From an uncultured Bacteroidia bacterium (GTDB taxonomy: Bacteria > Bacteroidota > Bacteroidia > Bacteroidales > UBA932): a DNA stretch of 64,000 nt. The notes beneath the pieces are model-generated. The model was given only the letters and a program-made list of their open reading frames with translations, had not been told where the DNA came from and ran no database searches. Positions 1-64,000 of this stretch are shown in pieces. Location: the NCBI GenBank assembly GCA_902768985.1, contig CACXNA010000002.1, positions 124,001 to 188,000 on the forward strand, read 5' to 3'. A program made the position numbers and the translations under genes. Position 1 is the first letter of the stretch. The number at the start of each line of letters is the position of its first letter.

Positions 1-1269
1 ATCTTCCGCATCCACACACTCCTGCAGGGCCTTCTTCAGCTCGCGGGTGGACACCTCCTCGCCTTCCTTGTTCTCCATGCCTTCGGAGAAGAAATACTTC
101 AGCGGGAAGATGCCGAAATGCGTCTCGATGTATTTGCTGTTGACCACGCGGGAGATGGTGGAGATGTCGAATCCGGTCCGTTCGGCGATGTCCTTGAGGA
201 CCATCGGCTTGAGGTCGGCCTCGTCGCCGGACACGAAGTAGTCGTGCTGGTAGTTCAGGATCTCCGTCATGGTCCGGTTCAGCGTGTTCTGGCGCTGCTT
301 GAGCGCCTCCACGAACCACTTGGCGGAGTCGAGCTTCTGCCGCACGAAGGTCGCGGCCTCCTTCTGGGCGCGCTCCGAGGAGCCCTTCGCCTCGAGGAGC
401 AGGTCCGCGTATTTCTTGTTGACGCGCAGCTCCGGCACGGAGAAGCGCGGCATGGTGAAGGACAGCTCACCGTCGTGCTCCTCGAGCACGAAGTCCGGCA
501 CGATCTGCTGCGCCTGGTCGGTGTAGGTGTAGTCCACCTCCCCGCCCGGCGCGGGATTGAGCTTGACGATGCGGGCCATCGCCCCCTTCAGATCCGCCTC
601 GGACAGGCCCAGGCGGGACATGATCTTCTGGAAATGCTTGTTCGAGAACTCCTGGAAATAATCCTCCAGGATGCGCTCGGCGTTGACCGTGTCGGGCGTC
701 TGCTTCATGGACTTGAGCTGCAGCAGCAGGCACTCCCGCAGGTCGCGGGCGCCCACGCCGGCGGGGTCGAAGTCCTGGATCACCTTGAGCATCTCCAGCA
801 CTTCCTCGGCCGTGGTGCTGATGCCGGCCCGGAAGGCCATGTCATCCACCAGCGACTCGATGTCGCGCCGCAGGTAGCCGTCCTCGTCGAGCGAGCCGAT
901 GATGAACGACGCCACGGCGTACTGCTCGGGCGTGAGGTTGCGGTAGCCGAGCTGGTCCATCAGGCTCTGGGTGAAGCTCTGGCGCACCGAGAAAGTATTG
1001 TATTCGGGCCTGGGGTCCTTGCCCCAGTTGTTGACGCGCGTCTTGTAGGCAGGGATATCGCCCTCGTCCGTGATCTCGTCCAGCGAGACGTCCTTGGCCT
1101 CTTCGGCCTTCTCGGGATCGGGCGTGTCGTCCAGCACAGGGTTCTCCTCCAGCTCCGCACGAATCCGCTGCTCGAGCTCCTGGATGGGAAGTTCGATCAG
1201 TTTGATCGTCTGGATCTGCAGCGGAGAGAGCTTCTGCTGCTGTTTGAGTTCGAGTCCCTGCTTGATCAT
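1..1269 (-). CDS. rpoN: RNA polymerase sigma-54 factor, cut by window edge
   Basis: Sigma-54 factor that directs RNA polymerase to -24/-12 promoters and needs an AAA+ activator. The first 423 codons are visible, and the reading frame is still open at position 1. The N-terminal activator-interacting region is glutamine-rich with QKLSPLQIQTIKLIELP near residue 15. A core-binding region follows, then the DNA-binding region with the helix-turn-helix KDIAERTGFDISTISRVV and the hallmark FPLKYFFS. The C-terminal RpoN box must lie beyond the window. The ATG at 1269 sits 2 bp after the stop of the SPOR gene, so the two are probably co-transcribed. Family identity is very secure. Confidence 0.97.
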   Translation of the reverse strand, partial: MIKQGLELKQQQKLSPLQIQTIKLIELPIQELEQRIRAELEENPVLDDTPDPEKAEEAKDVSLDEITDEGDIPAYKTRVNNWGKDPRPEYNTFSVRQSFTQSLMDQLGYRNLTPEQYAVASFIIGSLDEDGYLRRDIESLVDDMAFRAGISTTAEEVLEMLKVIQDFDPAGVGARDLRECLLLQLKSMKQTPDTVNAERILEDYFQEFSNKHFQKIMSRLGLSEADLKGAMARIVKLNPAPGGEVDYTYTDQAQQIVPDFVLEEHDGELSFTMPRFSVPELRVNKKYADLLLEAKGSSERAQKEAATFVRQKLDSAKWFVEALKQRQNTLNRTMTEILNYQHDYFVSGDEADLKPMVLKDIAERTGFDISTISRVVNSKYIETHFGIFPLKYFFSEGMENKEGEEVSTRELKKALQECVDAED

Positions 1270-1271
1270 CG

Positions 1272-1823
1272 CTACAACTCAGCAGGCAGGTCGGCGGGGC
1301 GGGTGTCCGCCCGGCCGATGGTGGGATACTTGAAGCGTTCCCGGACGATGAAAGCGTCCGGGAAATCCCCCTTGATCCGCTGCAGCAGGGCCTCGGCCTC
1401 CAGGCGCGTGCGGAAGTTGCCCACCGTCACCTTGAAATTCGGGGAGGCGAAGCTGCGGTAGGCCTGGATGTGGGGGTAGAGTGCGTTGAAACGGCGGATC
1501 ACGGCGGAGGATTCCTCGCGCGCCGTCCGGGTGCTCGCGAAATAGAGCCGGATCCGGAAGCCGTTGTACTGCTTGTCGGCATTGGCCGCCACCTGCTTGT
1601 TCAGCGCGGCGCGCACGGCCGGCGTCTGGCGCACCACCACCTGCTCGGGCAGGGCCGAGAAGATGTCGCGCCCCAGCAGCGTGGAGTCCACCTGGACCTC
1701 TTCGCCGGCGTGCTCGATCTCGCTCGAGATCTCCTCCGTCGCGTTCTGCGCCCGGAGCGCGGGAGCGCCCAGGAGCAGCAGGGCCAGGAGCCAGAACAGT
1801 TTATTCAGTCGTTGTAATCTCAT
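1272..1823 (-). CDS. SPOR-domain exported protein
   Basis: 183-residue exported protein. Residues 1-26 form a signal peptide ending in ALRAQ. The middle part carries a VRAALNKQVA segment. Residues ~95-170 look like a SPOR domain (FRIRLYFASTRTAREES, then FKVTVGNFRTRLEAEALLQ), a fold that binds denuded peptidoglycan glycan strands. A role in cell-envelope or division-site biology is inferred from the domain only. The start overlaps the end of the upstream lipoprotein gene by 23 bp and the stop is 2 bp from rpoN, which indicates a translationally coupled operon. Confidence 0.8.
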   Translation of the reverse strand: MRLQRLNKLFWLLALLLLGAPALRAQNATEEISSEIEHAGEEVQVDSTLLGRDIFSALPEQVVVRQTPAVRAALNKQVAANADKQYNGFRIRLYFASTRTAREESSAVIRRFNALYPHIQAYRSFASPNFKVTVGNFRTRLEAEALLQRIKGDFPDAFIVRERFKYPTIGRADTRPADLPAEL

Positions 1824-2304
1824 CGTTCTCTGTGTCGGGTTTGCTGAGCAGGCTGCTCAGCGGGATATCCAATATTTCAATATTCTTGCCAAGGCCGCCG
1901 CGGGCGGCCACCCGGGCGAATATGCTGAAGGTAACATCCTCATAGCTCGCATTCTTCCCCAGGAGGCGGAGCAGCCGCAGGGGCTTGAATCCTTCGGAGA
2001 AATTGCCCTGCAGCGGGATCCGGTACAGCTGGTCGCTGTGGGCGGGCACCATCAGCTGATGGGCGCGGACCGCCAGCGCTTCCTGTCCCTGGAACTTCGC
2101 CACGGCGGTGACGTCCGTGAGTTCAAACCCGATGGTCGGATTGTGGATGCCCACCTCCATCAGGACGGAAACGCCGTTGAAGCCTTCCGGCGTGATGGAA
2201 ATCAGCCGCACCGAGTTGACGCTGATGTCTTTGATGCCATTCCCCTTACAGCCTGAAAGCAGCAGGAGCGGGATAAGCAGCAGCAATAAGGATAATTTCT
2301 TCAT
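1801..2304 (-). CDS. LEA-type lipoprotein
   Basis: 167-residue predicted lipoprotein. The start is taken at the ATG at 2304 (MKKLSLLLLLIPLLLLSGC) because it begins a clean lipobox signal peptide with Cys at residue 19; a GTG 24 bases upstream would add a charged extension. The rest resembles a LEA-type-2 (LEA14/WHy-like) beta-sandwich: ISITPEGFNGVSVLMEVGIHN followed by the NPTIGFELTDVTA pattern. Such proteins are common in Bacteroidota and have no fixed function. First gene of the lipoprotein-SPOR-rpoN run; a -7 box lies 24 bases upstream. Confidence 0.7.
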   Translation of the reverse strand: MKKLSLLLLLIPLLLLSGCKGNGIKDISVNSVRLISITPEGFNGVSVLMEVGIHNPTIGFELTDVTAVAKFQGQEALAVRAHQLMVPAHSDQLYRIPLQGNFSEGFKPLRLLRLLGKNASYEDVTFSIFARVAARGGLGKNIEILDIPLSSLLSKPDTENDEITTTE

Positions 2305-2327
2305 GCGCGTATAAATATTATATCCCA

Positions 2328-2335
2328 CAAAGATA
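2328..2335 (-). promoter_or_regulatory. -7 box for LEA lipoprotein operon
   Basis: CAAAGATA on plus reads TATCTTTG on minus, matching the Bacteroidota -7 consensus TAnnTTTG. It lies 23 bases before the ATG at 2304, so the lipoprotein-SPOR-rpoN run probably starts here and not at miaB. Confidence 0.55.
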
Positions 2336-2365
2336 AGAAAAATCTCTATCTTAAACTACTCCGGC

Positions 2366-2453
2366 TCTCGGAACCAAAAATAGCCAAAAACGGCGCCGAC
2401 AGCAATTATAAAACCTGGGTCGGCGCCAAAATAGGCATTTATCGGTTCCGAGA
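2366..2453. repeat. Nested palindromic element, locus A
   Basis: Outer arms TCTCGGAACC (2366-2375) and GGTTCCGAGA (2444-2453) enclose inner arms GGCGCCGAC (2392-2400) and GTCGGCGCC (2419-2427). Both spacers between outer and inner arms are exactly 16 bases and both contain AAAATAGSCA in the same orientation. The right outer arm ends at base 2453, next to the miaB stop codon (2454-2456). It has no T-run, so a simple terminator is unlikely. Confidence 0.7.
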
Positions 2454-3758
2454 TCAGACCAGTTCGCAGAGCAGCGTAGCCTGCGTACAGTCTTTCACGA
2501 TGACATCCACGAGGTCGCCGGCACGGTGCGCCGTGTCCGGCCAGACGCACATTTTGTTCTGGCTGTTGCGCCCGCAGAGCTCGGCGGGATTGCGCTTGGA
2601 CGGACCCTCGACGAGGACCTGGAAGGTCTTTCCCAGGTCGCGGCGGTTGCTCTCGAGCGAGAGGCGGTTCTGCAGGGCGATGATCTCTTCGAGGCGGCGG
2701 GTCTTGACCTCCGGCGGCACGTCGTCGGGGTATTTCTTTGCGGCGAGCGTCCCCGGCCGCTCGGAATACTGGAACATGAAGGCGGCGTCGAAGCCGACGG
2801 CCTCGAAGAGGCTCAGCGTGTCGCGGTGGTCATCCTCCGTCTCGGAGCAGAAACCCGCAATCACGTCGGTGGAGAGGGCGCAGTCGGGCATCAGCGAGCG
2901 GATTTTCGCGACGCGCTCCAGGTAGCCTTCCCGCGTGTAGCGGCGGCGCATCTTCTCCAGCATCCGGTCGGAGCCGGACTGGACCGGCAGGTGGATGTGG
3001 CGGCAGATGTTCGGGTGCGAGGCCATCGTCTCCAGCACGGCGTCGGAGATGTCCTGCGGGTTGGAGGTCGAGAAACGAATGCGCAGCGCCGGGACGGACT
3101 CGGCCACGAGGGCCAGCAGGCCGGCGAAATCGAGCTCGCCGACGCGGTAGGAGTCCACGTTCTGCCCCAGCAGGGTGATTTCCTTGTAGCCGTCCGTCGC
3201 GCATTGGCAGGCCTCGCGCACAATGGTGTGCGGGTCGCGGCTGCGCTCGGCGCCGCGGGTGTATGGGACCACGCAGTAGGAGCAGACATTGTTGCAGCCG
3301 CGCATGATGGAGATGAAGGCGGACACGCCGTTCTTGTCCACGCGCACCGGCGCGATGTCGCCGTAGGTCTCCTCGCGGGAAAGGAGAACGTCGATCTGCG
3401 GGTGGCCCTGCGTCGCGGCGGCGAGCAGGCGCGGCAGGCTGCGGTAGGCGTCCGGCCCGGCCACGATGTCCACCTTGCCCGACTCCAGGAGGGCGTCCTT
3501 GAGGCGCTCGGCCATGCAGCCGAGGATGCCCACGACCACGCCCGGGCGCTTTTTGCGCTGGAAGTTGAACTGCTCGATGCGGCCCCAGATGCGCTGCTCG
3601 GCGTTGTCCCGCACGGAGCAGGTGTTGGCGAGGATCACGTCGGCGTCCGCCATTTCCTCGGTGCGTTCATACCCTTCTTTGCCGAGGATGGAGAAGACCA
3701 CCTCGGTGTCGGCCACGTTCATCTGGCAGCCGTAAGTCTCGATGTACAGCTTTTTCAT
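2454..3758 (-). CDS. miaB: tRNA-2-methylthio-N6-dimethylallyladenosine synthase
   Basis: Radical-SAM methylthiotransferase that converts i6A37 to ms2i6A37 in tRNAs reading UNN codons. From the ATG at 3758 it has 434 residues. The N-terminal UPF0004 domain carries three cysteines (C11 in YGCQMN, C47 in NTCSVR, C81 in LGCMAE) for the auxiliary Fe-S cluster. The radical-SAM triad is C155, C159, C162 (CNNVCSYC). A C-terminal TRAM-like domain follows (VEGPSKRNPAELCGRNSQNK). A TTG 12 bases upstream is in frame, but the ATG gives the typical MKKLYIETYGCQMN start and sits close to a -7 box at 3768-3775. Confidence 0.96.
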   Translation of the reverse strand: MKKLYIETYGCQMNVADTEVVFSILGKEGYERTEEMADADVILANTCSVRDNAEQRIWGRIEQFNFQRKKRPGVVVGILGCMAERLKDALLESGKVDIVAGPDAYRSLPRLLAAATQGHPQIDVLLSREETYGDIAPVRVDKNGVSAFISIMRGCNNVCSYCVVPYTRGAERSRDPHTIVREACQCATDGYKEITLLGQNVDSYRVGELDFAGLLALVAESVPALRIRFSTSNPQDISDAVLETMASHPNICRHIHLPVQSGSDRMLEKMRRRYTREGYLERVAKIRSLMPDCALSTDVIAGFCSETEDDHRDTLSLFEAVGFDAAFMFQYSERPGTLAAKKYPDDVPPEVKTRRLEEIIALQNRLSLESNRRDLGKTFQVLVEGPSKRNPAELCGRNSQNKMCVWPDTAHRAGDLVDVIVKDCTQATLLCELV

Positions 3759-3767
3759 TTCGTGCCG

Positions 3768-3775
3768 CAAAGATA
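3768..3775 (-). promoter_or_regulatory. -7 box for miaB
   Basis: CAAAGATA on plus is TATCTTTG on minus, ending 9 bases before the miaB ATG at 3758. This predicts a 5' leader of only a few bases. Confidence 0.6.
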
Positions 3776-3795
3776 GAGAAAAATCCCATTACCTG

Positions 3796-3872
3796 TAAAA
3801 TTCGTATTTTTAAGCGGGGCAGATACGAATTTTATCGTTTTATACGATTTTTAAGCGTATCCTTGCCCCGCT
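3796..3872. repeat. Interlocked inverted repeats before radC
   Basis: Arm pair 1 is TAAAATTCGTAT (3796-3807) with ATACGAATTTTA (3823-3834). Arm pair 2 is AGCGGGGCA (3813-3821) with TGCCCCGCT (3864-3872), the latter touching the radC ATG at 3873. The left arm of pair 2 lies inside the loop of pair 1, so the two stems interlock. A small hairpin ATCGT/ACGAT (3834-3848) and a direct repeat TTTTTAAGCG (3807-3816, 3848-3857) are also present. Confidence 0.7.
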
Positions 3873-4559
3873 ATGGGTATCAAGGATCTCCGCGCGGATG
3901 AAAGGCCGCGCGAAAAGATGCTCGCCCGCGGAGCGGGGAGCCTCAGTGACGGCGAGTTGCTCGCCGTCTTGCTGCGCAGCGGCAACCGGGACTGCAGCGC
4001 GCTGGACCTGGCGCGACAGCTGCTGGACCTCGCGGACGGCCGCCTGAGCGCGTTGTTCAACCTTCCGCAGGACCGAATGCTGTCCCTGCCCGGCGTCGGG
4101 CCGGGCAAGGCGGCGAGCGTCCTGGCGGCCTTCGAGCTGGGCCGCCGTTTCCTGCAGGAATCCTCTACCGTCGTCAAGAGCCCCGTGCTCACGGCCCGGC
4201 GGGTGCATGAGCTCATGCTCCCGCAACTCAAGGGCCTGCAGCACGAGGAGTGCTGGGTGCTCTTCCTGAACGATCACCAGTACCTGGTCGGGAAGCTGCG
4301 CATCAGCTCCGGCGGCGGCAATTCCACGACGATGGACATCCGGCAGATCATCCGCGCCGCCCTGGACAAGGGCGCGAGCGCCCTCATCCTCGTGCACAAC
4401 CACCCCAGCGGCAACCCCACGCCCGGTCCGGCCGACATCCGCCGCACGGAGGAGCTCCGCAAGGGCGTGGCGACCGTCGGCCTGACCCTCCTGGACCACG
4501 TCGTCTTCGCCGACGACGCCTGCTTCTCCTTCTCCGACGACCGGATGTACCGGGTATGA
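3873..4559 (+). CDS. radC: RadC-family JAB-domain protein
   Basis: 228-residue RadC/JAB protein. An N-terminal helix-hairpin-helix segment (LPGVGPGKA, residues 72-80) precedes a JAB/MPN metalloprotease-like domain. The JAMM metal motif is complete: H175 and H177 in VHNHPSG and D188 in PGPAD. Despite the name, a direct DNA-repair role for RadC is not established, and its biochemical activity is unknown. The start at 3873 is the only one giving the usual IKDLRADERPREK opening. The start codon abuts the right arm of an unusual inverted repeat. Confidence 0.9.
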   Translation: MGIKDLRADERPREKMLARGAGSLSDGELLAVLLRSGNRDCSALDLARQLLDLADGRLSALFNLPQDRMLSLPGVGPGKAASVLAAFELGRRFLQESSTVVKSPVLTARRVHELMLPQLKGLQHEECWVLFLNDHQYLVGKLRISSGGGNSTTMDIRQIIRAALDKGASALILVHNHPSGNPTPGPADIRRTEELRKGVATVGLTLLDHVVFADDACFSFSDDRMYRV

Positions 4560-4570
4560 TGTTTTTTTCT

Positions 4571-4578
4571 TAATTTTG
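4571..4578 (+). promoter_or_regulatory. -7 box for the Fur-family gene
   Basis: TAATTTTG matches TAnnTTTG and ends 6 bases before the ATG at 4585, predicting a leaderless or nearly leaderless mRNA. It begins 11 bases after the radC stop codon. Confidence 0.5.
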
Positions 4579-4584
4579 CAAGGT

Positions 4585-5010
4585 ATGCACACGCACGACG
4601 AGAATCCGCTAACCCTGATGCAGGAGCACGGCATCAAGCTGACCGCGAACCGCATCCTCATCCTGAAGACCCTCCTCCAGGCGGGCCGCCCGCTCTCCAT
4701 GACGGAGATCGAGACGGCGCTGGAATCGGTAGATAAGTCTATTATTTCCAGGACTTTGTCGAATTTCCGCGAGCATCATCTGCTGCACACCGTCTCCGCG
4801 GAAGACGGCGTCCGCTACGAGGTCTGCCACTGCGCGGACGAGGAGCAGGATGACGACCGGCACGTGCATTTCCACTGCGAGGTCTGCGGCCGGACCCTCT
4901 GCCTGGAAGACATTCCCATCCCGCCCGTGCTGCTGCCCCCGGGCTATTGCGCCGAGAACGTCGAGTACATGGTGCACGGGGTCTGCCCCGCCTGCGCGGG
5001 GAAACGATAG
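4585..5010 (+). CDS. Fur-family transcriptional regulator
   Basis: 141-residue metal- or peroxide-responsive repressor of the Fur superfamily. The N-terminal winged helix spans residues ~10-80 (LTANRILILKTLLQAGRPLS, then SRTLSNFREHHLLH). The C-terminal dimerisation domain has two CxxC pairs, C98/C101 in HFHCEVC and C134/C137 in VCPAC, the usual structural zinc site. A histidine-rich stretch before the first pair (DDRHVHFH) fits a regulatory metal site. Subtype (Fur, Zur or PerR) cannot be decided from sequence. The ATG at 4585 is chosen over an in-frame TTG at 4576 because the latter lies inside the predicted -7 box. Confidence 0.88.
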   Translation: MHTHDENPLTLMQEHGIKLTANRILILKTLLQAGRPLSMTEIETALESVDKSIISRTLSNFREHHLLHTVSAEDGVRYEVCHCADEEQDDDRHVHFHCEVCGRTLCLEDIPIPPVLLPPGYCAENVEYMVHGVCPACAGKR

Positions 5011-5076
5011 TTTTCTAAAAGCTGGGCGATCCGCTATTTGTAGATCTCTGCCAGCTTGGCGGCGAGCGCCAGGGCG

Positions 5077-5673
5077 CTAGTCTTCCCCCGCCTTCAGGTC
5101 TTCGATCATCGCCTTGGCGCGGCGGATGCGGGTGCGGACCGTGTTGAGTTCCATGCCGAGTTCCTCGGCGATTTCCTTGTACTGCAGGCCGTCCAGCAGG
5201 CGCATCCGCGCGATGGTGCGGTACAGGTCGGGCAGGCCCTCGATGTAGGCCTCGAGCTTTTCGGCGTCTTCCTCCTCGACGATCTGCTCCAGGGGCGTCG
5301 CCGCCTCGTCGCCCAGCACGTCGATGATGGCGCCGCTGTGGTCGTTCTCCTTGTCCAGCGAGACCAGGCGGCTGCGGGCGCGCGTCTCGGCGTCGATGGT
5401 GTCGAGCGCCGTGTTGTGCGCGATGGTGCGGAGCCAGGTCGAGAACTGGCTCTTGGACGGGTCGAAGGAGGAGATCTGCCGGAACGCTTTCTCGAAGCTG
5501 CGCGAGCAGATGTCGTCGATGTAGAAGTCGTCCAGGTACTTCATCGCCCCCTTCAGGTAGGCGCGAAGGCTGCCGATGTGGGTGTCCCACAACTCGGTGA
5601 AGGCGGTGCCGTCGCCGATGATCGCCCGGCGGACCAGTTCGTCAGTGGGCTTCAAGCCAGGTTTTTCCATCAT
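5077..5673 (-). CDS. ECF-type RNA polymerase sigma factor
   Basis: 198-residue sigma-70 family factor of the extracytoplasmic-function type. Region 2 spans ~15-85 (AFTELWDTHIGSLRAYL, then WLRTIAHNTALDTID) and region 4 spans ~130-190 (GLPDLYRTIARMRLLDGLQY with the helix-turn-helix KEIAEELGMELNTVRTRIRR). No anti-sigma gene is adjacent. Its start (ATGATG at 5668-5673) overlaps the end of polA by 32 bp, so the two may be coupled. After the stop at 5077, another frame runs on with protein-like sequence to 5037 (see findings). Confidence 0.92.
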   Translation of the reverse strand: MMEKPGLKPTDELVRRAIIGDGTAFTELWDTHIGSLRAYLKGAMKYLDDFYIDDICSRSFEKAFRQISSFDPSKSQFSTWLRTIAHNTALDTIDAETRARSRLVSLDKENDHSGAIIDVLGDEAATPLEQIVEEEDAEKLEAYIEGLPDLYRTIARMRLLDGLQYKEIAEELGMELNTVRTRIRRAKAMIEDLKAGED

Positions 5674-8335
5674 TGCATTCTACGGTCAGGGGTACAGACA
5701 GGGAAATGACGCCTTCCATCTCGCGGACCAGCATTTCGCGCACAGGCGCGACTTCTTCCTGCGGGACCTCGAGCAGCAGTTCGTCGTGGATCTGGAGGAC
5801 CATCCGGGCGCGGTAGCCGCCTTCGCGCAGGCACCGGTCCACGGCGGTCATCGCCAGTTTGATGATGTCGGCCGCCGTGCCCTGGATGGGGGCGTTGACG
5901 GCGTTGCGTTCGGCCAGGGCGCGGACCGCGGCGTTGCCGGCGGCGATGTCCGCGATGTAGCGGCGACGGCCGAAGAGCGTCTCCACATAGCCGCGTTCGC
6001 GCGCCTGCGCGACGGTGGCGTCGATGAAGCCGCGGATGGAGGGGAAGGACGCGAAGTAGTCGTCGATGATCTGCTTCGCCTCGCTCCGGGAGCAGCGCAG
6101 CCGTTCGGCGAGGCCGAAGGAGGAAATGCCGTACATGATGCCGAAGTTCGCCGTCTTAGCGATGCGGCGCTGGTCGGCAGTCACCTCCCCGATGGGGATG
6201 TGGTAAATTTTCGCGGCCGTGGCCGCGTGCACGTCCTGCCCCTGCCGGAACGCCTCCACGAGGTGGGCGTCCCCGCACAGGTGCGCCATCAGGCGCAGCT
6301 CGATCTGCGAGTAGTCCGCCGACATCATCACCCAGCCCGGTTCACCCGGCACGAAGGCCTTGCGGATCTCGCGGCCTTCTTCGGTGCGGATGGGGATATT
6401 CTGGAGGTTCGGGTTCGAGGAGGACAGGCGGCCGGTGGCGGTCAGGGCCTGGTTGAAGGTCGTATGCACCCGGCCGTCGGCCGGGGAGATGTAGCCCCCG
6501 AAGGGCTCGATGTAGGTCGACAGGAGCTTCCGCAGGCCGCGGTAGTCCAGGATGGCGTCGATGATGGGGCTGCGGTCCGCGAGGTGCGAGAGGGTCTGCT
6601 CGTCCGTGGGCCAGTTGCCGGATTTGGGCTTCTTCGCCTTCGGATCCAGCTGGAGTTTCTCGTAGAGCAGCACGCCGATCTGCTTGGGCGACAGGATGTT
6701 GAGCGTCGGATCGTCAGCCCGCTGGCGGATTTCCGCTTCGCGCTCGGTCATCTTGCGGCGCAGGCCGTCGGCGAAGTCGCGCAGCGATCCCAGGTCCACC
6801 TTGACGCCCGTGCGCTCCATGCGCGCGAGCACGCCGATGAGCGGCTCTTCGATCTCGTCGTAAAGGCGCGTCATGCCTTCGGTGGCGGCCATTTCGCGCA
6901 GCAGGCAGTCCGACAGGCGCAGGATGGCGGCCGTTTCGAGGAGACGGTCCGGGCCGGTCTCTTCCGGGACTTCGTCGAAGAGCGAGCCGGTCTCCTGCGG
7001 CGCGGCGGATTCCAGCTCGACGCCGAGGTAGGCGCGCGCCAGCACGTCCAGCTTGTGGCTGCGCTCGGGGCCGAGGAGGTAGTGCATGAGTTCGATGTCC
7101 TCGAGACGTCCCGCCAGCGTGATGCCGGCATCCGCAAACGTCTTCATTTGCCCCTTCAGGTCAATACCCACCTTCGTCACAGCGGCATCCTCCAACAACT
7201 CTTTGAATTCTGCAAAGCTGCCTTCTGCCACCCCCGCCTCGCATCCCACGAACAACTTCTCACCCTGCAGGTTAATGGATATTTTGTTTCCTTGTATCTC
7301 TTTGACTTCCAATCGCCGCAGTGGCAGCGGGCAACTACCCCCGGAAATGTCCTGCTGCGCAGGACCCCACCGCTGCGCTTCGCTTGCGGTCCCCCCTCTT
7401 ACGATGCCGAGGGTAGCACGGTTTCCGGGGGCAGTTCCCGCTGCCGACATTGCGGCGTTGTCAGCGATAGCTACTTTTTTAATTAATCGTTTCAGGGAGG
7501 GCATTTCGTAGTGGTCGAGGAGGGCGTTCAGCTCGGGGGTCTCGACGGTGTCGAAGACGAGCTGGTCGGCCGTCACGTCGAGCGGAATGTCCGTCTTGAT
7601 CGTCACCAGGCGCTTGGACAGCGCGATGTGGCCCTCCGCCGCGCGGAACTGCTCCTGCTGCCGCGCCGTCAGCTCGTCGAGGTGCGCGTAGATCCCCTCC
7701 ACGCTCCCGTACTTGCCCAGCAGCTTGGCCGCGCCGACCGGTCCTACGCCCTGCACGCCGGGCACGTTGTCCGACGCGTCGCCGCAGATCGCGAGGATGT
7801 CAATGACCTGCGCGGGCGAAGCGATTTTCCATTTGTCGCAGACCTCTGCGACGCCCAGCAGCTCGTTCTCTCCCCCACCCTTGCCCGGCTTCACCTGCAG
7901 GATGTGCGGCGTGATCAGCTGGCCGTAATCCTTGTCGGGCGTGACCATGAAGACCTCGAAGCCCTCGGCCTCGAAACGCTTCGCGGCGGAGCCGATCACA
8001 TCGTCCGCCTCGAAGCCCGGCAGCATCAGCACCGGGATGTCCAGCGCCTCCACGATACGCGTCAGCGGCTCCAGCGCCTCCACCACCAGCGCGGGCGTCT
8101 CGCCGCGGTTGGCTTTGTATTCCGGGTACAGTTCGTTCCGGAAAGTGCCCCCCGGAGGGTCAAAGCTGACCGCGATGTGCGTCGGGCGCTCGCGATCGAT
8201 CAACTCGAGCAGATACTTCGTGAAACCGAACAGGATAGAGGTATCCACCCCCTTGGAATTGACCATGGGCCGGCCCAGGAAGGCATAATACATCTTGAAG
8301 ACGAGCGCGTGGCCGTCGATGAGGAAAAGTTTCAT
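5642..8335 (-). CDS. polA: DNA polymerase I
   Basis: 897-residue DNA polymerase I for Okazaki-fragment maturation and repair. The N-terminal 5' nuclease domain covers residues ~1-290. The C-terminal polymerase domain is intact: motif A SADYSQIELR (~668), motif B RRIAKTANFGIMYG (~720), motif C QIHDELLLEV (~845). The region between looks like a degenerate 3'-5' exonuclease: it is shortened and I cannot find the DxE, D and D metal ligands of the active enzyme. At residues ~293-341, at the domain junction, lies a 48-codon in-frame segment encoded by a large palindrome (7314-7457). A near-consensus -7 box lies 5 bases before the ATG. Confidence 0.95.
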   Translation of the reverse strand: MKLFLIDGHALVFKMYYAFLGRPMVNSKGVDTSILFGFTKYLLELIDRERPTHIAVSFDPPGGTFRNELYPEYKANRGETPALVVEALEPLTRIVEALDIPVLMLPGFEADDVIGSAAKRFEAEGFEVFMVTPDKDYGQLITPHILQVKPGKGGGENELLGVAEVCDKWKIASPAQVIDILAICGDASDNVPGVQGVGPVGAAKLLGKYGSVEGIYAHLDELTARQQEQFRAAEGHIALSKRLVTIKTDIPLDVTADQLVFDTVETPELNALLDHYEMPSLKRLIKKVAIADNAAMSAAGTAPGNRATLGIVRGGTASEAQRWGPAQQDISGGSCPLPLRRLEVKEIQGNKISINLQGEKLFVGCEAGVAEGSFAEFKELLEDAAVTKVGIDLKGQMKTFADAGITLAGRLEDIELMHYLLGPERSHKLDVLARAYLGVELESAAPQETGSLFDEVPEETGPDRLLETAAILRLSDCLLREMAATEGMTRLYDEIEEPLIGVLARMERTGVKVDLGSLRDFADGLRRKMTEREAEIRQRADDPTLNILSPKQIGVLLYEKLQLDPKAKKPKSGNWPTDEQTLSHLADRSPIIDAILDYRGLRKLLSTYIEPFGGYISPADGRVHTTFNQALTATGRLSSSNPNLQNIPIRTEEGREIRKAFVPGEPGWVMMSADYSQIELRLMAHLCGDAHLVEAFRQGQDVHAATAAKIYHIPIGEVTADQRRIAKTANFGIMYGISSFGLAERLRCSRSEAKQIIDDYFASFPSIRGFIDATVAQARERGYVETLFGRRRYIADIAAGNAAVRALAERNAVNAPIQGTAADIIKLAMTAVDRCLREGGYRARMVLQIHDELLLEVPQEEVAPVREMLVREMEGVISLSVPLTVECNDGKTWLEAH
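7314..7457. repeat. Palindromic element inserted in frame in polA
   Basis: Arms of ~35-37 bases at 7314-7348 and 7421-7457 are inverted copies with few differences and a 2-3 base indel. Both contain GGCAGCGGG and CCCCCGGAAA in the same order when one is read as reverse complement. Inside are further hairpins: GTCCTGC (7349-7355) with GCAGGAC (7359-7365), and ACCGC (7369-7373) with GCGGT (7386-7390). The 144 bases are 48 codons without a stop in the polA frame. Confidence 0.8.
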
Positions 8336-8339
8336 AAAG

Positions 8340-8347
8340 CAAAGATG
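8340..8347 (-). promoter_or_regulatory. Near-consensus -7 box for polA
   Basis: CAAAGATG on plus reads CATCTTTG on minus, one base off TAnnTTTG, and ends 5 bases before the polA ATG. A leaderless transcript is predicted. Confidence 0.4.
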
Positions 8348-8448
8348 AAACTTTTTTCGGAAAGTTTCAAATTTAAAGAGAACAGTAATTTTTGAGCATT
8401 ATATACCTCTTTTTAAGTCATAACTGAACAACGATACATATTATTTAT

Positions 8449-8456
8449 TACATTTG
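8449..8456 (+). promoter_or_regulatory. -7 box for susC1
   Basis: TACATTTG, 87 bases before the ATG at 8536. The surrounding bases (TACATTTGA, then GTGTGTATTA) resemble those before the second susC (TACATTTGA, then AGTGTGCATTA). No clear -33 TTTG is seen. Confidence 0.5.
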
Positions 8457-8535
8457 ATGGTGTGTATTATTGGATTTAATGTATCCTAACCAATATTTAT
8501 TACTTTTTTTATTAACCAAAAATCAATCCAAACAA

Positions 8536-11500
8536 ATGCTTAAAAAACTGCTCAGAGTAGCTAGTATCTTCATGATGCTCAGCGCTTTATGGGGTGGTCT
8601 CGTGACCTTTGCCCAGAGTACTGCCATTCTTGGAAAGGTAGTGGATGCCAGCGGTGAACCGGTCATCGGCGCGGCCGTGATGGTTCCCGGCACCACGAAT
8701 GGCGCCACCACCGACCTCGATGGCAACTTCTCCCTCCGTGTCGCTCCCGGCACTACGCTGGAAGTTTCCTGCATCGGTTACACCACCCGTCGCGTGGCGG
8801 CCGCCAACGGCATGACGGTCACGCTCCAGGATGACACCGAGATGCTCGAGGAGACCGTCGTCATCGGTTACGGTGTTCAGAGAAAGTCCGACCTCACCGG
8901 CGCTGTCGCTTCCGTGCGGGAGGATGACCTCAAGAACCGTTCGACGTCCGATGCCGCTGCCGCCCTCCAGGGCAAGGTGGCCGGTGTCCAGATCATCTCC
9001 AACTCCGGTGCTCCGGGAAGCGGCGCTGAGATCAACGTCCGTGGTGTTTCCTCCAACAGTGGCAACATCGGACCGCTCATCATCGTCGACGGCCTCAAGG
9101 TCAAGAGCATCCAGTATCTCGATCCTGCCCTGATCGAATCCATGGAGGTCCTCAAGGATGCGGCTTCCGCTGCCATCTACGGTGCAGAAGCCGGTAACGG
9201 TGTGGTCCTCATCACCACGAAGCAGGGCGGAAAAGGAACCGCCTCCATTACTTATTCCGGCAAATTCATCAATCAGTCGCTTGCGCACAAGCCTGAGATG
9301 CTGAACGCCCAGCAGTTTATCGACTACAAAGGCCTGCAGGGCTACGCTATTCAGGAACAGCTCCAGAATGCCAATTACAATGGCACCGATACGGACTGGT
9401 TCAATGAATACTTCAACCCGTCCTGGAGCACCCAGCACTCCCTCACCCTCCAAGGCGGCAACGATCTGGGTCACTATTTCGCAGCGCTCAACTATGTCAA
9501 CCAGGATGGTATCATCAAGGGTGACAAGGATCTTTACAAGAGACTCTCCGCACAGTTGAACGCCGATTACAACCTCACCAACTGGCTCCAGGTCGGCAAC
9601 AACATCTCGCTCGAAAAATGGTCGACCAAGTCTGTTTCCCAGCAGGGCTATGGCTCCGCCTTCGAGTCCCTCATGACGATTGACCCTTGCACACCTGTGT
9701 ACTGGACCGATCCCAGCCAGTTCAACCAGGACTACAGGAATAAATACAATGCAGTGCAGGCCGGGGCATCCGAGTACCCGTACACCTTCCTCCGTGACGA
9801 GAACGGCTGGTTCGCCACCTCCGCCATCGACGAGACCCGCGGCGGCAGCCCGTTCGTCCAGCGCGACGCCACCGACGGCTCCAGCGAAGGCATCAATGTC
9901 AACGGTGTCCTCTATGCGAACCTCAAGCCGGTCAAGGGCCTGGTGATCACCAGCCGCTTCGGTTTCCGCATCACCCAGAGCAACACGCACAGCTATCAGG
10001 CTCCTTATTTCTCCAATGGTAAAGCGGATGTCAAGACATACACCCTTCGGGCTGTTGCCAATACGGGCGTCTACTATCAGTGGGAGAACTTTGCCAACTA
10101 CAACAAGACCTTCGCCGGCAAGCACAACCTGAATGTGATGGCCGGTATGTCCTTCATCAAGAACAAATCGGATAATGTAAGCGGCACCGCCACCGGTTCC
10201 GACATCCTGAAGGGTTACGATCCGAACTTCCGTTATCTGGACTATGTGAAGGATGATGCGACCAGGAAATTCAGCAACTCTCCTTCCGAGTCCGCCAGCC
10301 TTTCCTACTTCGCCCGTCTGGGTTACACCTATGACAACCGTTACAGCATCCAGGCGAACTTCCGTGCCGATGCCTTCGACTCTTCGAAACTCTCCGCCAA
10401 GAACCGCTGGGGTTACTTCCCCTCCGTGTCCGCAGGTTGGACGATCAGCAACGAGCGTTGGTTCAAGGATGCCATCTCCCCCAGCACCGTTTCCTTCTTG
10501 AAAGTGCGCGCATCCTGGGGTATCAACGGTAACATCAACGTGCTGAGCGGATATCCTTACTCCACCTCCATCTCGCTCAACAGCCAGTGGTATCAGTATC
10601 ATGTCGACCAGACCGGTAACGTGTATGGATCCGCCCCTGACGGACTTGCCAACCCGAACCTCACCTGGGAGACTTCCAACCAGGTTGACGCCGGTTTGGA
10701 CGCACGTTTCCTCAGCAACAGGCTGACGCTCGGCTTGGACTGGTACCGCAAGGAAACCCGGGATCTGCTTGTGTCTTATTCCCCTACTCCGGAATATGGC
10801 GTGTCCAGCTATACCAGCAATGCCGGTAATGTCCTCAATACCGGTATTGAGGCTGAACTCGGCTGGAAGGACACCATCGGTGACTTCAGCTACAGCATCA
10901 ACGCCAACTTCTCCTATCTGAAGAACCGGGTCACCTACCTGCTCCCGTCTCTTCCGAGAATCACGCAGAGCCCGGCCTCGGGCAGTAACTATCCGACCGA
11001 AACGGTATTCGAAGTCGGACAGCCTATCTGGTATATCCGCGGTTATATCTATGACGGCGTCAAAGAGGACGGCACCCCCAACCTCCGGGATGTCAACGGG
11101 GATGGCCAGATCAGCGATGCCGATATGACCAACATCGGTAAGGGTCTTCCTGATTTCACCTATGGTATTACCCTCAGCCTTGAATGGAAAGGCCTGGACT
11201 TCGTCATGTTCGGTTCCGGCCAGGGTGGCTGCGAGATCCTGAATACGCTCTACCGTGCCGGCTATCACAACTCCCTCCGTTACTTCTATCTGAATTCCAG
11301 GACCGATGCGAACCCGAACGGCAAGTTCCCTGAACCCGCAAAGGTGTCGGGCGACATGAATTACTGGGGTTCCACCGCTGCCATCTTCAGCGGCGCGTTC
11401 TTCAAGATCAAGCAGGTTCAGCTCGGTTACACGCTTCCTCAGCAGTGGACAAAGAAGGTGCTCATGAAGCAGCTTCGCATGTTCGTTTCTCTTGATGATT

Positions 11501-11634
11501 TCTTCACCTTCACCAACTATCCGGGTATGGATCCTGAGACGGCCACTTCCGGTCAGGCCTCCGGCCGCGGTGTGGATATCGGTGCCTATCCTAGCATGCG
11601 TAAAGTTATGCTTGGTGTAAATGTTTCTTTCTAA
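8536..11634 (+). CDS. SusC/RagA TonB-linked outer-membrane protein (type A, copy 1)
   Basis: 1032-residue TonB-dependent outer-membrane transporter. Signal peptide 1-27 ends in TFAQ. Residues ~30-105 are a carboxypeptidase-like regulatory beta-sandwich (GKVVDASGEPVIGAAV, TTDLDGNFSLRV). A TonB-box-like ETVVIGYG follows at 106-113, then a plug domain (GVQIISNSGAPGSG, VLKDAASAAIYGAEAGNGVV) and a long 22-strand-type barrel ending in an aromatic residue. It partners the lipoprotein encoded next. The start is the ATG giving MLKKLLRVASIFMMLSALWG, matching the other three copies; an upstream in-frame ATG at 8470 adds a non-signal extension. The plug (KSDLTGAVASV, NRSTSDAAAALQGK) is closest to that of the third copy. 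Substrate unknown. Confidence 0.96.
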   Translation: MLKKLLRVASIFMMLSALWGGLVTFAQSTAILGKVVDASGEPVIGAAVMVPGTTNGATTDLDGNFSLRVAPGTTLEVSCIGYTTRRVAAANGMTVTLQDDTEMLEETVVIGYGVQRKSDLTGAVASVREDDLKNRSTSDAAAALQGKVAGVQIISNSGAPGSGAEINVRGVSSNSGNIGPLIIVDGLKVKSIQYLDPALIESMEVLKDAASAAIYGAEAGNGVVLITTKQGGKGTASITYSGKFINQSLAHKPEMLNAQQFIDYKGLQGYAIQEQLQNANYNGTDTDWFNEYFNPSWSTQHSLTLQGGNDLGHYFAALNYVNQDGIIKGDKDLYKRLSAQLNADYNLTNWLQVGNNISLEKWSTKSVSQQGYGSAFESLMTIDPCTPVYWTDPSQFNQDYRNKYNAVQAGASEYPYTFLRDENGWFATSAIDETRGGSPFVQRDATDGSSEGINVNGVLYANLKPVKGLVITSRFGFRITQSNTHSYQAPYFSNGKADVKTYTLRAVANTGVYYQWENFANYNKTFAGKHNLNVMAGMSFIKNKSDNVSGTATGSDILKGYDPNFRYLDYVKDDATRKFSNSPSESASLSYFARLGYTYDNRYSIQANFRADAFDSSKLSAKNRWGYFPSVSAGWTISNERWFKDAISPSTVSFLKVRASWGINGNINVLSGYPYSTSISLNSQWYQYHVDQTGNVYGSAPDGLANPNLTWETSNQVDAGLDARFLSNRLTLGLDWYRKETRDLLVSYSPTPEYGVSSYTSNAGNVLNTGIEAELGWKDTIGDFSYSINANFSYLKNRVTYLLPSLPRITQSPASGSNYPTETVFEVGQPIWYIRGYIYDGVKEDGTPNLRDVNGDGQISDADMTNIGKGLPDFTYGITLSLEWKGLDFVMFGSGQGGCEILNTLYRAGYHNSLRYFYLNSRTDANPNGKFPEPAKVSGDMNYWGSTAAIFSGAFFKIKQVQLGYTLPQQWTKKVLMKQLRMFVSLDDFFTFTNYPGMDPETATSGQASGRGVDIGAYPSMRKVMLGVNVSF

Positions 11635-11653
11635 TTCATAGGAGACAATGATT

Positions 11654-13423
11654 ATGAAAAAATATATTTTAGCCGTTACGGCGATTTGCGCATTATTTTT
11701 CTCTGCCTGCACCAGTCAGCTGGACATCCCGCAGAAGGGTGTCGTTGCTTACGAGACCTACTACACGTCCGATGAGGCAGCTGAGGCGGCTCTGGTCAAT
11801 GTATATGCCAAGATGGTTCAGAATGTCTACGGTTCCATCGGTAACTGGAATCCGTATTTCTTCATGATGAACTACTCGGCAGACGATGTATTTGCCGCCG
11901 GTAAGAACAAAGACGACCATCTGGATGTGCGTCTTTTCAACGAGTATCGCTATGATGCATCCTATGAAATCATCAAGCGGGTGTACACCAGCATTTATCA
12001 GGCCATCTACGCCTGCAACCTCCTGATCGACAACTTCACCAAGGAAGGGGCCTATTCCAGCCCGGTGGTGGACCGCTGTGTCGCTGAGGCAAGGGTTGTC
12101 CGCGCATGGCTGCATATGACTGCGGCCCTCACCTGGCAGCGCCCGCCGCTGGTGGATCACTGCCTGACCGATGAGGATCCTACGAACGTGGAGTCCCAGA
12201 AGTTCCTGCTTGACTGGTGTATCAACGAATGCGCCCTTGCGCTTCCTAACCTGAGAGAAAGAAGCAGCAAGCTCGACAAGGACGCCACCACGTATGTGAC
12301 CAAGGGCTTCGCTCAGTTCGTTGCAGGTAAGTCTGCCGTTTTTGCCAACGAGATGGATGTCGCCCGCAAATATCTCGGCGACCTGATCGCCTCCGGCAAA
12401 TATGAACTTGTCCCGGGTGACCGCTGGTGGGAGAATTTCCATACTCCCGGCGACGGCAACGAGGAAAAGATCTTCGAGCCAAACTGGGTCTATGACTCCA
12501 ACAACTCCTCTTCGGACAACCAGTCCCGCGCCAAGTGGAATCAGAACAACACGCTCAACTGGCGTGGTAAGAACATGAATTCCTGGCCGGTCTGCCAGGC
12601 AACCACCGGTTGGAACGGCGGCGCCATCAACGGCTACTTCGCCGAGAAGTTCCTCGAGCATGACGGTAACGGTCCCCGCCGTATGGGTACCTTCTTCACG
12701 GCTGACGAATGGCTTTACGGCATTGACAGCGATGGCAACGAGATTTTTGACAAATTCCCCTGGATGCGCTGGGATTCCGACTATGTCGGCAACAACCACA
12801 CTTCCGGTCAGCTGAAGCCGGCTTCCGAATGGACGCTTGCAGACAAGAAGAAAGACCCGACGAGAGGGATGAATGCCAACGGCTTCTTCGGCCGCACCTA
12901 TTATATGAACTGGAAGTTCATGTCCCTCAACGGCATCGATGTCGTCCCCGAGGTTTCCTCCGGTGCATCCAACCAGTCCAATTCCAAGTGCGCCCGCTAC
13001 GCTGAAGCCCTCCTGCTTTATGCCGAGGCCTGCATCGGCAGCAGCGACGCCGCAAAGGGTAAAGAAGCGCTCAACCAGATTCAGCGCCGTGCAGAAGTGC
13101 CTGAGACCGAGCTCACCCTCGCCATTGTCCAGGAAGAGAAGCAGTACGAACTCTGGTTCGAAAGCTGCCGATTCCACGATGTCGTCCGCTGGGGCATCGC
13201 CGACCAGGTGTGCGGCAAGGACCTCGACCGGTATCCCGAGGCTTTCGACGGTATGTCCAAGAACAAGGAGCCGGAGCACAGATGGTACTACGTCGAGAGA
13301 AAGCCTTATGACGGTATCCCTCACCAGTTCGTCAAAGGCAAGCACGAGTATTTCCCGTTCCCGGCAGATGTCTGCATGATCAATCCTGCACTTCATCAGC
13401 TCAACGGTTGGGCGACTGAATAA
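11654..13423 (+). CDS. SusD/RagB nutrient-binding lipoprotein (copy 1)
   Basis: 589-residue SusD-like surface lipoprotein that caps the SusC barrel and binds its substrate. The lipobox is FFSAC, followed by TSQLDIPQKGVVAYETYY. SusD-typical elements are VAEARVVRAWLHMTAAL in the first third and YAEALLLYAEACIG plus LNQIQRRAEVPE in the last third, ending in the KHEYFPFPADVCMINP region. Of two ATGs (11648 and 11654), the second is preferred because an AGGAG lies nine bases upstream of it. The N-terminus and domain order resemble the third SusD. The gap from susC1 is 19 bp, followed by a terminator. Confidence 0.94.
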   Translation: MKKYILAVTAICALFFSACTSQLDIPQKGVVAYETYYTSDEAAEAALVNVYAKMVQNVYGSIGNWNPYFFMMNYSADDVFAAGKNKDDHLDVRLFNEYRYDASYEIIKRVYTSIYQAIYACNLLIDNFTKEGAYSSPVVDRCVAEARVVRAWLHMTAALTWQRPPLVDHCLTDEDPTNVESQKFLLDWCINECALALPNLRERSSKLDKDATTYVTKGFAQFVAGKSAVFANEMDVARKYLGDLIASGKYELVPGDRWWENFHTPGDGNEEKIFEPNWVYDSNNSSSDNQSRAKWNQNNTLNWRGKNMNSWPVCQATTGWNGGAINGYFAEKFLEHDGNGPRRMGTFFTADEWLYGIDSDGNEIFDKFPWMRWDSDYVGNNHTSGQLKPASEWTLADKKKDPTRGMNANGFFGRTYYMNWKFMSLNGIDVVPEVSSGASNQSNSKCARYAEALLLYAEACIGSSDAAKGKEALNQIQRRAEVPETELTLAIVQEEKQYELWFESCRFHDVVRWGIADQVCGKDLDRYPEAFDGMSKNKEPEHRWYYVERKPYDGIPHQFVKGKHEYFPFPADVCMINPALHQLNGWATE

Positions 13424-13460
13424 TAGCAGCATCCCTTTAGAAAATACCTTTTATTGGCCG

Positions 13461-13495
13461 GGCCGCGCAATTTGCGCGGCCTGCGCCGTTTTTTT
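13461..13495 (+). terminator. Rho-independent terminator after susCD1
   Basis: Stem GGCCGCGC (13461-13468) and GCGCGGCC (13474-13481) with an AATTT loop, followed after seven bases by seven T residues. Confidence 0.8.
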
Positions 13496-13561
13496 AGGTC
13501 ACGATTTGAGTATTTTATGCCGCAATTTGCGTCATCCCGAAAAACAAGTGAATAATTACAC

Positions 13562-13569
13562 TACATTTG
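13562..13569 (+). promoter_or_regulatory. -7 box for susC2
   Basis: TACATTTG, 83 bases before the ATG at 13645, in the same sequence setting as the box before susC1. An A-rich leader (TTTTAACCAAAAACCAAC) directly precedes the start codon. Confidence 0.5.
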
Positions 13570-13644
13570 AGCAGTGTGCATTACCAGATAATTACTTAAC
13601 TTCTATTTATAACCATTATTCATTTTAACCAAAAACCAACAAAA

Positions 13645-16600
13645 ATGTTTAAAAAACTGCTCAAAGTAGCAAGCATCTTTATGATGCTCAGTGCTTTATG
13701 GGGAGGCATCTCTGCCTACGCCCAGAGCCAGGCCATTTTTGGCAAGGTCGTCGATGCCGAAGGGCAGGCGCTCATCGGCGCCGCCGTCCTGGTGCCCGGC
13801 ACCAGCAACGGTACCACGACCGACCTCGATGGCAACTTCAACATCCGCGTCGCCCCCGGCACCGTGCTGGAGGTTTCCTGCATCGGCTATGTGACCCGTC
13901 GCGTCAGCGCGGCTGACAACATGGTCGTCACCCTGCAGGACGACGCTGAAATGCTCGAAGAGACCGTGGTCATCGGCTACGGTGTCCAGCGCAAGAAACT
14001 CGTGACCGGATCGACGGTCAACGTGTCCGGCGAGAAACTCGCCGCGACCCGCGCCGTCGACGCCTTCGGCGCCCTGCAGAGCCAGGCCGCAGGCGTGAAC
14101 ATCCTGCAGAACTCCGGTCAGCCGGGCGAAAGCTACAAGGTCACCATCCGCGGTATGGGCACCAAGGGTTCCAACACCCCGCTCTACGTCGTGGACGGCG
14201 TCCCGGGCGCTTCCATCACGGCCCTCTCCACCAACGACATCGAGTCCATCGACGTCCTGAAGGACGCGGCCTCCAGCGCCATCTACGGTGCCCGCGCCTC
14301 CAACGGTGTCATCCTCGTGACCACGAAGAAGGGTAAGGCCGGCAAGGTACAGGTCACCTTCGACGGCTACTACGGCTGGCAGAACCCGAACACCAACGGC
14401 GTCACTCCGCTGAACGCCAAGCAGTACATGGAGATCAACGACAAGGCTTACGAGATCCAGGGCGCTTCCACCTATGACTGGGCTTCCCTCATCCCGAAGC
14501 AGTACGCCCAGATCATGAACGGCACCTGGAACGGTACCAACTGGCTCGAAGAGACCATCGTCCACAACGCGCCGATCCACGACGAGTCCATCAACATCAC
14601 GGGCGGTTCCGACGTGTCCCGCTTCGCCGTGGGCTTCTCCAACTTCGGCCAGACGGGTACCATCGGTTATCCCGCCACGCCGCAGTACGACCGCAACACC
14701 TTCCGCCTCAACTCCGACTACACCCTGATCCGGAAGAACAACCGCGACATCCTCAAGCTGGGTGAGAACATCACCTTCACCACCACGAACAAGAAGGGCA
14801 TCAGCATCGGCGGCGTGTATTCCAACAACCTCCGCAACCTGCTGCGCATGACCCCGCTCCTGCCGGCCTACAACGAAGACGGCGGTTTCTACACCTACGA
14901 GCAGCGCAAGGCGGACGGCTGGGACTTCAGCGACACCACCGTGAACCCGCTCGAGGAGATGACCTACAAGCGCAGCCAGCGCTACAGCAAGGGCTACCGC
15001 CTGCAGGCCAACGCCTACCTGGAGTTCATTCCCATCAAGGGCCTGACCATCCGCTCCAGCTTCGGCTGGCTGTACAACCACTCCGAGAGCCGCAGCTATG
15101 TTCCGGAGTACGTCCTCAGCGGCAAGACCCAGAATCCGGAAGATGACGTCACGCAGAGCCAGTCCTACAGCACCCGCTGGACGCTGGAGAACACCGTCAA
15201 CTGGGTCCACTCCTTCGGCAACCACAACCTCGACGTCCTCCTGGGCCAGTCCCTCGAGAAATGGGGTTACGGCAGCGGCCTGAGCATCACCAACTCCATC
15301 TCCCTCTTCCCGGGCTCCTTCGACCACGCCTACATTGACAACACCAACGGCGGCGCGGCGGATGCCCGCTTCACGAGCATTTCCGGCTATCCGAACAGCC
15401 AGGGCGCCCTGTCGTCCTTCTTCGGCCGTATCAATTATAACTACAAGGAGACCTACCTGCTCTCCGCCGTGCTCCGCGCCGACGGTTCCTCCAACTTCGC
15501 CCGCGGTCACCGCTGGGGCATCTTCCCCTCCGCTTCCGCCGGCTGGGTGGTCTCCAACGAGCCCTTCATGGACTTCAGCAAGAACTGGCTGAGCTTCTTC
15601 AAGCTCCGCGCCAGCTGGGGCCAGAACGGTAACTGCAACATCGACCCGTTCCAGTACCTGGCCACCATCGCCTTCACCTCGCCCTACTACTTCTCCGACA
15701 TCAACAAGCCGGAAGTGGGCGCCTATCCCGACATCCTCCCGAACGAGAACGTGAAGTGGGAGACCTCCGAGCAGCTCGACCTGGGCTTCGACGCCCGCTT
15801 CTTCCGCAGCCGCCTCGGCATCTCCTTCGACTGGTACAACAAAATGACCAAGGACTGGCTGGTGGACGCTCCGATCCTGCTGTCCTACGGCACCGCCGCA
15901 CCGTACATCAACGGTGGCGACATCCGCAACCGCGGTTATGAGTTCCTCGTCTCCTGGGACGACACCGTGGGCAGCGACTTCTCCTACGGCATCTCCGCCA
16001 CCTTCTCGCACAACAGCAACCTCGTTACCCGCCTGGCCAACTCCGAGGGCCTGATCCACGGCGACGAGAACGCCATCGCGCAGAACACCGCCGAGATCTA
16101 CCGCGTGCAGGTCGGCTACCCGATCGGTTACTTCTGGGGCTACGAGATGGACGGCATCATCCAGAACGAGCAGCAAAAGCAGGAGTACCTGAACAAGTAC
16201 TTCGGCGGCGACGCCAGCAAGTCCAAGCAGGGCGCTGACATCCAGCCCGGCGACGTCATGTTCGTCGACCGCGACGGCAATGGCAAGATCGACGAGAAGG
16301 ACAAGACCATGATCGGCGACCCGAATCCCGACTTCACCGCCGGCCTGTCGCTCTACGTGCAGTTCAAGGGCTTCGACCTGACCGTGAACGGTTACGGCGC
16401 CTTCGGCCAGCAGGTGGCGAAGAGCTACCGTCAGTTCTCCGACGAACCGGACGACAACTACTGCACCGACGTGTACACGAAGTACTGGACCGGTGAAGGC
16501 ACGACCAACCGCTATCCACGCTTCACCCACGGCAAGCACGCCAACCAGGCCGAGTTCTCCCGCGTCTGGCTGGAAGATGCCGACTACTTCAAGATTTCCC

Positions 16601-16821
16601 GCATCTCGCTGGGTTACGACCTCAAGCGTGCGCTGAAATTCCTCCCCGTCCAGCGTTGCCACCTGTATGTGGCGGCCCAGAACATGTTCACCTTCACCGG
16701 CTACTCCGGCATGGATCCGGAAGTCGGCTTCGGCGACGACCACAGCTGGGTCACCGGCATCGACAACGGTTACTACCCGTCCTCCCGTTCCTGGCAGGTG
16801 GGTCTGAACATCACCTTTTAA
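13645..16821 (+). CDS. SusC/RagA TonB-linked outer-membrane protein (type B, copy 2)
   Basis: 1058-residue SusC-type transporter. Signal peptide MFKKLLKVASIFMMLSALWG ends in AYAQ, then a carboxypeptidase-like domain (IGAAVLVPGTSNGTTTDLDG), ETVVIGYG box, plug (GVNILQNSGQPGES, VLKDAASSAIYGARASNGV) and barrel. The plug start RKKLVTGSTVNVSGEKL and barrel landmarks such as GAFGQQVAKSYRQFSDEP match the fourth copy, and differ from copies 1 and 3. Codon use is strongly biased to C- and G-ending codons, more so than susC1, which suggests high expression. SusD partner starts 12 bp downstream. Substrate cannot be inferred from context. Confidence 0.96.
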   Translation: MFKKLLKVASIFMMLSALWGGISAYAQSQAIFGKVVDAEGQALIGAAVLVPGTSNGTTTDLDGNFNIRVAPGTVLEVSCIGYVTRRVSAADNMVVTLQDDAEMLEETVVIGYGVQRKKLVTGSTVNVSGEKLAATRAVDAFGALQSQAAGVNILQNSGQPGESYKVTIRGMGTKGSNTPLYVVDGVPGASITALSTNDIESIDVLKDAASSAIYGARASNGVILVTTKKGKAGKVQVTFDGYYGWQNPNTNGVTPLNAKQYMEINDKAYEIQGASTYDWASLIPKQYAQIMNGTWNGTNWLEETIVHNAPIHDESINITGGSDVSRFAVGFSNFGQTGTIGYPATPQYDRNTFRLNSDYTLIRKNNRDILKLGENITFTTTNKKGISIGGVYSNNLRNLLRMTPLLPAYNEDGGFYTYEQRKADGWDFSDTTVNPLEEMTYKRSQRYSKGYRLQANAYLEFIPIKGLTIRSSFGWLYNHSESRSYVPEYVLSGKTQNPEDDVTQSQSYSTRWTLENTVNWVHSFGNHNLDVLLGQSLEKWGYGSGLSITNSISLFPGSFDHAYIDNTNGGAADARFTSISGYPNSQGALSSFFGRINYNYKETYLLSAVLRADGSSNFARGHRWGIFPSASAGWVVSNEPFMDFSKNWLSFFKLRASWGQNGNCNIDPFQYLATIAFTSPYYFSDINKPEVGAYPDILPNENVKWETSEQLDLGFDARFFRSRLGISFDWYNKMTKDWLVDAPILLSYGTAAPYINGGDIRNRGYEFLVSWDDTVGSDFSYGISATFSHNSNLVTRLANSEGLIHGDENAIAQNTAEIYRVQVGYPIGYFWGYEMDGIIQNEQQKQEYLNKYFGGDASKSKQGADIQPGDVMFVDRDGNGKIDEKDKTMIGDPNPDFTAGLSLYVQFKGFDLTVNGYGAFGQQVAKSYRQFSDEPDDNYCTDVYTKYWTGEGTTNRYPRFTHGKHANQAEFSRVWLEDADYFKISRISLGYDLKRALKFLPVQRCHLYVAAQNMFTFTGYSGMDPEVGFGDDHSWVTGIDNGYYPSSRSWQVGLNITF

Positions 16822-16833
16822 TCCCTGAAGAAT

Positions 16834-18576
16834 ATGAAAAAGAATTTCTTATATATCATTGCCGCGGCCGCGTGCCTGCTGCTGATTGGGGGTTGTGACG
16901 ATTTTCTGGATACCCAGAGCCTGACCAAGAAGAACACCTCCAACTTCCCGATCAACGAGACGGACGCCATCCAGATGGTCAACGGTATCTACGGCGTCAT
17001 GAACTCCAACATCAAGAACATCACGGAAGACCCGTTCATGCTCTTCGACCTGGCCAGCGACGACCGCCTCGGCGGCGGCAGCCAGTCCAACACGCCGGCC
17101 CAGGCTGCCGACCGTCTGATGAACAGCAGCATCAGCTGGCTCGAGCCGTGTTGGAAATACCGCTACATGGGCATCAACCGCGCCAACAGCGCGCTGGCGA
17201 CCATGGACAACGTGCAGTCCTGGAGCTCCGACAAGATGAAGGGGCAGCTTCTCTGCGAGGCTTATTTCCTTCGTGCGTTCTACTATTTCAACCTGGCCCA
17301 GGTCTTCGGCAGCGTCCCCCTGGTGCTGACCACGGACCCCGTGAACCTTCCCAAGTCCACGCCTGACGAGATCTACGCCCAGATCGCTTCCGACCTGAAG
17401 GCCGCCATCGCCAACGGTCCGTCCACGAAGTATCCCGACTTCGGCGAAGGCCGCGTGTCCAGGTGGGCCGCCGAGGGCCTGATGGCCCGCGTGTGGCTGT
17501 TCTACACCGGCTTCTACAAGAAGTCCGACCTGCCCCTCGCCGAGGGCGGCTCCGTCACCAAGGACCAGGTGGTCGCCTGGCTCGAGGATTGCATCCAGAA
17601 CAGCGGTTTCGGCCTGGTCAGCGACCAGCGCAACCTCTGGCCCTACTCCAACCAGTGGACGGCTCCCGACTATCCGTACGCCAGCGAGAACGGCCTGAAG
17701 TGGGAGACGAACGAGAACAAGGAGATCATGTTCGCGGTCAAGATGGGTAACGCCGGTTATTCCGACAGCCACGACGAGATGCGTTTCAACCGCCTTCCGG
17801 AATACTACGGTCTGCGCAAGACCTCCGAGGATGCTTTCCCGTTCAACACCCAGGGCTATTCCAACGGTCCCGTCTGCGAGACCCTCTGGACCGACTGGGG
17901 CGCCGATCCCGACTACGCGGGCGACGTGCGCCGTCTCGGCTCCATCTGCGACCGCCGCGTGGAGCTTCCCAAATATAAGGGCGACTCCGCCAAGGAAGTG
18001 GAGAACACCTTCCTGCTGGGCAAGAAATACGTGGGCTGCGGTGCTTATGACCACACCACGGGTACGCTCTATGTCGCCTTCAGCTATTTCTACGGCGGCA
18101 AGAACAGCAAGCAGGAAGGCCAGATGCAGTCGCTGGTGTGGCTGCGCTTCGCCGACGTGCTCCTGATGCACTCCGAGCTGACCGACGGCAAGGTGATCTA
18201 CAACGGCAAGAGCGGCCTCAACGCCGTCCGTGCCCGCGCCGGCCTGGGCGACAAGGACTATTCGCTCGATCTGCTCAAGAAGGAGCGCCGCTACGAGCTC
18301 TGCTGCGAGGCCATCCGCTGGAACGACCTGCGCCGCTGGGGCAATGTGTCGGAGATTGTCAAGAACCAGGTGGGCAATACGATCACGAACGAGAAGGCCA
18401 CGGGCACGTACGCCTTCACGGTGGACTTCATGAAGCGCTACGAAGAGACCCAGGGCGGTTTCTTCAAGATTCCTGACTCCCAGGTCACGCTCTCCGAGGG
18501 TGTGCTGGAGCAGAATCCCGGCTGGGGCGAAGGCACCGACTGGGCCAAGGGCGACCTGCCTTACAAGTTCAAATAG
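16834..18576 (+). CDS. SusD/RagB nutrient-binding lipoprotein (copy 2)
   Basis: 580-residue SusD-family lipoprotein; lipobox LLIGGC at residues 16-21, then DDFLDTQSLTKKNTSNFP. TPR-like helices include LCEAYFLRAFYYFNLAQVFG and a LMARVWLFYTGFYKK segment that recurs almost unchanged in the fourth SusD, placing these two in one subgroup. The C-terminal half has RFADVLLMHSEL, LNAVRARAGL and LLKKERRYELCCEAIRWNDL, as expected of the family. Expected to sit on the cell surface as lid of the preceding SusC. A terminator follows 29 bases after the stop. Confidence 0.95.
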   Translation: MKKNFLYIIAAAACLLLIGGCDDFLDTQSLTKKNTSNFPINETDAIQMVNGIYGVMNSNIKNITEDPFMLFDLASDDRLGGGSQSNTPAQAADRLMNSSISWLEPCWKYRYMGINRANSALATMDNVQSWSSDKMKGQLLCEAYFLRAFYYFNLAQVFGSVPLVLTTDPVNLPKSTPDEIYAQIASDLKAAIANGPSTKYPDFGEGRVSRWAAEGLMARVWLFYTGFYKKSDLPLAEGGSVTKDQVVAWLEDCIQNSGFGLVSDQRNLWPYSNQWTAPDYPYASENGLKWETNENKEIMFAVKMGNAGYSDSHDEMRFNRLPEYYGLRKTSEDAFPFNTQGYSNGPVCETLWTDWGADPDYAGDVRRLGSICDRRVELPKYKGDSAKEVENTFLLGKKYVGCGAYDHTTGTLYVAFSYFYGGKNSKQEGQMQSLVWLRFADVLLMHSELTDGKVIYNGKSGLNAVRARAGLGDKDYSLDLLKKERRYELCCEAIRWNDLRRWGNVSEIVKNQVGNTITNEKATGTYAFTVDFMKRYEETQGGFFKIPDSQVTLSEGVLEQNPGWGEGTDWAKGDLPYKFK

Positions 18577-18604
18577 TCGACAGACTTTTACTCAACCTTT
18601 CAAC

Positions 18605-18634
18605 GGGGCCGCAGCATCTGCGGCCCTGTTTTTT
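18605..18634 (+). terminator. Rho-independent terminator after susCD2
   Basis: Perfect stem GGGCCGCAG (18606-18614) and CTGCGGCCC (18618-18626) with a 3-base loop, then TGTTTTTT. Confidence 0.88.
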
Positions 18635-18732
18635 ATGTTTTTGAACGATTTTTAAAAGTATAGTGCAAGATTTCACGATTATTTCAAAACATTCTTATTA
18701 ATAGCCATCTTATTAATTAAGATATCTTATTA

Positions 18733-18764
18733 TTTGGACGACATCCCGCAGTAATTTAGATTTG
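18733..18764 (+). promoter_or_regulatory. Promoter of susC3 with -33 and -7 boxes
   Basis: TTTG (18733-18736) and TAGATTTG (18757-18764) are separated by 20 bases, matching the Bacteroidota -33/-7 arrangement. The ATG is 64 bases further on, preceded by an A-rich leader TTTTAACTAAAAACCAAC like that of susC2. Confidence 0.65.
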
Positions 18765-18828
18765 TATTGCTGCACAAGCACAAAAAACTAACATTATACC
18801 AATCCATTTTAACTAAAAACCAACGAAA

Positions 18829-21800
18829 ATGCTTAAAAAACTGCTGAAAGTTGCTGGTATCTTCATGATCTTCAGCACTTTATGGGGAGGCCTCTCCGCC
18901 TCCGCACAGACGCAAGCCATCAGTGGTAAGGTGCTCGACACCGGCGGACAGCCGGTCATCGGCGCAGCCGTGATGATCCCCGGCACCACCAATGGAGCCA
19001 CCACCGACCTGGACGGTAACTTCACCCTCCGCGTCGCCGCAGGCTCGACCCTCGAAGTCTCCTGCATCGGTTACACCACGCAGCGCGTCAAGGCCGCCAA
19101 CGGCATGACGATCACGCTCCAGGACGACACCGAGATGCTGGAAGAGACCGTGGTCATCGGTTACGGCGTCCAGAAGAAGAGCGACCTGACCGGTTCCGTC
19201 GCCTCCGTGCGCGAGACCGAGCTCTCGAACCGCTCGACCTCCGACGCTGCCGCCGCCCTTCAGGGTAAGGCCGCCGGTGTCCAGATCTTCAACGACTCCG
19301 GTGCTCCGGGTGAAGGCTCTTCGATCCGCGTCCGTGGTATCTCCTCCAACTCCGGCTCCGGCCTCGGCCCGCTCCTCATCGTGGACGGTCTGAAAGTCGA
19401 CAACATCAACTACCTCGATCCTTCCATGATTGAGTCCATGGAGGTCCTGAAGGATGCCGCTTCCGCCGCTATCTACGGTGCGCAGGCCGGTAACGGTGTC
19501 ATCCTCATCACCACCAAGAACGGCGGCAAGGAGAAGAGCAAGGATGGCAACATCTTCTACAACTACAAGCTCACCCTCGCCCAGCTCGGCCACCACGCCG
19601 AAGTCATGAAGGCTGCGCAGTACATCGACTGGCAGCAGCAGCTCGGCAACCTCTCCGACACCGAGACGCTCATCACCACCGGCGTGTGGGACGGCGTGAC
19701 CGACACCAACTGGGCCGACGTCCTCTACGGGACGGGCGTGACGCACAGCCACACCTTCGGCGCCCAGGGCGGTAACGACCGCGGCTCCTACTTCGTTTCC
19801 CTCAACTACGTGGACGAAGACGGTATGGCCCGTGGCAACACCGATACCTACAAGCGCTTCACCGCGCAGATCAACGCCGACTACAAGATCAAGTCCTGGT
19901 TCCAGATCGGTACCAACACCTCCATCGAGCGCCGCAAGCAGCAGAAGATCGGCGAGCACTCCGAGTACGCCGGCAGCAGCGCAGGCCTCCTCGGTACCCT
20001 CGTCATCGACCCGCTCACCCCGGTCTACTTCAAGTCCTACGACGAACTCAGCCAGGGCATGAAGGACGCCGTTGACGGTGGCAAGCAGATCGTTTACGGT
20101 CCCGCCGAGCATCCGGGCTGGTACTACGCCGTGTCCAAGATCCTCGAAGGTGACGGTATCAACCCGCTCATCTACCGCGACCGCAACCAGAAGAAGGAAG
20201 AAGGCTGGCAGATCCGCGGTACCGTGTACGCCAACCTGACTCCGGTCAAGGGCCTCGTGATCACGTCCCGTCTGGGCTACCGCATCAAGCAGTCCTACGA
20301 CAGCAACTATCAGGAGCCTTACTATGCCAACGTCAAGTCCTATTCCACGACTTACAGCATCTCGGCTTCGTCCTCCCAGAGCCACTACTATCAGTGGGAG
20401 AACTTCGCCAACTATAACGTGAATCTTGGCAAGCACAGCATCGGCGCCATGGCCGGTATGTCCTACACCTTCAGCGACAGCCGCGGCGTGAACGTCGGCC
20501 TGGAAGGCGATGATCCCCTCAAGGGCTATGCCGAGAACTTCCGCTACATCAGCCAGGACAACGGTTCCGGCACCAAGAGCATCGGCGGCGGCACCCCGAG
20601 CAACTCCTCGCAGATCTCCTACTTCGGCCGCTTGATCTACAGCTACGACAACCGCTACAGCCTCCAGGGCAACTTCCGCGCGGATGCCTTCGACTCCTCC
20701 AAGCTCTCCCCGAAGAACCGCTGGGGTTACTTCCCCTCCGTCTCCGCCGGCTGGACCATCAGCAACGAGCGCTTCATCAAGGACAACGTCGGCAAGGACG
20801 TCCTCAGCCTCCTGAAGATCCGCGGTTCCTGGGGTATCAACGGTAACATCTCCGTGCTCTCCGGTTATCCGTATTCCACTTCGATCTCCTACAACAGCAA
20901 GAACTATCAGTTCAGCGACTCCGACGTCCTCACCCTGGGTTCCCAGCCGGACGGCCTCGCGAACCCGAACCTGACCTGGGAGACCTCCGTCCAGACCGAC
21001 CTCGGTCTCGACCTGCGCATGTTCAACAACCGCCTCACCATCGGAGTGGACTGGTTCAACAAGGACACGCGCGACCTGCTCGTCAACATCAGCCCTGTGG
21101 CTGAGGTGGGTATCTCCTCCACGACCGTGAACGCCGGTTCCGTGAACAACACCGGTTGGGAATTCGAACTCGGCTGGCAGGACACCATCGGCGACTTCCA
21201 CTACAGCATCAACGGCAACCTTTCCACCCTGAAGAACAAGGTGACCTACCTGGAGCCTTCCGTGGGCCACCAGAAGGGTTCCAGCTTCGGTAACATGAAG
21301 TTCTCCACCTGGTTCGAAGAAGGTTACCCGGTGTGGTTCTTCCGCGGCTACCAGTACGCTGGCACGGATACGGACGGCAAGCCTCTGTACTACACCGCTC
21401 CGGACGCTGACGGCAACGTTGGCACGACCACGGCTCCGGTGGACGCCGACATGAGCTACATGGGCAGCGCCCTCCCGCCTGTCACCTTCGGTCTCACCCT
21501 CCGCTTCGAGTGGAAGGGTCTCGACTTCACCGCGTTCGGTACCGGCGCCGCCGGCCATCAGCTGATGCCTTGTATCTACCGTGTGGACCACAGCCAGATC
21601 AACTGTCTGACCTACTTCTACGAGGAGTGCGGCAAGTCCCTCCCGAAGATCGAGAACATCCTGACCAAGGAATTCTGGAGCTCCTCCGCCGTCGTCTTCC
21701 GTGGCGACTACTTCAAGATCAAGCAGATCCAGCTCGGCTACACCCTGCCGAAGCAGTGGATGAAGAAGATCTTCATCAACGACCTGCGCGTCTTCGCCTC

Positions 21801-21945
21801 CATGGATGACTGGTTCGTGATCACCAAGTACCCGGGCTTCGACCCCGAGACCGCTTCCACCGGTTCCACTTCCGGTATGGGTCTGGACAAGGGTTCTTAC
21901 CCGAACTCCAAGAAACTGATGTTCGGTGTTAATATTTCCTTCTAA
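18829..21945 (+). CDS. SusC/RagA TonB-linked outer-membrane protein (type A, copy 3)
   Basis: 1038-residue SusC-type transporter with signal peptide (MLKKLLKVAGIFMIFSTLWG, ending SASAQ), carboxypeptidase-like domain, ETVVIGYG box, plug and barrel. From the plug onward it follows copy 1: KKSDLTGSVASVRE, NRSTSDAAAALQGKAAGVQI, DPSMIESMEVLKDAASAAIYG, FDSSKLSPKNRWGYFPSVSA and INGNISVLSGYPYSTSISYN all have near-identical counterparts there. The two are therefore paralogues from a duplication. The barrel loops differ (e.g. the segment around residues 230-290), which is where substrate contacts would be expected. No catabolic enzyme is nearby. Confidence 0.96.
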   Translation: MLKKLLKVAGIFMIFSTLWGGLSASAQTQAISGKVLDTGGQPVIGAAVMIPGTTNGATTDLDGNFTLRVAAGSTLEVSCIGYTTQRVKAANGMTITLQDDTEMLEETVVIGYGVQKKSDLTGSVASVRETELSNRSTSDAAAALQGKAAGVQIFNDSGAPGEGSSIRVRGISSNSGSGLGPLLIVDGLKVDNINYLDPSMIESMEVLKDAASAAIYGAQAGNGVILITTKNGGKEKSKDGNIFYNYKLTLAQLGHHAEVMKAAQYIDWQQQLGNLSDTETLITTGVWDGVTDTNWADVLYGTGVTHSHTFGAQGGNDRGSYFVSLNYVDEDGMARGNTDTYKRFTAQINADYKIKSWFQIGTNTSIERRKQQKIGEHSEYAGSSAGLLGTLVIDPLTPVYFKSYDELSQGMKDAVDGGKQIVYGPAEHPGWYYAVSKILEGDGINPLIYRDRNQKKEEGWQIRGTVYANLTPVKGLVITSRLGYRIKQSYDSNYQEPYYANVKSYSTTYSISASSSQSHYYQWENFANYNVNLGKHSIGAMAGMSYTFSDSRGVNVGLEGDDPLKGYAENFRYISQDNGSGTKSIGGGTPSNSSQISYFGRLIYSYDNRYSLQGNFRADAFDSSKLSPKNRWGYFPSVSAGWTISNERFIKDNVGKDVLSLLKIRGSWGINGNISVLSGYPYSTSISYNSKNYQFSDSDVLTLGSQPDGLANPNLTWETSVQTDLGLDLRMFNNRLTIGVDWFNKDTRDLLVNISPVAEVGISSTTVNAGSVNNTGWEFELGWQDTIGDFHYSINGNLSTLKNKVTYLEPSVGHQKGSSFGNMKFSTWFEEGYPVWFFRGYQYAGTDTDGKPLYYTAPDADGNVGTTTAPVDADMSYMGSALPPVTFGLTLRFEWKGLDFTAFGTGAAGHQLMPCIYRVDHSQINCLTYFYEECGKSLPKIENILTKEFWSSSAVVFRGDYFKIKQIQLGYTLPKQWMKKIFINDLRVFASMDDWFVITKYPGFDPETASTGSTSGMGLDKGSYPNSKKLMFGVNISF

Positions 21946-21957
21946 TCCGACTGCCTT

Positions 21958-23775
21958 ATGAAAAAGATACTTACTATCGGTTTAGCCTGCACGGCCGCAC
22001 TTGCGGCCCTGACCTCCTGCAACCCGGATCTCCTGAATATCCAGCAGAAGGGTGTCATCGCCTACGAGGACTTCTACAAGACCGACGAGGACGCCCAGTC
22101 GGCCCTGACTACCACCTATGACGCATTCATCAAACTGATCAACGACCAGGGCTCCAACAACCCTGCCTGGAACGTGGTTACCAACGCCTGCGGCGACGAG
22201 CTCTACTGGGGCGGCGGTAAGAAGAACGGTTCCAGCTCCGGCGGCCAGGAGATGAATGAGTTCCGTACCACCTACGACAGCACCATCCCGCACATCAAGA
22301 CGGTCTACAAGGACCTGTACGCCCTGATCTACAAGGCCAACCTCGTCCTGGACAACTTCTACGGTGAGAACGGCGAGTTGTGCGACTCCCAGATCAAGAA
22401 GAGCTGCGTGGCTGAGGCCCGCGTGATCCGTGCCTGGGCCCACTTCACCCTCGCCATGTACTGGGGCACCCCGCCGCTCGTGGAGCACGTGCTCGCCGGC
22501 GACGCCCGTCCGACCAACTGCGACCATGATGTCCTGATGAACTGGGTCATCAACGAGTTCAAGACCGCCATCCCCGACCTCAAGCCGCGTAACGGCAAGA
22601 CCGACAAGGCCGGTGCCTGGAAGATCACCACGGGCAACGCCCAGGCCTTCCTCGGCAAAGCCCAGGTCTTCAACAAAGATTGGGCAGGTGCCAAAGAGAC
22701 CCTCAAGAAGGTCATCGACTCCGGCAACTACGACCTGGTTCCGACCGACCAGATTCTGACCATGTTCCGCGTGGCCGGCGACGGCAACGAGGAGAAGGTG
22801 CTGGAAATGAACTACGTCTACAACCAGGGTATCAGCGCCGGCTCGTGGCACTATCACTTCCAGCGCAACCAGGCCCTGTTTTTCCGCAACATCAAGAAGT
22901 ATCCTTCCGTGCTGCTTCAGGCCGGTGACGGCTGGGGCAACAACGTCAGCCCGACCCAGAAGTTCATGGATGCCATCATGACCCACGAGCCGAATTCCGC
23001 CCGCCGCAAGGCCTGGTTCGCCTCCTACGAGGAGTTCCTCACGGACTACGAGTACCCGCTGAACGCCTCCACGGTGGACGTCCCCGACAAGGACGGCAAG
23101 AAGAGCAAGGTTTCCTACAAGGCCGACAAGGATATGACCAAGGCTGAGAAACTCATGGACTTCCGCCGCGGTCTGAACTGCGAGAAGTACGACGAGACCT
23201 ACGCCAACTACGGCTACTACTTCATGAAGCTCGTTCCCTGGAATTCCGACCTGATCCCGAACAGCAAGACTGTCACCGAGGAGAACCGCATCATCATGCG
23301 CTACGCCGAGGTGCTCCTCCTCTATGCTGAGGCCTGCGCCATGAGCAACGATTCCGACGGCAGCGGCCTTGCCGCCCTCAACAAGGTGGCCGAGCGCGCC
23401 GGCGCCCCGACCTATGACAAGCTGACCATGGACAATGTCAAGCAGGAGAAGTGGTTCGAGCTCTGCTGGGAAGGCACCCGCTTCCCCGACCTCGTCCGCT
23501 GGGGCGATGCTCCCACCGAGCTCGCCTGGAAAGCCCACGACAAGACCCCGTACCTCGGCGACGAGTTCTACGTGAAGGGCTCCATGGGCAAGAAGACCAC
23601 CGGCAAGCCGCACAAGGCCCGCGTCTCCTTCATCGATGACGGTTGGGGTAAATTAGGCGGTGGCTGGCAGACCGGCAAGCACGAGCTCCTTCCGTTCCCG
23701 TTCGACGTGGTTCAGCTGAACCCTTGGAACGAAGAGAAGCAGGAAGGTCTGAAGCAGAATCCTGGTTGGGAATAG
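21958..23775 (+). CDS. SusD/RagB nutrient-binding lipoprotein (copy 3)
   Basis: 605-residue SusD-family lipoprotein. Lipobox ALTSC, then NPDLLNIQQKGVIAYEDFYK, close to the QLDIPQKGVVAYETYY of the first SusD. Shared family landmarks are VAEARVIRAWAHFTLAMYWG, FRVAGDGNEEKVLEMNYVY, YAEVLLLYAEACAMS, LNKVAERAGAP and the terminal HELLPFPFDVVQLNPW. Compared with copy 1 it has insertions near residues 370-400 and 535-560. It starts 12 bases after susC3 and is followed by a terminator. Confidence 0.95.
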   Translation: MKKILTIGLACTAALAALTSCNPDLLNIQQKGVIAYEDFYKTDEDAQSALTTTYDAFIKLINDQGSNNPAWNVVTNACGDELYWGGGKKNGSSSGGQEMNEFRTTYDSTIPHIKTVYKDLYALIYKANLVLDNFYGENGELCDSQIKKSCVAEARVIRAWAHFTLAMYWGTPPLVEHVLAGDARPTNCDHDVLMNWVINEFKTAIPDLKPRNGKTDKAGAWKITTGNAQAFLGKAQVFNKDWAGAKETLKKVIDSGNYDLVPTDQILTMFRVAGDGNEEKVLEMNYVYNQGISAGSWHYHFQRNQALFFRNIKKYPSVLLQAGDGWGNNVSPTQKFMDAIMTHEPNSARRKAWFASYEEFLTDYEYPLNASTVDVPDKDGKKSKVSYKADKDMTKAEKLMDFRRGLNCEKYDETYANYGYYFMKLVPWNSDLIPNSKTVTEENRIIMRYAEVLLLYAEACAMSNDSDGSGLAALNKVAERAGAPTYDKLTMDNVKQEKWFELCWEGTRFPDLVRWGDAPTELAWKAHDKTPYLGDEFYVKGSMGKKTTGKPHKARVSFIDDGWGKLGGGWQTGKHELLPFPFDVVQLNPWNEEKQEGLKQNPGWE

Positions 23776-23801
23776 TATTCCCGAAAACCAAAACCCCTTT
23801 C

Positions 23802-23835
23802 AAGGGCCGTCCAACAGGGCGGCCCTTTTAATTTT
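23802..23835 (+). terminator. Rho-independent terminator after susCD3
   Basis: Stem AAGGGCCG-TCC with GG-GCGGCCCTT (one G-T wobble) around an AACA loop at 23802-23827, followed by a T-rich tract. Confidence 0.82.
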
Positions 23836-23956
23836 TATCCAAACTTTCAGTTTAGTGTCGCATTTTCAAAAATAGGTCAAACCAAATTTGACACTGCTTG
23901 AATCGTTCACGAATCAATTTGCGCTTATCGTTGTACCTGCCGATATTGAATCCGGC

Positions 23957-23964
23957 TATATTTG
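23957..23964 (+). promoter_or_regulatory. -7 box for susC4
   Basis: TATATTTG, 95 bases before the ATG at 24052. The -33 element is weak; the nearest is a TTG at 23931-23933. Confidence 0.45.
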
Positions 23965-24051
23965 CTCGGGGTCAAAACCAATGAAAAGTCGTAGTACATA
24001 GTTAGTAATAGTTTAAGACAACCATTATATTCTAATCAAACCAATTTCCTT

Positions 24052-27000
24052 ATGTTCAAACAACTGCTGAAAGTGACTAGTATCTTTATGGTACTTAGCG
24101 CTTTATGGGGGGGTCTTGAGGCCTCCGCCCAGAATCGTGCCATCAGCGGTCAGGTGATTGATGCCGGCAAGCAGCCGGTCATCGGCGCCGCCGTCCTGAT
24201 CCCTGGCACTAACACGGGTGCAACGACTGACCTGGATGGTAAATTCAGCATCCAAGTCGCGCCGGGCACCCAGCTCGAAGTCTCCTGCATCGGCTACGCG
24301 ACGCTTCGTGTCTCCGCTGCCGAGGGCATGATCATCACGCTCCAGGAAGACAACGAGATGCTCGAAGAGACCGTCGTCATCGGTTATGGTACCCAGAAGA
24401 AGAAACTCCTCACGGGTTCCACTATTAATATTACCGGTGATGACATCCAGAAGCAGAACACCACCAACGCCGTTGGAGCTCTCTACAGCTCTGTTCCTGG
24501 TGTGAATATCGTGCAGTCCAGCGGTGTTCCGGGTGCCAGCTACAACATTACCATCCGCGGTCTCGGCACCAACGGCAACTCCAGCCCGCTCATCGTTATC
24601 GACGGCGTGGCCGGCGGCAACCTGGATGACCTCAACCCTGCTGACATCGAGGCGATCGACATCCTCAAGGACGCTGCCTCCGCCGCCATTTACGGTGCAC
24701 GCGCCGCCAACGGCGTCGTGCTCGTGACCACCCGCCAGGGCAAGGTCGGCGAGAAGAAAGCGACCGTCACCTTCGACGCTTACATGGGCTTCCAGCAGCC
24801 GAACACCAACGGTGTCCACGGCGTCACCGCTTCGGAATACCTGGATCTGGTCAAGCGCGCAGGCCTCGATGACTACGACAATATCGAGCAGACCATGCCC
24901 GTCCAGATGGATTGGATCCGCAAGGGCCTGTGGAACGGTACCGACTGGTTCACCGAGTCCATCAACAAGAACGCCCCGACCAACAACCTGGCGGTGGGCA
25001 TCACCGGCGGCGGCGACGCGGTCCGGTACTCCTTCAGCTTCACCAAGTCCTATTCGGAAGGTACCCTGGGCGCACCCAAGCCCACCTACTATGACAGAAC
25101 CACCGTCCGTGCCAACACGGATTTCTCCATCCTTCGGAAGAACAACCGCGACGTCATCAAACTCGGTGAGAACGTGACCGTTTCCCTCACCGACTCCCGC
25201 GGCATGAGCACGACCGGCCGTGGCAGCGATGTGTCCAACCTCCTGACCAAGACCCCGCTCCTGCCGGCATGGGACCTCGACGGTACCCTTTATACCTATA
25301 AGAAACAGCTGCGCGACGGCTGGGATGCCCGCGACAACGAAGTCAACCTGCTCGAGCAGCAGTGTCTCAAAGAGAGCCAGGGCAAGGGCGTTCGCGTCCA
25401 GGGTAACGTTTACCTGGAGGTCAGCCCGATCAAGGAGCTCAAGCTCCGCACCGCCTTCGGTTTCCGCGCCAACAGCAGTTTCTCCCGTGAATATACGCCG
25501 GAGTACCAGCTGACGGCATCTACCTTCCAGGAATATGACAGCGTGAAACAGAGCGCCAGCGTCTCCACCAACTGGACCTGGGAACTGACCGCCAACTACA
25601 AGAAGACCTTCGCCACCGACCACACCGTGGAGGCTCTCGTCGGTACGTCCATCGAGGCCACCGGCTGGGGCATGAGCGTCAACGGCACCCGTTCCAACAC
25701 CAAGTTCGGCACCTGGGAGTCCGCCAACCTCAGCTCCGTTGACGGAGCGCTGACCAGCGACGAGCACGCCAGCATGGGCGGCAGCAACACCGTCCCCTAC
25801 AACAACCTGCTCTCCTTCTTCGGCCGTGTCAACTACAGCTACAAGGATAAGTACATGTTCACGGCCATTGTCCGTGCCGATGGTTCCTGCAACTTCGCCA
25901 AGGGCCACCGCTGGGGTATCTTCCCGTCCGTCTCCGCCGGTTGGGTGATCTCCTCCGAGCCCTGGATGCAGTCCACCAAGCAGTGGCTCAGCTTCCTGAA
26001 ACTCCGCGGAAGCTGGGGCCAGAACGGTAACTGCCGTATCAGCAACTTCCAGTACACCGGTACGATCTCGATGAACGGCCAGTATGACTTCTCTTACGAC
26101 CAGGTGAACCCGGTCACGGCCGCTTATCCCGACAACATCCCGAACCCCAACCTCTCCTGGGAGACCTCCGAGCAGCTGGCCATCGGTTTCGACGCCCGCT
26201 TCTTCCGCAGCAAACTGGGTGTCATCTTCGACTGGTACCAGAAAGACACCAAGGACTGGCTGGTGACCCCTCCGAACATGGGTATCCTGGGCGCCAGCGC
26301 CTCTTCCATCAACGGCGGCGCCGTGCGCAACAGCGGCGTTGAGCTGAGCTTCACCTGGAACGACAAAGTGGGCGACCTCCGCTACAGCGTCGGCCTCAAC
26401 GGTTCCTACAACAAGAACAACGTCCTCTATATCAACACCGCCGAAGGCTATCTCAAGGGTCAGGCGAAAATCATCTCCGAGAACGTGGCCAAATTGGAAG
26501 GCTACCGCGCCGAACCGGGCATGCCGATCGGCTACTTCCTCGGTATGGCCAGCGAGGGTATCTTCCAGAACCAGAAGCAGATCGACGACTACAACGCCAA
26601 AGGCTACGCCTTCATGAACGGTTACGATGCCGCCCAGCCGGGCGACGTGATCTGGATTGACCAGAACAAGGACGGCGTTTACGACGAGAACGACTGCGTC
26701 GAGATCGGTAATCCGCACCCTGACTTCACCCTGGGCTTCAGCATCAGCCTGCAGTGGAAGGGCATCGACTTCAGCGTGAACGGCTCCGGCGCCTTCGGCC
26801 AGCAGGTCATGCAGAGCTACCGCCAGTTCGCCCTTCAGGATCTCCAGAGCTTCACCAACAACCTGGTGAACCGTTACTGGACCGGCGAAGGCTCCACCAA
26901 CTCCTTCCCGCGCTACTCCTCCGGCTCGCACAACAACTTCAAGTGCAACAGCTACAACAGCGACATATTCATCCAGAACGCCGACTACCTCAAGATCCGC

Positions 27001-27225
27001 AACATCACCCTCGGATTCGACTTCAAGCAGGTGTTCAAGAAGATCCCCTTCCAGCAGCTCCGCATCTTCGTGACCGGACAGAACCTCTTTACGATCACCG
27101 GCTATGACGGCATGGATCCTGAAGTGGGTACCGGTTCCGGCGTGGATAGCTGGTCTTCCGGCATCGACACCGGTTTCTATCCTTCTCCTAAGGTTTACAT
27201 GGCTGGTGTCAGCATCAAATTCTAA
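24052..27225 (+). CDS. SusC/RagA TonB-linked outer-membrane protein (type B, copy 4)
   Basis: 1057-residue SusC-type transporter. Signal peptide ends ASAQ, followed by carboxypeptidase-like domain, ETVVIGYG box, plug and barrel. It pairs with copy 2: KKKLLTGSTINITGDDI, IDILKDAASAAIYGARAANG, GFQQPNTNGVHGVT, LRKNNRDVIKLGENVTV, RADGSCNFAKGHRWGIFPS and GAFGQQVMQSYRQFA all have close counterparts in it. Type B copies also share an insertion carrying PGDVIWIDQNKDGVYDEND, an aspartate-rich loop that looks like a calcium-binding turn. SusD partner begins 12 bases downstream. Confidence 0.96.
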   Translation: MFKQLLKVTSIFMVLSALWGGLEASAQNRAISGQVIDAGKQPVIGAAVLIPGTNTGATTDLDGKFSIQVAPGTQLEVSCIGYATLRVSAAEGMIITLQEDNEMLEETVVIGYGTQKKKLLTGSTINITGDDIQKQNTTNAVGALYSSVPGVNIVQSSGVPGASYNITIRGLGTNGNSSPLIVIDGVAGGNLDDLNPADIEAIDILKDAASAAIYGARAANGVVLVTTRQGKVGEKKATVTFDAYMGFQQPNTNGVHGVTASEYLDLVKRAGLDDYDNIEQTMPVQMDWIRKGLWNGTDWFTESINKNAPTNNLAVGITGGGDAVRYSFSFTKSYSEGTLGAPKPTYYDRTTVRANTDFSILRKNNRDVIKLGENVTVSLTDSRGMSTTGRGSDVSNLLTKTPLLPAWDLDGTLYTYKKQLRDGWDARDNEVNLLEQQCLKESQGKGVRVQGNVYLEVSPIKELKLRTAFGFRANSSFSREYTPEYQLTASTFQEYDSVKQSASVSTNWTWELTANYKKTFATDHTVEALVGTSIEATGWGMSVNGTRSNTKFGTWESANLSSVDGALTSDEHASMGGSNTVPYNNLLSFFGRVNYSYKDKYMFTAIVRADGSCNFAKGHRWGIFPSVSAGWVISSEPWMQSTKQWLSFLKLRGSWGQNGNCRISNFQYTGTISMNGQYDFSYDQVNPVTAAYPDNIPNPNLSWETSEQLAIGFDARFFRSKLGVIFDWYQKDTKDWLVTPPNMGILGASASSINGGAVRNSGVELSFTWNDKVGDLRYSVGLNGSYNKNNVLYINTAEGYLKGQAKIISENVAKLEGYRAEPGMPIGYFLGMASEGIFQNQKQIDDYNAKGYAFMNGYDAAQPGDVIWIDQNKDGVYDENDCVEIGNPHPDFTLGFSISLQWKGIDFSVNGSGAFGQQVMQSYRQFALQDLQSFTNNLVNRYWTGEGSTNSFPRYSSGSHNNFKCNSYNSDIFIQNADYLKIRNITLGFDFKQVFKKIPFQQLRIFVTGQNLFTITGYDGMDPEVGTGSGVDSWSSGIDTGFYPSPKVYMAGVSIKF

Positions 27226-27237
27226 ATCCGAAAGCAT

Positions 27238-29043
27238 ATGAAAAAGATATTATATACTATCGCAGTATGTTTCCTGGTCCTCGTCAGTTGCGAGAAACTT
27301 GACAGCCTGCTCGATACGAAGAACTATTCGAAGGCGGACACCTCCTCCTTCCCCCGGACCGAGAAAGACGCTGAACAGCTGGTCAACTCGGCCTACTCTA
27401 CGATGCATTCTCTGTACACAGGCTCCATCTTCAAGATCAACCTGTTCCGGCGCATGATCGCCAGCGACGACATCTACGGCGCCGGCTCCAAGAGCTCCAA
27501 GGAGACCACGGCCGACGATCGTCTGCTCGCCCCGTCCAGCGACGAGGACAACAGCGTCTGGAAGAGCTTCTACAACGGTTTGTTCCGTTGCAACTTCGCC
27601 TTGGAGTCCATCTCCGAGATGGACGACAACCTCTTCACGGGCGACAACAAGACCTGGTACCTCGGTCAGGTGCACTTCATGCGTGCTTTCTACCTTTGGG
27701 AGATGGCCGAGCGCTGGGAGACCTTCCCGCTGACGCTTTCCACCCAGGTGGAGAACATGCCCAAGGCCTCCGTTGACGAGGTTTATGCAGCCATCGCCGC
27801 GGACCTCAAGGATGCCATCAGCATGATCCCGGCCAAATATGGTTACTCCAAGGACAACAACCTGGCGGGCCGCGCCACGAAGTACGCCGCCGAGGCCCTC
27901 ATGGGCCGCGTGTGGCTGTTCTACACGGGCTTCTACAAGAAGGCCGACATGGCCGGCGTCACCAAGTCCCAGGTAATCTCCTGGCTGGAAGATTGCGCCA
28001 ACACGAATGTCTCCAAGTTTGACCTGGAGAAGGACCAGCGCGAACTCTGGATGTACTCCAACGAGTATTCCAGCGGCTTTGCCTACGGCGTCGACTTCGG
28101 CACCTGGGCCCATAAGGAGAACCTCCACTGGGTGGGCAACCACAGCAAGGAGACCGTCTGGGGCGTGCATTTCTCGTACACCGGCTCCGGCTACAACCGC
28201 CTCGCGGAATGGCTCGGCTTCCGTAATTCCGCCCAGACGCCCAATGCGCAGAGTTATCCTTATTCCGCCGGCGGCAACGGTAATGCTTCCGTGAACCCGC
28301 TGTTCGTAAAGGAATGGTATGAGGATAAGGATTACGGCCCGCGGGACAAGCGCTTCTACGGCACCATCCTGGTCACCAACAAGTCCAAGATTGCCATTGC
28401 TTATCCCTGGTACAAGGGTGATATCGAGCTCCCCGACTTCAAGGGTCATGACTCCAAGGAGATCGAGCGCACCTGGTTCTACACCAAGAAATACCAGGCC
28501 ATGGCCGCCTATTCCGACGGCGCAAAGACTACTTTGAAGAAGAACTTCTTCAATATTGTCAACGGTTCCATCAGCAACAGCGCCAAGAGCGGCAACAAGA
28601 ACGACGCCATCTACATCCGCTTCGCCGACGTGCTGCTGATGCTCGACGAGCTGAAGGAGACCACCACCGGCATGAACCGCCTGCGCGAGCGCGCCGGCCT
28701 GGATCCGTACGAAAGCTACACCTTCGAGCGTCTGCAGAAGGAGCGCCGCTACGAGTTCGCCACGGAAGGCATGCGCTTCAACGACCTGCGCCGCTGGTAT
28801 CCCGAAACGGCCGGCCAGATCATCGAGAAGAACCAGGATGGTGGTTACCTCGAGTACCTGGGCAAGCCCAACACCTATAAGGAACTGGAAGGCCGCTCCT
28901 TCTCCCAGCGCTACGCGCTCACCCGCGGTTTCTGGATGATCCCGCAGGAGCAGATCAACCTCCAGCAAGGTGTGCTCGAGCAGAACGAGGGATTCAAGGA
29001 CGGACAGAGCTACCTCTTCGTCGACGGTGACCTCCCGTACTAG
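27238..29043 (+). CDS. SusD/RagB nutrient-binding lipoprotein (copy 4)
   Basis: 601-residue SusD-family lipoprotein. Lipobox LVLVSC at residues 13-18, then EKLDSLLDTKNYSKADTSSF, comparable with the LDTQSLTKKNTSNFP of the second SusD. Landmarks are VHFMRAFYLWEMAERWE, LMGRVWLFYTGFYKKADM, RFADVLLMLDEL, MNRLRERAGL and LQKERRYEFATEGMRFNDL. C-terminal residues WMIPQEQINLQQGVLEQNEG close the protein as in copy 2 (FFKIPDSQVTLSEGVLEQN). Last gene of the four-pair array; a strong terminator follows. Confidence 0.95.
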   Translation: MKKILYTIAVCFLVLVSCEKLDSLLDTKNYSKADTSSFPRTEKDAEQLVNSAYSTMHSLYTGSIFKINLFRRMIASDDIYGAGSKSSKETTADDRLLAPSSDEDNSVWKSFYNGLFRCNFALESISEMDDNLFTGDNKTWYLGQVHFMRAFYLWEMAERWETFPLTLSTQVENMPKASVDEVYAAIAADLKDAISMIPAKYGYSKDNNLAGRATKYAAEALMGRVWLFYTGFYKKADMAGVTKSQVISWLEDCANTNVSKFDLEKDQRELWMYSNEYSSGFAYGVDFGTWAHKENLHWVGNHSKETVWGVHFSYTGSGYNRLAEWLGFRNSAQTPNAQSYPYSAGGNGNASVNPLFVKEWYEDKDYGPRDKRFYGTILVTNKSKIAIAYPWYKGDIELPDFKGHDSKEIERTWFYTKKYQAMAAYSDGAKTTLKKNFFNIVNGSISNSAKSGNKNDAIYIRFADVLLMLDELKETTTGMNRLRERAGLDPYESYTFERLQKERRYEFATEGMRFNDLRRWYPETAGQIIEKNQDGGYLEYLGKPNTYKELEGRSFSQRYALTRGFWMIPQEQINLQQGVLEQNEGFKDGQSYLFVDGDLPY

Positions 29044-29074
29044 CTGATCATTTAAGGCGAATCTTCGCCAAGCC

Positions 29075-29113
29075 AAAAGGCGGCCGCTCCGGTTTCGGGG
29101 CGGCCGCTTTTTT
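29075..29113 (+). terminator. Rho-independent terminator after susCD4
   Basis: GCGGCCGC at 29080-29087 and 29100-29107 form a GC stem extended by flanking A and T tracts, followed by a T-rich run. A smaller hairpin GGCGAATCTTCGCC precedes it. Confidence 0.85.
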
Positions 29114-29137
29114 CTTTCGGCTTTCCCGGAAAGATCG

Positions 29138-29145
29138 TATCTTTG
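29138..29145 (+). promoter_or_regulatory. -7 box for tadA
   Basis: TATCTTTG ends 4 bases before the tadA ATG at 29150; TTTC at 29115-29118 could serve as -33. The start point would fall on or next to the start codon, so a leaderless mRNA is predicted. Confidence 0.6.
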
Positions 29146-29149
29146 CAGC

Positions 29150-29587
29150 ATGATGGATTCCGACGAAAGATACATGCGCGAGGCGCTGCGTGAAGCGCAG
29201 GCGGCCGGGGCGGAAGACGAAGTGCCCATCGGCGCCGTCGTCGTATGCCGCGGACGCATCATCGCGCGCGGGCACAACATGACCGAGCGCCTGCACGATC
29301 CCACGGCCCACGCCGAGATGATCGCGCTCACCGCCGCCACGGAAGCCCTGGCGGGCAAATACCTCGACGAGTGCACCCTGTACGTCACCGTGGAGCCCTG
29401 CCCGATGTGCGCCGCGGCGCTCTGCTGGGCGCAGCTCGGGCGGCTCGTCTACGCCGCGCCCGACCCGCGCCGCGGCTATTCCCGCTTCTCCCCTTCCCTC
29501 CTCCATCCCCGCACCGAAGTCGCCTCCGGCCTGCTCGCGGAAGAATGCGGAACGCTGGTCTCGGATTATTTCAAAAGCAAAAGATAA
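29150..29587 (+). CDS. tadA: tRNA adenosine(34) deaminase
   Basis: 145-residue zinc deaminase that converts A34 to inosine in the anticodon of tRNA-Arg(ACG). The cytidine-deaminase-fold active site is complete: H54-A-E56 (TAHAEM) and C84/C87 (EPCPMC). Length is typical for TadA. The mRNA looks leaderless. It is followed closely by tRNA-Gln, which has its own promoter box. Confidence 0.93.
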   Translation: MMDSDERYMREALREAQAAGAEDEVPIGAVVVCRGRIIARGHNMTERLHDPTAHAEMIALTAATEALAGKYLDECTLYVTVEPCPMCAAALCWAQLGRLVYAAPDPRRGYSRFSPSLLHPRTEVASGLLAEECGTLVSDYFKSKR

Positions 29588-29591
29588 ATAC

Positions 29592-29599
29592 TATCTTTG
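29592..29599 (+). promoter_or_regulatory. -7 box for tRNA-Gln
   Basis: TATCTTTG starting 4 bases after the tadA stop codon and 10 bases before the tRNA 5' end. Confidence 0.6.
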
Positions 29600-29609
29600 C
29601 ACCCGGAAT

Positions 29610-29680
29610 TGAGGTATGGTGTAATGGTAGCACTACAGATTTTGGTTCTGTCTGTTCTGGTTCGAATCCGGATACCTCAA
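29610..29680 (+). tRNA. tRNA-Gln(UUG)
   Basis: 71-nt cloverleaf. Acceptor strands TGAGGTA (29610-29616) and TACCTCA (29673-29679), discriminator A29680. D-arm GGTGTAATGGTAGCAC, anticodon stem ACAGA/TCTGT around the loop TTTTGGT with anticodon TTG, T-arm CTGGTTCGAATCCGG. No encoded CCA: the bases after the discriminator are CGA. The 3' acceptor strand is also part of a long downstream palindrome. Confidence 0.95.
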
Positions 29681-29682
29681 CG

Positions 29683-29713
29683 AAAAATAGCTGGCGCAAG
29701 GCCAGCTATTTTT
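29683..29713 (+). terminator. Terminator hairpin after tRNA-Gln
   Basis: AAAAATAGCTGGC (29683-29695) pairs with GCCAGCTATTTTT (29701-29713) around a GCAAG loop, giving a stem with a T-run. The palindrome extends outward into the tRNA acceptor strand: ATACCTCAA (29672-29680) with TTGAGGTAT (29715-29723). Confidence 0.8.
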
Positions 29714-29736
29714 GTTGAGGTATGTCCACTTCGTTC

Positions 29737-29817
29737 AATCCTCAAAAACGCACTAAAATGAGGACGGATGGCAAAAAAACTGCCATCCGTCCTCAAATAA
29801 ACCCTATTTTGAGGATT
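29737..29817. repeat. Nested palindromic element, locus D
   Basis: Outer arms AATCCTCAAAA (29737-29747) and TTTTGAGGATT (29807-29817); inner arms TGAGGACGGATGGCA (29759-29773) and TGCCATCCGTCCTCA (29781-29795). The 11-base spacers are equal. TCCTCA appears in alternating orientation in all four arms. It lies between tRNA-Gln and the glpF stop codon and may also act as the glpF terminator on minus. Confidence 0.75.
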
Positions 29818-29826
29818 AGATCCCTT

Positions 29827-30564
29827 CTAGAAGACCAGCAGGAAGAGGCCGGCGGCGAGGGCGGCGCCGACAATCGGGCCGGCGACGGGGATCCAGCTGT
29901 AGCTCCAGCCGCTGTCGCGCTTGCCCGCGATGGGCAGCACCGCGTGGGCGCAGCGCGGGGCGAGGTCGCGCGCGGGGTTGATGGCGTAGCCCGTGGCGCC
30001 GCCCAGCGACATGCCGATCGACATGATCAGGCAGGTGACGGGCAGGGAGCCGATCGAGCCCGTCGTGGCGTTCACGCCCGCGACGGAGAAGGCGTTGCCG
30101 TTCGTGCCGAGCGCCAGGATGACGAACACCAGCAGGCAGGTGGCGATGACCTCGCAAAGGAAGTTGCGCCAGGTGTTGGCGATGGCCGGCATCGTGCAGA
30201 AGGTGCCGAGGATCGTGTCCGGCTGGTCGGCCGTGGCCTTATAATGATCTTTGTAGAATACCCACACGAGTACGGCGCCCACGAAGCCGCCGAGCATCTG
30301 GGCGATGACGTAGCCGGGGACGGAGGCCCAGGGGAAGGTGCCCGCGAGGGCGAGGCCCAGGGAGACGACGGGGTTGAGGTGCGCGCCGGACACCGGTCCG
30401 GCAATCAGCACGCCCATCATCACGGCGAAGCCCCAGCCGAGGGCGATGACCACCCAACCGGCGCCCTTGGCTTTGGAATGGTTGAGGGAGGTGGCGGCGC
30501 AGACGCCGTCGCCGAGCAGCACGAGCACGAGCGTGCCGATGAATTCGAAGAGGTATTGTTGCAT
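29827..30564 (-). CDS. glpF: Glycerol facilitator (aquaglyceroporin)
   Basis: 245-residue six-helix MIP channel of the inner membrane for passive glycerol entry. The two half-helix motifs are N64-P65-V66 (HLNPVVSLG), a variant of NPA, and N196-P197-A198 in YAINPARDLAPR. The Asp after the second NPAR is characteristic of glycerol-conducting rather than water-only members. It lies 11 bp downstream of glpK on the same strand, so glycerol is trapped as glycerol-3-phosphate on entry. Start MQQYLFEFIGTL is the only reasonable one. Confidence 0.92.
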   Translation of the reverse strand: MQQYLFEFIGTLVLVLLGDGVCAATSLNHSKAKGAGWVVIALGWGFAVMMGVLIAGPVSGAHLNPVVSLGLALAGTFPWASVPGYVIAQMLGGFVGAVLVWVFYKDHYKATADQPDTILGTFCTMPAIANTWRNFLCEVIATCLLVFVILALGTNGNAFSVAGVNATTGSIGSLPVTCLIMSIGMSLGGATGYAINPARDLAPRCAHAVLPIAGKRDSGWSYSWIPVAGPIVGAALAAGLFLLVF

Positions 30565-30575
30565 AGTCTAAAGGA

Positions 30576-32054
<1,479 letters not shown>

Positions 32055-32083
32055 GATATCGTAGGTAAAGGTTATCAGTCATA

Positions 32084-32091
32084 CAAAGATA
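32084..32091 (-). promoter_or_regulatory. -7 box for glpK-glpF
   Basis: CAAAGATA on plus (TATCTTTG on minus), 29 bases before the glpK ATG. It faces away from an equal box on plus at 32124-32131; the extended words ATACAAAGATA and TATCTTTGTCAT are near mirror images. Confidence 0.6.
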
Positions 32092-32123
32092 ACAACAAAA
32101 ACGGAGGAAAAGGAATTATTTGC

Positions 32124-32131
32124 TATCTTTG
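32124..32131 (+). promoter_or_regulatory. -7 box for Omp85-like gene
   Basis: TATCTTTG, 26 bases before the ATG at 32158. Confidence 0.55.
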
Positions 32132-32157
32132 TCATACAACAACCACGATTATTTGCA

Positions 32158-33486
32158 ATGAAAAGACTGATCACGATCGCGCTGCTCCTCGCAGCGGTCT
32201 GCACCGCTTCCGCCCAGGAAGAAATCAAGAAAACCGGTCTCAACTTCGGCCCGCTGCCCGCCGTCAGCTATTCCTCTGACCTCGGATTCCAGTACGGCGC
32301 GTTGCTGGACATCTATCAATACGGGGACGGTTCCTTCTATCCCGACTATAAGTGGAAGATCAATGTGGAGACCTCCTGGTACACCAAGGGTAATTCCGTG
32401 TACCATGTCTTCTTCGACAGCAAGCACCTGATCCCGGGTCTCCGCGTGTCCGCCGACCTGACCTATCTGGGCAACAAGACCACCAATTTCTACGGCTACA
32501 ATGGCGCGGCAGCTCTGTTTATCCCCGAACTGAACAAGATCGTGGACGGTCAGGGCCTTTACATGATGCGCCGTGACGATTTCCGCTTCGAGTTCACGAC
32601 GCAGGGCCAGTTCGGCGACAGCCACTGGGGCTGGGTCGCCGGCCTTGCCTTCAACAGCTACAAGACCGGACATGCCGTCAACAAGAGTTTGAATGCGGCT
32701 GTCGATCTCTCGTTGTATGACATCTACCTCAAACATGACATCATTCCCGCTGCCGAAGCGAACGGCGGCAACCACCTCGACATCAAGCTCGGTGTCGTCT
32801 TTGACACGCGCGACCACGAGAACAATCCGACCCGCGGTACCAACCTCGAGGCCTTCTTCTTCGGCTCGCCGGACTTCCTGAACGGCAAGCGGGACTACCG
32901 CAACGACTACCTCAAGCTGGCCGTCCATTTCCGTCAGTTCTTCCCGCTCGCCGACCGGCTCGTGTTCGCAGGCCATCTGGCGTTCCAGGGCCTGATTGCG
33001 GGCAACGCGCCGTTCTACTCCCTCCAGACCATTCAGCCGATCAACCGCAAGAACATCATTACCGACGGCCTGGGCTCCATCAGCTCCGTCCGCGGTACCG
33101 TGGTGAACCGCCTGCAGGGCAACAGCTATGCCTGGGCCAACTTCGAGCTTCGCTGGTCCTTTGCCAAGTTCCGCTGGATCAACCAGAACTGGGCCATCGC
33201 CCTGAACCCGTTCTTCGATATGGGCATGATCGTGGCTCCGTACCGCCTGGAGCAGATGAAGACCCTGCTGCAGGATGATACCCGTGTGGCGACCGTAGGG
33301 AACAAAGTGTACACCGTCGCGGACCTCTACACGCAGCAGGCGGAGAAGCTCCACATGAGCGCCGGCGCCGGCCTGCACATCATCATGAACCAGAACTTCA
33401 ATATCGCCTGTGAGCTCGGCAAGTGCTTCAGCCAGAGCGACGGCACGGGCCTCGGCATGCGAATCGGCCTGAACTACATCTTCTAG
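32158..33486 (+). CDS. Omp85/BamA-like outer-membrane barrel protein
   Basis: 442-residue exported beta-barrel. Signal peptide 1-20 (VCTASAQ). Alternating hydrophobic strands run to the last residues GLNYIF with a terminal Phe, as in outer-membrane barrels. The segment FDTRDHENNPTRGTNLEAFF and the later SSVRGTVVNRLQGNSY match the pattern of the Omp85 surface-antigen barrel (PF01103), but there are no POTRA domains. Function unknown. It sits on the plus strand between the two glp units, which would fit an outer-membrane role for glycerophosphodiesters, but that is only positional. Confidence 0.72.
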   Translation: MKRLITIALLLAAVCTASAQEEIKKTGLNFGPLPAVSYSSDLGFQYGALLDIYQYGDGSFYPDYKWKINVETSWYTKGNSVYHVFFDSKHLIPGLRVSADLTYLGNKTTNFYGYNGAAALFIPELNKIVDGQGLYMMRRDDFRFEFTTQGQFGDSHWGWVAGLAFNSYKTGHAVNKSLNAAVDLSLYDIYLKHDIIPAAEANGGNHLDIKLGVVFDTRDHENNPTRGTNLEAFFFGSPDFLNGKRDYRNDYLKLAVHFRQFFPLADRLVFAGHLAFQGLIAGNAPFYSLQTIQPINRKNIITDGLGSISSVRGTVVNRLQGNSYAWANFELRWSFAKFRWINQNWAIALNPFFDMGMIVAPYRLEQMKTLLQDDTRVATVGNKVYTVADLYTQQAEKLHMSAGAGLHIIMNQNFNIACELGKCFSQSDGTGLGMRIGLNYIF

Positions 33487-33507
33487 CCTATTGCCGCGCG
33501 TTGGCGC

Positions 33508-34878
33508 CTACCGCTTCTCCTGCTTGAGCGTGAGGCCCATGAAGACGATGGCGAGGACGCAGGCGGCGATGAGCAGGACGAAGGTCACGCTCCAGCCTGC
33601 GGTCTGCGCGACCCAGCCGATGACGGTGTTGGCGAGGATGAAGGTGCCCAGGAAGTAGCCGAAGAAGCCGGTCAGGCCTGCGGCCGTGCCGGCGGCGTTC
33701 TTCGGCGCCAGGTCGAGCGCCTGCACGCCGATCAGCATCACCGGCCCGTAGATGAAGAAGCCGATGCCGATCAGGCTGATGATCACGATGGTGAGATTGT
33801 CCAGATTGAGCCAGTACAGCACGATGAACACCAGCACCAGCGCCATGAAGAGCATCGTGGGCATGGCCCGGCGCCCATGGAAGAGCTTGTCGGAGAGCCA
33901 GCCGCAGAGGAGCGTGCCCGGGATGGCCGCGAACTCATAGGCGAAATACGCCCAGCCGGCGCTCTTAAGGTCGATTCCCTTCTCCGTCAGGATGGTCGGC
34001 GCCCAGTCCAGGCAGCCGTAGCGCACCATGTACACGAAGGCGTTCGACAGGGCGATGAACCATAAAAACCTATTGTTGAGCACGTGCTGGAAGAGGATCT
34101 CCTTCGTGGAGAGCGTCTCCTCGTGCTTCTCGGAATAATTCTTCGGATAATCATTGCGCCATGCCTCCACGGACGGCAGGCCGCAGGACTGCGGCGTATC
34201 GCGCAGGAGCACGTAGGCGAGCAGCGCGATAAAGAGCGCCACGGCGGCCGGGAAGGCGAAGGTGCCGATCAGGAAATAGAGCTCCTCGTGCGAGCCGTAG
34301 AACCAGCTGCCGAACCAGGCGGCGCCGTACGTGGCCATCGGCCCCACCAGGGCGCCGCCCACGTTGTGCGCGCAGTTCCAGATGCTCATCATCGTGCCGC
34401 GCTCGCCCGGCGAGAACCAGTGCGTCATCACGCGGCCGCAGGGCGGCCAGCCCATGCCGTTGAACCAGCCCACGAGGCAGTTCAGCACGCCCATCACCAC
34501 GATGGCGAGCGCCTTGTGCTCCGCGCCGATCCACTGGATCGGAACGATCATGAAGCACATCGAAATGGCCGTCAGGATGAGCCCCAGGGGCAGGAAGACC
34601 CGCGCGTTGGAGCGGTCGGACACGCTGCCCATCAGGAACTTGGACAGGGCATACGCCGCAGCGTTCAGGCCCAGCACGAAGCCCAGCTCCGTCTTCTCGA
34701 AGCCGAGCGGCGCCATGGCCGGGATGGCCATCGAGAGGTTCTTGCGGACCAGGTAGAATCCGGCGTAGCCGATGAAGGCGCCCAGGAAGACCTGCAGGCG
34801 CAGCCGCTTGTACTTGGCGTCGGCCTCGGGGCCGGCCTCGGCCGGCTTGTAGGCCGGCTGCTTGAGGAACGGGAGCAT
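33508..34878 (-). CDS. glpT: Glycerol-3-phosphate transporter
   Basis: 456-residue major-facilitator antiporter exchanging sn-glycerol-3-phosphate for phosphate across the inner membrane. Twelve membrane helices are predicted. GlpT/UhpT-family features are the N-terminal YAGFYLVRKNLSMAIPAM (basic residue for phosphate), SKFLMGSVSDRSNARVFL after helix 2, and GWFNGMGWPPCGRVMTHWFS in the organophosphate:Pi signature region. It is the last gene of glpA-B-C-Q-T and starts 1 bp after glpQ ends, so it imports the product of GlpQ. Confidence 0.93.
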   Translation of the reverse strand: MLPFLKQPAYKPAEAGPEADAKYKRLRLQVFLGAFIGYAGFYLVRKNLSMAIPAMAPLGFEKTELGFVLGLNAAAYALSKFLMGSVSDRSNARVFLPLGLILTAISMCFMIVPIQWIGAEHKALAIVVMGVLNCLVGWFNGMGWPPCGRVMTHWFSPGERGTMMSIWNCAHNVGGALVGPMATYGAAWFGSWFYGSHEELYFLIGTFAFPAAVALFIALLAYVLLRDTPQSCGLPSVEAWRNDYPKNYSEKHEETLSTKEILFQHVLNNRFLWFIALSNAFVYMVRYGCLDWAPTILTEKGIDLKSAGWAYFAYEFAAIPGTLLCGWLSDKLFHGRRAMPTMLFMALVLVFIVLYWLNLDNLTIVIISLIGIGFFIYGPVMLIGVQALDLAPKNAAGTAAGLTGFFGYFLGTFILANTVIGWVAQTAGWSVTFVLLIAACVLAIVFMGLTLKQEKR

Positions 34879-34879
34879 A

Positions 34880-35749
34880 TTATCTTACGGTTTGAATCAA
34901 AACGTCAGGATAATTGGAGATGATGGCCTCCACGCCGCAGGCCACCAGGCGGCGCATCTCGGCCGGGTCGTCCACCGTCCAGGGGACGACGCCGATGCCG
35001 TGCGCGTGGCACCACGCCACGTTCTCCGGCGTCACGACGCTGGACTCCGGGCTCCACCACTGCGGGACGAAGTCCAGGTTCTGCAGCAGCGCCTCGATGT
35101 CGCCGCCGTCGTAGTCCTCCGTCAGATAGGAAAGCGTGAGCTCCGGCCACTTCCCGTGCATGTAGTTGAGCGCACGCGTGTCGAAGCACTGGACGATCAG
35201 GCGCTTGCCCAGGTTCTTGGAGAGCAGCAGCGGCACGCAGGTGTCGCAGAAAACGTGGTACTCGGGCCAGAGCGTCCCCTCTCCCTCGCCGGGCCAGGAC
35301 TTGATCTCGATGTTGTAGTTCACGGGCGTCTTGGCATAGCCTTCGGCGAAATCGATCAGCTCGGACGCCAGCGGCTTGCTGACGGCCAGCTTCTTCTGCC
35401 CCGGCCAGCGCTCCACGAAGCGCTGCCCCACGTCGTAGCGGGCGATGCTGTCATAGGGCATCGTGTAGAGGTATTCTTTCTCATCCTCTTCCTGGACCAG
35501 CGTCCCGTCCGGGCGCGTCGAATAGCGCGGATGGAAGTAACTGTCGTGCGAGACCACCACCTGCCCGTCCTGCGAGAGATGCAGGTCGAACTCGAGGGTG
35601 TTCACGCCCAGGTCGAGGGCGTTCTGCATCGCGGGAATGGTATTCTCGGGCATCAGGCCCGCGCCGCCGCGGTGCGCCTGCACGTCGATGACTGGCTTGC
35701 TCTGGCAGGCCGCCAGAAGGATCAGGGGAAGAAGGAACCAGCGTTTCAT
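34880..35749 (-). CDS. glpQ: Periplasmic glycerophosphodiester phosphodiesterase, lipoprotein
   Basis: 289-residue lipoprotein with lipobox LLAAC (Cys15). It hydrolyses glycerophosphodiesters to glycerol-3-phosphate and an alcohol. GDPD TIM-barrel residues are visible: H26-R27 (VQAHRGG), E36 (MPENT), E53 and D55 (LEFDLHLS) and H68 (VVVSHDS). Near the C-terminus are PWTVDDPAEM and the usual closing GVEAIISNYPDV. The start codon overlaps the glpC stop as ATGA. Compact size is typical for the family. Confidence 0.93.
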   Translation of the reverse strand: MKRWFLLPLILLAACQSKPVIDVQAHRGGAGLMPENTIPAMQNALDLGVNTLEFDLHLSQDGQVVVSHDSYFHPRYSTRPDGTLVQEEDEKEYLYTMPYDSIARYDVGQRFVERWPGQKKLAVSKPLASELIDFAEGYAKTPVNYNIEIKSWPGEGEGTLWPEYHVFCDTCVPLLLSKNLGKRLIVQCFDTRALNYMHGKWPELTLSYLTEDYDGGDIEALLQNLDFVPQWWSPESSVVTPENVAWCHAHGIGVVPWTVDDPAEMRRLVACGVEAIISNYPDVLIQTVR

Positions 35750-36960
35750 AGGATGGCGTCAGCTAAAATGGATATCGGGTTCTGCACGGAATAGCCCGTG
35801 GACATTTCTATCTGCCACTTGCAGGTCTCGCAGTCGCACGCGACGACCTCAGGATCCACAGCGCGGATCTGCTCGAAGAGCGGCGCGCCGATGGCCTGCG
35901 CGGCCTCGTAATTCTCTTTCTTGAAACCATAGGTGCCGGCGATGCCGCAGCAGGCGGAGTCCAGCAGGGTGAACTCCACGCCCGGAATCATCCGCAGCAG
36001 CCGCTCGGAGAACACGCCCCAGCCCAGGCGCTCCATGTGGCAGGGCACGTGGTAAGCCACCTTCTTGTGGTAGTCGGGCTTGAAGCGCAGCGTGGCGCCG
36101 GCTTCCAGCCGCTCGAACACGAAGCGCGTGGCCATCTGCACGGCGTCCCGCACGTCGGCGTTGTCCACGCCCAGGAGCTTGGGATACTCGTCGCGCAGGG
36201 TCATGGTGCAGCTCGAAGAGGTGGTCAGCACCTTCATGCCCTTGTCGGCGCCCGCCTTGCGCAGGCACTCGATGTTGTGCACCGCGTTCTTCGTGGCGCG
36301 GGCGGACATGCCGTTGGTGATCATGGCGATGCCGCAGCACTTCTCCCCGTCCAGCAGCTGGACGCCTACGCCCAGCGCATTCAGCACCTTGACCAGGTCC
36401 TTGCCGAGCTGGGGATAGTTGTAATTGACATAGCAGCCGTGGAAGTAGGCCACCTGATCGAGGTACATGGCCTGCTCCTTCGCCCTGCGCTTCAGCCAGA
36501 ATTCGAAGCTGCGGCCGCTGTATTTCGGGAACACGCGCCGGTGGTCGATCTGCAGCGTGGCGTCCAGGACGCTGCGCGTCAGGCCGAGGCCGGTCACGCC
36601 ATTCACCACCGGCGCGAGCGGACGCGTCACCGTGCCCATCAGGTCGGTGGACGCCAGGATGCGGTCGCGCAGCTTCGGCGCGGAATGGTCATATTTGATG
36701 CGCGCGGACTGGATCAGGTCCGCCACGTCCACGCCGGACGGGCAGGCCACTTCGCAGCGCTTGCAGTTCATGCAATATTTCAACGCATAGTGGAAGAAGT
36801 ACGGATCCTTGAGGCGGAGCCGCTCTCCGTCCGGGCCGGCCTGCTTGGGGCCGGGATAGCGCGGATTGACCTGGAGCACAGGGCAGTAGACCGTGCACAC
36901 GGTGCACTTCATGCACTCCTCGAAATTATGCTTGCTGCTGGTCTTCTCTTGATGTCTCAT
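35746..36960 (-). CDS. glpC: Anaerobic glycerol-3-phosphate dehydrogenase, Fe-S subunit C
   Basis: 404-residue membrane-anchoring iron-sulfur subunit that passes electrons from GlpAB to the quinone pool. Two 4Fe-4S motifs are seen: C16/C19/C22/C26 (CMKCTVCTVYC) and C63/C66/C69/C73 (CMNCKRCEVAC). Two cysteine-rich CCG domains follow, with FHGCYVNYNYP ... GEKCCGIAM and HVPCHMERLG ... SACCGIAGTYGF. Four-base ATGA overlaps link it to glpB upstream and glpQ downstream, indicating tight translational coupling. Confidence 0.95.
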   Translation of the reverse strand: MRHQEKTSSKHNFEECMKCTVCTVYCPVLQVNPRYPGPKQAGPDGERLRLKDPYFFHYALKYCMNCKRCEVACPSGVDVADLIQSARIKYDHSAPKLRDRILASTDLMGTVTRPLAPVVNGVTGLGLTRSVLDATLQIDHRRVFPKYSGRSFEFWLKRRAKEQAMYLDQVAYFHGCYVNYNYPQLGKDLVKVLNALGVGVQLLDGEKCCGIAMITNGMSARATKNAVHNIECLRKAGADKGMKVLTTSSSCTMTLRDEYPKLLGVDNADVRDAVQMATRFVFERLEAGATLRFKPDYHKKVAYHVPCHMERLGWGVFSERLLRMIPGVEFTLLDSACCGIAGTYGFKKENYEAAQAIGAPLFEQIRAVDPEVVACDCETCKWQIEMSTGYSVQNPISILADAIL

Positions 36961-38078
36961 AGGCTTTCCAGGATTTTATCGACAGCGAGGAAGGCGGTGC
37001 GGATGGCAAGACCGGCGCCCGTGCCGAATTCGGGGCGCGTGCCGCCCAGCACGGAGCCGATGGCGTAGAGGTTCCCGCGCGGCTGCCCGTCCACGAGGGG
37101 ATGCAGCGCCGCGTCGGTCTTGACGCCGTACTGCATGTACGGCTGATCGCCGGCAAACTCCTCATTGTACCAGGCGTTGCGGTCCTCGTCGAAGTCCACG
37201 TCCACGCCGAAGACCGGCTCCCAGACGCGGAACGGATTGGACCGCAGGCCCTTGGAGAAGAAGCCGCCGGAGGCGAGGATGAAGTGCGACGCCTCCAGGG
37301 CGTGCGCCTCCAGGTTGTGCGTCCGCACGCTCAGGATCTTATTCCCCTCCACCTGGGCTTCCACGGCCTCGTCGCCGCCCAGGTACGTGCCGCCGAGCAC
37401 TTCGTAGCGGCGCTTGAGGAGCCGCTGCGTGCGGATGCCCGGGATCGACGGGGGCATCGTGCCGGCGAAGACCACGCGCGCGGGAATCTCCTGGCGCAGG
37501 CGCTCCGGCACGGACGCGTCCTGCAGGCCGAAGAGCTGCGGCAGGATCACGGCGTCCTCGTCCTGGATCATCAGGCGGATCTGCTGGACGATCTTCTTCC
37601 AGTCGCGGTCCACCAGGCGCGCCAGCTGGACCGAGCGCCGCTCCACGGAGCCGTCCTGCAGCTCCTCCGGCAGGTCCAGGGAGCACAGGCGGCACTGGAT
37701 GCCCTGCTTCTCCAGCCCTTCCGCCAGGAAGGCGGGGAAGAAATCCAGGTAGCCCGGCACGCAGGCCAGCAGCGCCTTGTCGGCGAATTTCGCCTCGGGG
37801 AAGAGGCTGATATCCTCCAGCGAGAGCTCCGCTTCGCGGAAGGTGCCCAGCGGCGTCAGGCGCACGCCGGGATTGTAATGCACCCGGATACCGGCGCCCG
37901 CGAAGAGCGCGGTCAGCCGCTCCGGCGCCTCCTTCATGGACTCGAAGCAGCCGGAGAAAAAATGCAGGGCGTTCTGCCCGGTGCTGACGATGGCAGTGCT
38001 GCGGCCTGCCTGCTGCAGGCTGATGCCGGCTACCAGGCCGGCCAGGCCGCCGCCGATGATGACAGTATCGAATCTCAT
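36957..38078 (-). CDS. glpB: Anaerobic glycerol-3-phosphate dehydrogenase subunit B
   Basis: 373-residue flavoprotein subunit of the anaerobic glycerol-3-phosphate dehydrogenase. It begins with a Rossmann FAD/NAD motif, DTVIIGGGLAGLVAGISLQQ (residues 4-23). It also shows FILASGGFFSKGLRSNP and the C-terminal NLYAIGSVLGGTRPEFGTGAG that closes the dinucleotide fold. Slightly shorter than the E. coli protein (419). The start overlaps the glpA stop by four bases. Identity is supported mainly by the glpA-B-C order plus the fold. Confidence 0.92.
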   Translation of the reverse strand: MRFDTVIIGGGLAGLVAGISLQQAGRSTAIVSTGQNALHFFSGCFESMKEAPERLTALFAGAGIRVHYNPGVRLTPLGTFREAELSLEDISLFPEAKFADKALLACVPGYLDFFPAFLAEGLEKQGIQCRLCSLDLPEELQDGSVERRSVQLARLVDRDWKKIVQQIRLMIQDEDAVILPQLFGLQDASVPERLRQEIPARVVFAGTMPPSIPGIRTQRLLKRRYEVLGGTYLGGDEAVEAQVEGNKILSVRTHNLEAHALEASHFILASGGFFSKGLRSNPFRVWEPVFGVDVDFDEDRNAWYNEEFAGDQPYMQYGVKTDAALHPLVDGQPRGNLYAIGSVLGGTRPEFGTGAGLAIRTAFLAVDKILESL

Positions 38079-39670
38079 AAGCCCAACACGTGTTTATAGA
38101 CCCACTGCGTGTATTCCGCCTCGCGGAGCGATTCACCCCAGCCGATGGGGAAATTGCCCTTCCAGCGCTCGCCCATGAACTTGAGCAGGTCGGCGCGCTC
38201 GCGCGCGGCGCAGTCCTGCGCCTTGGCCAGCAGGCCGGCCGCGCGGCAGGCGCAGAATTCGCCCTGGCAGGTGCCCATGCCGACGCGCGTGCGGCGGCGC
38301 AGGTCCGTCAGCGACGACACGCCCATGCGCTCGAATGCGTTATTGACTTCCCAGACCGGCACTTCCTCGCACTCGCACACGAGCGCTTCGTCCTGCCGGC
38401 TGCGTTTCGGCACCTCGGACACGACGGAGCCCAGGCGGGCCGTCGCGGCCTTCTGCGCCGTCGAGGGCGCTTCCCAAATCTGGCGGGCCAGCTCTTCGTA
38501 GCTGCGCCCCTCCGAGCCGGGCAGCGGGGTCGTGGCCGTCTCGCAGGCCTTGTTCACGCCCAGCTTGCTGCAGACCAGGTCCGTGGCCATCTCGGCCATC
38601 AGGCGATAGGTCGTCAGCTTGCCGCCCGTGATGGTCACGAAGCCCTTCAGGCCGTCGCGCGTCTCATGGTCGAGGCAGACGATGCCGCGGGAGATGTTGC
38701 GCCCCGTCGGGTCGTTGTCGTCGCTGACCAGCGGGCGTACGCCCGCGAATGCCCGCAGGATGCGGGTCTCGGACAGGGCCGGCGTCAGTTTGGCGCCTTC
38801 AGTGACGAGGAGCGTCACCTCGTCCGGCGTCACGGACACCTTGTGGCAGTTCTCCAGCGGGATGCGCGTGGAGGTCGTGCCGATGATGCAGACCGTGTCG
38901 CCCGGCACGAGGATGTCGGCGTTGGACGGTTTGCGGCAGCGGTTGATGACCATGTTGTTCACGCGGTGCGCGAAGATCAGCAGGGCGCCCTTGGACGGGA
39001 ACATCCCGACCTGCACCCCCGCCATCTGCGCGACCTCCTGGCCCCACACGCCGCAGGCGTTCACCACCACCGGCGCGTAGTAATCCGTCTCGCGGCCCGT
39101 CTGGACGTTGCGCGTGTGCACGCCCCGGATGGTGTCGCCCTCGCGGATGAAACCGGTCACTTCCGTGCGCAGGCGCACCTGGGCGCCGTGCAGCTTCGCA
39201 TCCAGCATATTGGAGGCGCAGAGGCGGAACGGGTCCACGCTGGCGTCCGGCACGCGCACGGCGCCGATCAGCGCCGGGTTGACGGACGGCTCCATGCGAA
39301 TCGCCTGCTGCGGGTCGATGATCTCCGCGCCGATGCCCGCCGTGCGGCAGGCTTCCACGAATGTATTCTGATAGGAAAGGTCATCCTCCGGGAGGGAGAT
39401 GAACAGGCCGTCGGTCGGCTCGATGCAGTGCGACGCGATGCGCCGGAGGATCTGGTTCTCCCCGATGCACTCGGCCGCCGACTCCGGGTCGTTCACGGCG
39501 TAGCGGGCGCCGGAGTGCAGCAGGCCATGGTTGCGGCCGCTGGCTCCCGTCGCGATGTCGGCGCGCTCGATCAGCAGCGCGCGCAGGCCGCGCATGGCGC
39601 AGTCGCGCATCGTTCCGGCCCCCACGACGCCGCCGCCCAGGATGATGACGTCAAATTCTCTTGGATCCAT
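38075..39670 (-). CDS. glpA: Anaerobic glycerol-3-phosphate dehydrogenase subunit A
   Basis: 531-residue catalytic flavoprotein oxidising sn-glycerol-3-phosphate to dihydroxyacetone phosphate. N-terminal FAD motif FDVIILGGGVVGAGTMRDCA, then GASGRNHGLLHSGARY, which is typical of GlpA/GlpD. The C-terminal part has a BFD-like [2Fe-2S] cysteine set, CECEEV and GMGTCQGEFCACR. First gene of glpA-B-C-Q-T; a minus-strand -7 box lies 19 bases upstream. It implies that the organism respires or disposes of electrons anaerobically through a quinone. Confidence 0.95.
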   Translation of the reverse strand: MDPREFDVIILGGGVVGAGTMRDCAMRGLRALLIERADIATGASGRNHGLLHSGARYAVNDPESAAECIGENQILRRIASHCIEPTDGLFISLPEDDLSYQNTFVEACRTAGIGAEIIDPQQAIRMEPSVNPALIGAVRVPDASVDPFRLCASNMLDAKLHGAQVRLRTEVTGFIREGDTIRGVHTRNVQTGRETDYYAPVVVNACGVWGQEVAQMAGVQVGMFPSKGALLIFAHRVNNMVINRCRKPSNADILVPGDTVCIIGTTSTRIPLENCHKVSVTPDEVTLLVTEGAKLTPALSETRILRAFAGVRPLVSDDNDPTGRNISRGIVCLDHETRDGLKGFVTITGGKLTTYRLMAEMATDLVCSKLGVNKACETATTPLPGSEGRSYEELARQIWEAPSTAQKAATARLGSVVSEVPKRSRQDEALVCECEEVPVWEVNNAFERMGVSSLTDLRRRTRVGMGTCQGEFCACRAAGLLAKAQDCAARERADLLKFMGERWKGNFPIGWGESLREAEYTQWVYKHVLGL

Positions 39671-39689
39671 TTAAAAGCTTCTTATCCTG

Positions 39690-39697
39690 CAAATTTA
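39690..39697 (-). promoter_or_regulatory. -7 box for the glpABCQT operon
   Basis: CAAATTTA on plus reads TAAATTTG on minus, 19 bases before the glpA ATG. A divergent box for the hydrolase gene starts 12 bases away at 39710. Confidence 0.55.
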
Positions 39698-39709
39698 CGA
39701 AATCTTCGT

Positions 39710-39717
39710 TATCTTTG
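39710..39717 (+). promoter_or_regulatory. -7 box for lipoprotein hydrolase
   Basis: TATCTTTG, 18 bases before the ATG at 39736. Confidence 0.55.
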
Positions 39718-39735
39718 TGGAGACACCACTATATT

Positions 39736-40698
39736 ATGAAGAATTTTTCCCTCCGCATCCTCGCCATTCTCCTGGCTTCCGTCACCCTGAGCAGCTGCCT
39801 CGCGGGTAAATTCATGTGCAATTATTCCCTCACTCCCAAGCCGCACGGCGTGGAGGATATCGAGCGCACGCGCCACAAGGCTGACTCGCTGCTGCCCGGC
39901 AGCACCGCCTGGTACGACGGCCTCAAGCAGCAGGGCATCCTGAAGGACACCGTCATCACCGGCTACAACTACAAACAGATCCACGCCTGCTACGCTCCCG
40001 CCAAGGATCCCGCCAGCGCCCAGGGCACGGCCATCGTCGTGCACGGCTATTCCGACAACCACATCGTCTTCCTGTACCTGGTGCGGATGTACCGCGACGA
40101 GTTCAACTACAACGTCCTCTTCCCCGACCTGCAGTACCACGGCTATTCCGAGGGCGACGCCATCCAGATGGGCTGGCACGACCGCTATGACGTCGAGGAG
40201 TGGGCCCGGGTCGCCCACGACATCTTCCGGAACGACTTCACGGTCGTCCACGGCGTGTCCATGGGCGGCGCCACCGTCATGATGATGAGCGGCGACCCGC
40301 AGCCGTACTACATCCGCGCCTTCGTCGAGGACTGCGGCTACTCCACCGTCTACGACCAGTTCGCCCACAACCTCAAGCAGATGTTCCCCTTCATCCCGAA
40401 GGATGTGCTGAATAGCGCCAACTACATCTGCGAGAAGCGCTACGGCTGGGGCTTCAAGGAGGCCTCCTCCGTCAGGCAGCTGGGTCTGAGCGTCCTGCCG
40501 ATGCTCTTCATCCACGGCGACGCGGACGACTTCGTCCAATTCTCCGACCTCCAGCGCAACTACGACGCCAAGACCCTGGGCTACAAGGAAATGTGGGTCG
40601 CCCCCGGCGCCGTCCACGCCAACTCCTACGCCAAGTACCCGAAAGAGTACACCCAGCACGTCCGCGACTTCCTCGCGAAAGTCAAACAGATGTACTAG
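39736..40698 (+). CDS. Alpha/beta-hydrolase lipoprotein
   Basis: 320-residue lipoprotein (lipobox TLSSC at residues 17-21) with an alpha/beta-hydrolase fold. Likely catalytic residues are Ser in HGVSMGGA, Asp in FIHGDADDFVQ and His in APGAVHANSY. An oxyanion-type HGYSDN lies early in the domain (IVVHGYSDNHIVF). The substrate is unknown; the arrangement is like that of periplasmic serine esterases or acyl hydrolases. The start is the ATG at 39736, which gives the signal peptide; an upstream in-frame ATG at 39661 lies inside the divergent glpA region. A palindromic repeat follows the stop. Confidence 0.8.
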   Translation: MKNFSLRILAILLASVTLSSCLAGKFMCNYSLTPKPHGVEDIERTRHKADSLLPGSTAWYDGLKQQGILKDTVITGYNYKQIHACYAPAKDPASAQGTAIVVHGYSDNHIVFLYLVRMYRDEFNYNVLFPDLQYHGYSEGDAIQMGWHDRYDVEEWARVAHDIFRNDFTVVHGVSMGGATVMMMSGDPQPYYIRAFVEDCGYSTVYDQFAHNLKQMFPFIPKDVLNSANYICEKRYGWGFKEASSVRQLGLSVLPMLFIHGDADDFVQFSDLQRNYDAKTLGYKEMWVAPGAVHANSYAKYPKEYTQHVRDFLAKVKQMY

Positions 40699-40702
40699 CA
40701 CC

Positions 40703-40729
40703 GTCATCCCCGACCTGATCGGGGATCTC
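40703..40729. repeat. 27-nt REP-like hairpin
   Basis: GTC, then arm ATCCCCGA (40706-40713), loop CCTGA, arm TCGGGGAT (40719-40726), then CTC. It shares layout and loop with the repeat at 52718-52744. It lies between two convergent genes and could act as a two-way transcription stop. Confidence 0.7.
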
Positions 40730-40797
40730 ATTCCCTACTGCAAGTAGCCTGCATATTTAGGGACGTCTACCGCACTTGATGAATGGATACTTCCGTA

Positions 40798-41994
40798 TTA
40801 ATATCCGCAGAACTCCTCCAGGAGGGCACCGTGGTGGCCGGGGAGGATGATGTGGTGGTTGCCGATGGGCTGCGTCAGGAAGTAGCGCGCGTCGGCGGGC
40901 TGCAGCTGCAGGACCACCTGCGTGCGGCATAGGTGCTGTTCATATTGGTTGCGCACCAACGTTCCTTCCGCCACGAAATGGCGCCGGAGGTCGCCGGAGA
41001 CTTTGAAGACGGTCACGGGGCCCTCCGGCAGTTCGCCGTGGATGCCCACGCCGATCCCGGACTCGAAATGGGTGTCGAGGGTCCAGTCGTGGACCATATT
41101 GAACGGCACGGTGCAATGGGCAAACAGCATTTCCCCGCTCTCGGGGTCAATGCGCGCCGGGTTGGCCTGGAAACCCGTCCGGCCGGTGAGGGCCTGGGCG
41201 ATCATCATGGACAGCAGCGCCGGGACGTCGCCCTCGCAGGCGGCGGGGAGGCCGTCGGCGTTGCACTGCGCCAGGGCCAGGCAACCGGTGTTGCCAACGG
41301 CGGTCAGCAGGTCGAAGCAGCGCAGGGTGAAGGCGCCCAGCCCGTGGCGCTGCACCAGCGTCCGAAGGGCGTGGCTGATGCGGCTGGCGCCCTCCCAGGC
41401 GCCGCGCACGTCGCGCGCCATGGAGACCGGCTCCGGCATCGGGTCGGCGGGCGCCTTCCCGATTTCCGCCAGCAGCTCCTCCATCGGAATATCCACCCGA
41501 ACCAGGCCGAGCTTCTCCGACAGCGCGGCCGCGTCCGCCTGGCTGGCGATGAGCCAGTCCGACGGCGCGCCGACCACGCCGAGGCGCGTGCCGCGCAGCT
41601 TTTCACGCGCGGCGGCAACCGCCTCGAGGGCCTGGATGCGGCGGCGCAGGTAGTCCGTGCTTCCGTGTAAAACTTCCCCCTGCAGGCCTTGCTGCTGCAG
41701 GTAGGACAGGATTTCCAGCGAAGCTGCGAGCGAATTGCTCTGGCCGGACGTCAGCAGCAGAAAACGCTTCGCACCGCGCTCCAGCAGGCCCGGGAGCAGC
41801 TGCTTGAAGATGCCCTCGGCACCGCCGGTGCGCACATAGATCAGGTCGAGCGCGTGCGTGCCGAAATCGGAGAAATCCGCTCCGCGGAACTCATATCCGT
41901 CCTCCGGGAAGATGCTCCCGAGAAACGCGTCGCTGAGCCGGGCCACCGATGCTTCATCGTGCAGGCCCGAGGTGATGGTGTATATCGCTGTCAT
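40798..41994 (-). CDS. L-fucose/L-arabinose isomerase-like protein
   Basis: 398-residue protein resembling the fucose-isomerase-like family. The N-terminal two-thirds is an alpha/beta region with LGVVGAPSDWLIAS. The C-terminal part shows AACEGDVPALLSMMIAQALT, MLFAHCTVPFNM and NHHIILPGHHGALLEEF, the conserved acidic, HC and terminal His segments of that family. Real sugar specificity is not deducible. The start is the ATG at 41994 (MTAIYTITSGLHDE), since the longer frame to 42042 overlaps the upstream gene. The HigA-like gene ends 13 bp upstream on the same strand and may be co-transcribed. Confidence 0.72.
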   Translation of the reverse strand: MTAIYTITSGLHDEASVARLSDAFLGSIFPEDGYEFRGADFSDFGTHALDLIYVRTGGAEGIFKQLLPGLLERGAKRFLLLTSGQSNSLAASLEILSYLQQQGLQGEVLHGSTDYLRRRIQALEAVAAAREKLRGTRLGVVGAPSDWLIASQADAAALSEKLGLVRVDIPMEELLAEIGKAPADPMPEPVSMARDVRGAWEGASRISHALRTLVQRHGLGAFTLRCFDLLTAVGNTGCLALAQCNADGLPAACEGDVPALLSMMIAQALTGRTGFQANPARIDPESGEMLFAHCTVPFNMVHDWTLDTHFESGIGVGIHGELPEGPVTVFKVSGDLRRHFVAEGTLVRNQYEQHLCRTQVVLQLQPADARYFLTQPIGNHHIILPGHHGALLEEFCGY

Positions 41995-42007
41995 AATCTT
42001 GTATATT

Positions 42008-42373
42008 TTATAGCATACACGCCCAGCCAAATTTGCGGGCAATCTCTTTGAGGAGGTCTTTGTCCCGTACAGGGATGGTTACGGAGACGGTTTCCTTGCG
42101 ATTATCACGTTCGGCAATATGGGCTGAATCCAGATTATACTGGGTCTGAAGATTCATCCACATATCGGCCGGGACACCCAGTGCTTTTTCCAATGCGACA
42201 GCCATATTCAGGGACACAGAGCGTTTCCCCTTGATGGTCTCGCTGATGACGGACGCTTTAATGCCTGTCGCTTCAGCGAGTTGTTTCTGCGACATGCCGC
42301 GTTCTTTCAGTTCGTCTTTAAGCAGCTCCCCGGGATGTGTGGCCCGAAAGGGAACCAGTGTTTCATTATTCAT
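42008..42373 (-). CDS. HigA/VapI-type XRE regulator without a visible toxin partner
   Basis: 121-residue helix-turn-helix protein of the HigA/VapI antitoxin type. FRATHPGELLKDELKERGMS is the family's usual opening; the XRE helix-turn-helix is SQKQLAEATGIKASVISETI, and VPADMWMNLQTQYNLD closes the domain. HigA normally follows a HigB toxin gene, but the 450 bp upstream hold palindromes and no coding sequence. It may be an orphan antitoxin or a regulator of the sugar-isomerase-like gene downstream. A -7 box lies 4 bases before the ATG, predicting a leaderless mRNA. Confidence 0.85.
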   Translation of the reverse strand: MNNETLVPFRATHPGELLKDELKERGMSQKQLAEATGIKASVISETIKGKRSVSLNMAVALEKALGVPADMWMNLQTQYNLDSAHIAERDNRKETVSVTIPVRDKDLLKEIARKFGWACML

Positions 42374-42377
42374 ACCT

Positions 42378-42385
42378 CAAAGATA
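42378..42385 (-). promoter_or_regulatory. -7 box for HigA-like gene
   Basis: CAAAGATA on plus, TATCTTTG on minus, separated from the ATG at 42373 by 4 bases. Confidence 0.55.
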
Positions 42386-42458
42386 AAGCCTTTTTTGATT
42401 ATTCGCAAATTTGCGAATAGTTCGCAACAAATAACAACTCGTCATACCGTCATCGGCA

Positions 42459-42591
42459 CAGGTGTCCACAAAATCGGCCGCTGGTGCGATAAAAGTGGAC
42501 ACCTCCCCCGCAAAATAGCCCTAAAAGGCCAAATACACCGACAGGTGTCCAGAAAAAATGCGTAGAATAGCTATTTCGTGGACACCTGTCG
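42459..42591. repeat. Four-arm alternating palindrome, locus B
   Basis: Four copies of one word in alternating orientation: AGGTGTCCAC (42460-42469), GTGGACACCT (42495-42504), CGACAGGTGTCCA (42539-42551), TGGACACCTGTCG (42579-42591). The spacer between the second and third arms contains AAAATAGCC (42512-42520), a word also found in locus A. This makes up much of the gene-free stretch 42374-42825. Confidence 0.75.
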
Positions 42592-42765
42592 AAGATGATG
42601 GATTGCGGCAGCCGGTGGGGAGGATGTGCGTGGGCCCGCGCACGTTGGCCGGTGCTGTCGGGGGTGTGCATGGGCCGTGCGCTGGGCGCGGCTGCCGCTG
42701 GTGCTGGAGGCAATAAGGCGGGCGGGTGCTGTGGGTTGGCGTTGTGGAGGGCGGCCGGAAACACC
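42592..42765. other. GC-rich intergenic stretch without a gene
   Basis: The right part of the gap between the HigA-like gene and infB. On minus, which is the infB transcript strand, it is C-rich with few G in places, with repeated CCAGC, CAGCACC and GCCC words. Short open frames in it have no protein-like composition and no start signals. It could be a Rho-utilisation region or decayed sequence; neither can be shown here. Confidence 0.4.
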
Positions 42766-42798
42766 AAAAAACGAAATTCGCCGGGCAAAGCCGGCGAA
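42766..42798 (-). terminator. Terminator of the rimP-nusA-infB operon
   Basis: On minus, stem TTCGCCGG/CCGGCGAA at 42777-42798, followed by ATTTCGTTTTTT; 28 bases after the infB stop codon. Confidence 0.75.
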
Positions 42799-42825
42799 TA
42801 ACGTAAATGATGCGCCCACCGGTCG

Positions 42826-45552
42826 TTAGAGCGTGCGCTTGATCTCGACGATCTGGAAGCCTTCGATCATGTCGCCTTCCTTGATGTCGTTGTAGCCCGC
42901 GATGGACATACCGCACTCCTTGCCGGAGACGACTTCCTTGACGGCGTCTTTGCCGACCTGCAGGGAGCCGAGCTCGCCGGTGTAGATCACGATGCCGTCG
43001 CGGATCAGGCGGACCTTGGCCTTCTGGACCATCTTGCCGTCGCGCATGATACAGCCGGCGATGGTGCCGACCTTGCTGATGCGGAAGATCTGCTTGACCT
43101 CGGCGGTGGCAATGACCTCCTCCTTCTTCTCCGGCTCGAGCATACCCTCGATACCGTCCTTAACTTCGTTGATACAGTCGTAGATCACGGAGTAGAGGCG
43201 GATTTCGATGCCCTCGCGGTCGGCGGCCTTGCGGGCTTCCGGCGTAGGACGCACCTGGAAGCCGACGATCACGGCGTCGGAAGCCTCCGCCAGCAGGACG
43301 TCGGACTCGGAGATACCACCCACAGCCTTGTGGATGACATTGACCTTGACCTCCTCGGTGGAGAGCTTGATGAGGGAATCGGACAGGGCCTCCACGGAGC
43401 CGTCCACATCGCCCTTGACGATGATATTGAGCTCCTTGAAGTTGCCGATGGCGATGCGCCGGCCGATCTCCTCGAGGGTCATGTGCTTCTGGGTCTTGAT
43501 GCCCTGGATGCGGAGCAGCTGTTCCCGCTTCGCGGCGATGCTCTTGGCCTCGCGCTCGTCGGCCATCACGTTGAACTTCTCACCCGCGGCGGGTGCGCCG
43601 TTCAGGCCGAGCACGGACACCGGCGTGGAAGGGCCGGCCTCGGTGACCTTCTGGCCACGCTCGTTGAACATCGACTTCACGCGGCCGTAGAAGCTGCCGC
43701 ACAGCATCACGTCGCCCGGACGGAGGGTACCCTCCTGCACGAGCACGGTGGCGAGGTAGCCGCGGCCCTTGTCGAGCGAGGACTCGATCACGGCGCCCAC
43801 GGCCTTCTTGTTCGGGTTGGCTTTCAGCTCGAGCAGGTCGGTCTCGAGGAGGACCTTCTCCAGCAGCTTGTCCACGTTGATGCCCTGCTTGGCGGAAATC
43901 TCCTGGCACTGGTACTTGCCACCCCAGTCCTCCACGAGGATATTCATCTCGGAGAGCTGGCGGCGGATGGTGTCGGGATTGGCGCCGGGCTTATCGATCT
44001 TGTTGATGGCGAACACCATAGGGACGTTCGCCGCCTGGGCGTGGTTGATGGCCTCGATGGTCTGCGGCATCACGGCGTCGTCGGCCGCCACGATGATGAT
44101 GGCGAGGTCGGTGAGCTGGGCGCCGCGGGCACGCATGGCCGTGAAGGCCTCGTGGCCCGGGGTATCGAGGAAGGTGATGTGGCGGCCGTCGGGCAGCTTG
44201 ACGTTGTAGGCGCCGATGTGTTGCGTGATGCCGCCGGCCTCACCGGCGATGACGTTCGATTTGCGGATGTAGTCGAGCAGGGAGGTCTTACCATGGTCGA
44301 CGTGACCCATCACGGTGATGATCGGCGGACGCGGCTGCAGATCCTCGGGACGGTCGACCTCCTCGGCCTGGCTGATCTCCTCGGAGATCTCGGCCGTGAC
44401 GAACTCGACCTGGTAGCCGAACTCCTCGGCCACGAGCACGAGGGTCTCGGCGTCGAGGCGCTGGTTGATGGACACCATCAGACCCAGGCTCATGCAGGCG
44501 CCGATAACCTTGACCACCGGCGTGTTGTTCATGAGCGTAGCCAGGTCGTTGACGGTCACGAACTCGGTGACTTTCAGCACCTTGTTCTCGGCCAACGCCT
44601 GCTCCATCTCCTCCTGCGTACGCTGGGCGGCAGCTTCGCGCTTCTCCTTGCGGTACTTGGCGCCGAAGTTGTTCTTCTTGCCCTCGTTCATCTTGGCGTA
44701 GGTCTCCTTTACCTGCTTCTGGATCTCCTTCTGGAGCTCCTCCTGCTGGGCCTCGGTGAGGGCCGGCTTGAAGCGGTCGCGGTCGCGCTTGCGGCCCTTG
44801 CCGGAAGCGGCCTGCTGCTGCGGCTGGCGGTTATCCTTCTTGGGGTTCTTCTCAATGTTGGCGCCGGCCTTGGCCACGTCCACCTTCTGCGTGCCCTTGC
44901 TGATGCGCTCGCGCTTCTTGGGCTTGCGGTCGAACTGGCTCAGGTCGATCTTGCCGACCACCTTCAGTTCGGGACCGGAAGCGGCGGGCGCCGCCTTCGG
45001 CTCCTCCACGACCGGCTCCGGCTCTTCCACCGGCTCCGGTTCGGGCTCAGCCACCGGCTCGGGTTCGGGCTCGGCGACGGGCTCCGGCTCAGGCTCGACG
45101 ACAGGCTCCGGCTCGGCAACGGGCTCCGGCTCCACCACCGGTTCCGGCTCCACGACGGGCTCCGGTTCGGGTTCCGGTTCCGGCTCGACGACCGGCTCGG
45201 GTTCGGGCTCGGCCACGGGCTCCGGAGCAACGTTCTTTTTCTCGTTAATGAAGGTGTTGCTCTTGATGATGGTCTCCTGCTCGGGCTCGTCCTCCTCCTC
45301 GGGCTGCTCGCCCGACGGACGGCGGCCGCTCTTCTCCAGGATCTCGGTGATTTTCACCTCGACCTTGTCCGCGGCCTGCTTCAGCTCCAGGTCCTTGCCG
45401 AACTGCTTGGTCAGCAGCGGCAGGTGCTCATCGGAGACCTTGGCATTGGGGTTGGCGTCGACCTCGACGCCCTGGTTCTGGAGGAAGTCCACCAGGTCGT
45501 TGAGACCGATGTTGAATTGTCGGAGTAATTTGCTGATTCTGATATCTGCCAT
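42826..45552 (-). CDS. infB: Translation initiation factor IF-2
   Basis: 908-residue GTPase that delivers initiator tRNA to the ribosome. The N-terminal IF2_N helix ([20 protein letters not shown]) begins the protein. A long linker follows with Glu-Pro/Val repeats at ~residues 108-185, encoded by degenerate short tandem repeats at about 45000-45230. The G domain has GHVDHGKTS (G1), DTPGHEAF (G3) and NKID (G4). The C-terminal domains II to IV are complete, ending [16 protein letters not shown]. It is the last gene of rimP-nusA-infB, 5 bp after nusA. Confidence 0.97.
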
Positions 45553-45557
45553 TCTGT

Positions 45558-46826
45558 CTAGTCTTCGAATTCTGCTTTCAGGATATTACGGACTTCCTCG
45601 ACGGTCTCGTCCTCAAGGTCGGCGCGCTTGGCGATGTCCTCGGGAGAGAGCGCCAGGACGCTCTTGGCGGTGTCGCAGCCGATCGCCTCGAGGCGGTCGA
45701 TGATCCACTGGTCGATCACGTCGGAGAACTCGCTCAGGAGCACATCCTCCTCGTCGCTGCTCTCGCCCTTCGGAAGCTCGCGGTAGACCTCGATCTCCCG
45801 GTCGACGAGCATGCCGGCCAGCTGGATGTTGACACCGTGACGGCCGATACCCTTGCTGACCTGGTCCGGCTGCATGAACACCTTCACCTTGTCGTCCGGA
45901 TTCTCGCCCATCTCGATGTAGGAGACGACGGCGGGATTGAGGGCGCGCTGGATCATGAGCTTCGGGTTCTGAGACCACTGGATCACGTCGATGTTCTCGT
46001 TGCGGAGCTCACGGACGATGCCCATGATACGGCCGCCCTTGACGCCGATACAGGCGCCGATCGGGTCGATGCGGTCGTCGTAGGACTCCACGGCCACCTT
46101 GGCACGCTCGCCCGGGACGCGGACCACCTTCTTGACGGTGATCAGGCCGTCGGCGATCTCCGGCACCTCCTGCTCGAAGAGGCGCTCCAGGAAGTCGTTG
46201 GACACGCGGCTGAGGGTGATGTACGGAGTCGTATTGTTCTTCATCTCCACGCTCTTGATGACGGCGCGGACGGAGTCGCTCTTCTTGAAACGCTCGCCGG
46301 GGATCTGCTCGCTCTTCGGGATGTGCAGCTCGTTGCCGTCCTCGTCGAGGATGAGCACCTCCTTGGACCAGGTCTGGTAGACCTCGCCGTAGAAAAGCTC
46401 GCCCACCTTCTCGGAGTACTTCTTGAAGACGTTCGCCTTCTCGATGTCCATGATGCGGCCCTGGAGGTTCTGGCGGATATTGAGGATGCCGCGGCGGCCG
46501 AACGCGGCCAGCGGCAGCTTCTTGGCGTACTGGTCGCCGATCTCGTAGTCGTCGGCGTCGCCGCCGTCCTCCCGGATCCCCTCGATGGTGATCTCGGCGT
46601 TCGGGTTCTCGACCTCCTCCACCACATCGAAGTTCTGATAGATCTCGCAAGTACCCTTGTCCACGTTGACGATCACGTCAAAGTTGTCCGAAGAGCCGTA
46701 GGTCTTGGCGATCTGGGTCAGAAAGACGTCCTTAAGGACCTGCATCATCACAGGGCGGTCAATGTTCTTCTCCTCTTTGAAGTCCTTGAAGGCGTCAATG
46801 AGCGTAATTACTTTTTCCTTTTCCAT
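45558..46826 (-). CDS. nusA: Transcription termination/antitermination factor NusA
   Basis: 422-residue RNA-polymerase-associated elongation factor. N-terminal RNAP-binding domain (residues ~1-130), S1 domain (~135-200, [20 protein letters not shown] before FYGEVYQTW), and KH domains with [21 protein letters not shown] and [19 protein letters not shown]-terminal acidic/helical tail is shorter than in E. coli, as is usual outside Proteobacteria. It lies between rimP and infB, the classical arrangement. Confidence 0.96.
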
Positions 46827-46835
46827 TTTTATAGT

Positions 46836-47108
46836 TTATTCTTTAATTGTTTTCAGCATTTCATCCGCCTCGGCGGCGTCGATCCCGACGGAGCCGACGG
46901 TGAGGGCGTAGTCTTCGATGTTGCGGTCGAAGGCGGTCAGTACGGCCCGGTGAACGTACTCGCAGTCAGCGAGATCCACATCGGCGTCCGCCTTGTCGAT
47001 CGTGACTTCAAACACGTTGTCGTCGTCGTTGAACATAATGTCCACGAGGGAGCAGCCGCGCTCTGCGACGGCCTTCTCCACCACTTTTTCGAATTCTGTC
47101 CTGTCCAT
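46836..47108 (-). CDS. rimP: RimP-like ribosome maturation factor, N-terminal domain only
   Basis: 90-residue protein at the usual position of rimP before nusA. It matches the N-terminal alpha/beta domain of RimP: FEKVVEKAVAERGCSLVDIM, FEVTIDKADADVDLADCEYV and an ending at GSVGIDAAEADEMLKTIKE, where the family's SSPG turn would be. RimP is normally ~150 residues with a second SH3-like domain, which is absent here; only 9 bp separate the stop from nusA. The start is the ATG at 47108; a TTG two codons upstream is in frame. Probably a reduced RimP. Confidence 0.78.
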   Translation of the reverse strand: MDRTEFEKVVEKAVAERGCSLVDIMFNDDDNVFEVTIDKADADVDLADCEYVHRAVLTAFDRNIEDYALTVGSVGIDAAEADEMLKTIKE

Positions 47109-47160
47109 ATTCAATCAAAAAGGAAGACCTCTTCGGGGCCTTCCATCTCGTTCACGGGTG

Positions 47161-47168
47161 CAAAGATA
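47161..47168 (-). promoter_or_regulatory. -7 box for rimP-nusA-infB
   Basis: CAAAGATA on plus, TATCTTTG on minus, 52 bases before the rimP ATG. The leader holds an imperfect hairpin GGAAG...CTTCC (about 47121-47143). Confidence 0.55.
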
Positions 47169-47204
47169 AGTATTTTTTTGTATATTCGCCAAAACTTTGT
47201 GATT

Positions 47205-47597
47205 ATGAAGCGACTGACCCTCCTTTTTCTTTCCCTCGCCCTCTGCCTGGGCGCCCTTACCTCCTGCAACCTCGAGCGCACGGGGACTTACTCCTACAGC
47301 AATGAAGTCATCCTCCAGATCGAGAACCAGGAGGACTATGCCGCCGTTGAAGAATATATGAAGACCAACTTCGTCGAGATCACGAATAACCCGACCTTCA
47401 CCGGCCCGATCCACGATGCGATTATGGAGTTCACCAAGCATTTCGTCGAGGAGGAGCAGCGGGTGGACCACGATTTCATCTACTCCCACCTCAAGGAGTC
47501 GTCGGACGGCGTCCGGCTGATCGGTTTCTTGTCCGGCCCCAACACCAAGGAATGGGTCGGATACAGCACCTACACGCTGATGGACCTCGACAACTAG
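47205..47597 (+). CDS. Small lipoprotein of unknown function
   Basis: 130-residue predicted lipoprotein: hydrophobic signal MKRLTLLFLSLALCLGALTS followed by the lipobox Cys21. The mature part is acidic and mixed alpha/beta (VILQIENQEDYAAVEEYMKT, MEFTKHFVEEEQRVDHDFIY, ending STYTLMDLDN). I do not recognise a family. It stands alone, divergent from the rimP operon and convergent with the WbqC-like gene. An AACTTTG just upstream of the ATG might be part of a -7 box. Confidence 0.72.
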   Translation: MKRLTLLFLSLALCLGALTSCNLERTGTYSYSNEVILQIENQEDYAAVEEYMKTNFVEITNNPTFTGPIHDAIMEFTKHFVEEEQRVDHDFIYSHLKESSDGVRLIGFLSGPNTKEWVGYSTYTLMDLDN

Positions 47598-47603
47598 AAT
47601 TCC

Positions 47604-48203
47604 CTACAGCAGATAATCGATCGAAGCGGGCCCCTCGTTGAAGAGGAGGTCCATCACGGAGAGGTTCGGAACGAACCCGTGCCGATCCGCAAATACCTGA
47701 TAATAAGGCCGATCCAATCCATTTTCCTGCAGGATTGCGTTCGGCCTTTTCGGATGGATGTCCACGTGCTCTGCGGCGAACTCCGTCGTCGGCACGAGTT
47801 CCGTGCGCAGCCCGATCCTGTCCAGGAAGAAGCGGATGATCCGCATGTCCAGCTCCCAGAGCGTCGCGGGGTGCGCGTCCAGGATGGCGAAGAGCTCGTC
47901 CCGGTAGTACTCGAAATAGGCGGACGAGCGATAGGCCGTCTCGATGCAGCGCTCCGCCTTCTCCACCCACGGCGTGGAATAATCCACCTCGATCTCGCGG
48001 ATGGGCAGGTTGAACGTCCCGTCCCGGTGGCGCACCGGGAAATTGAGCGCCTGCGGCCCGTCGGCCGCATAGATGCGGCAGCGGTTGCGGTAGGACTGCT
48101 TCTGGTAATTCTCACACGCCTCGATATAAACGGAAGAATACTTTGCGAGGAGCGCAAAGTATTCTGTCGGGGGAAACCAGGCGATGGTGAGGGTCGGCAC
48201 CAT
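47604..48203 (-). CDS. WbqC-like family protein
   Basis: 199-residue protein of the WbqC-like family (PF08889): IAWFPPTEYFALLAKYSSVY at the N-terminus, the conserved ENYQKQSYRNRCRIYAADG segment, then LNFPVR and a C-terminal QVFADRHGFVPNLSVMDLLF. Such genes sit near polysaccharide or lipid A clusters; the biochemical role is not established. It ends the lpxD-lpxC-lpxA run, starting 7 bp after lpxA ends, in line with an envelope role. Confidence 0.85.
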   Translation of the reverse strand: MVPTLTIAWFPPTEYFALLAKYSSVYIEACENYQKQSYRNRCRIYAADGPQALNFPVRHRDGTFNLPIREIEVDYSTPWVEKAERCIETAYRSSAYFEYYRDELFAILDAHPATLWELDMRIIRFFLDRIGLRTELVPTTEFAAEHVDIHPKRPNAILQENGLDRPYYQVFADRHGFVPNLSVMDLLFNEGPASIDYLL

Positions 48204-48210
48204 CGCGCTG

Positions 48211-49023
48211 TTATTCTACGTCGCCCTTGACGCTGACCTCCATGCCGCGGACGATGCCGCGCTTGGAGTTGCGGATGAATTCGAGGATGGTGTCACGCTC
48301 CACGGACTGCGGGAAGCCGGCTTCCACCTTGCTGCAGGCGTCGGCGTTGTTCAGCCCCTGGAAATAGATCGTGTCGTAGATGTCCTTGATGTTGCGGATC
48401 ACGTCGGAATCGAAGCCGCGGCGGCGCAGGCCGACGATGTTGATGCCGGAGTAGCAGATCGGGTTGCGCCCGCAGATGGAGTACGGCGGGATGTCCTTGT
48501 TGACGGCCGAGCCGCCGCCGACCATGGCGTGCGTGCCGATGTGGGAGAACTGGTGCACGACGGTGCTGCCGCCGATGATGGCCCAGTCGTCCACGTCCGT
48601 CTCGCCGGCGATGCCCACGTAGCTCACCAGGATGCAGTGGTTGCCCACGCGGCAGTCGTGCGCCACGTGCACGTAGGACATGATCAGCGTGTCGTTGCCG
48701 ACGCGCGTGACGCCCTTGCCGCTGGCCTTGGTGCCGCGGTTGATGGTCGCGCACTCGCGGATGGTGACGCGGTCGCCGATCTCCACCCAGGTCACCTCGC
48801 CGTCGAACTTGAGGTCCTGCGGCACGGCGCCGACCACGGCGCCCGGGAAGACCTGGCAGCCGTTGCCCATCTTGACATACGGGAAGATGGTGGCATGGGG
48901 AAGGATCTTGCAGTTGTCACCGATGATGACATTGTCGTCGATATATGCGTACGGTCCCACCTCGACGTTTTCGCCGAGCTGGGCACCGGGATGCACGGTA
49001 GCAAGGGGATGAATGTTCGTCAT
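48211..49023 (-). CDS. lpxA: UDP-N-acetylglucosamine acyltransferase
   Basis: 270-residue left-handed beta-helix acyltransferase, first step of lipid A synthesis (acyl-ACP plus UDP-GlcNAc). Hexapeptide repeats run from residue ~5 to ~195. The catalytic His is in MSYVHVAHDCRVGNHC. After the helix come GRNPICYSGINIVGLRRRGF and a helical C-terminal domain, the LpxA pattern that separates it from LpxD. Three bases follow lpxC. Confidence 0.95.
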   Translation of the reverse strand: MTNIHPLATVHPGAQLGENVEVGPYAYIDDNVIIGDNCKILPHATIFPYVKMGNGCQVFPGAVVGAVPQDLKFDGEVTWVEIGDRVTIRECATINRGTKASGKGVTRVGNDTLIMSYVHVAHDCRVGNHCILVSYVGIAGETDVDDWAIIGGSTVVHQFSHIGTHAMVGGGSAVNKDIPPYSICGRNPICYSGINIVGLRRRGFDSDVIRNIKDIYDTIYFQGLNNADACSKVEAGFPQSVERDTILEFIRNSKRGIVRGMEVSVKGDVE

Positions 49024-49026
49024 AAG

Positions 49027-49926
49027 CTACTTGATATGCTTGAGCCCCGTCCGGCTCGCCACGCTGTTGATGGTGTGGCCGGGCTTGAAGGCTGTGATTC
49101 TGGCTTTCGGGAAGCCGCCCAGCAGGCGCATGTCCCCGATGAGGTCGAGGAGCTTGTGGCGGCCGCACTCGTTCGGGAAATGGAGTTTGATATTGCTGAG
49201 GTATCCCTGCGGGGTCACGGACAGATGCGGCTGGCCGAAGAGCCGGCACATGTTCTCGATCTGCTCCTCGCTGACGGGATGCTCCACGATCACGATGGCG
49301 TTGTCCACGTCGCCGCCCTTCACCAGGCCCTTGGCGGCCAGGAATTCCAGCTCGTGGAAGAAAACGAAGGTGCGGCAGGGAGCGACCTGGCCGACATAGT
49401 CGGCATTCTCCTCCCAATGGGCCTTCTGGACGCCCAGCACCCGGGAATTGAAATCCGAGGTGGCCTCGAAGGACATCTTCTCGGCCGGTTCGACCCGCAC
49501 CCAGGATCCGCTCTGCTCGTCGCGGACCTCGAACGCCTCGTCGAACTCCAGCCAGACCCGCTCCGCCTCCTGGGCCTGCAGCCCGTCGGGGGCGATGGCG
49601 CGCACATAGCGCTCGGCGCTGCCGTCGAGGATGGGCGCCTCCTCGTTGTCGAGCTCGACCCGGGCATTGTCGACGCCCAGGCCCGTCAGGGCGGACATCA
49701 CATGCTCGATGGTCACCACGGAGACCTCCCCTTCGGAGATCGTGGTGCTGCGGTCGGTACGGCTGATACGGGAGGCGACGGCCGGGATCTCGACCCCGAC
49801 GTCCGTACGGACGAAACGGATGCCGTAGCCCACGGGGGCCGGCTTCAGGGTCAGGTGGGCATATTTGCCCGTATGGAGGCCGCGTCCTTCGAAAGTATAG
49901 GCGGCAGTTAAGGTCTGTTGCTTCAT
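49027..49926 (-). CDS. lpxC: UDP-3-O-acyl-GlcNAc deacetylase, stand-alone
   Basis: 299-residue zinc deacetylase, committed step of lipid A synthesis. The metal ligands are present: His in TIEHVMSALTG, and H and D in RHKLLDLIGDMRLLGG; the catalytic His is in KPGHTINS. LDGSAERYVRAI and CRTFVFFHELEFL are further family segments. In most Bacteroidota LpxC is fused to a FabZ dehydratase (~460 residues); here it ends after the LpxC domain and lpxA follows directly. A -7 box 8 bases before the ATG suggests an extra promoter inside the operon. Confidence 0.95.
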   Translation of the reverse strand: MKQQTLTAAYTFEGRGLHTGKYAHLTLKPAPVGYGIRFVRTDVGVEIPAVASRISRTDRSTTISEGEVSVVTIEHVMSALTGLGVDNARVELDNEEAPILDGSAERYVRAIAPDGLQAQEAERVWLEFDEAFEVRDEQSGSWVRVEPAEKMSFEATSDFNSRVLGVQKAHWEENADYVGQVAPCRTFVFFHELEFLAAKGLVKGGDVDNAIVIVEHPVSEEQIENMCRLFGQPHLSVTPQGYLSNIKLHFPNECGRHKLLDLIGDMRLLGGFPKARITAFKPGHTINSVASRTGLKHIK

Positions 49927-49934
49927 TCGGGCCG

Positions 49935-49942
49935 CAAAGATA
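49935..49942 (-). promoter_or_regulatory. Internal -7 box for lpxC
   Basis: CAAAGATA on plus, TATCTTTG on minus, between lpxD and lpxC, ending 8 bases before the lpxC ATG. Confidence 0.5.
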
Positions 49943-49957
49943 CGAATAAAAAATGGA

Positions 49958-50950
49958 TTATTCCTCTTCGCCCGCGCGTTTGAATTTGGCGTATGCCTTC
50001 AGGTAGGTCCGGTGCGGGATGGCGGGAATGCCCCATAAGGTCTCGCCCGGCTTGCGGATATTGCTGGTCAGACCGCTCTTGGCGCCCAGCGTGGTGTGGT
50101 CGGCGATCTTGATGTGGCCCACGATGCCCACCTGCCCCGCGATGATGCAGCTCTCGCCGATCTGCGTGGAGCCGGCGATGCCCGTCTGCGCGGCCATCAC
50201 CGTGTTCTTGCCCACCACGACATTGTGGGCGATCTGGCAGAGGTTGTCGATGCGCACGCCGTCCGCGATGACCGTGGACTCCATCGGCGCGCGGTCGATG
50301 GTCGTGTTGGAACCGACCTCGACGTCGTTGCCGATGACCACGTTGCCCAGGTGCTCGATCTTGCGCCAGGTGCCGTCCGGCTGCGGCGCGTTGCCGAAGC
50401 CGTCGTCGCCGATGATGCAGCCCGCGTGCAGGATCACGCGGTCGCCGATCACCATGCCCGGGAAGATATGCACGCCCGGATAGATGATGCAGTAGGAGCC
50501 GATCTTCGTCCCGGCGCCGATCGTCACGTTGTCGTGGATGATCGTGCAGTCGCCGATTTGGCAGTTCTTGCCGATGGTCACGAAGTCGCCCACGCTCACC
50601 CGCTTGCCCAACTTCGCGCTGCAGGCGATGCGGGAGCGCAGCGAGCGGCGGCGGCGATACTTCTTCTTCTGGTCGGCCATGTACTTGAGCAGTTCGGCCA
50701 GGGCGTTGTAGGCGTTCTCCACGCGCACCAGCGTCGGAACCACCGCCTCCTTGGGGGTAAAATCATTATTTACCAGCAGGACCGAGGCCCTGCTGGTATA
50801 GACGTACTGTTCGTATTTCGGATTGGCGTAGAAGCAGAGCTGGCCCGGCTTGCCGTGTTCAATCTTTGCGAAGGATGTTACTTTGGCGTCCGGATTTCCC
50901 TCCACGGTCCCGTGGAGGACCTCCGCCAGTTGCTTTGCAGTTAGTTCCAT
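49958..50950 (-). CDS. lpxD: UDP-3-O-acylglucosamine N-acyltransferase
   Basis: 330-residue lipid A acyltransferase, third step. N-terminal uridine-binding domain (~1-100, [20 protein letters not shown]), then a left-handed beta-helix with hexapeptide repeats from ~105. The catalytic His region reads [19 protein letters not shown], and [20 protein letters not shown] is diagnostic for LpxD. It precedes lpxC and lpxA, the common Bacteroidota order, and starts 9 bp after the OmpP1-like gene ends. Confidence 0.96.
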
Positions 50951-50959
50951 TCTCTTATT

Positions 50960-52663
50960 TTAAAATCTCCAGCCGAAGGTCATGGCGACGTTCCAGAGGT
51001 CGCGGCGGTTCAGGATGCGCGGTGCATCCACGTAGGCGTGGTTGCCAAGGCTGTCATAGCTGTCATAGTCGTAGTACGGCGCGAAGGTCACGGCCGGGTA
51101 GCGCGTCATCCGCACGGCGACGTCCCAGAAGAAGGAGCCGGGCGAGGAATAGCCGAAACCGAGCGAGAAGGTCCGGGTGCGGTCGCCGTAGTAGTGCGGC
51201 GTCACGAGGTTCTTCACGTGATTCAGGTAGGAGTAGTAATCTGCATAGAAATCATTGAGCTCCACCTTCTGGCCGTCCGAGGAGGTCCACCAGCGCTCCG
51301 GCGAGGTCTGCATGGAATAGCCGGCCCGGAGGGTCCACTCCGGCGTGACGCGCAGCTCGGCGCCCACGCGGATGTTGTGCTCCACGCCCGCAAAGTAGCG
51401 GTTGGCCATGTTCTGCTGGAGGAAGGTGTCCTCGTTCATGCGATTCTCGCGGACTTCGCGGAAGCGCATGACGCTGTAGTCAGCCAGCTCGTAGTCCACG
51501 CTGATCAGGCCTTTCTTCCCGAAGGTGAAGGCGGCGCCGAAGGAAGCGCGGTACGGCGAGCGCAGCAGGTAGGAATACTGGCCCTGCGGCGAGGAGGCGC
51601 TGTCATTGTAGTACGCATCGTCGTAATTCGTGGCGGCGGAATACGACCAGCTCTCGGAGACCGTGTACGCGGTCGGGGTCTGGAAGGACGCACCGAGGCG
51701 CAGGCCGTCGACCGGGCGGAGGATGACACCGACCTTGGCGTAGACACCGGCCATCTCGGCCAGGTACTGATAGCCATAGGAACCGTTGCGGAAGTAGGTC
51801 TTGTAGCCGTCGTCATACTCGATCGGGAAATCGGTGGGGTCGACCGCCGCCTCGTAGAAGGACTCGTAGTAGCGGTAGCGGGCCGACGGGATGCCGATAT
51901 TGAAACCGAAGTAGACACGGTCGGAGAAGTTCATGCCCATGTTCAGGATGAGGTCGTTCTTGCTGCCGTACTTGGTCTGGTAGGAGCTCTGCGACAGCGC
52001 GCCGGGCACATAGTGGTAGTCCCCGTTGGGCGAGATCGTCTCCGTCACGCCGGCGTACTGGTCCTGCCAGCCATAAGTGCCGTACATGCCGCCCTGATAG
52101 GCTGCCAGCAGATCCCAGGGATAGTCGCTGTTATTGAAGGAGGTGTACTCCTTGAGCACGCGCTCGTCGTAGCCATAGGCCGCGTCGGCGAACTCCGCGA
52201 TCATGGAAGTCCGGTTGTTGGAGCCGAAGGCCTCCGTGAGGTAGTGGTAGTTGTTGGTCTGGTTCGAAAGGAAACCGAACGAGACGGTCTTGAGGCCATA
52301 GCGGTTGCCCGTCGAGAAGTTCACCGTGGCGCCGATGTTCGGCAGGTTCATCCGGCCGTGCGAGAGGCGGTTGGACAGGCCGTAGTTGCCCTCGCCCGAC
52401 GGCGAATAGGCGGAATTGACGGCGGAGATCGTCACGCCGGGCGTGACCACGAACTGGCCGTAGGACACCACGGCCGAACCGGCCGGGTTGATGCCGATGG
52501 ATCCGAGGTCGCCGCCGATGGCGGTCATCGCGTTGCCCAGCGCCATGCTGCGGGCCGTGCCGTAGTACTGGTTCTGACTGAAGTTGATCGCATCCGAAAG
52601 GGTCTGCGCTCCGGCCGAAACCGTAGCGGCAATCATCGCCGTTGCAAGAAGTATCTTTTTCAT
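50960..52663 (-). CDS. OmpP1/FadL-like outer-membrane protein
   Basis: 567-residue outer-membrane barrel with signal peptide 1-19 (TVSAGAQ). The opening SQNQYYGTARSMALGNAMTA then GDLGSIGINPAGSAV is typical of OmpP1/FadL/TodX proteins, whose N-terminal plug carries an NPA-like turn. The barrel is rich in aromatic and polar strands (e.g. RAGYSMQTSPERWW) and ends in FGWRF. FadL homologues carry hydrophobic substrates; the ligand here is unknown. First gene upstream of lpxD on the same strand. Confidence 0.85.
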   Translation of the reverse strand: MKKILLATAMIAATVSAGAQTLSDAINFSQNQYYGTARSMALGNAMTAIGGDLGSIGINPAGSAVVSYGQFVVTPGVTISAVNSAYSPSGEGNYGLSNRLSHGRMNLPNIGATVNFSTGNRYGLKTVSFGFLSNQTNNYHYLTEAFGSNNRTSMIAEFADAAYGYDERVLKEYTSFNNSDYPWDLLAAYQGGMYGTYGWQDQYAGVTETISPNGDYHYVPGALSQSSYQTKYGSKNDLILNMGMNFSDRVYFGFNIGIPSARYRYYESFYEAAVDPTDFPIEYDDGYKTYFRNGSYGYQYLAEMAGVYAKVGVILRPVDGLRLGASFQTPTAYTVSESWSYSAATNYDDAYYNDSASSPQGQYSYLLRSPYRASFGAAFTFGKKGLISVDYELADYSVMRFREVRENRMNEDTFLQQNMANRYFAGVEHNIRVGAELRVTPEWTLRAGYSMQTSPERWWTSSDGQKVELNDFYADYYSYLNHVKNLVTPHYYGDRTRTFSLGFGYSSPGSFFWDVAVRMTRYPAVTFAPYYDYDSYDSLGNHAYVDAPRILNRRDLWNVAMTFGWRF

Positions 52664-52717
52664 TTTCTTTCGTTTTTAGGGTTAAACACAGGGGTGGGCT
52701 TAGGTTTTGTTTCTCTA

Positions 52718-52744
52718 GTCATTCCGGGCTTGACCCGGAATCTC
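52718..52744. repeat. 27-nt REP-like hairpin, second copy
   Basis: GTC, arm ATTCCGGG (52721-52728), loop CTTGA, arm CCCGGAAT (52734-52741), CTC. Same layout as 40703-40729, with stem substitutions that keep base pairing. Located directly after the stop codon of the aromatic-rich lipoprotein gene. Confidence 0.7.
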
Positions 52745-52746
52745 TG

Positions 52747-53838
52747 TTACCTGCGTCCGCCGCTGCGGGCACCGCCGCCACCGCCACTGTGCGAGGCGTT
52801 GCCGCTGCTGTGCGAAGCGCCGCCACCACCGCCGCTGCTGCGGGTTGCACCGCCGCCGTAGGAGCCGCCGGAGCTCCGGGAGGCGCCGCCGTAGGAGCTG
52901 CTCGACGAACCGCTGCGGGTCGCACCGCCGCCGTAAGAGCTGCTCGAAGAGCTGCTCCGGGAGGAGCTGCGGGCTGCGTCGTTGTAGGAGCCGCTGCGCG
53001 TGGGGTTGCCGCTGTTGCTGTTCTTATTCTGATACGTGCGGGAAGGGTTGTAGCCCTGCTCGCGGGTACGGATCGTCGAAGAGCCGCCGGATGCGGAAGA
53101 GCGGGTGTTGCCGGAGGTCGAAGACGCGCTCGCGGTGGCGCGTGCTCTGCTCGCCGGCCGGACGTTGGTCCCGCTGCGAAGGATGGTGCTGCCGGAAGAT
53201 CCGGGCGCGCCGTAACGGTAGTTCGGCCCGCTGCCCGGGCGCCGCTCGCGGCTGCCGCCCACGGACGTGGTGGCACGCGGCGTGCGGACTACGTCGCGGC
53301 CGCGGTAGGAACCGCCGCCACCGCCCCAGTAGCCGCCGGGGTAGGAAGGATGGTCGTACCAGCCGTAGCGATGGCCGTACCAGCCATAGCCGTAGCCGCC
53401 GTACCAGGGATCATAATACCAGGGGTCGAAGTAGCTGTAGTACCAGGGATCATACCAGCCGCCATAGTAGCCGTACCAGTTGTCCCAGAAAGGATCGTAC
53501 CAGCTTCCGTAATACCGGTTCCAGTAGTGGCAGCCAAAGGCCAGGCCACCCCACAGCCAGGGGGAATAATGGTAACGGTTATAACGGCTGTACCAGGCAA
53601 AGTCCCACGGGTCGTCGAGGATGATGACCAGCGTGTCGCGGCCCTGCTTGTGTGCTATATTGGCGGCCGCCTTATTCTCAAAATCCTTTTGGCTAAGCAG
53701 GCGGACGACCTCGGGTTCCTCGCCGATCTTGGCGTAAATCTCATCTTGGAACCGCTGCTGTGAATACTGAGCAGTGGTGCCACAGGATGCCATGACCAGC
53801 AGTAGGACAGGCAGTAAAAGTGTCGTGCTCCGTTTCAT
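52747..53838 (-). CDS. Aromatic- and Ser/Gly-rich lipoprotein of unknown function
   Basis: 363-residue lipoprotein (lipobox VMASC, Cys19). Residues ~20-75 form a normal-composition segment (QRFQDEIYAKIGEEPEVVRL). Residues ~75-185 are extremely rich in Tyr, Trp, Gly, Asp and Pro, with repeats of the type WYDPWYYSYFDPWYY. Residues ~190-363 are dominated by Ser, Gly, Arg and Thr with YGGGATRSGS-like repeats and almost no hydrophobic residues. I do not recognise a function. The composition suggests an unstructured, possibly self-associating surface or periplasmic protein. An AGGAGA lies upstream of the ATG. Confidence 0.75.
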   Translation of the reverse strand: MKRSTTLLLPVLLLVMASCGTTAQYSQQRFQDEIYAKIGEEPEVVRLLSQKDFENKAAANIAHKQGRDTLVIILDDPWDFAWYSRYNRYHYSPWLWGGLAFGCHYWNRYYGSWYDPFWDNWYGYYGGWYDPWYYSYFDPWYYDPWYGGYGYGWYGHRYGWYDHPSYPGGYWGGGGGSYRGRDVVRTPRATTSVGGSRERRPGSGPNYRYGAPGSSGSTILRSGTNVRPASRARATASASSTSGNTRSSASGGSSTIRTREQGYNPSRTYQNKNSNSGNPTRSGSYNDAARSSSRSSSSSSSYGGGATRSGSSSSSYGGASRSSGGSYGGGATRSSGGGGGASHSSGNASHSGGGGGARSGGRR

Positions 53839-53867
53839 ATTTTCGTCTCCTATCTAATAAAAGTTAT

Positions 53868-53875
53868 TATCTTTG
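53868..53875 (+). promoter_or_regulatory. -7 box for proS
   Basis: TATCTTTG, 82 bases before the proS ATG. The leader includes TTGCGG and CCGCAA (53873-53900), which could form a hairpin. Confidence 0.5.
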
Positions 53876-53957
53876 CGGTTGCAATTATGATGCCGCAAGG
53901 CTTCTTTACTAGTATAGATGCAAAATTCGGAAAAAAACGCAGATTTCTATAAGCATT

Positions 53958-55436
53958 ATGGCAAAAGAGGTTACCAAACGATCTGACAATTACTCACAAT
54001 GGTATAACGACCTGGCCCTGAAGGCCGATCTCGCCGAGCAGTCCGCCGTGCGCGGCTGCATGGTCATCAAACCCTACGGCTACGCCATCTGGGAGAAGAT
54101 GCAGGCCACGCTGGACGGTATGTTCAAGCGCACGGGCGTGCAGAACGCCTATTTCCCGCTCTTCATCCCCAAGTCCTTCTTCAGCCGTGAGGCGGAGCAC
54201 GTGGCGGGATTCGCCAAGGAGTGCGCCGTGGTCACGCACCACCGCCTGATGAACGCCCCCGACGGGAGCGGCGTGGTGGTGGACCCGGAAGCGAAGCTCG
54301 AAGAGGAACTGATCGTCCGTCCGACCTCCGAAACCATCATCTGGAGCACCTACAAGAACTGGATCACCTCCTGGCGCGACCTTCCTATCCTCTGCAACCA
54401 GTGGTGCAACGTCGTCCGCTGGGAGATGCGCACGCGCCTCTTCCTCCGCACCGCGGAGTTCCTCTGGCAGGAGGGCCACACGGCCCACGCCACCGCCGAG
54501 GAAGCCGAGGCGAAGGCCTATGAGATGGTGCACGTCTACGCCGACTTCGCCCGCAACGTGATGGCCCTGCCGGTCATCGTGGGCCACAAGAGCCCCAACG
54601 AGCGCTTCGCCGGCGCCCTCGACACCCTCACCATCGAGGCGATGATGCAGGACGGCAAGGCCCTCCAGGCCGGCACGTCCCACTTCCTCGGACAGAACTT
54701 CGCCAAGTCCTTCGACGTGCAGTTCACCAACAAGGAAGGCCAGCAGGAGTACGTCTGGGCGACGTCCTGGGGTGTCAGCACCCGCCTGATGGGCGCCTTG
54801 ATCATGGCCCACGGCGACGACAACGGCCTCGTCCTGCCGCCGAAGCTCGCCCCGATCCAGGTCGTCATGGTGCCGATCTACAAGACCGACGAGGAGCGCA
54901 ACGCCGTCCTCGACAAGATGGCCGTCCTGAAGCGCGGCCTCGAGGCCCTCGGCCACAGCGTGAAGATCGATGACCGCGACACGGTCCGTCCGGGCTTCAA
55001 GTTCGCCGAGTGGGAGCTCAAGGGCGTGCCCGTGCGGCTCGCCATGGGTGCCCGCGACCTCGCCGCCGGCACCGTGGAGGTGGCCCGCCGCGACACGCTC
55101 ACCAAGGAAACGATGGCCCTCGAGGGCATCGAAGAGCATATCTCCAAGCTGCTCGACGACATCCAGCAGAACATCTACAACAAGGCCCTCGCCTTCCGCG
55201 AGGCCAACGTTGAGAAGTGCGACGACTGGGAGGAGTTCAAGACCAAGATCCAGACCGGCAAGTTCCTGCTCTGCCACTGGGACGGCACGGTCGAGACCGA
55301 GCAGGCCATCAAGGACGCCACCAAGGCCACGATCCGCTGCATCCCCATCGACAGCTACGTCTGCGAGGAGGAAGGCCGCGACATCTTCTCCGGCAAGCCG
55401 TCCAAGCGGCGCGTCGTCTTCGCGATTTCCTACTAA
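53958..55436 (+). CDS. proS: Prolyl-tRNA synthetase, archaeal/eukaryal-type
   Basis: 492-residue class II synthetase charging tRNA-Pro. Class II motifs: motif 1 region with [17 protein letters not shown], motif 2 [21 protein letters not shown], motif 3 [16 protein letters not shown]. It lacks the large bacterial editing insertion and has the C-terminal extension (ending VVFAISY) of the type-3 ProS, which is usual in Bacteroidota. Full length. Confidence 0.97.
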
Positions 55437-55454
55437 CCGTAAAATCCGGACAGC

Positions 55455-56474
55455 ATGAAGAGACTCCTGACCCTGACCGCCGTCCTGCTGGCCGCCACGC
55501 TGGGCGCCCGGGCGCAGGACGACGTCCTGAAGGCCGCCGCGGAGGCCGCGGCCGCGTACGCAGAAGCGCCCAAGGCGGAAGAGGAGGTGCAGAAGCCTTC
55601 CTACTGGAAGAAATACGCCACCTTCGACCTCGGATTCAGCCACACGGGCCTCTGGTCCTGGGCTTCCGGCGGCTACAACACCGCCAGCCTGCGCCTCGGC
55701 TTCGACGGCAACCTCAACTACGCCCGCGACCTCGTCACCTGGACCAACCGCCTGCAGCTGACGTACGGCTTCCTGTGGTCCGCCGATAAGGAAAACCTCC
55801 TCCAGAAGAGCGCCGACCTGATGCAGTTCGAGAGCCGTTTCGGCTACAAGACCTCCGCCGAGAGCGACTGGAGATACACCGCCGACCTGACCTTCAAGTC
55901 GCAGTTCTCCGACAGCTACGACTCCTACAAGCAGGACGCGACCTCCAAGCTGTGGAGCGGCACACTCAAGTCCGGCCTCTTCTCCCCCGCCTACCTGACC
56001 TTCGGTCTGGGTATCTCGTGGGACCCGGCCCCCTGGTTCGACCTCAACATCTCCCCGGTCACGGGCGGATTCATCTTCTGCTCCATCCCGGAGCTCCGCA
56101 AGAAATACGGTATGCAGCTCAAAGACAGCTCGTTGGACCCCACCGTCGGGGCAAACTACTACAGTTCGCTCTTCCAGCTCGGTGCGCAGATCAAGGCCGG
56201 CATCAAGACCTCGATCAACGACGTGGTCAACTTTGAGACGCAGCTCACCCTCTTCACGGACTACCTCAACCACCCCTTCGTGTGGAACCGCGTCAACTGG
56301 GACAACAAGTTCGCCTTCCTCGTGGGCAAGTACATCAAGCTCTCCCTCGACACCTGGCTCATCTACGACCCGGTCGTGATGATCGCCGGCAAGGACGGCG
56401 GCGACGTACGCCAGCGCGTGCAGTTCAAGGAGTTCTTCTCCTTTGCCTTCACCTACACCTTCGGCAAGAAATAA
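55455..56474 (+). CDS. DUF3078-family exported protein
   Basis: 339-residue exported protein (signal peptide ~1-20, LGARAQ). An alanine/glutamate-rich linker (~25-45) precedes a beta-rich domain matching the Bacteroidota family DUF3078: FDLGFSHTGLWSWASGGYNT, VTWTNRLQLTYGFLWS, KSGLFSPAYLTFGLGISW and the terminal FFSFAFTYTFGKK. Likely an outer-membrane barrel; function unknown. It lies 18 bp after proS and 1 bp before tilS. Confidence 0.85.
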   Translation: MKRLLTLTAVLLAATLGARAQDDVLKAAAEAAAAYAEAPKAEEEVQKPSYWKKYATFDLGFSHTGLWSWASGGYNTASLRLGFDGNLNYARDLVTWTNRLQLTYGFLWSADKENLLQKSADLMQFESRFGYKTSAESDWRYTADLTFKSQFSDSYDSYKQDATSKLWSGTLKSGLFSPAYLTFGLGISWDPAPWFDLNISPVTGGFIFCSIPELRKKYGMQLKDSSLDPTVGANYYSSLFQLGAQIKAGIKTSINDVVNFETQLTLFTDYLNHPFVWNRVNWDNKFAFLVGKYIKLSLDTWLIYDPVVMIAGKDGGDVRQRVQFKEFFSFAFTYTFGKK

Positions 56475-56475
56475 G

Positions 56476-57378
56476 ATGCGTCGTATCCTGCTCGCCGTCA
56501 GCGGGGGCATCGACTCGATGTACCTGGCAAACCGGGCCCCGGAGCTCTTCCCCGGAGCCCGGTTTGCCGTCGCGCACTGCAACTTCACGCTGCGCGGCGC
56601 GGAGTCGGACGGCGACGAGCAGTTCGTGCGCGACTGGTGCGCCGCGCACGGGCTGGACTGCTTCGTACGGCGCTTCGAGACGGCCGCGTACGCGGCGGAG
56701 CACGGCGTCAGCATCGAGATGGCGGCGCGCGAGCTGCGCTACGCCTGGTTCGCGGAGCTCTGCCGCGCGGAAGGCTTTGCGGCCGTGGCCGTGGCCCACA
56801 ACGCCGACGACAACGCCGAGACGATGCTCCTCAACCTCCTGCGGGGCACGGGCACCCGCGGCCTGCGGGGCATGGGCGACCGCGACGGCATCGTGCGGCC
56901 CCTGCTGGACACGCCCCGCGCCGAGATCCGCGACTGGATGCTCGCGCACGGCTGCGCCTGGCGCGAGGACAGCACCAACGCCGACAGCACCCCCAAGCGC
57001 AACCGCATCCGCAACGAGGTGTTCCCCATTTTCGCGAAGATCAACCCTTCCTTCCTCCGCACGCTCGGCGAGGACATGGAGCGCATCGCGCGAACGGACG
57101 ACATCGCCGAGAGCTGGTTCCGCTCCGTCCGCGAGGGCCTGACGACCGCGGACGGCGCCGTGCGCATCCCCGCCGTGCTCGCCCTCGAGCACTGGGAGTA
57201 CGCCCTCTGGCGCCTGCTCGAAGGCGCCGGGCTCAGCGCCCCCACCTTCGGCAAGCTGGTCGCCCTGCTGCGCCGCTACAAGGACGAGCCGCGCGGCACC
57301 GTCACCATCGGGGGCAAGACCTTCGAGGGGACGGGCACTACACTTCGGATCGAAAAGGAATTAATTATTTCTCAATAA
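56476..57378 (+). CDS. tilS: tRNA(Ile)-lysidine synthase
   Basis: 300-residue PP-loop ATPase that makes lysidine at C34 of tRNA-Ile(CAU). The P-loop motif is SGGIDS (residues ~9-14); AHNADDNAETMLLNLLRGTG and RNRIRNEVFP are family signatures. It is shorter than E. coli TilS (432), with a reduced C-terminal domain. The ATG at 56476 is chosen because it puts the PP-loop near the N-terminus; the longer frame overlaps the DUF3078 gene. The 3' end overlaps the convergent divIC gene by 14 bp. Confidence 0.92.
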   Translation: MRRILLAVSGGIDSMYLANRAPELFPGARFAVAHCNFTLRGAESDGDEQFVRDWCAAHGLDCFVRRFETAAYAAEHGVSIEMAARELRYAWFAELCRAEGFAAVAVAHNADDNAETMLLNLLRGTGTRGLRGMGDRDGIVRPLLDTPRAEIRDWMLAHGCAWREDSTNADSTPKRNRIRNEVFPIFAKINPSFLRTLGEDMERIARTDDIAESWFRSVREGLTTADGAVRIPAVLALEHWEYALWRLLEGAGLSAPTFGKLVALLRRYKDEPRGTVTIGGKTFEGTGTTLRIEKELIISQ

Positions 57379-57691
57379 TATAGACGTCATCGCCGGGCTC
57401 GGCGAAGTAGAACTGCTCGCGCGCATAGCGCTCGAGCGTGTCGCGGTCGCCCGTCATCATCTGAATCTGCCGGTCGAGGTCCTCGTTCTCCTGGCGGTAC
57501 TGCTCGATCTGCCGCTCCTGGCGGCGCAGGGTGACGCCCGCCTGGACCCAGCTCACGACGCTGTCCTTCTTCAGGAAAAGGAACAACAGGAAGAGCGCCG
57601 TCGCCACGATGGCGTAGCGGATGAACGAACGCTGCTCCTTCTTGTTGCCGTCCTTGTCGCGATTCCAGATGTCTTTGGTGTATCTAGCCAT
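57365..57691 (-). CDS. FtsB/DivIC-type septum formation initiator
   Basis: 108-residue small bitopic division protein. A basic cytoplasmic N-terminus (MARYTKDIWNRDKDGNKKEQ), one membrane helix (YAIVATALFLLFLFLKK, ~28-44), then a coiled coil (LRRQERQIEQYRQENEDLDR) and the closing AREQFYFAEPGDDVYII, which matches the FtsB/DivIC family. It would bridge the divisome in the periplasm. Start at ATG 57691; four upstream in-frame codons add nothing recognisable. Confidence 0.88.
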   Translation of the reverse strand: MARYTKDIWNRDKDGNKKEQRSFIRYAIVATALFLLFLFLKKDSVVSWVQAGVTLRRQERQIEQYRQENEDLDRQIQMMTGDRDTLERYAREQFYFAEPGDDVYIIEK

Positions 57692-57702
57692 GATTATTTG
57701 CA

Positions 57703-57720
57703 CAAAAATAACTATTTTTG
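57703..57720. promoter_or_regulatory. Symmetric back-to-back -7 boxes
   Basis: CAAAAATA (57703-57710, TATTTTTG on minus for divIC) and TATTTTTG (57713-57720, plus strand for the nucleotidyltransferase gene) are separated by AC, giving an almost perfect 18-bp palindrome from which two divergent genes would start. Confidence 0.55.
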
Positions 57721-57747
57721 CGGAAAGTATATAAATCCAAATTCTAC

Positions 57748-58683
57748 ATGAAACCTACACTTCTCGTCCTCGCCGCCGGCATGGGTAGCCGTTACGGCGG
57801 ACTCAAGCAGATGGACGGCCTCGGCCCCAACGGCGAAACCATTATCGATTATTCCATTTACGACGCCGTACAGGCCGGTTTCGGCAAAGTGGTTTACATC
57901 GTCCGCGAATACTTCCTCGAGCAGTTCAAGGAGGCGGTCGCGCGCAAATACAGCAACGTCAAGTGCACCGACGGAAGCCCCCTGGAGTTTGTCTTCGTGA
58001 CCCAGGAGCTGGACAAGATCCCCACCCGTTTCCTGCCGGTCAACCCCGAGCGCCAGAAGCCCTGGGGCACCGCCCACGCCATGCTGATGGCCGCCGACGT
58101 GATCAAGGAGCCCTTCACCGTCATCAACGGCGACGACTTCTACGGCCGTGAGTCCTTCCGCATCGCCGGCGACTGGTGCCGTGCGCACGCGGGCAGCAAG
58201 GGCGTCTTTGGCATCGTTGGCTTCGAGCTGGACCACACGCTCAGCGAGTCCGGCGGCGTATCCCGCGGCATCTGCCACTACGACGCGATGCAGCGCCTGA
58301 CCGACGTGATCGAGCACCTGAACATCGTGAAGGGTGACGACGGCGCCGTCACCGGCGACAACTCCGCCACCGGCGAGCACGTGGTGCTGCGCGGCAGCGA
58401 CCTCTGCTCGATGAACATGTGGTGCTTCACCCCCGACTACTTCGAGAAGAGCGCCGTGCTGTTCGAGGATTTCCTCGAGCTGAACGGCCGGGAGCTCAAG
58501 AAGGAGTTCTACATCCCCTACGCCGTGGACTGCATGATCCGCTGCGGCGACGCCCGCTGCGACGTCCTCTCCACCCCGGCCCACTGGTTCGGCGTCACCT
58601 ACAAGGAGGACCGTCCCGGCGTGGTCGAGAAATTCGCCCAGCTCGCCCGCGAGGGCGTCTACCCGTCCCCGCTTTATCAGTAA
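57748..58683 (+). CDS. Sugar-phosphate nucleotidyltransferase-like protein
   Basis: 311-residue NTP-transferase-fold protein. The nucleotide-binding signature is LAAGMGSRYGGLKQMDGLGP near the N-terminus, followed by IIDYSIYDAV, WGTAHAMLMA and FTVINGDDFYG (metal-binding Asp). This resembles sugar-1-phosphate nucleotidylyltransferases, but the acceptor is unknown. Start at ATG 57748, because the longer frame begins inside the promoter. The CPBP protease gene starts 4 bp downstream. Confidence 0.82.
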   Translation: MKPTLLVLAAGMGSRYGGLKQMDGLGPNGETIIDYSIYDAVQAGFGKVVYIVREYFLEQFKEAVARKYSNVKCTDGSPLEFVFVTQELDKIPTRFLPVNPERQKPWGTAHAMLMAADVIKEPFTVINGDDFYGRESFRIAGDWCRAHAGSKGVFGIVGFELDHTLSESGGVSRGICHYDAMQRLTDVIEHLNIVKGDDGAVTGDNSATGEHVVLRGSDLCSMNMWCFTPDYFEKSAVLFEDFLELNGRELKKEFYIPYAVDCMIRCGDARCDVLSTPAHWFGVTYKEDRPGVVEKFAQLAREGVYPSPLYQ

Positions 58684-58687
58684 GACC

Positions 58688-59587
58688 ATGGCAAAGAGAC
58701 AAGGCCCCCGCAATTACGGCTTCTACGAGAAGTTCTCCTGGTACGTCCCCGGTGTGGCGGACATGTTCATCCTGCTGGCCTGGCTGCTGGTCGGCACCCT
58801 GCTGGGCAGCCTGCTGACCCTCCCCTTCGTCGCCCTCCTCGGGCAGGAGGCCGCTTCGCAGTACGCCATGCTCATCTCCTACCCGCTGATGTTCATCCCG
58901 CCGATGATCTACGCCAGCGTCAAGAGCCGCAACAACAGCATGACCTGCCGCGGTCTGAAGCTGGACAGCTCGCATTTCAGCCCGCTGGGCGGCGCGCTAT
59001 GCGTCCTGCTCGTGATGGTGGGGACCCTCGCGCTGGGCATGGCCACGGACCCGCTCGCCAACCTGCTGCCCGACATGCCGAAATGGCTGGAGGATACGCT
59101 CAAGGGCCTGACGTCCGGCGACAACCTCTTCATGAACTTCATCCTGGTGAGCATGTTCGCGCCGTTCTTTGAGGAGTGGCTCTGCCGCGGCATGGTCCTG
59201 CGCGGCCTGCTCGGCAACAAGGTGAAGCCCGTCTGGGCCATCTTGATTTCGGCGGCCTTCTTCGCCTTCATCCACCTCAACCCCTGGCAGGCCCTGCCGG
59301 CCTTCCTGCTCGGCTGCCTGTTCGGTTATGTGTACTACAAGACCGGCTCCCTGCAGCTGACGATGCTGATGCACTTCACCAACAACACTTTCGCGTTGGT
59401 GCTGGCCAATCTCGACGCTTTCAAGGATGCTGATTCCTTCTCCGAAGTGATCGGTGCCCAGCCGTACTGGATCATCGTCGCCGCCAGCGCCCTGCTGCTC
59501 GTGCTGATTGTCCGGGCTTTCCGTCGCATCCCGATGGAGCAGCCGGAGGGCAACATGGACCCGGTCAAGCCGCTGTTTGAAGAATAG
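58688..59587 (+). CDS. CPBP-family intramembrane metalloprotease
   Basis: 299-residue multi-pass membrane protein with the CPBP (CaaX protease / bacteriocin-processing) motifs: E162-E163-x3-R167 in FEEWLCRGM, H196 in FIHLNPW, and H229/N233 in LMHFTNN. About eight hydrophobic segments. Members of this family cleave within the membrane; the natural substrate here is unknown. The 3' end overlaps the convergent folP gene by 23 bp. Confidence 0.88.
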   Translation: MAKRQGPRNYGFYEKFSWYVPGVADMFILLAWLLVGTLLGSLLTLPFVALLGQEAASQYAMLISYPLMFIPPMIYASVKSRNNSMTCRGLKLDSSHFSPLGGALCVLLVMVGTLALGMATDPLANLLPDMPKWLEDTLKGLTSGDNLFMNFILVSMFAPFFEEWLCRGMVLRGLLGNKVKPVWAILISAAFFAFIHLNPWQALPAFLLGCLFGYVYYKTGSLQLTMLMHFTNNTFALVLANLDAFKDADSFSEVIGAQPYWIIVAASALLLVLIVRAFRRIPMEQPEGNMDPVKPLFEE

Positions 59588-60302
59588 TCGCCCGCGCTGC
59601 GGCGACATCGTGAACACGAAGTATCTCCGCCCCGTGCGCCAGCGCGAGGCGGTGTGCTTTTTCTGTGTCGCCGCCCGTGAAGCGCTTGTCGGCGGCGCCG
59701 ATCAGGATCGGCCGGCCGAAGGCCTGCAGCGCCTCCAGCTTGTCGAGGATCTCCCAGTTCTGCTCCGCCGTCTTGGCGAAGCCCAGGCCCGGGTCGAGGA
59801 TCCACTCGGCGATGCCGTGCGCCTCCGCCCGCCGGGCGAAATCGGAGAAATACGCCGCCAAGGCGGGCATGATACCATCCGGATAGTCCACCTGCGCGTC
59901 CATCGTGCGGGGGTTGCCCCGCTTGTGCATCGCGACGTACGGGAGCCCCCGCTCCCCGACGGTCGCGAGCATGTCGGGATCGTCCTCGCCCGCGGAGATG
60001 TCGTTGACGAGGAAACGCCCCGCGCAGTCGTACACGCGGCGGACAATCTCCGCCCGCGTCGTGTCGACCGAGAACGGAATGCTGCGGTCCCACTCGCGCA
60101 CGACGGGCGCGAGCCGGGCCCATTCCTCCTCCAGCGAAACATCCTCCGCCCCGGGGCGCGTGGAGATGGCGCCCAGGTCGATCAGATCGGCGCCCTGCGC
60201 CATCAGCGCGCGGATGCGCTCCTGCGCCTGTTCGGCGCGGACGCGGCTCGGTGCGAAGAAGGAATCGGGCGTCAGGTTGACGATAGCCATGATTTGTACC
60301 AT
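59565..60302 (-). CDS. folP: Dihydropteroate synthase
   Basis: 245-residue folate enzyme joining p-aminobenzoate to hydroxymethyl-dihydropterin diphosphate. TIM-barrel motifs: IVNLTPDSF, AISTRPGAE, FSVDTTRAE, VNDISAGEDD, ILDPGLGFAKT and RVHDVAAAR. The usual GxSRKxF loop reads GAADKRF: the Lys is kept but its neighbours differ. Slightly short (E. coli 282). A minus-strand box TAATTTTG (60314-60307) lies 4 bases before the ATG, so a leaderless mRNA is predicted. Confidence 0.93.
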   Translation of the reverse strand: MVQIMAIVNLTPDSFFAPSRVRAEQAQERIRALMAQGADLIDLGAISTRPGAEDVSLEEEWARLAPVVREWDRSIPFSVDTTRAEIVRRVYDCAGRFLVNDISAGEDDPDMLATVGERGLPYVAMHKRGNPRTMDAQVDYPDGIMPALAAYFSDFARRAEAHGIAEWILDPGLGFAKTAEQNWEILDKLEALQAFGRPILIGAADKRFTGGDTEKAHRLALAHGAEILRVHDVAAARATILQTAA

Positions 60303-60306
60303 ACCA

Positions 60307-60335
60307 CAAAATTAGCGAAAAATTGCTTACCTTTG
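60307..60335. promoter_or_regulatory. Divergent -7 boxes for folP and tmk
   Basis: CAAAATTA (60307-60314; TAATTTTG on minus) ends 4 bases before the folP start, and TACCTTTG (60328-60335) ends 6 bases before the tmk start. Both transcripts would be leaderless or nearly so. Confidence 0.55.
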
Positions 60336-60341
60336 TGTGTT

Positions 60342-61025
60342 ATGCTTATCGTTTTGGAAGGCCTGGACGGCGCCGGCAAGTCCACCCAGGTCCGCATGTT
60401 CAGAGAATACCTTGCCACGGTCTGTCCCCAGCTGGAGTACATCCATTTCCCGCGCTACGACGCGCCGCTGTGGGGCGGCCTGATCGGCAAATTCCTGCGC
60501 GGCGGCTTCGGCACCATCGAGAGCGTCCACCCGCAGCTGGTGGCCCTGCTCTTCGCCGGCGACCGCGCGGACGCCGCGGCGGACATCCGCCGCACGCTGC
60601 GCGCGGGCGGCACGGTCCTGCTGGACCGCTACGTCTATTCCAACATCGCCTACCAATGCGCCAAGCTCCCCTCCGACCGCGAGGCGGAGGAGCTCCGCGA
60701 ATGGATCAACAACACCGAGTACGGCCAGTTCGACCTGCCGCGCCCGGACCTGAACATCTTCCTCGACGTGCCCATCGGCTTCGTGGAGCAGAGCCTCACG
60801 GCGCAGCGCGCCGGCGGCGACCGCAATTACCTCCACGGCCAGCAAGACATCCACGAGGCCGACATCAACTTCCAGCGCCGCGTGCGGGACATGTACCGCC
60901 GCCAGGCCGCGCTGGATCCGCATTTCATCGTCGTGGACTGCAGCGACGCCGAAGGGCGCATGCTGCCGCCCGAAGCCATTTTCGAAAAGATCAAAGCCGT
61001 CTATGAGAGTTATCCGAAGGATTAG
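60342..61025 (+). CDS. tmk: Thymidylate kinase
   Basis: 227-residue dTMP kinase for dTTP synthesis. The P-loop LEGLDGAGKST is at residues ~5-15, then YIHFPRYDAP, the DRYVYSNIAYQ motif and a LID region with TAQRAGGDRNYLHG. The start is the ATG at 60342, 7 bp behind a -7 box; the same frame is open far upstream across folP, but that part is antisense. Its end overlaps the next gene by 23 bp. Confidence 0.93.
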   Translation: MLIVLEGLDGAGKSTQVRMFREYLATVCPQLEYIHFPRYDAPLWGGLIGKFLRGGFGTIESVHPQLVALLFAGDRADAAADIRRTLRAGGTVLLDRYVYSNIAYQCAKLPSDREAEELREWINNTEYGQFDLPRPDLNIFLDVPIGFVEQSLTAQRAGGDRNYLHGQQDIHEADINFQRRVRDMYRRQAALDPHFIVVDCSDAEGRMLPPEAIFEKIKAVYESYPKD

Positions 61026-62064
61026 CGCCGTCCTGATCGGCTTCGTATTCTTCCTCGCGGGCATCCTCAAGCTCATGGATCCCGTGGGCGCCCGCCTTGT
61101 CGTGGAGGAATACCTCAAATTCATGCATCTCAACTTCCTGATGGGCGCTGCGGGCTTCCTCGGCTCCGGCATGGCTCTGCTCGAGGCGCTCGTCGGCGCC
61201 GCCCTCATCACGGGCGTGTGGCGCCGCGTCGTGGCCGCCGTGACGGGCATCATGCTGGCCCTCTTCACGCTGCTGACCCTGCTGCTCTACATCAAGAACC
61301 CCAACATCGACTGCGGCTGCTTCGGCGAGATCATCCACCTCACGCACGCCCAGAGCCTGATCAAGAACCTCATCCTGCTGGCCATGTGGGCGCTCGCGTT
61401 CCTGCCCTTCCGCAAGATCGAAATCACGCGCAAGGTCAAGTACGTCAGCTTCCCCATCGCCGCTGCCTCCATCTGTTTCTTCCTGCTCTACTCGTCCTTC
61501 AACATCCCGCTCGTCGACTTCACGCCCTTCAAGCCGGGCGCCGAGCTGATGCTCCCCTGGGACATCGACGACCCCACCGACAACCGCACGCCCACGCTCT
61601 CCATCAGCGACGCCTCCGGCGAATACGTGGACGAGAAGCTGGTCGAAGGCCAGCTCGTGGTGGTGTCGGTCTACGACCCGGAGAAGATGCGCGCGAACCA
61701 CTGGGCCCGCGTGCAGCGCGTGGTGCAGGACGCCAAGGACGCGGGCTTCACGCCCATGGTCCTGGCCGCCTCTACGCCGGAGGAGATGCACCAGCTCGTG
61801 TCCTCGCACGAAGTGCTGGACGCCACCTATTTCGCCGACCGCAAGAAACTGCTGACGCTGAACCGCTCCAACGGCGGCGCCGCCTTCATCCAGGACGGCC
61901 TCATCGTCACCAAGTGGCACCGCCTCGACCTCCCCGACCACCAAAAGCTCGAGGACTTCGCGGCCGAGGATGTGACAGAGTCACTCCTCTCCGAGAACAA
62001 CCGCGACCGGATCAAGCTGCAGGCCTTCCTGCTCTATATCTTCGCGGTGATGCTGCTGATGTAG
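61003..62064 (+). CDS. MauE/DoxX-like membrane protein with thioredoxin-like C-terminus
   Basis: 353-residue membrane protein of a type widespread in Bacteroidota. Four N-terminal helices resemble MauE/DoxX (IGFVFFLAGILKLMDPVGAR; CGCFG after NPNID). A fifth membrane segment at ~155-170 is followed by an extracytoplasmic domain (~200-320) with thioredoxin-like order (LVVVSVYDPEKM, AAFIQDGLIVTKW) but no CxxC. A last hydrophobic stretch ends the protein. The CGC pair after helix 3 suggests thiol redox exchange. Overlap with tmk implies co-transcription. Confidence 0.8.
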   Translation: MRVIRRISAVLIGFVFFLAGILKLMDPVGARLVVEEYLKFMHLNFLMGAAGFLGSGMALLEALVGAALITGVWRRVVAAVTGIMLALFTLLTLLLYIKNPNIDCGCFGEIIHLTHAQSLIKNLILLAMWALAFLPFRKIEITRKVKYVSFPIAAASICFFLLYSSFNIPLVDFTPFKPGAELMLPWDIDDPTDNRTPTLSISDASGEYVDEKLVEGQLVVVSVYDPEKMRANHWARVQRVVQDAKDAGFTPMVLAASTPEEMHQLVSSHEVLDATYFADRKKLLTLNRSNGGAAFIQDGLIVTKWHRLDLPDHQKLEDFAAEDVTESLLSENNRDRIKLQAFLLYIFAVMLLM

Positions 62065-62068
62065 CGGC

Positions 62069-64000
62069 TTATTCTTCCGTATAGATTTCCACGATGTGGT
62101 CGCCCGCGAGGAACTTCCGGGCGAGGTCGCGCACGTCCCGCGCCTTGATGCCGCGGAGCAGCGCGTCGTAGTCGGCGTCAAAGTCGCAGCCCCAGAGCAC
62201 GGTCCTGACCAGGCGGTCGTTCTGCTCCAGCAGCGAGCTGGCTGCGCGGCGCTCCAGCTCCCCGTGGCGCTTGCGGATGTACTTCCCGGCCTGGTCCATC
62301 TCCTCGGCCGTCGGGCCGTCCTTCGCCATCGCCTCCATCACGTCACGGACGTCGCCGACCAGCAGCTGCGTCATCTCCGGACGCGTCTGGAAGTCCACCA
62401 CGCCCCGCCAGGGCAGGGTCGGATTGTCCGGGACTTCGGTAGAGAAGCCCACGTGATAGGTCCCACCGCGCTCCTCGCGGATGAGGTTCAGGTAGCGGGC
62501 GGAGAGGATGTAATCGAGGAAGTCCGACACCAGGATGCTGCGCGTCGTGGTCTTCACGTCAGCCACGTACATGTAGTCGATGTTCGAGACCGGCTCCGAC
62601 TCGGGGGCGTTGGTCTCCGTGATCAGCTGCCGGCCCTTCAGGACGGGCTTCGGCAGGGCTGTGGCGGTCTTCTGATAAGGGTATTCGCCCTGCAAAGACG
62701 CCACGTACTGACAGACGTACGCCTCGATGTCGGCGCGGTCCAGGTCGCTGGTGATGAAGACCGTCAGGTGCGCGAAGTCGGTGAACGCCCGCTCGTACAC
62801 CTCGCGGAGCAGGGCCATGTCCACCGCCTCGATGGCAGCGGAGTCGAAGGGATGCAGCCAGGGATGGTCGCCGTAGACCTGCTTGGTGTACTTATCCTCG
62901 AAGGCCGTGCGGGGATTCGGCTTGCGGCCGAGGTTCTTGAGGTTGTCCGCCTTGGTCTTCTCCAGGCCGGCCTCCTCGCCGAGGTACGGCTCCTGAAGCA
63001 GCAGCCAGCCGGTCTTGAAGGCGGCCTCCTCCTTGCCCCGGGCGGCGCTCAGCTCGACCGAGGCGGCCTGCTGCTGCGTGCGGGTCAGGATGTTCACCCC
63101 GGAGAGCTCCGGGAAAGCACGCAGCGCCTGGCGCTCGCAGCCGCGGAAGCCGAGCGTGCGGTTGTCATACGCCGCGGCAAAGCGCGCGGCGGTGAGCTTG
63201 TCGGCCGGATAGCTCCGGTAGCCGGTGTCGAAGCGCCAGATGGTGGCCAGGTGGACATTCGCCTTCACGGGCGCCGCCTGGCGGTAGTAGACCTTCGCGC
63301 CGTTGGAGAGCAGCCACTCCTCGTAGCCGCCCAGGCGCTTGTTCGCGGTCCTTTTCACGATGCGGCCGGGCGTCACGGCCACGTCGAAGTCCAGCTTCGG
63401 ATAGTTGAGGTACTGCGCCTCCAGCGGCTCCGCCTCCACGCTCGCGAGAATGGCGCGCACCGCGTCGGCGGACGGGGCGAAGCCCGGATTCTCCACGGGG
63501 TTGTAGCAGGTGGAGTAGATGGCCTCGCTGTCGAGGAACATGTCCGCCGGGTAGTCCCGGACGCTCTCCCAGCTGATGCCGGATAAAACCTTATTCTGGA
63601 CGTCCTGGAGCTCGACCGGGTCGAGCAGCGGGTGGTTGCGCAGGAAGTGCTCGATCGCCGCCTTCACGAGCTCCTCGCTCTTGACTTCGTCGCGGCTGAG
63701 TTCGCGGTCCAGGTGGAAGCGCTGCGCCACGCTGAGCTTCGCCGCTTCGAACTCGTCCGGGCTGATGCCGAACTGGACCAGGCGCCGGATCTCGCGTGCG
63801 GTCATCTCCATGGCCTCCGCCACGCGGTCCTTGCTCTTGGGCGTGACGGTGAAGAGGCTAATGTAGTAGTCCGGCTCGTACTCGTTCGTCACCAGCACCG
63901 CTGAGCGGGCGGGACAGTCGCGCTGCTGCGCGAGCCGGCGCAGGCGCTCGTTGAGCACCGCCGAGACGATCTGGCGGCTGAAGGCGTCGCGGATGTATTC
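62069..64000 (-). CDS. M16-family metallopeptidase, N-terminus outside window
   Basis: C-terminal 643 residues of a protein with the layout of long two-repeat M16 (insulinase/PqqL-like) peptidases; the frame is open through base 64000. The HxxEH zinc motif belongs to the first repeat and is not visible. Recognisable parts are YYISLFTVTPKSKDRVAEAM, the linker around FAPSADAVRAILASVE, EWLLSNGAKVYYRQAAPVKA (start of the second repeat) and LVSDFLDYILSARYLNLIRE with REERGGTYHVG. M16 enzymes degrade or process peptides in the periplasm. Convergent with the MauE/DoxX-like gene, 4 bp apart. Confidence 0.9.
   Translation of the reverse strand, partial: EYIRDAFSRQIVSAVLNERLRRLAQQRDCPARSAVLVTNEYEPDYYISLFTVTPKSKDRVAEAMEMTAREIRRLVQFGISPDEFEAAKLSVAQRFHLDRELSRDEVKSEELVKAAIEHFLRNHPLLDPVELQDVQNKVLSGISWESVRDYPADMFLDSEAIYSTCYNPVENPGFAPSADAVRAILASVEAEPLEAQYLNYPKLDFDVAVTPGRIVKRTANKRLGGYEEWLLSNGAKVYYRQAAPVKANVHLATIWRFDTGYRSYPADKLTAARFAAAYDNRTLGFRGCERQALRAFPELSGVNILTRTQQQAASVELSAARGKEEAAFKTGWLLLQEPYLGEEAGLEKTKADNLKNLGRKPNPRTAFEDKYTKQVYGDHPWLHPFDSAAIEAVDMALLREVYERAFTDFAHLTVFITSDLDRADIEAYVCQYVASLQGEYPYQKTATALPKPVLKGRQLITETNAPESEPVSNIDYMYVADVKTTTRSILVSDFLDYILSARYLNLIREERGGTYHVGFSTEVPDNPTLPWRGVVDFQTRPEMTQLLVGDVRDVMEAMAKDGPTAEEMDQAGKYIRKRHGELERRAASSLLEQNDRLVRTVLWGCDFDADYDALLRGIKARDVRDLARKFLAGDHIVEIYTEE

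Follow-up and report, generated by a model that had tools for sequence, protein, structure and literature searches.

Palindromic elements lying in frame within genes were first described in Rickettsia. As set out in parts of one account, the Rickettsia palindromic elements (RPEs) are palindromes of about 150 bp that occur in many copies and lie in frame in unrelated genes, and the same parts describe MITEs as short, non-autonomous elements with inverted ends that are sometimes found in frame within genes (PMC10969869). The REPs are described, in the portion of the source drawn on here, as single hairpins of 20-40 bp that are mostly intergenic and bear GTAG or CGTC tags; the same portion places intragenic REPs in DNA and RNA metabolism genes of other species, including that of DNA polymerase I, and lists CGTC-tagged REPs in Bacteroidetes (PMC3733652). 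The element considered here lies within polA of a Bacteroidales genome. It has a length of about 110-180 bp and a long paired stem bearing three apical hairpins, foldable as a single strand. Like the RPEs, to which it is likened by description, it is dispersed, palindromic, of approximately the same size, and in frame in unrelated genes, and unlike them it belongs to another phylum, has a four-armed fold with a sequence-variable yet paired stem, and shows a switch in base composition at its targets. Its mode of working is, by analogy, that of the RPEs, but in Bacteroidales and with a fold of its own, and the comparison with Rickettsia drawn in the original prediction proved apt, given scattered copies, empty orthologues and frame-keeping insertions. 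Like REPs, it is palindromic, dispersed and sometimes located in DNA polymerase I, with HUH transposases in the same genomes; unlike them, it is not a single tagged hairpin of 20-40 bp. With MITEs it shares a short, non-autonomous form, inverted ends and occasional in-frame location, but its end and arm sequences are not conserved, and inspection by eye of 18 alignments, whose linkers have diverged, brought out neither a target duplication nor a fixed end sequence. No parent element was found in the surveys described below. The prediction knew of no such family in Bacteroidota, which is too broad a statement, CGTC-tagged REPs having been listed there (in the part of PMC3733652 drawn on); among the open-licence papers listed by the searches, no title or abstract describes this element or in-ORF palindromes in Bacteroidales.

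The window, meaning the whole stretch of 64,000 nucleotides that was analysed, contains the following features of the polA locus.

5645..8335, minus strand: polA, the host gene, 897 aa, reading frame open throughout
7314..7457, minus strand, element orientation equal to the polA strand: palindromic element within polA (residues 293-341), from inverted arms and folds
7314..7347, no strand assigned: first arm of the outer stem, from inverted repeats and RNA fold
7422..7457, no strand assigned: second arm of the outer stem, from inverted repeats and RNA fold
7349..7365, no strand assigned: apical hairpin GTCCTGC-tgc-GCAGGAC, from DNA and RNA folds; helix 5 in the 93-copy covariation
7370..7389, no strand assigned: apical hairpin CCGCTGCGCTTCGCTTGCGG, from DNA and RNA folds
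7394..7413, no strand assigned: apical hairpin CCCTC..GAGGG, the most conserved of the three, from folds; helix 3, 99.8% paired in the 93-copy covariation

The element had been predicted as an in-frame palindrome with internal hairpins, and the inverted arms and DNA and RNA folds bear out its coordinates, reading frame and hairpins. Complementarity between the arms is 80% for 7314-7328 with 7443-7457 and 89% for 7330-7347 with 7422-7439. The segment 7314-7457 folds with z = -6.7 as DNA and, as polA-strand RNA, with z = -7.5, and none of 200 dinucleotide shuffles folds as well in either case. The covariance model of the family matches 7325-7445 (G000:C2:131325-131445, G000 being the genome of the window) with 112.8 bits and an E value of 8.9e-22. 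At the protein level the insert comprises about 48 residues between the Pfam 5'-nuclease C-terminal domain, which ends at 264, and the 3'-5' exonuclease-like domain, which starts at 373. In an AlphaFold model of PolA (30 genus PolA sequences; mean pLDDT 83.3, pTM 0.62), residues 294-334 have pLDDT below 50, and the element appears to be translated as a disordered extra loop. The PolA linker of other genus members (L050, L058, L061, L062) holds other in-frame repeats, of a four-fold VIPTFPD type, VISSEVEKS and VILSEAKDL, the last presumably resembling short TTCTGAGCGAAGCGAAGAATCT-type palindromes.

The element is one of a family. BLAST against its own genome hits 10 places, of which some belong to a single copy, and covariance model R1 finds 13 strong copies (E <= 5.6e-12), a count that excludes one weak partial match (E 0.006); the second, scattered copies for which a search had been proposed are present, some in other genes. 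Among 101 sampled genomes of the genus, whose members are uncultured gut bacteria, the covariance model matches 88 (E up to 1e-3), with 35 candidates scored per genome, such that the 31-35 matches of several genomes may be undercounts. An order-wide scan, with 18 candidates scored per genome, found the element in four of 198 genomes, namely its own, one of another genus in the same family, and two of other families. An exact core pattern occurs in at least 117 stretches of named genomes; 79 of the 80 matches listed are titled Bacteroidales or Bacteroidia, many names among the matches listed refer to samples from the rumen or other ruminant stomachs, and the remaining match is a short contig titled Lachnospiraceae that may be misbinned. 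One scan of viral contigs found no stretch with the core pattern.

A MAFFT alignment of 18 copies from the own genome and relatives (A2; nine more candidates, two of them repeats, were left out by the anchor rule) gives a consensus of 123 positions with several helices; compensatory change is seen at 20 of the 32 pairs in its fold. Doubly changed cells number 77 versus 23.3 in shuffles, with none of 500 shuffles as high, for a structure in which one apical helix is out of register. In 93 distinct copies taken from the named set, each of the 17 outer-stem pairs shows change in both arms, 94-96% of cells are paired, and 585 cells are doubly changed versus 145.9 in shuffles; this alignment was fitted to the covariance model and is biased towards it, whereas A2 is not. 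The outer stem drifts in sequence yet its pairing is kept. Long forms of 175-181 bp (L103:340-520, L111:1501-1675, L112:1501-1681, L113:1501-1675 and L066:1818-1998) carry an extra hairpin-bearing segment within one apical hairpin.

All 13 copies of the own genome lie inside ORFs, 12 ORFs of 333-858 aa (lengths within the stretches analysed), 11 with Pfam matches and one without. The hosts by domain are PolA, an HI0933-like flavoprotein, DsbD, two TldD-like proteins, a radical SAM protein (which we take to be YgiQ-like), DnaX, a THUMP-like protein, an HhH protein, a methyltransferase assumed to be RlmI-like, and a host with two copies that is presumably TrmB. Ten copies are outside Pfam domains (one touching an edge), two are inside (radical SAM, HI0933), and one is in the unmatched ORF. 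The DsbD-like protein (L104) contains a second repeat, GQARNDYNGARNDYNGARNDD. Over a wider set, 200 kept matches reduce to 188 distinct and, after removal of 13 too near a locus end, to 175 classified copies; six of 94 matches that were partial or cut off, including the Lachnospiraceae-titled L296, were excluded before classifying. A simple codon-model gene finder, which classed one own copy (L075) as intergenic despite HHH domains in its ORF, places 121 wholly within genes, 52 between genes and two over a gene end, and in 4000 random windows it gives 3249 inside, 560 over an end and 191 intergenic. It replaced a classifier based on flank codon score that was too insensitive, 662 of 2000 random windows being scored 'same-frame-open'. 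Intergenic DNA is over-used relative to random windows, though most copies are genic (121 of 175), unlike REPs, which are mainly extragenic. The proposal that the repeat spreads into linkers of essential proteins is too narrow, given the 52 of 175 intergenic copies and the two of 13 own copies inside a Pfam domain.

Genic copies occur in both orientations relative to the host gene, 53 the same and 68 opposite. Frames are used 33/20/0 times by same-orientation copies, the unused frame being one that reads a conserved TAA, and 35/19/14 times by opposite-orientation copies, in which all three are used. Open frames number 686 among the 905 non-TAA frames of 181 anchored copies, versus 190 among 543 frames in shuffled copies; selection may account for part of this openness, since most sampled copies are genic. 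Because five of six frames are used while stem pairing is kept, it would be the hairpin rather than the peptide that is maintained, whether selection acts on the DNA or one arm is copied from the other. Purging would remove insertions that disrupt a reading frame or a folded domain, and the survivors would be those read as disordered linkers. A functional RNA or regulatory structure of benefit to each host gene could also account for the very stable fold with its covariation, but copies in both gene orientations and 52 between genes, unrelated hosts, presence and absence that differ between close relatives, and an Rfam search of 10 loci (E up to 1) in which nothing matched the element make such a role very improbable. 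The only Rfam match in those 10 loci is the Bacteroidales small SRP RNA at L005:939-1046 (104.5 bits).

Flank searches among the loci analysed gave 26 occupied/empty pairs with distinct letters, once those with short flanks, repeated sites or more than 60 nt of unaligned tail had been left out. In all 26 the two members differ by a multiple of three, by 84-216 bp net; the pairs are non-independent in that several share one RlmI-like gene. The cleanest pair is a pseudouridine-synthase gene (PF00849), occupied in G096 and empty in G000, with flanks 96 and 93% identical; of seven close species, three have an element at this site (G074 judged by eye) and four do not. The original prediction had proposed a search for PolA orthologues lacking the 48 residues, and of 55 PolA loci scanned in the genus 49 are without the element, including that of the close relative G015, while six carry it, in gene orientation in G000, G096 and G074 and reversed in G081, G008 and G113. 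Neither of the outcomes that the prediction named as contrary to it has come about, since the genome has 13 strong copies and 49 of the 55 loci scanned are without the segment. Scattered copies, orthologues without the segment and frame-keeping insertions, all of which are found, support the reading as an insertion, and some segments in protein alignments of this genus are mobile rather than ancestral sequence. At one TldD site G000 and G096 hold elements in opposite orientation and with different arms between flanks 95 and 93% identical. In comparisons of G096 with G000 (L115/L370; L118/L105), tens of bases beside a changed insertion appear by eye more diverged than the 93-96% identical wider flanks, as if insertion or loss were accompanied by local rewriting of the linker.

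Taken across genomes, these sequences make it very probable that the family is a non-autonomous mobile palindrome. A recurrent pattern, in which the same linkers are occupied across species (PolA, TldD, TrmB, THUMP-like, radical SAM) with orientation or subtype differing, might instead reflect old insertions, with sites filled early in the genus and then reshuffled by arm inversion, gene conversion and losses, with little or no current movement. This history is rather unlikely: at one gene, occupied and empty states are interspersed across seven close species and the closest two genomes disagree, and G081 has 10 near-identical copies (L165-L174) with mostly different flanks, two of them sharing a left flank. 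Seven of these ten are classed intergenic and three are at contig ends, and they have further outer inverted layers (GTGCCGTTCTTG, GCATTCCGG) in common beyond the model. Dispersal, as part of the predicted 'selfish repeat', is evident from the scattered copies, and the repeat may be selfish.

The element is found at sites of a particular composition. In flanks of up to 150 nt, pyrimidines prevail on the left and purines on the right, a pattern identical on both strands, with left/right values of -0.106/+0.146 at genic copies (n=121) and -0.127/+0.127 at intergenic ones (n=52); the G/C switch is absent at positions drawn at random from the same genes. Right minus left is positive at 46 of 51 non-redundant genic sites (Wilcoxon p 4.5e-9) and at 12 of the 13 own copies (p 0.001). 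Along the 64-kb window, positions have a mean of 0.000 and sd of 0.116, and 3.2% of them reach the own-copy mean of 0.226. Twenty empty sites show the same switch (-0.123 left, +0.099 right), six pairs with another element near the empty site being excluded from the skew means. Because empty sites show it too, the switch from pyrimidine to purine seems older than insertion, unless those sites formerly held a copy, and the element was set aside as its cause for the same reason. For PolA only, with 13 loci skipped by the motif rule, the left side is no different and the right side is +0.22 at four occupied versus +0.02 at 19 empty loci, a weak comparison. Copying of the arms from target DNA was considered and rejected, since own flanks have no pairing advantage over swapped flanks beyond 30 nt (-29.2 versus -28.6 kcal/mol at 30-80 nt).

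Candidate movers include the Y1 (HUH) transposases, and proteins matching PF01797 (E up to 1e-3) are found in 78 of the 101 genus genomes. Y1 is absent from 10 of 13 element-free versus 13 of 88 element-bearing genomes (Fisher p 1e-5) and, among the 48 genomes at least 90% complete, from four of four versus five of 44 (p 6e-4). On a PolA tree of 96 of the 101 genomes, simulated Y1 histories (251 of 1500 kept, namely those whose count of absences was similar) have a mean of 3.65 double absences, and none of the 251 reaches the observed 10. A control family, DDE_Tnp_1, has no such link (seven of 13 element-free, 30 of 88 element-bearing genomes). Y1 as mover is inferred from this correlation, and the correlation has counter-examples: G001, G013 and G014 are without a Y1 match and have 11, 9 and 14 element matches, respectively. 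The own genome's Y1 matches score weakly, with E values of 1e-3 and 4e-3. Unlike REPs beside their RAYTs, the element does not adjoin RAYT-like genes; only one of 36 Y1 loci contains it, and Y1 loci are accordingly unsupported as its direct parents. At 19 Y1 loci (of 35, those passing the ORF rule) a gene's own flanks pair far better than swapped ones, with mean scores of 42.4 and 20.0, and many Y1 genes bear flanking hairpins of their own. That these genes carry such hairpins and are not flanked by the element fits movement by another enzyme, such as the DDE transposases of classical MITEs, or through an RNA intermediate, with the Y1 link indirect; this too we consider unlikely, as DDE_Tnp_1, the family compared, is not commoner in element-bearing genomes. 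That a RAYT-like transposase of the HUH (Y1) type acts in trans on the hairpin in its single-stranded form, preferring sites where pyrimidine switches to purine, is a working model, held tentatively. More speculative is the full combination, in which a genus-wide mobile hairpin, copied in trans by an HUH enzyme at such switches and mostly stop-free in five of six frames, could act as a generator of in-frame linkers for core proteins of the PolA and DnaX type. RPE-like behaviour in a widely sampled Bacteroidales genus makes spread of the element and tolerance by proteins testable, because close relatives offer both occupied and empty sites, an enzyme family is available as a candidate, and the preference for targets can be measured.

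Three of five of these Y1 proteins match the NCBIfam REP-associated tyrosine transposase, below its cut-off. One RAYT-like gene of the own genome, G000:C1:177631-178774 (L247), has on each side two copies of a 26-bp palindrome, AACTGTGGG..CCCACAGTT. The palindrome pattern occurs at nine places in G000 and at four in G096 but is absent from five other relatives, and this gene with its palindrome is a small REPtron separate from the polA-type element.
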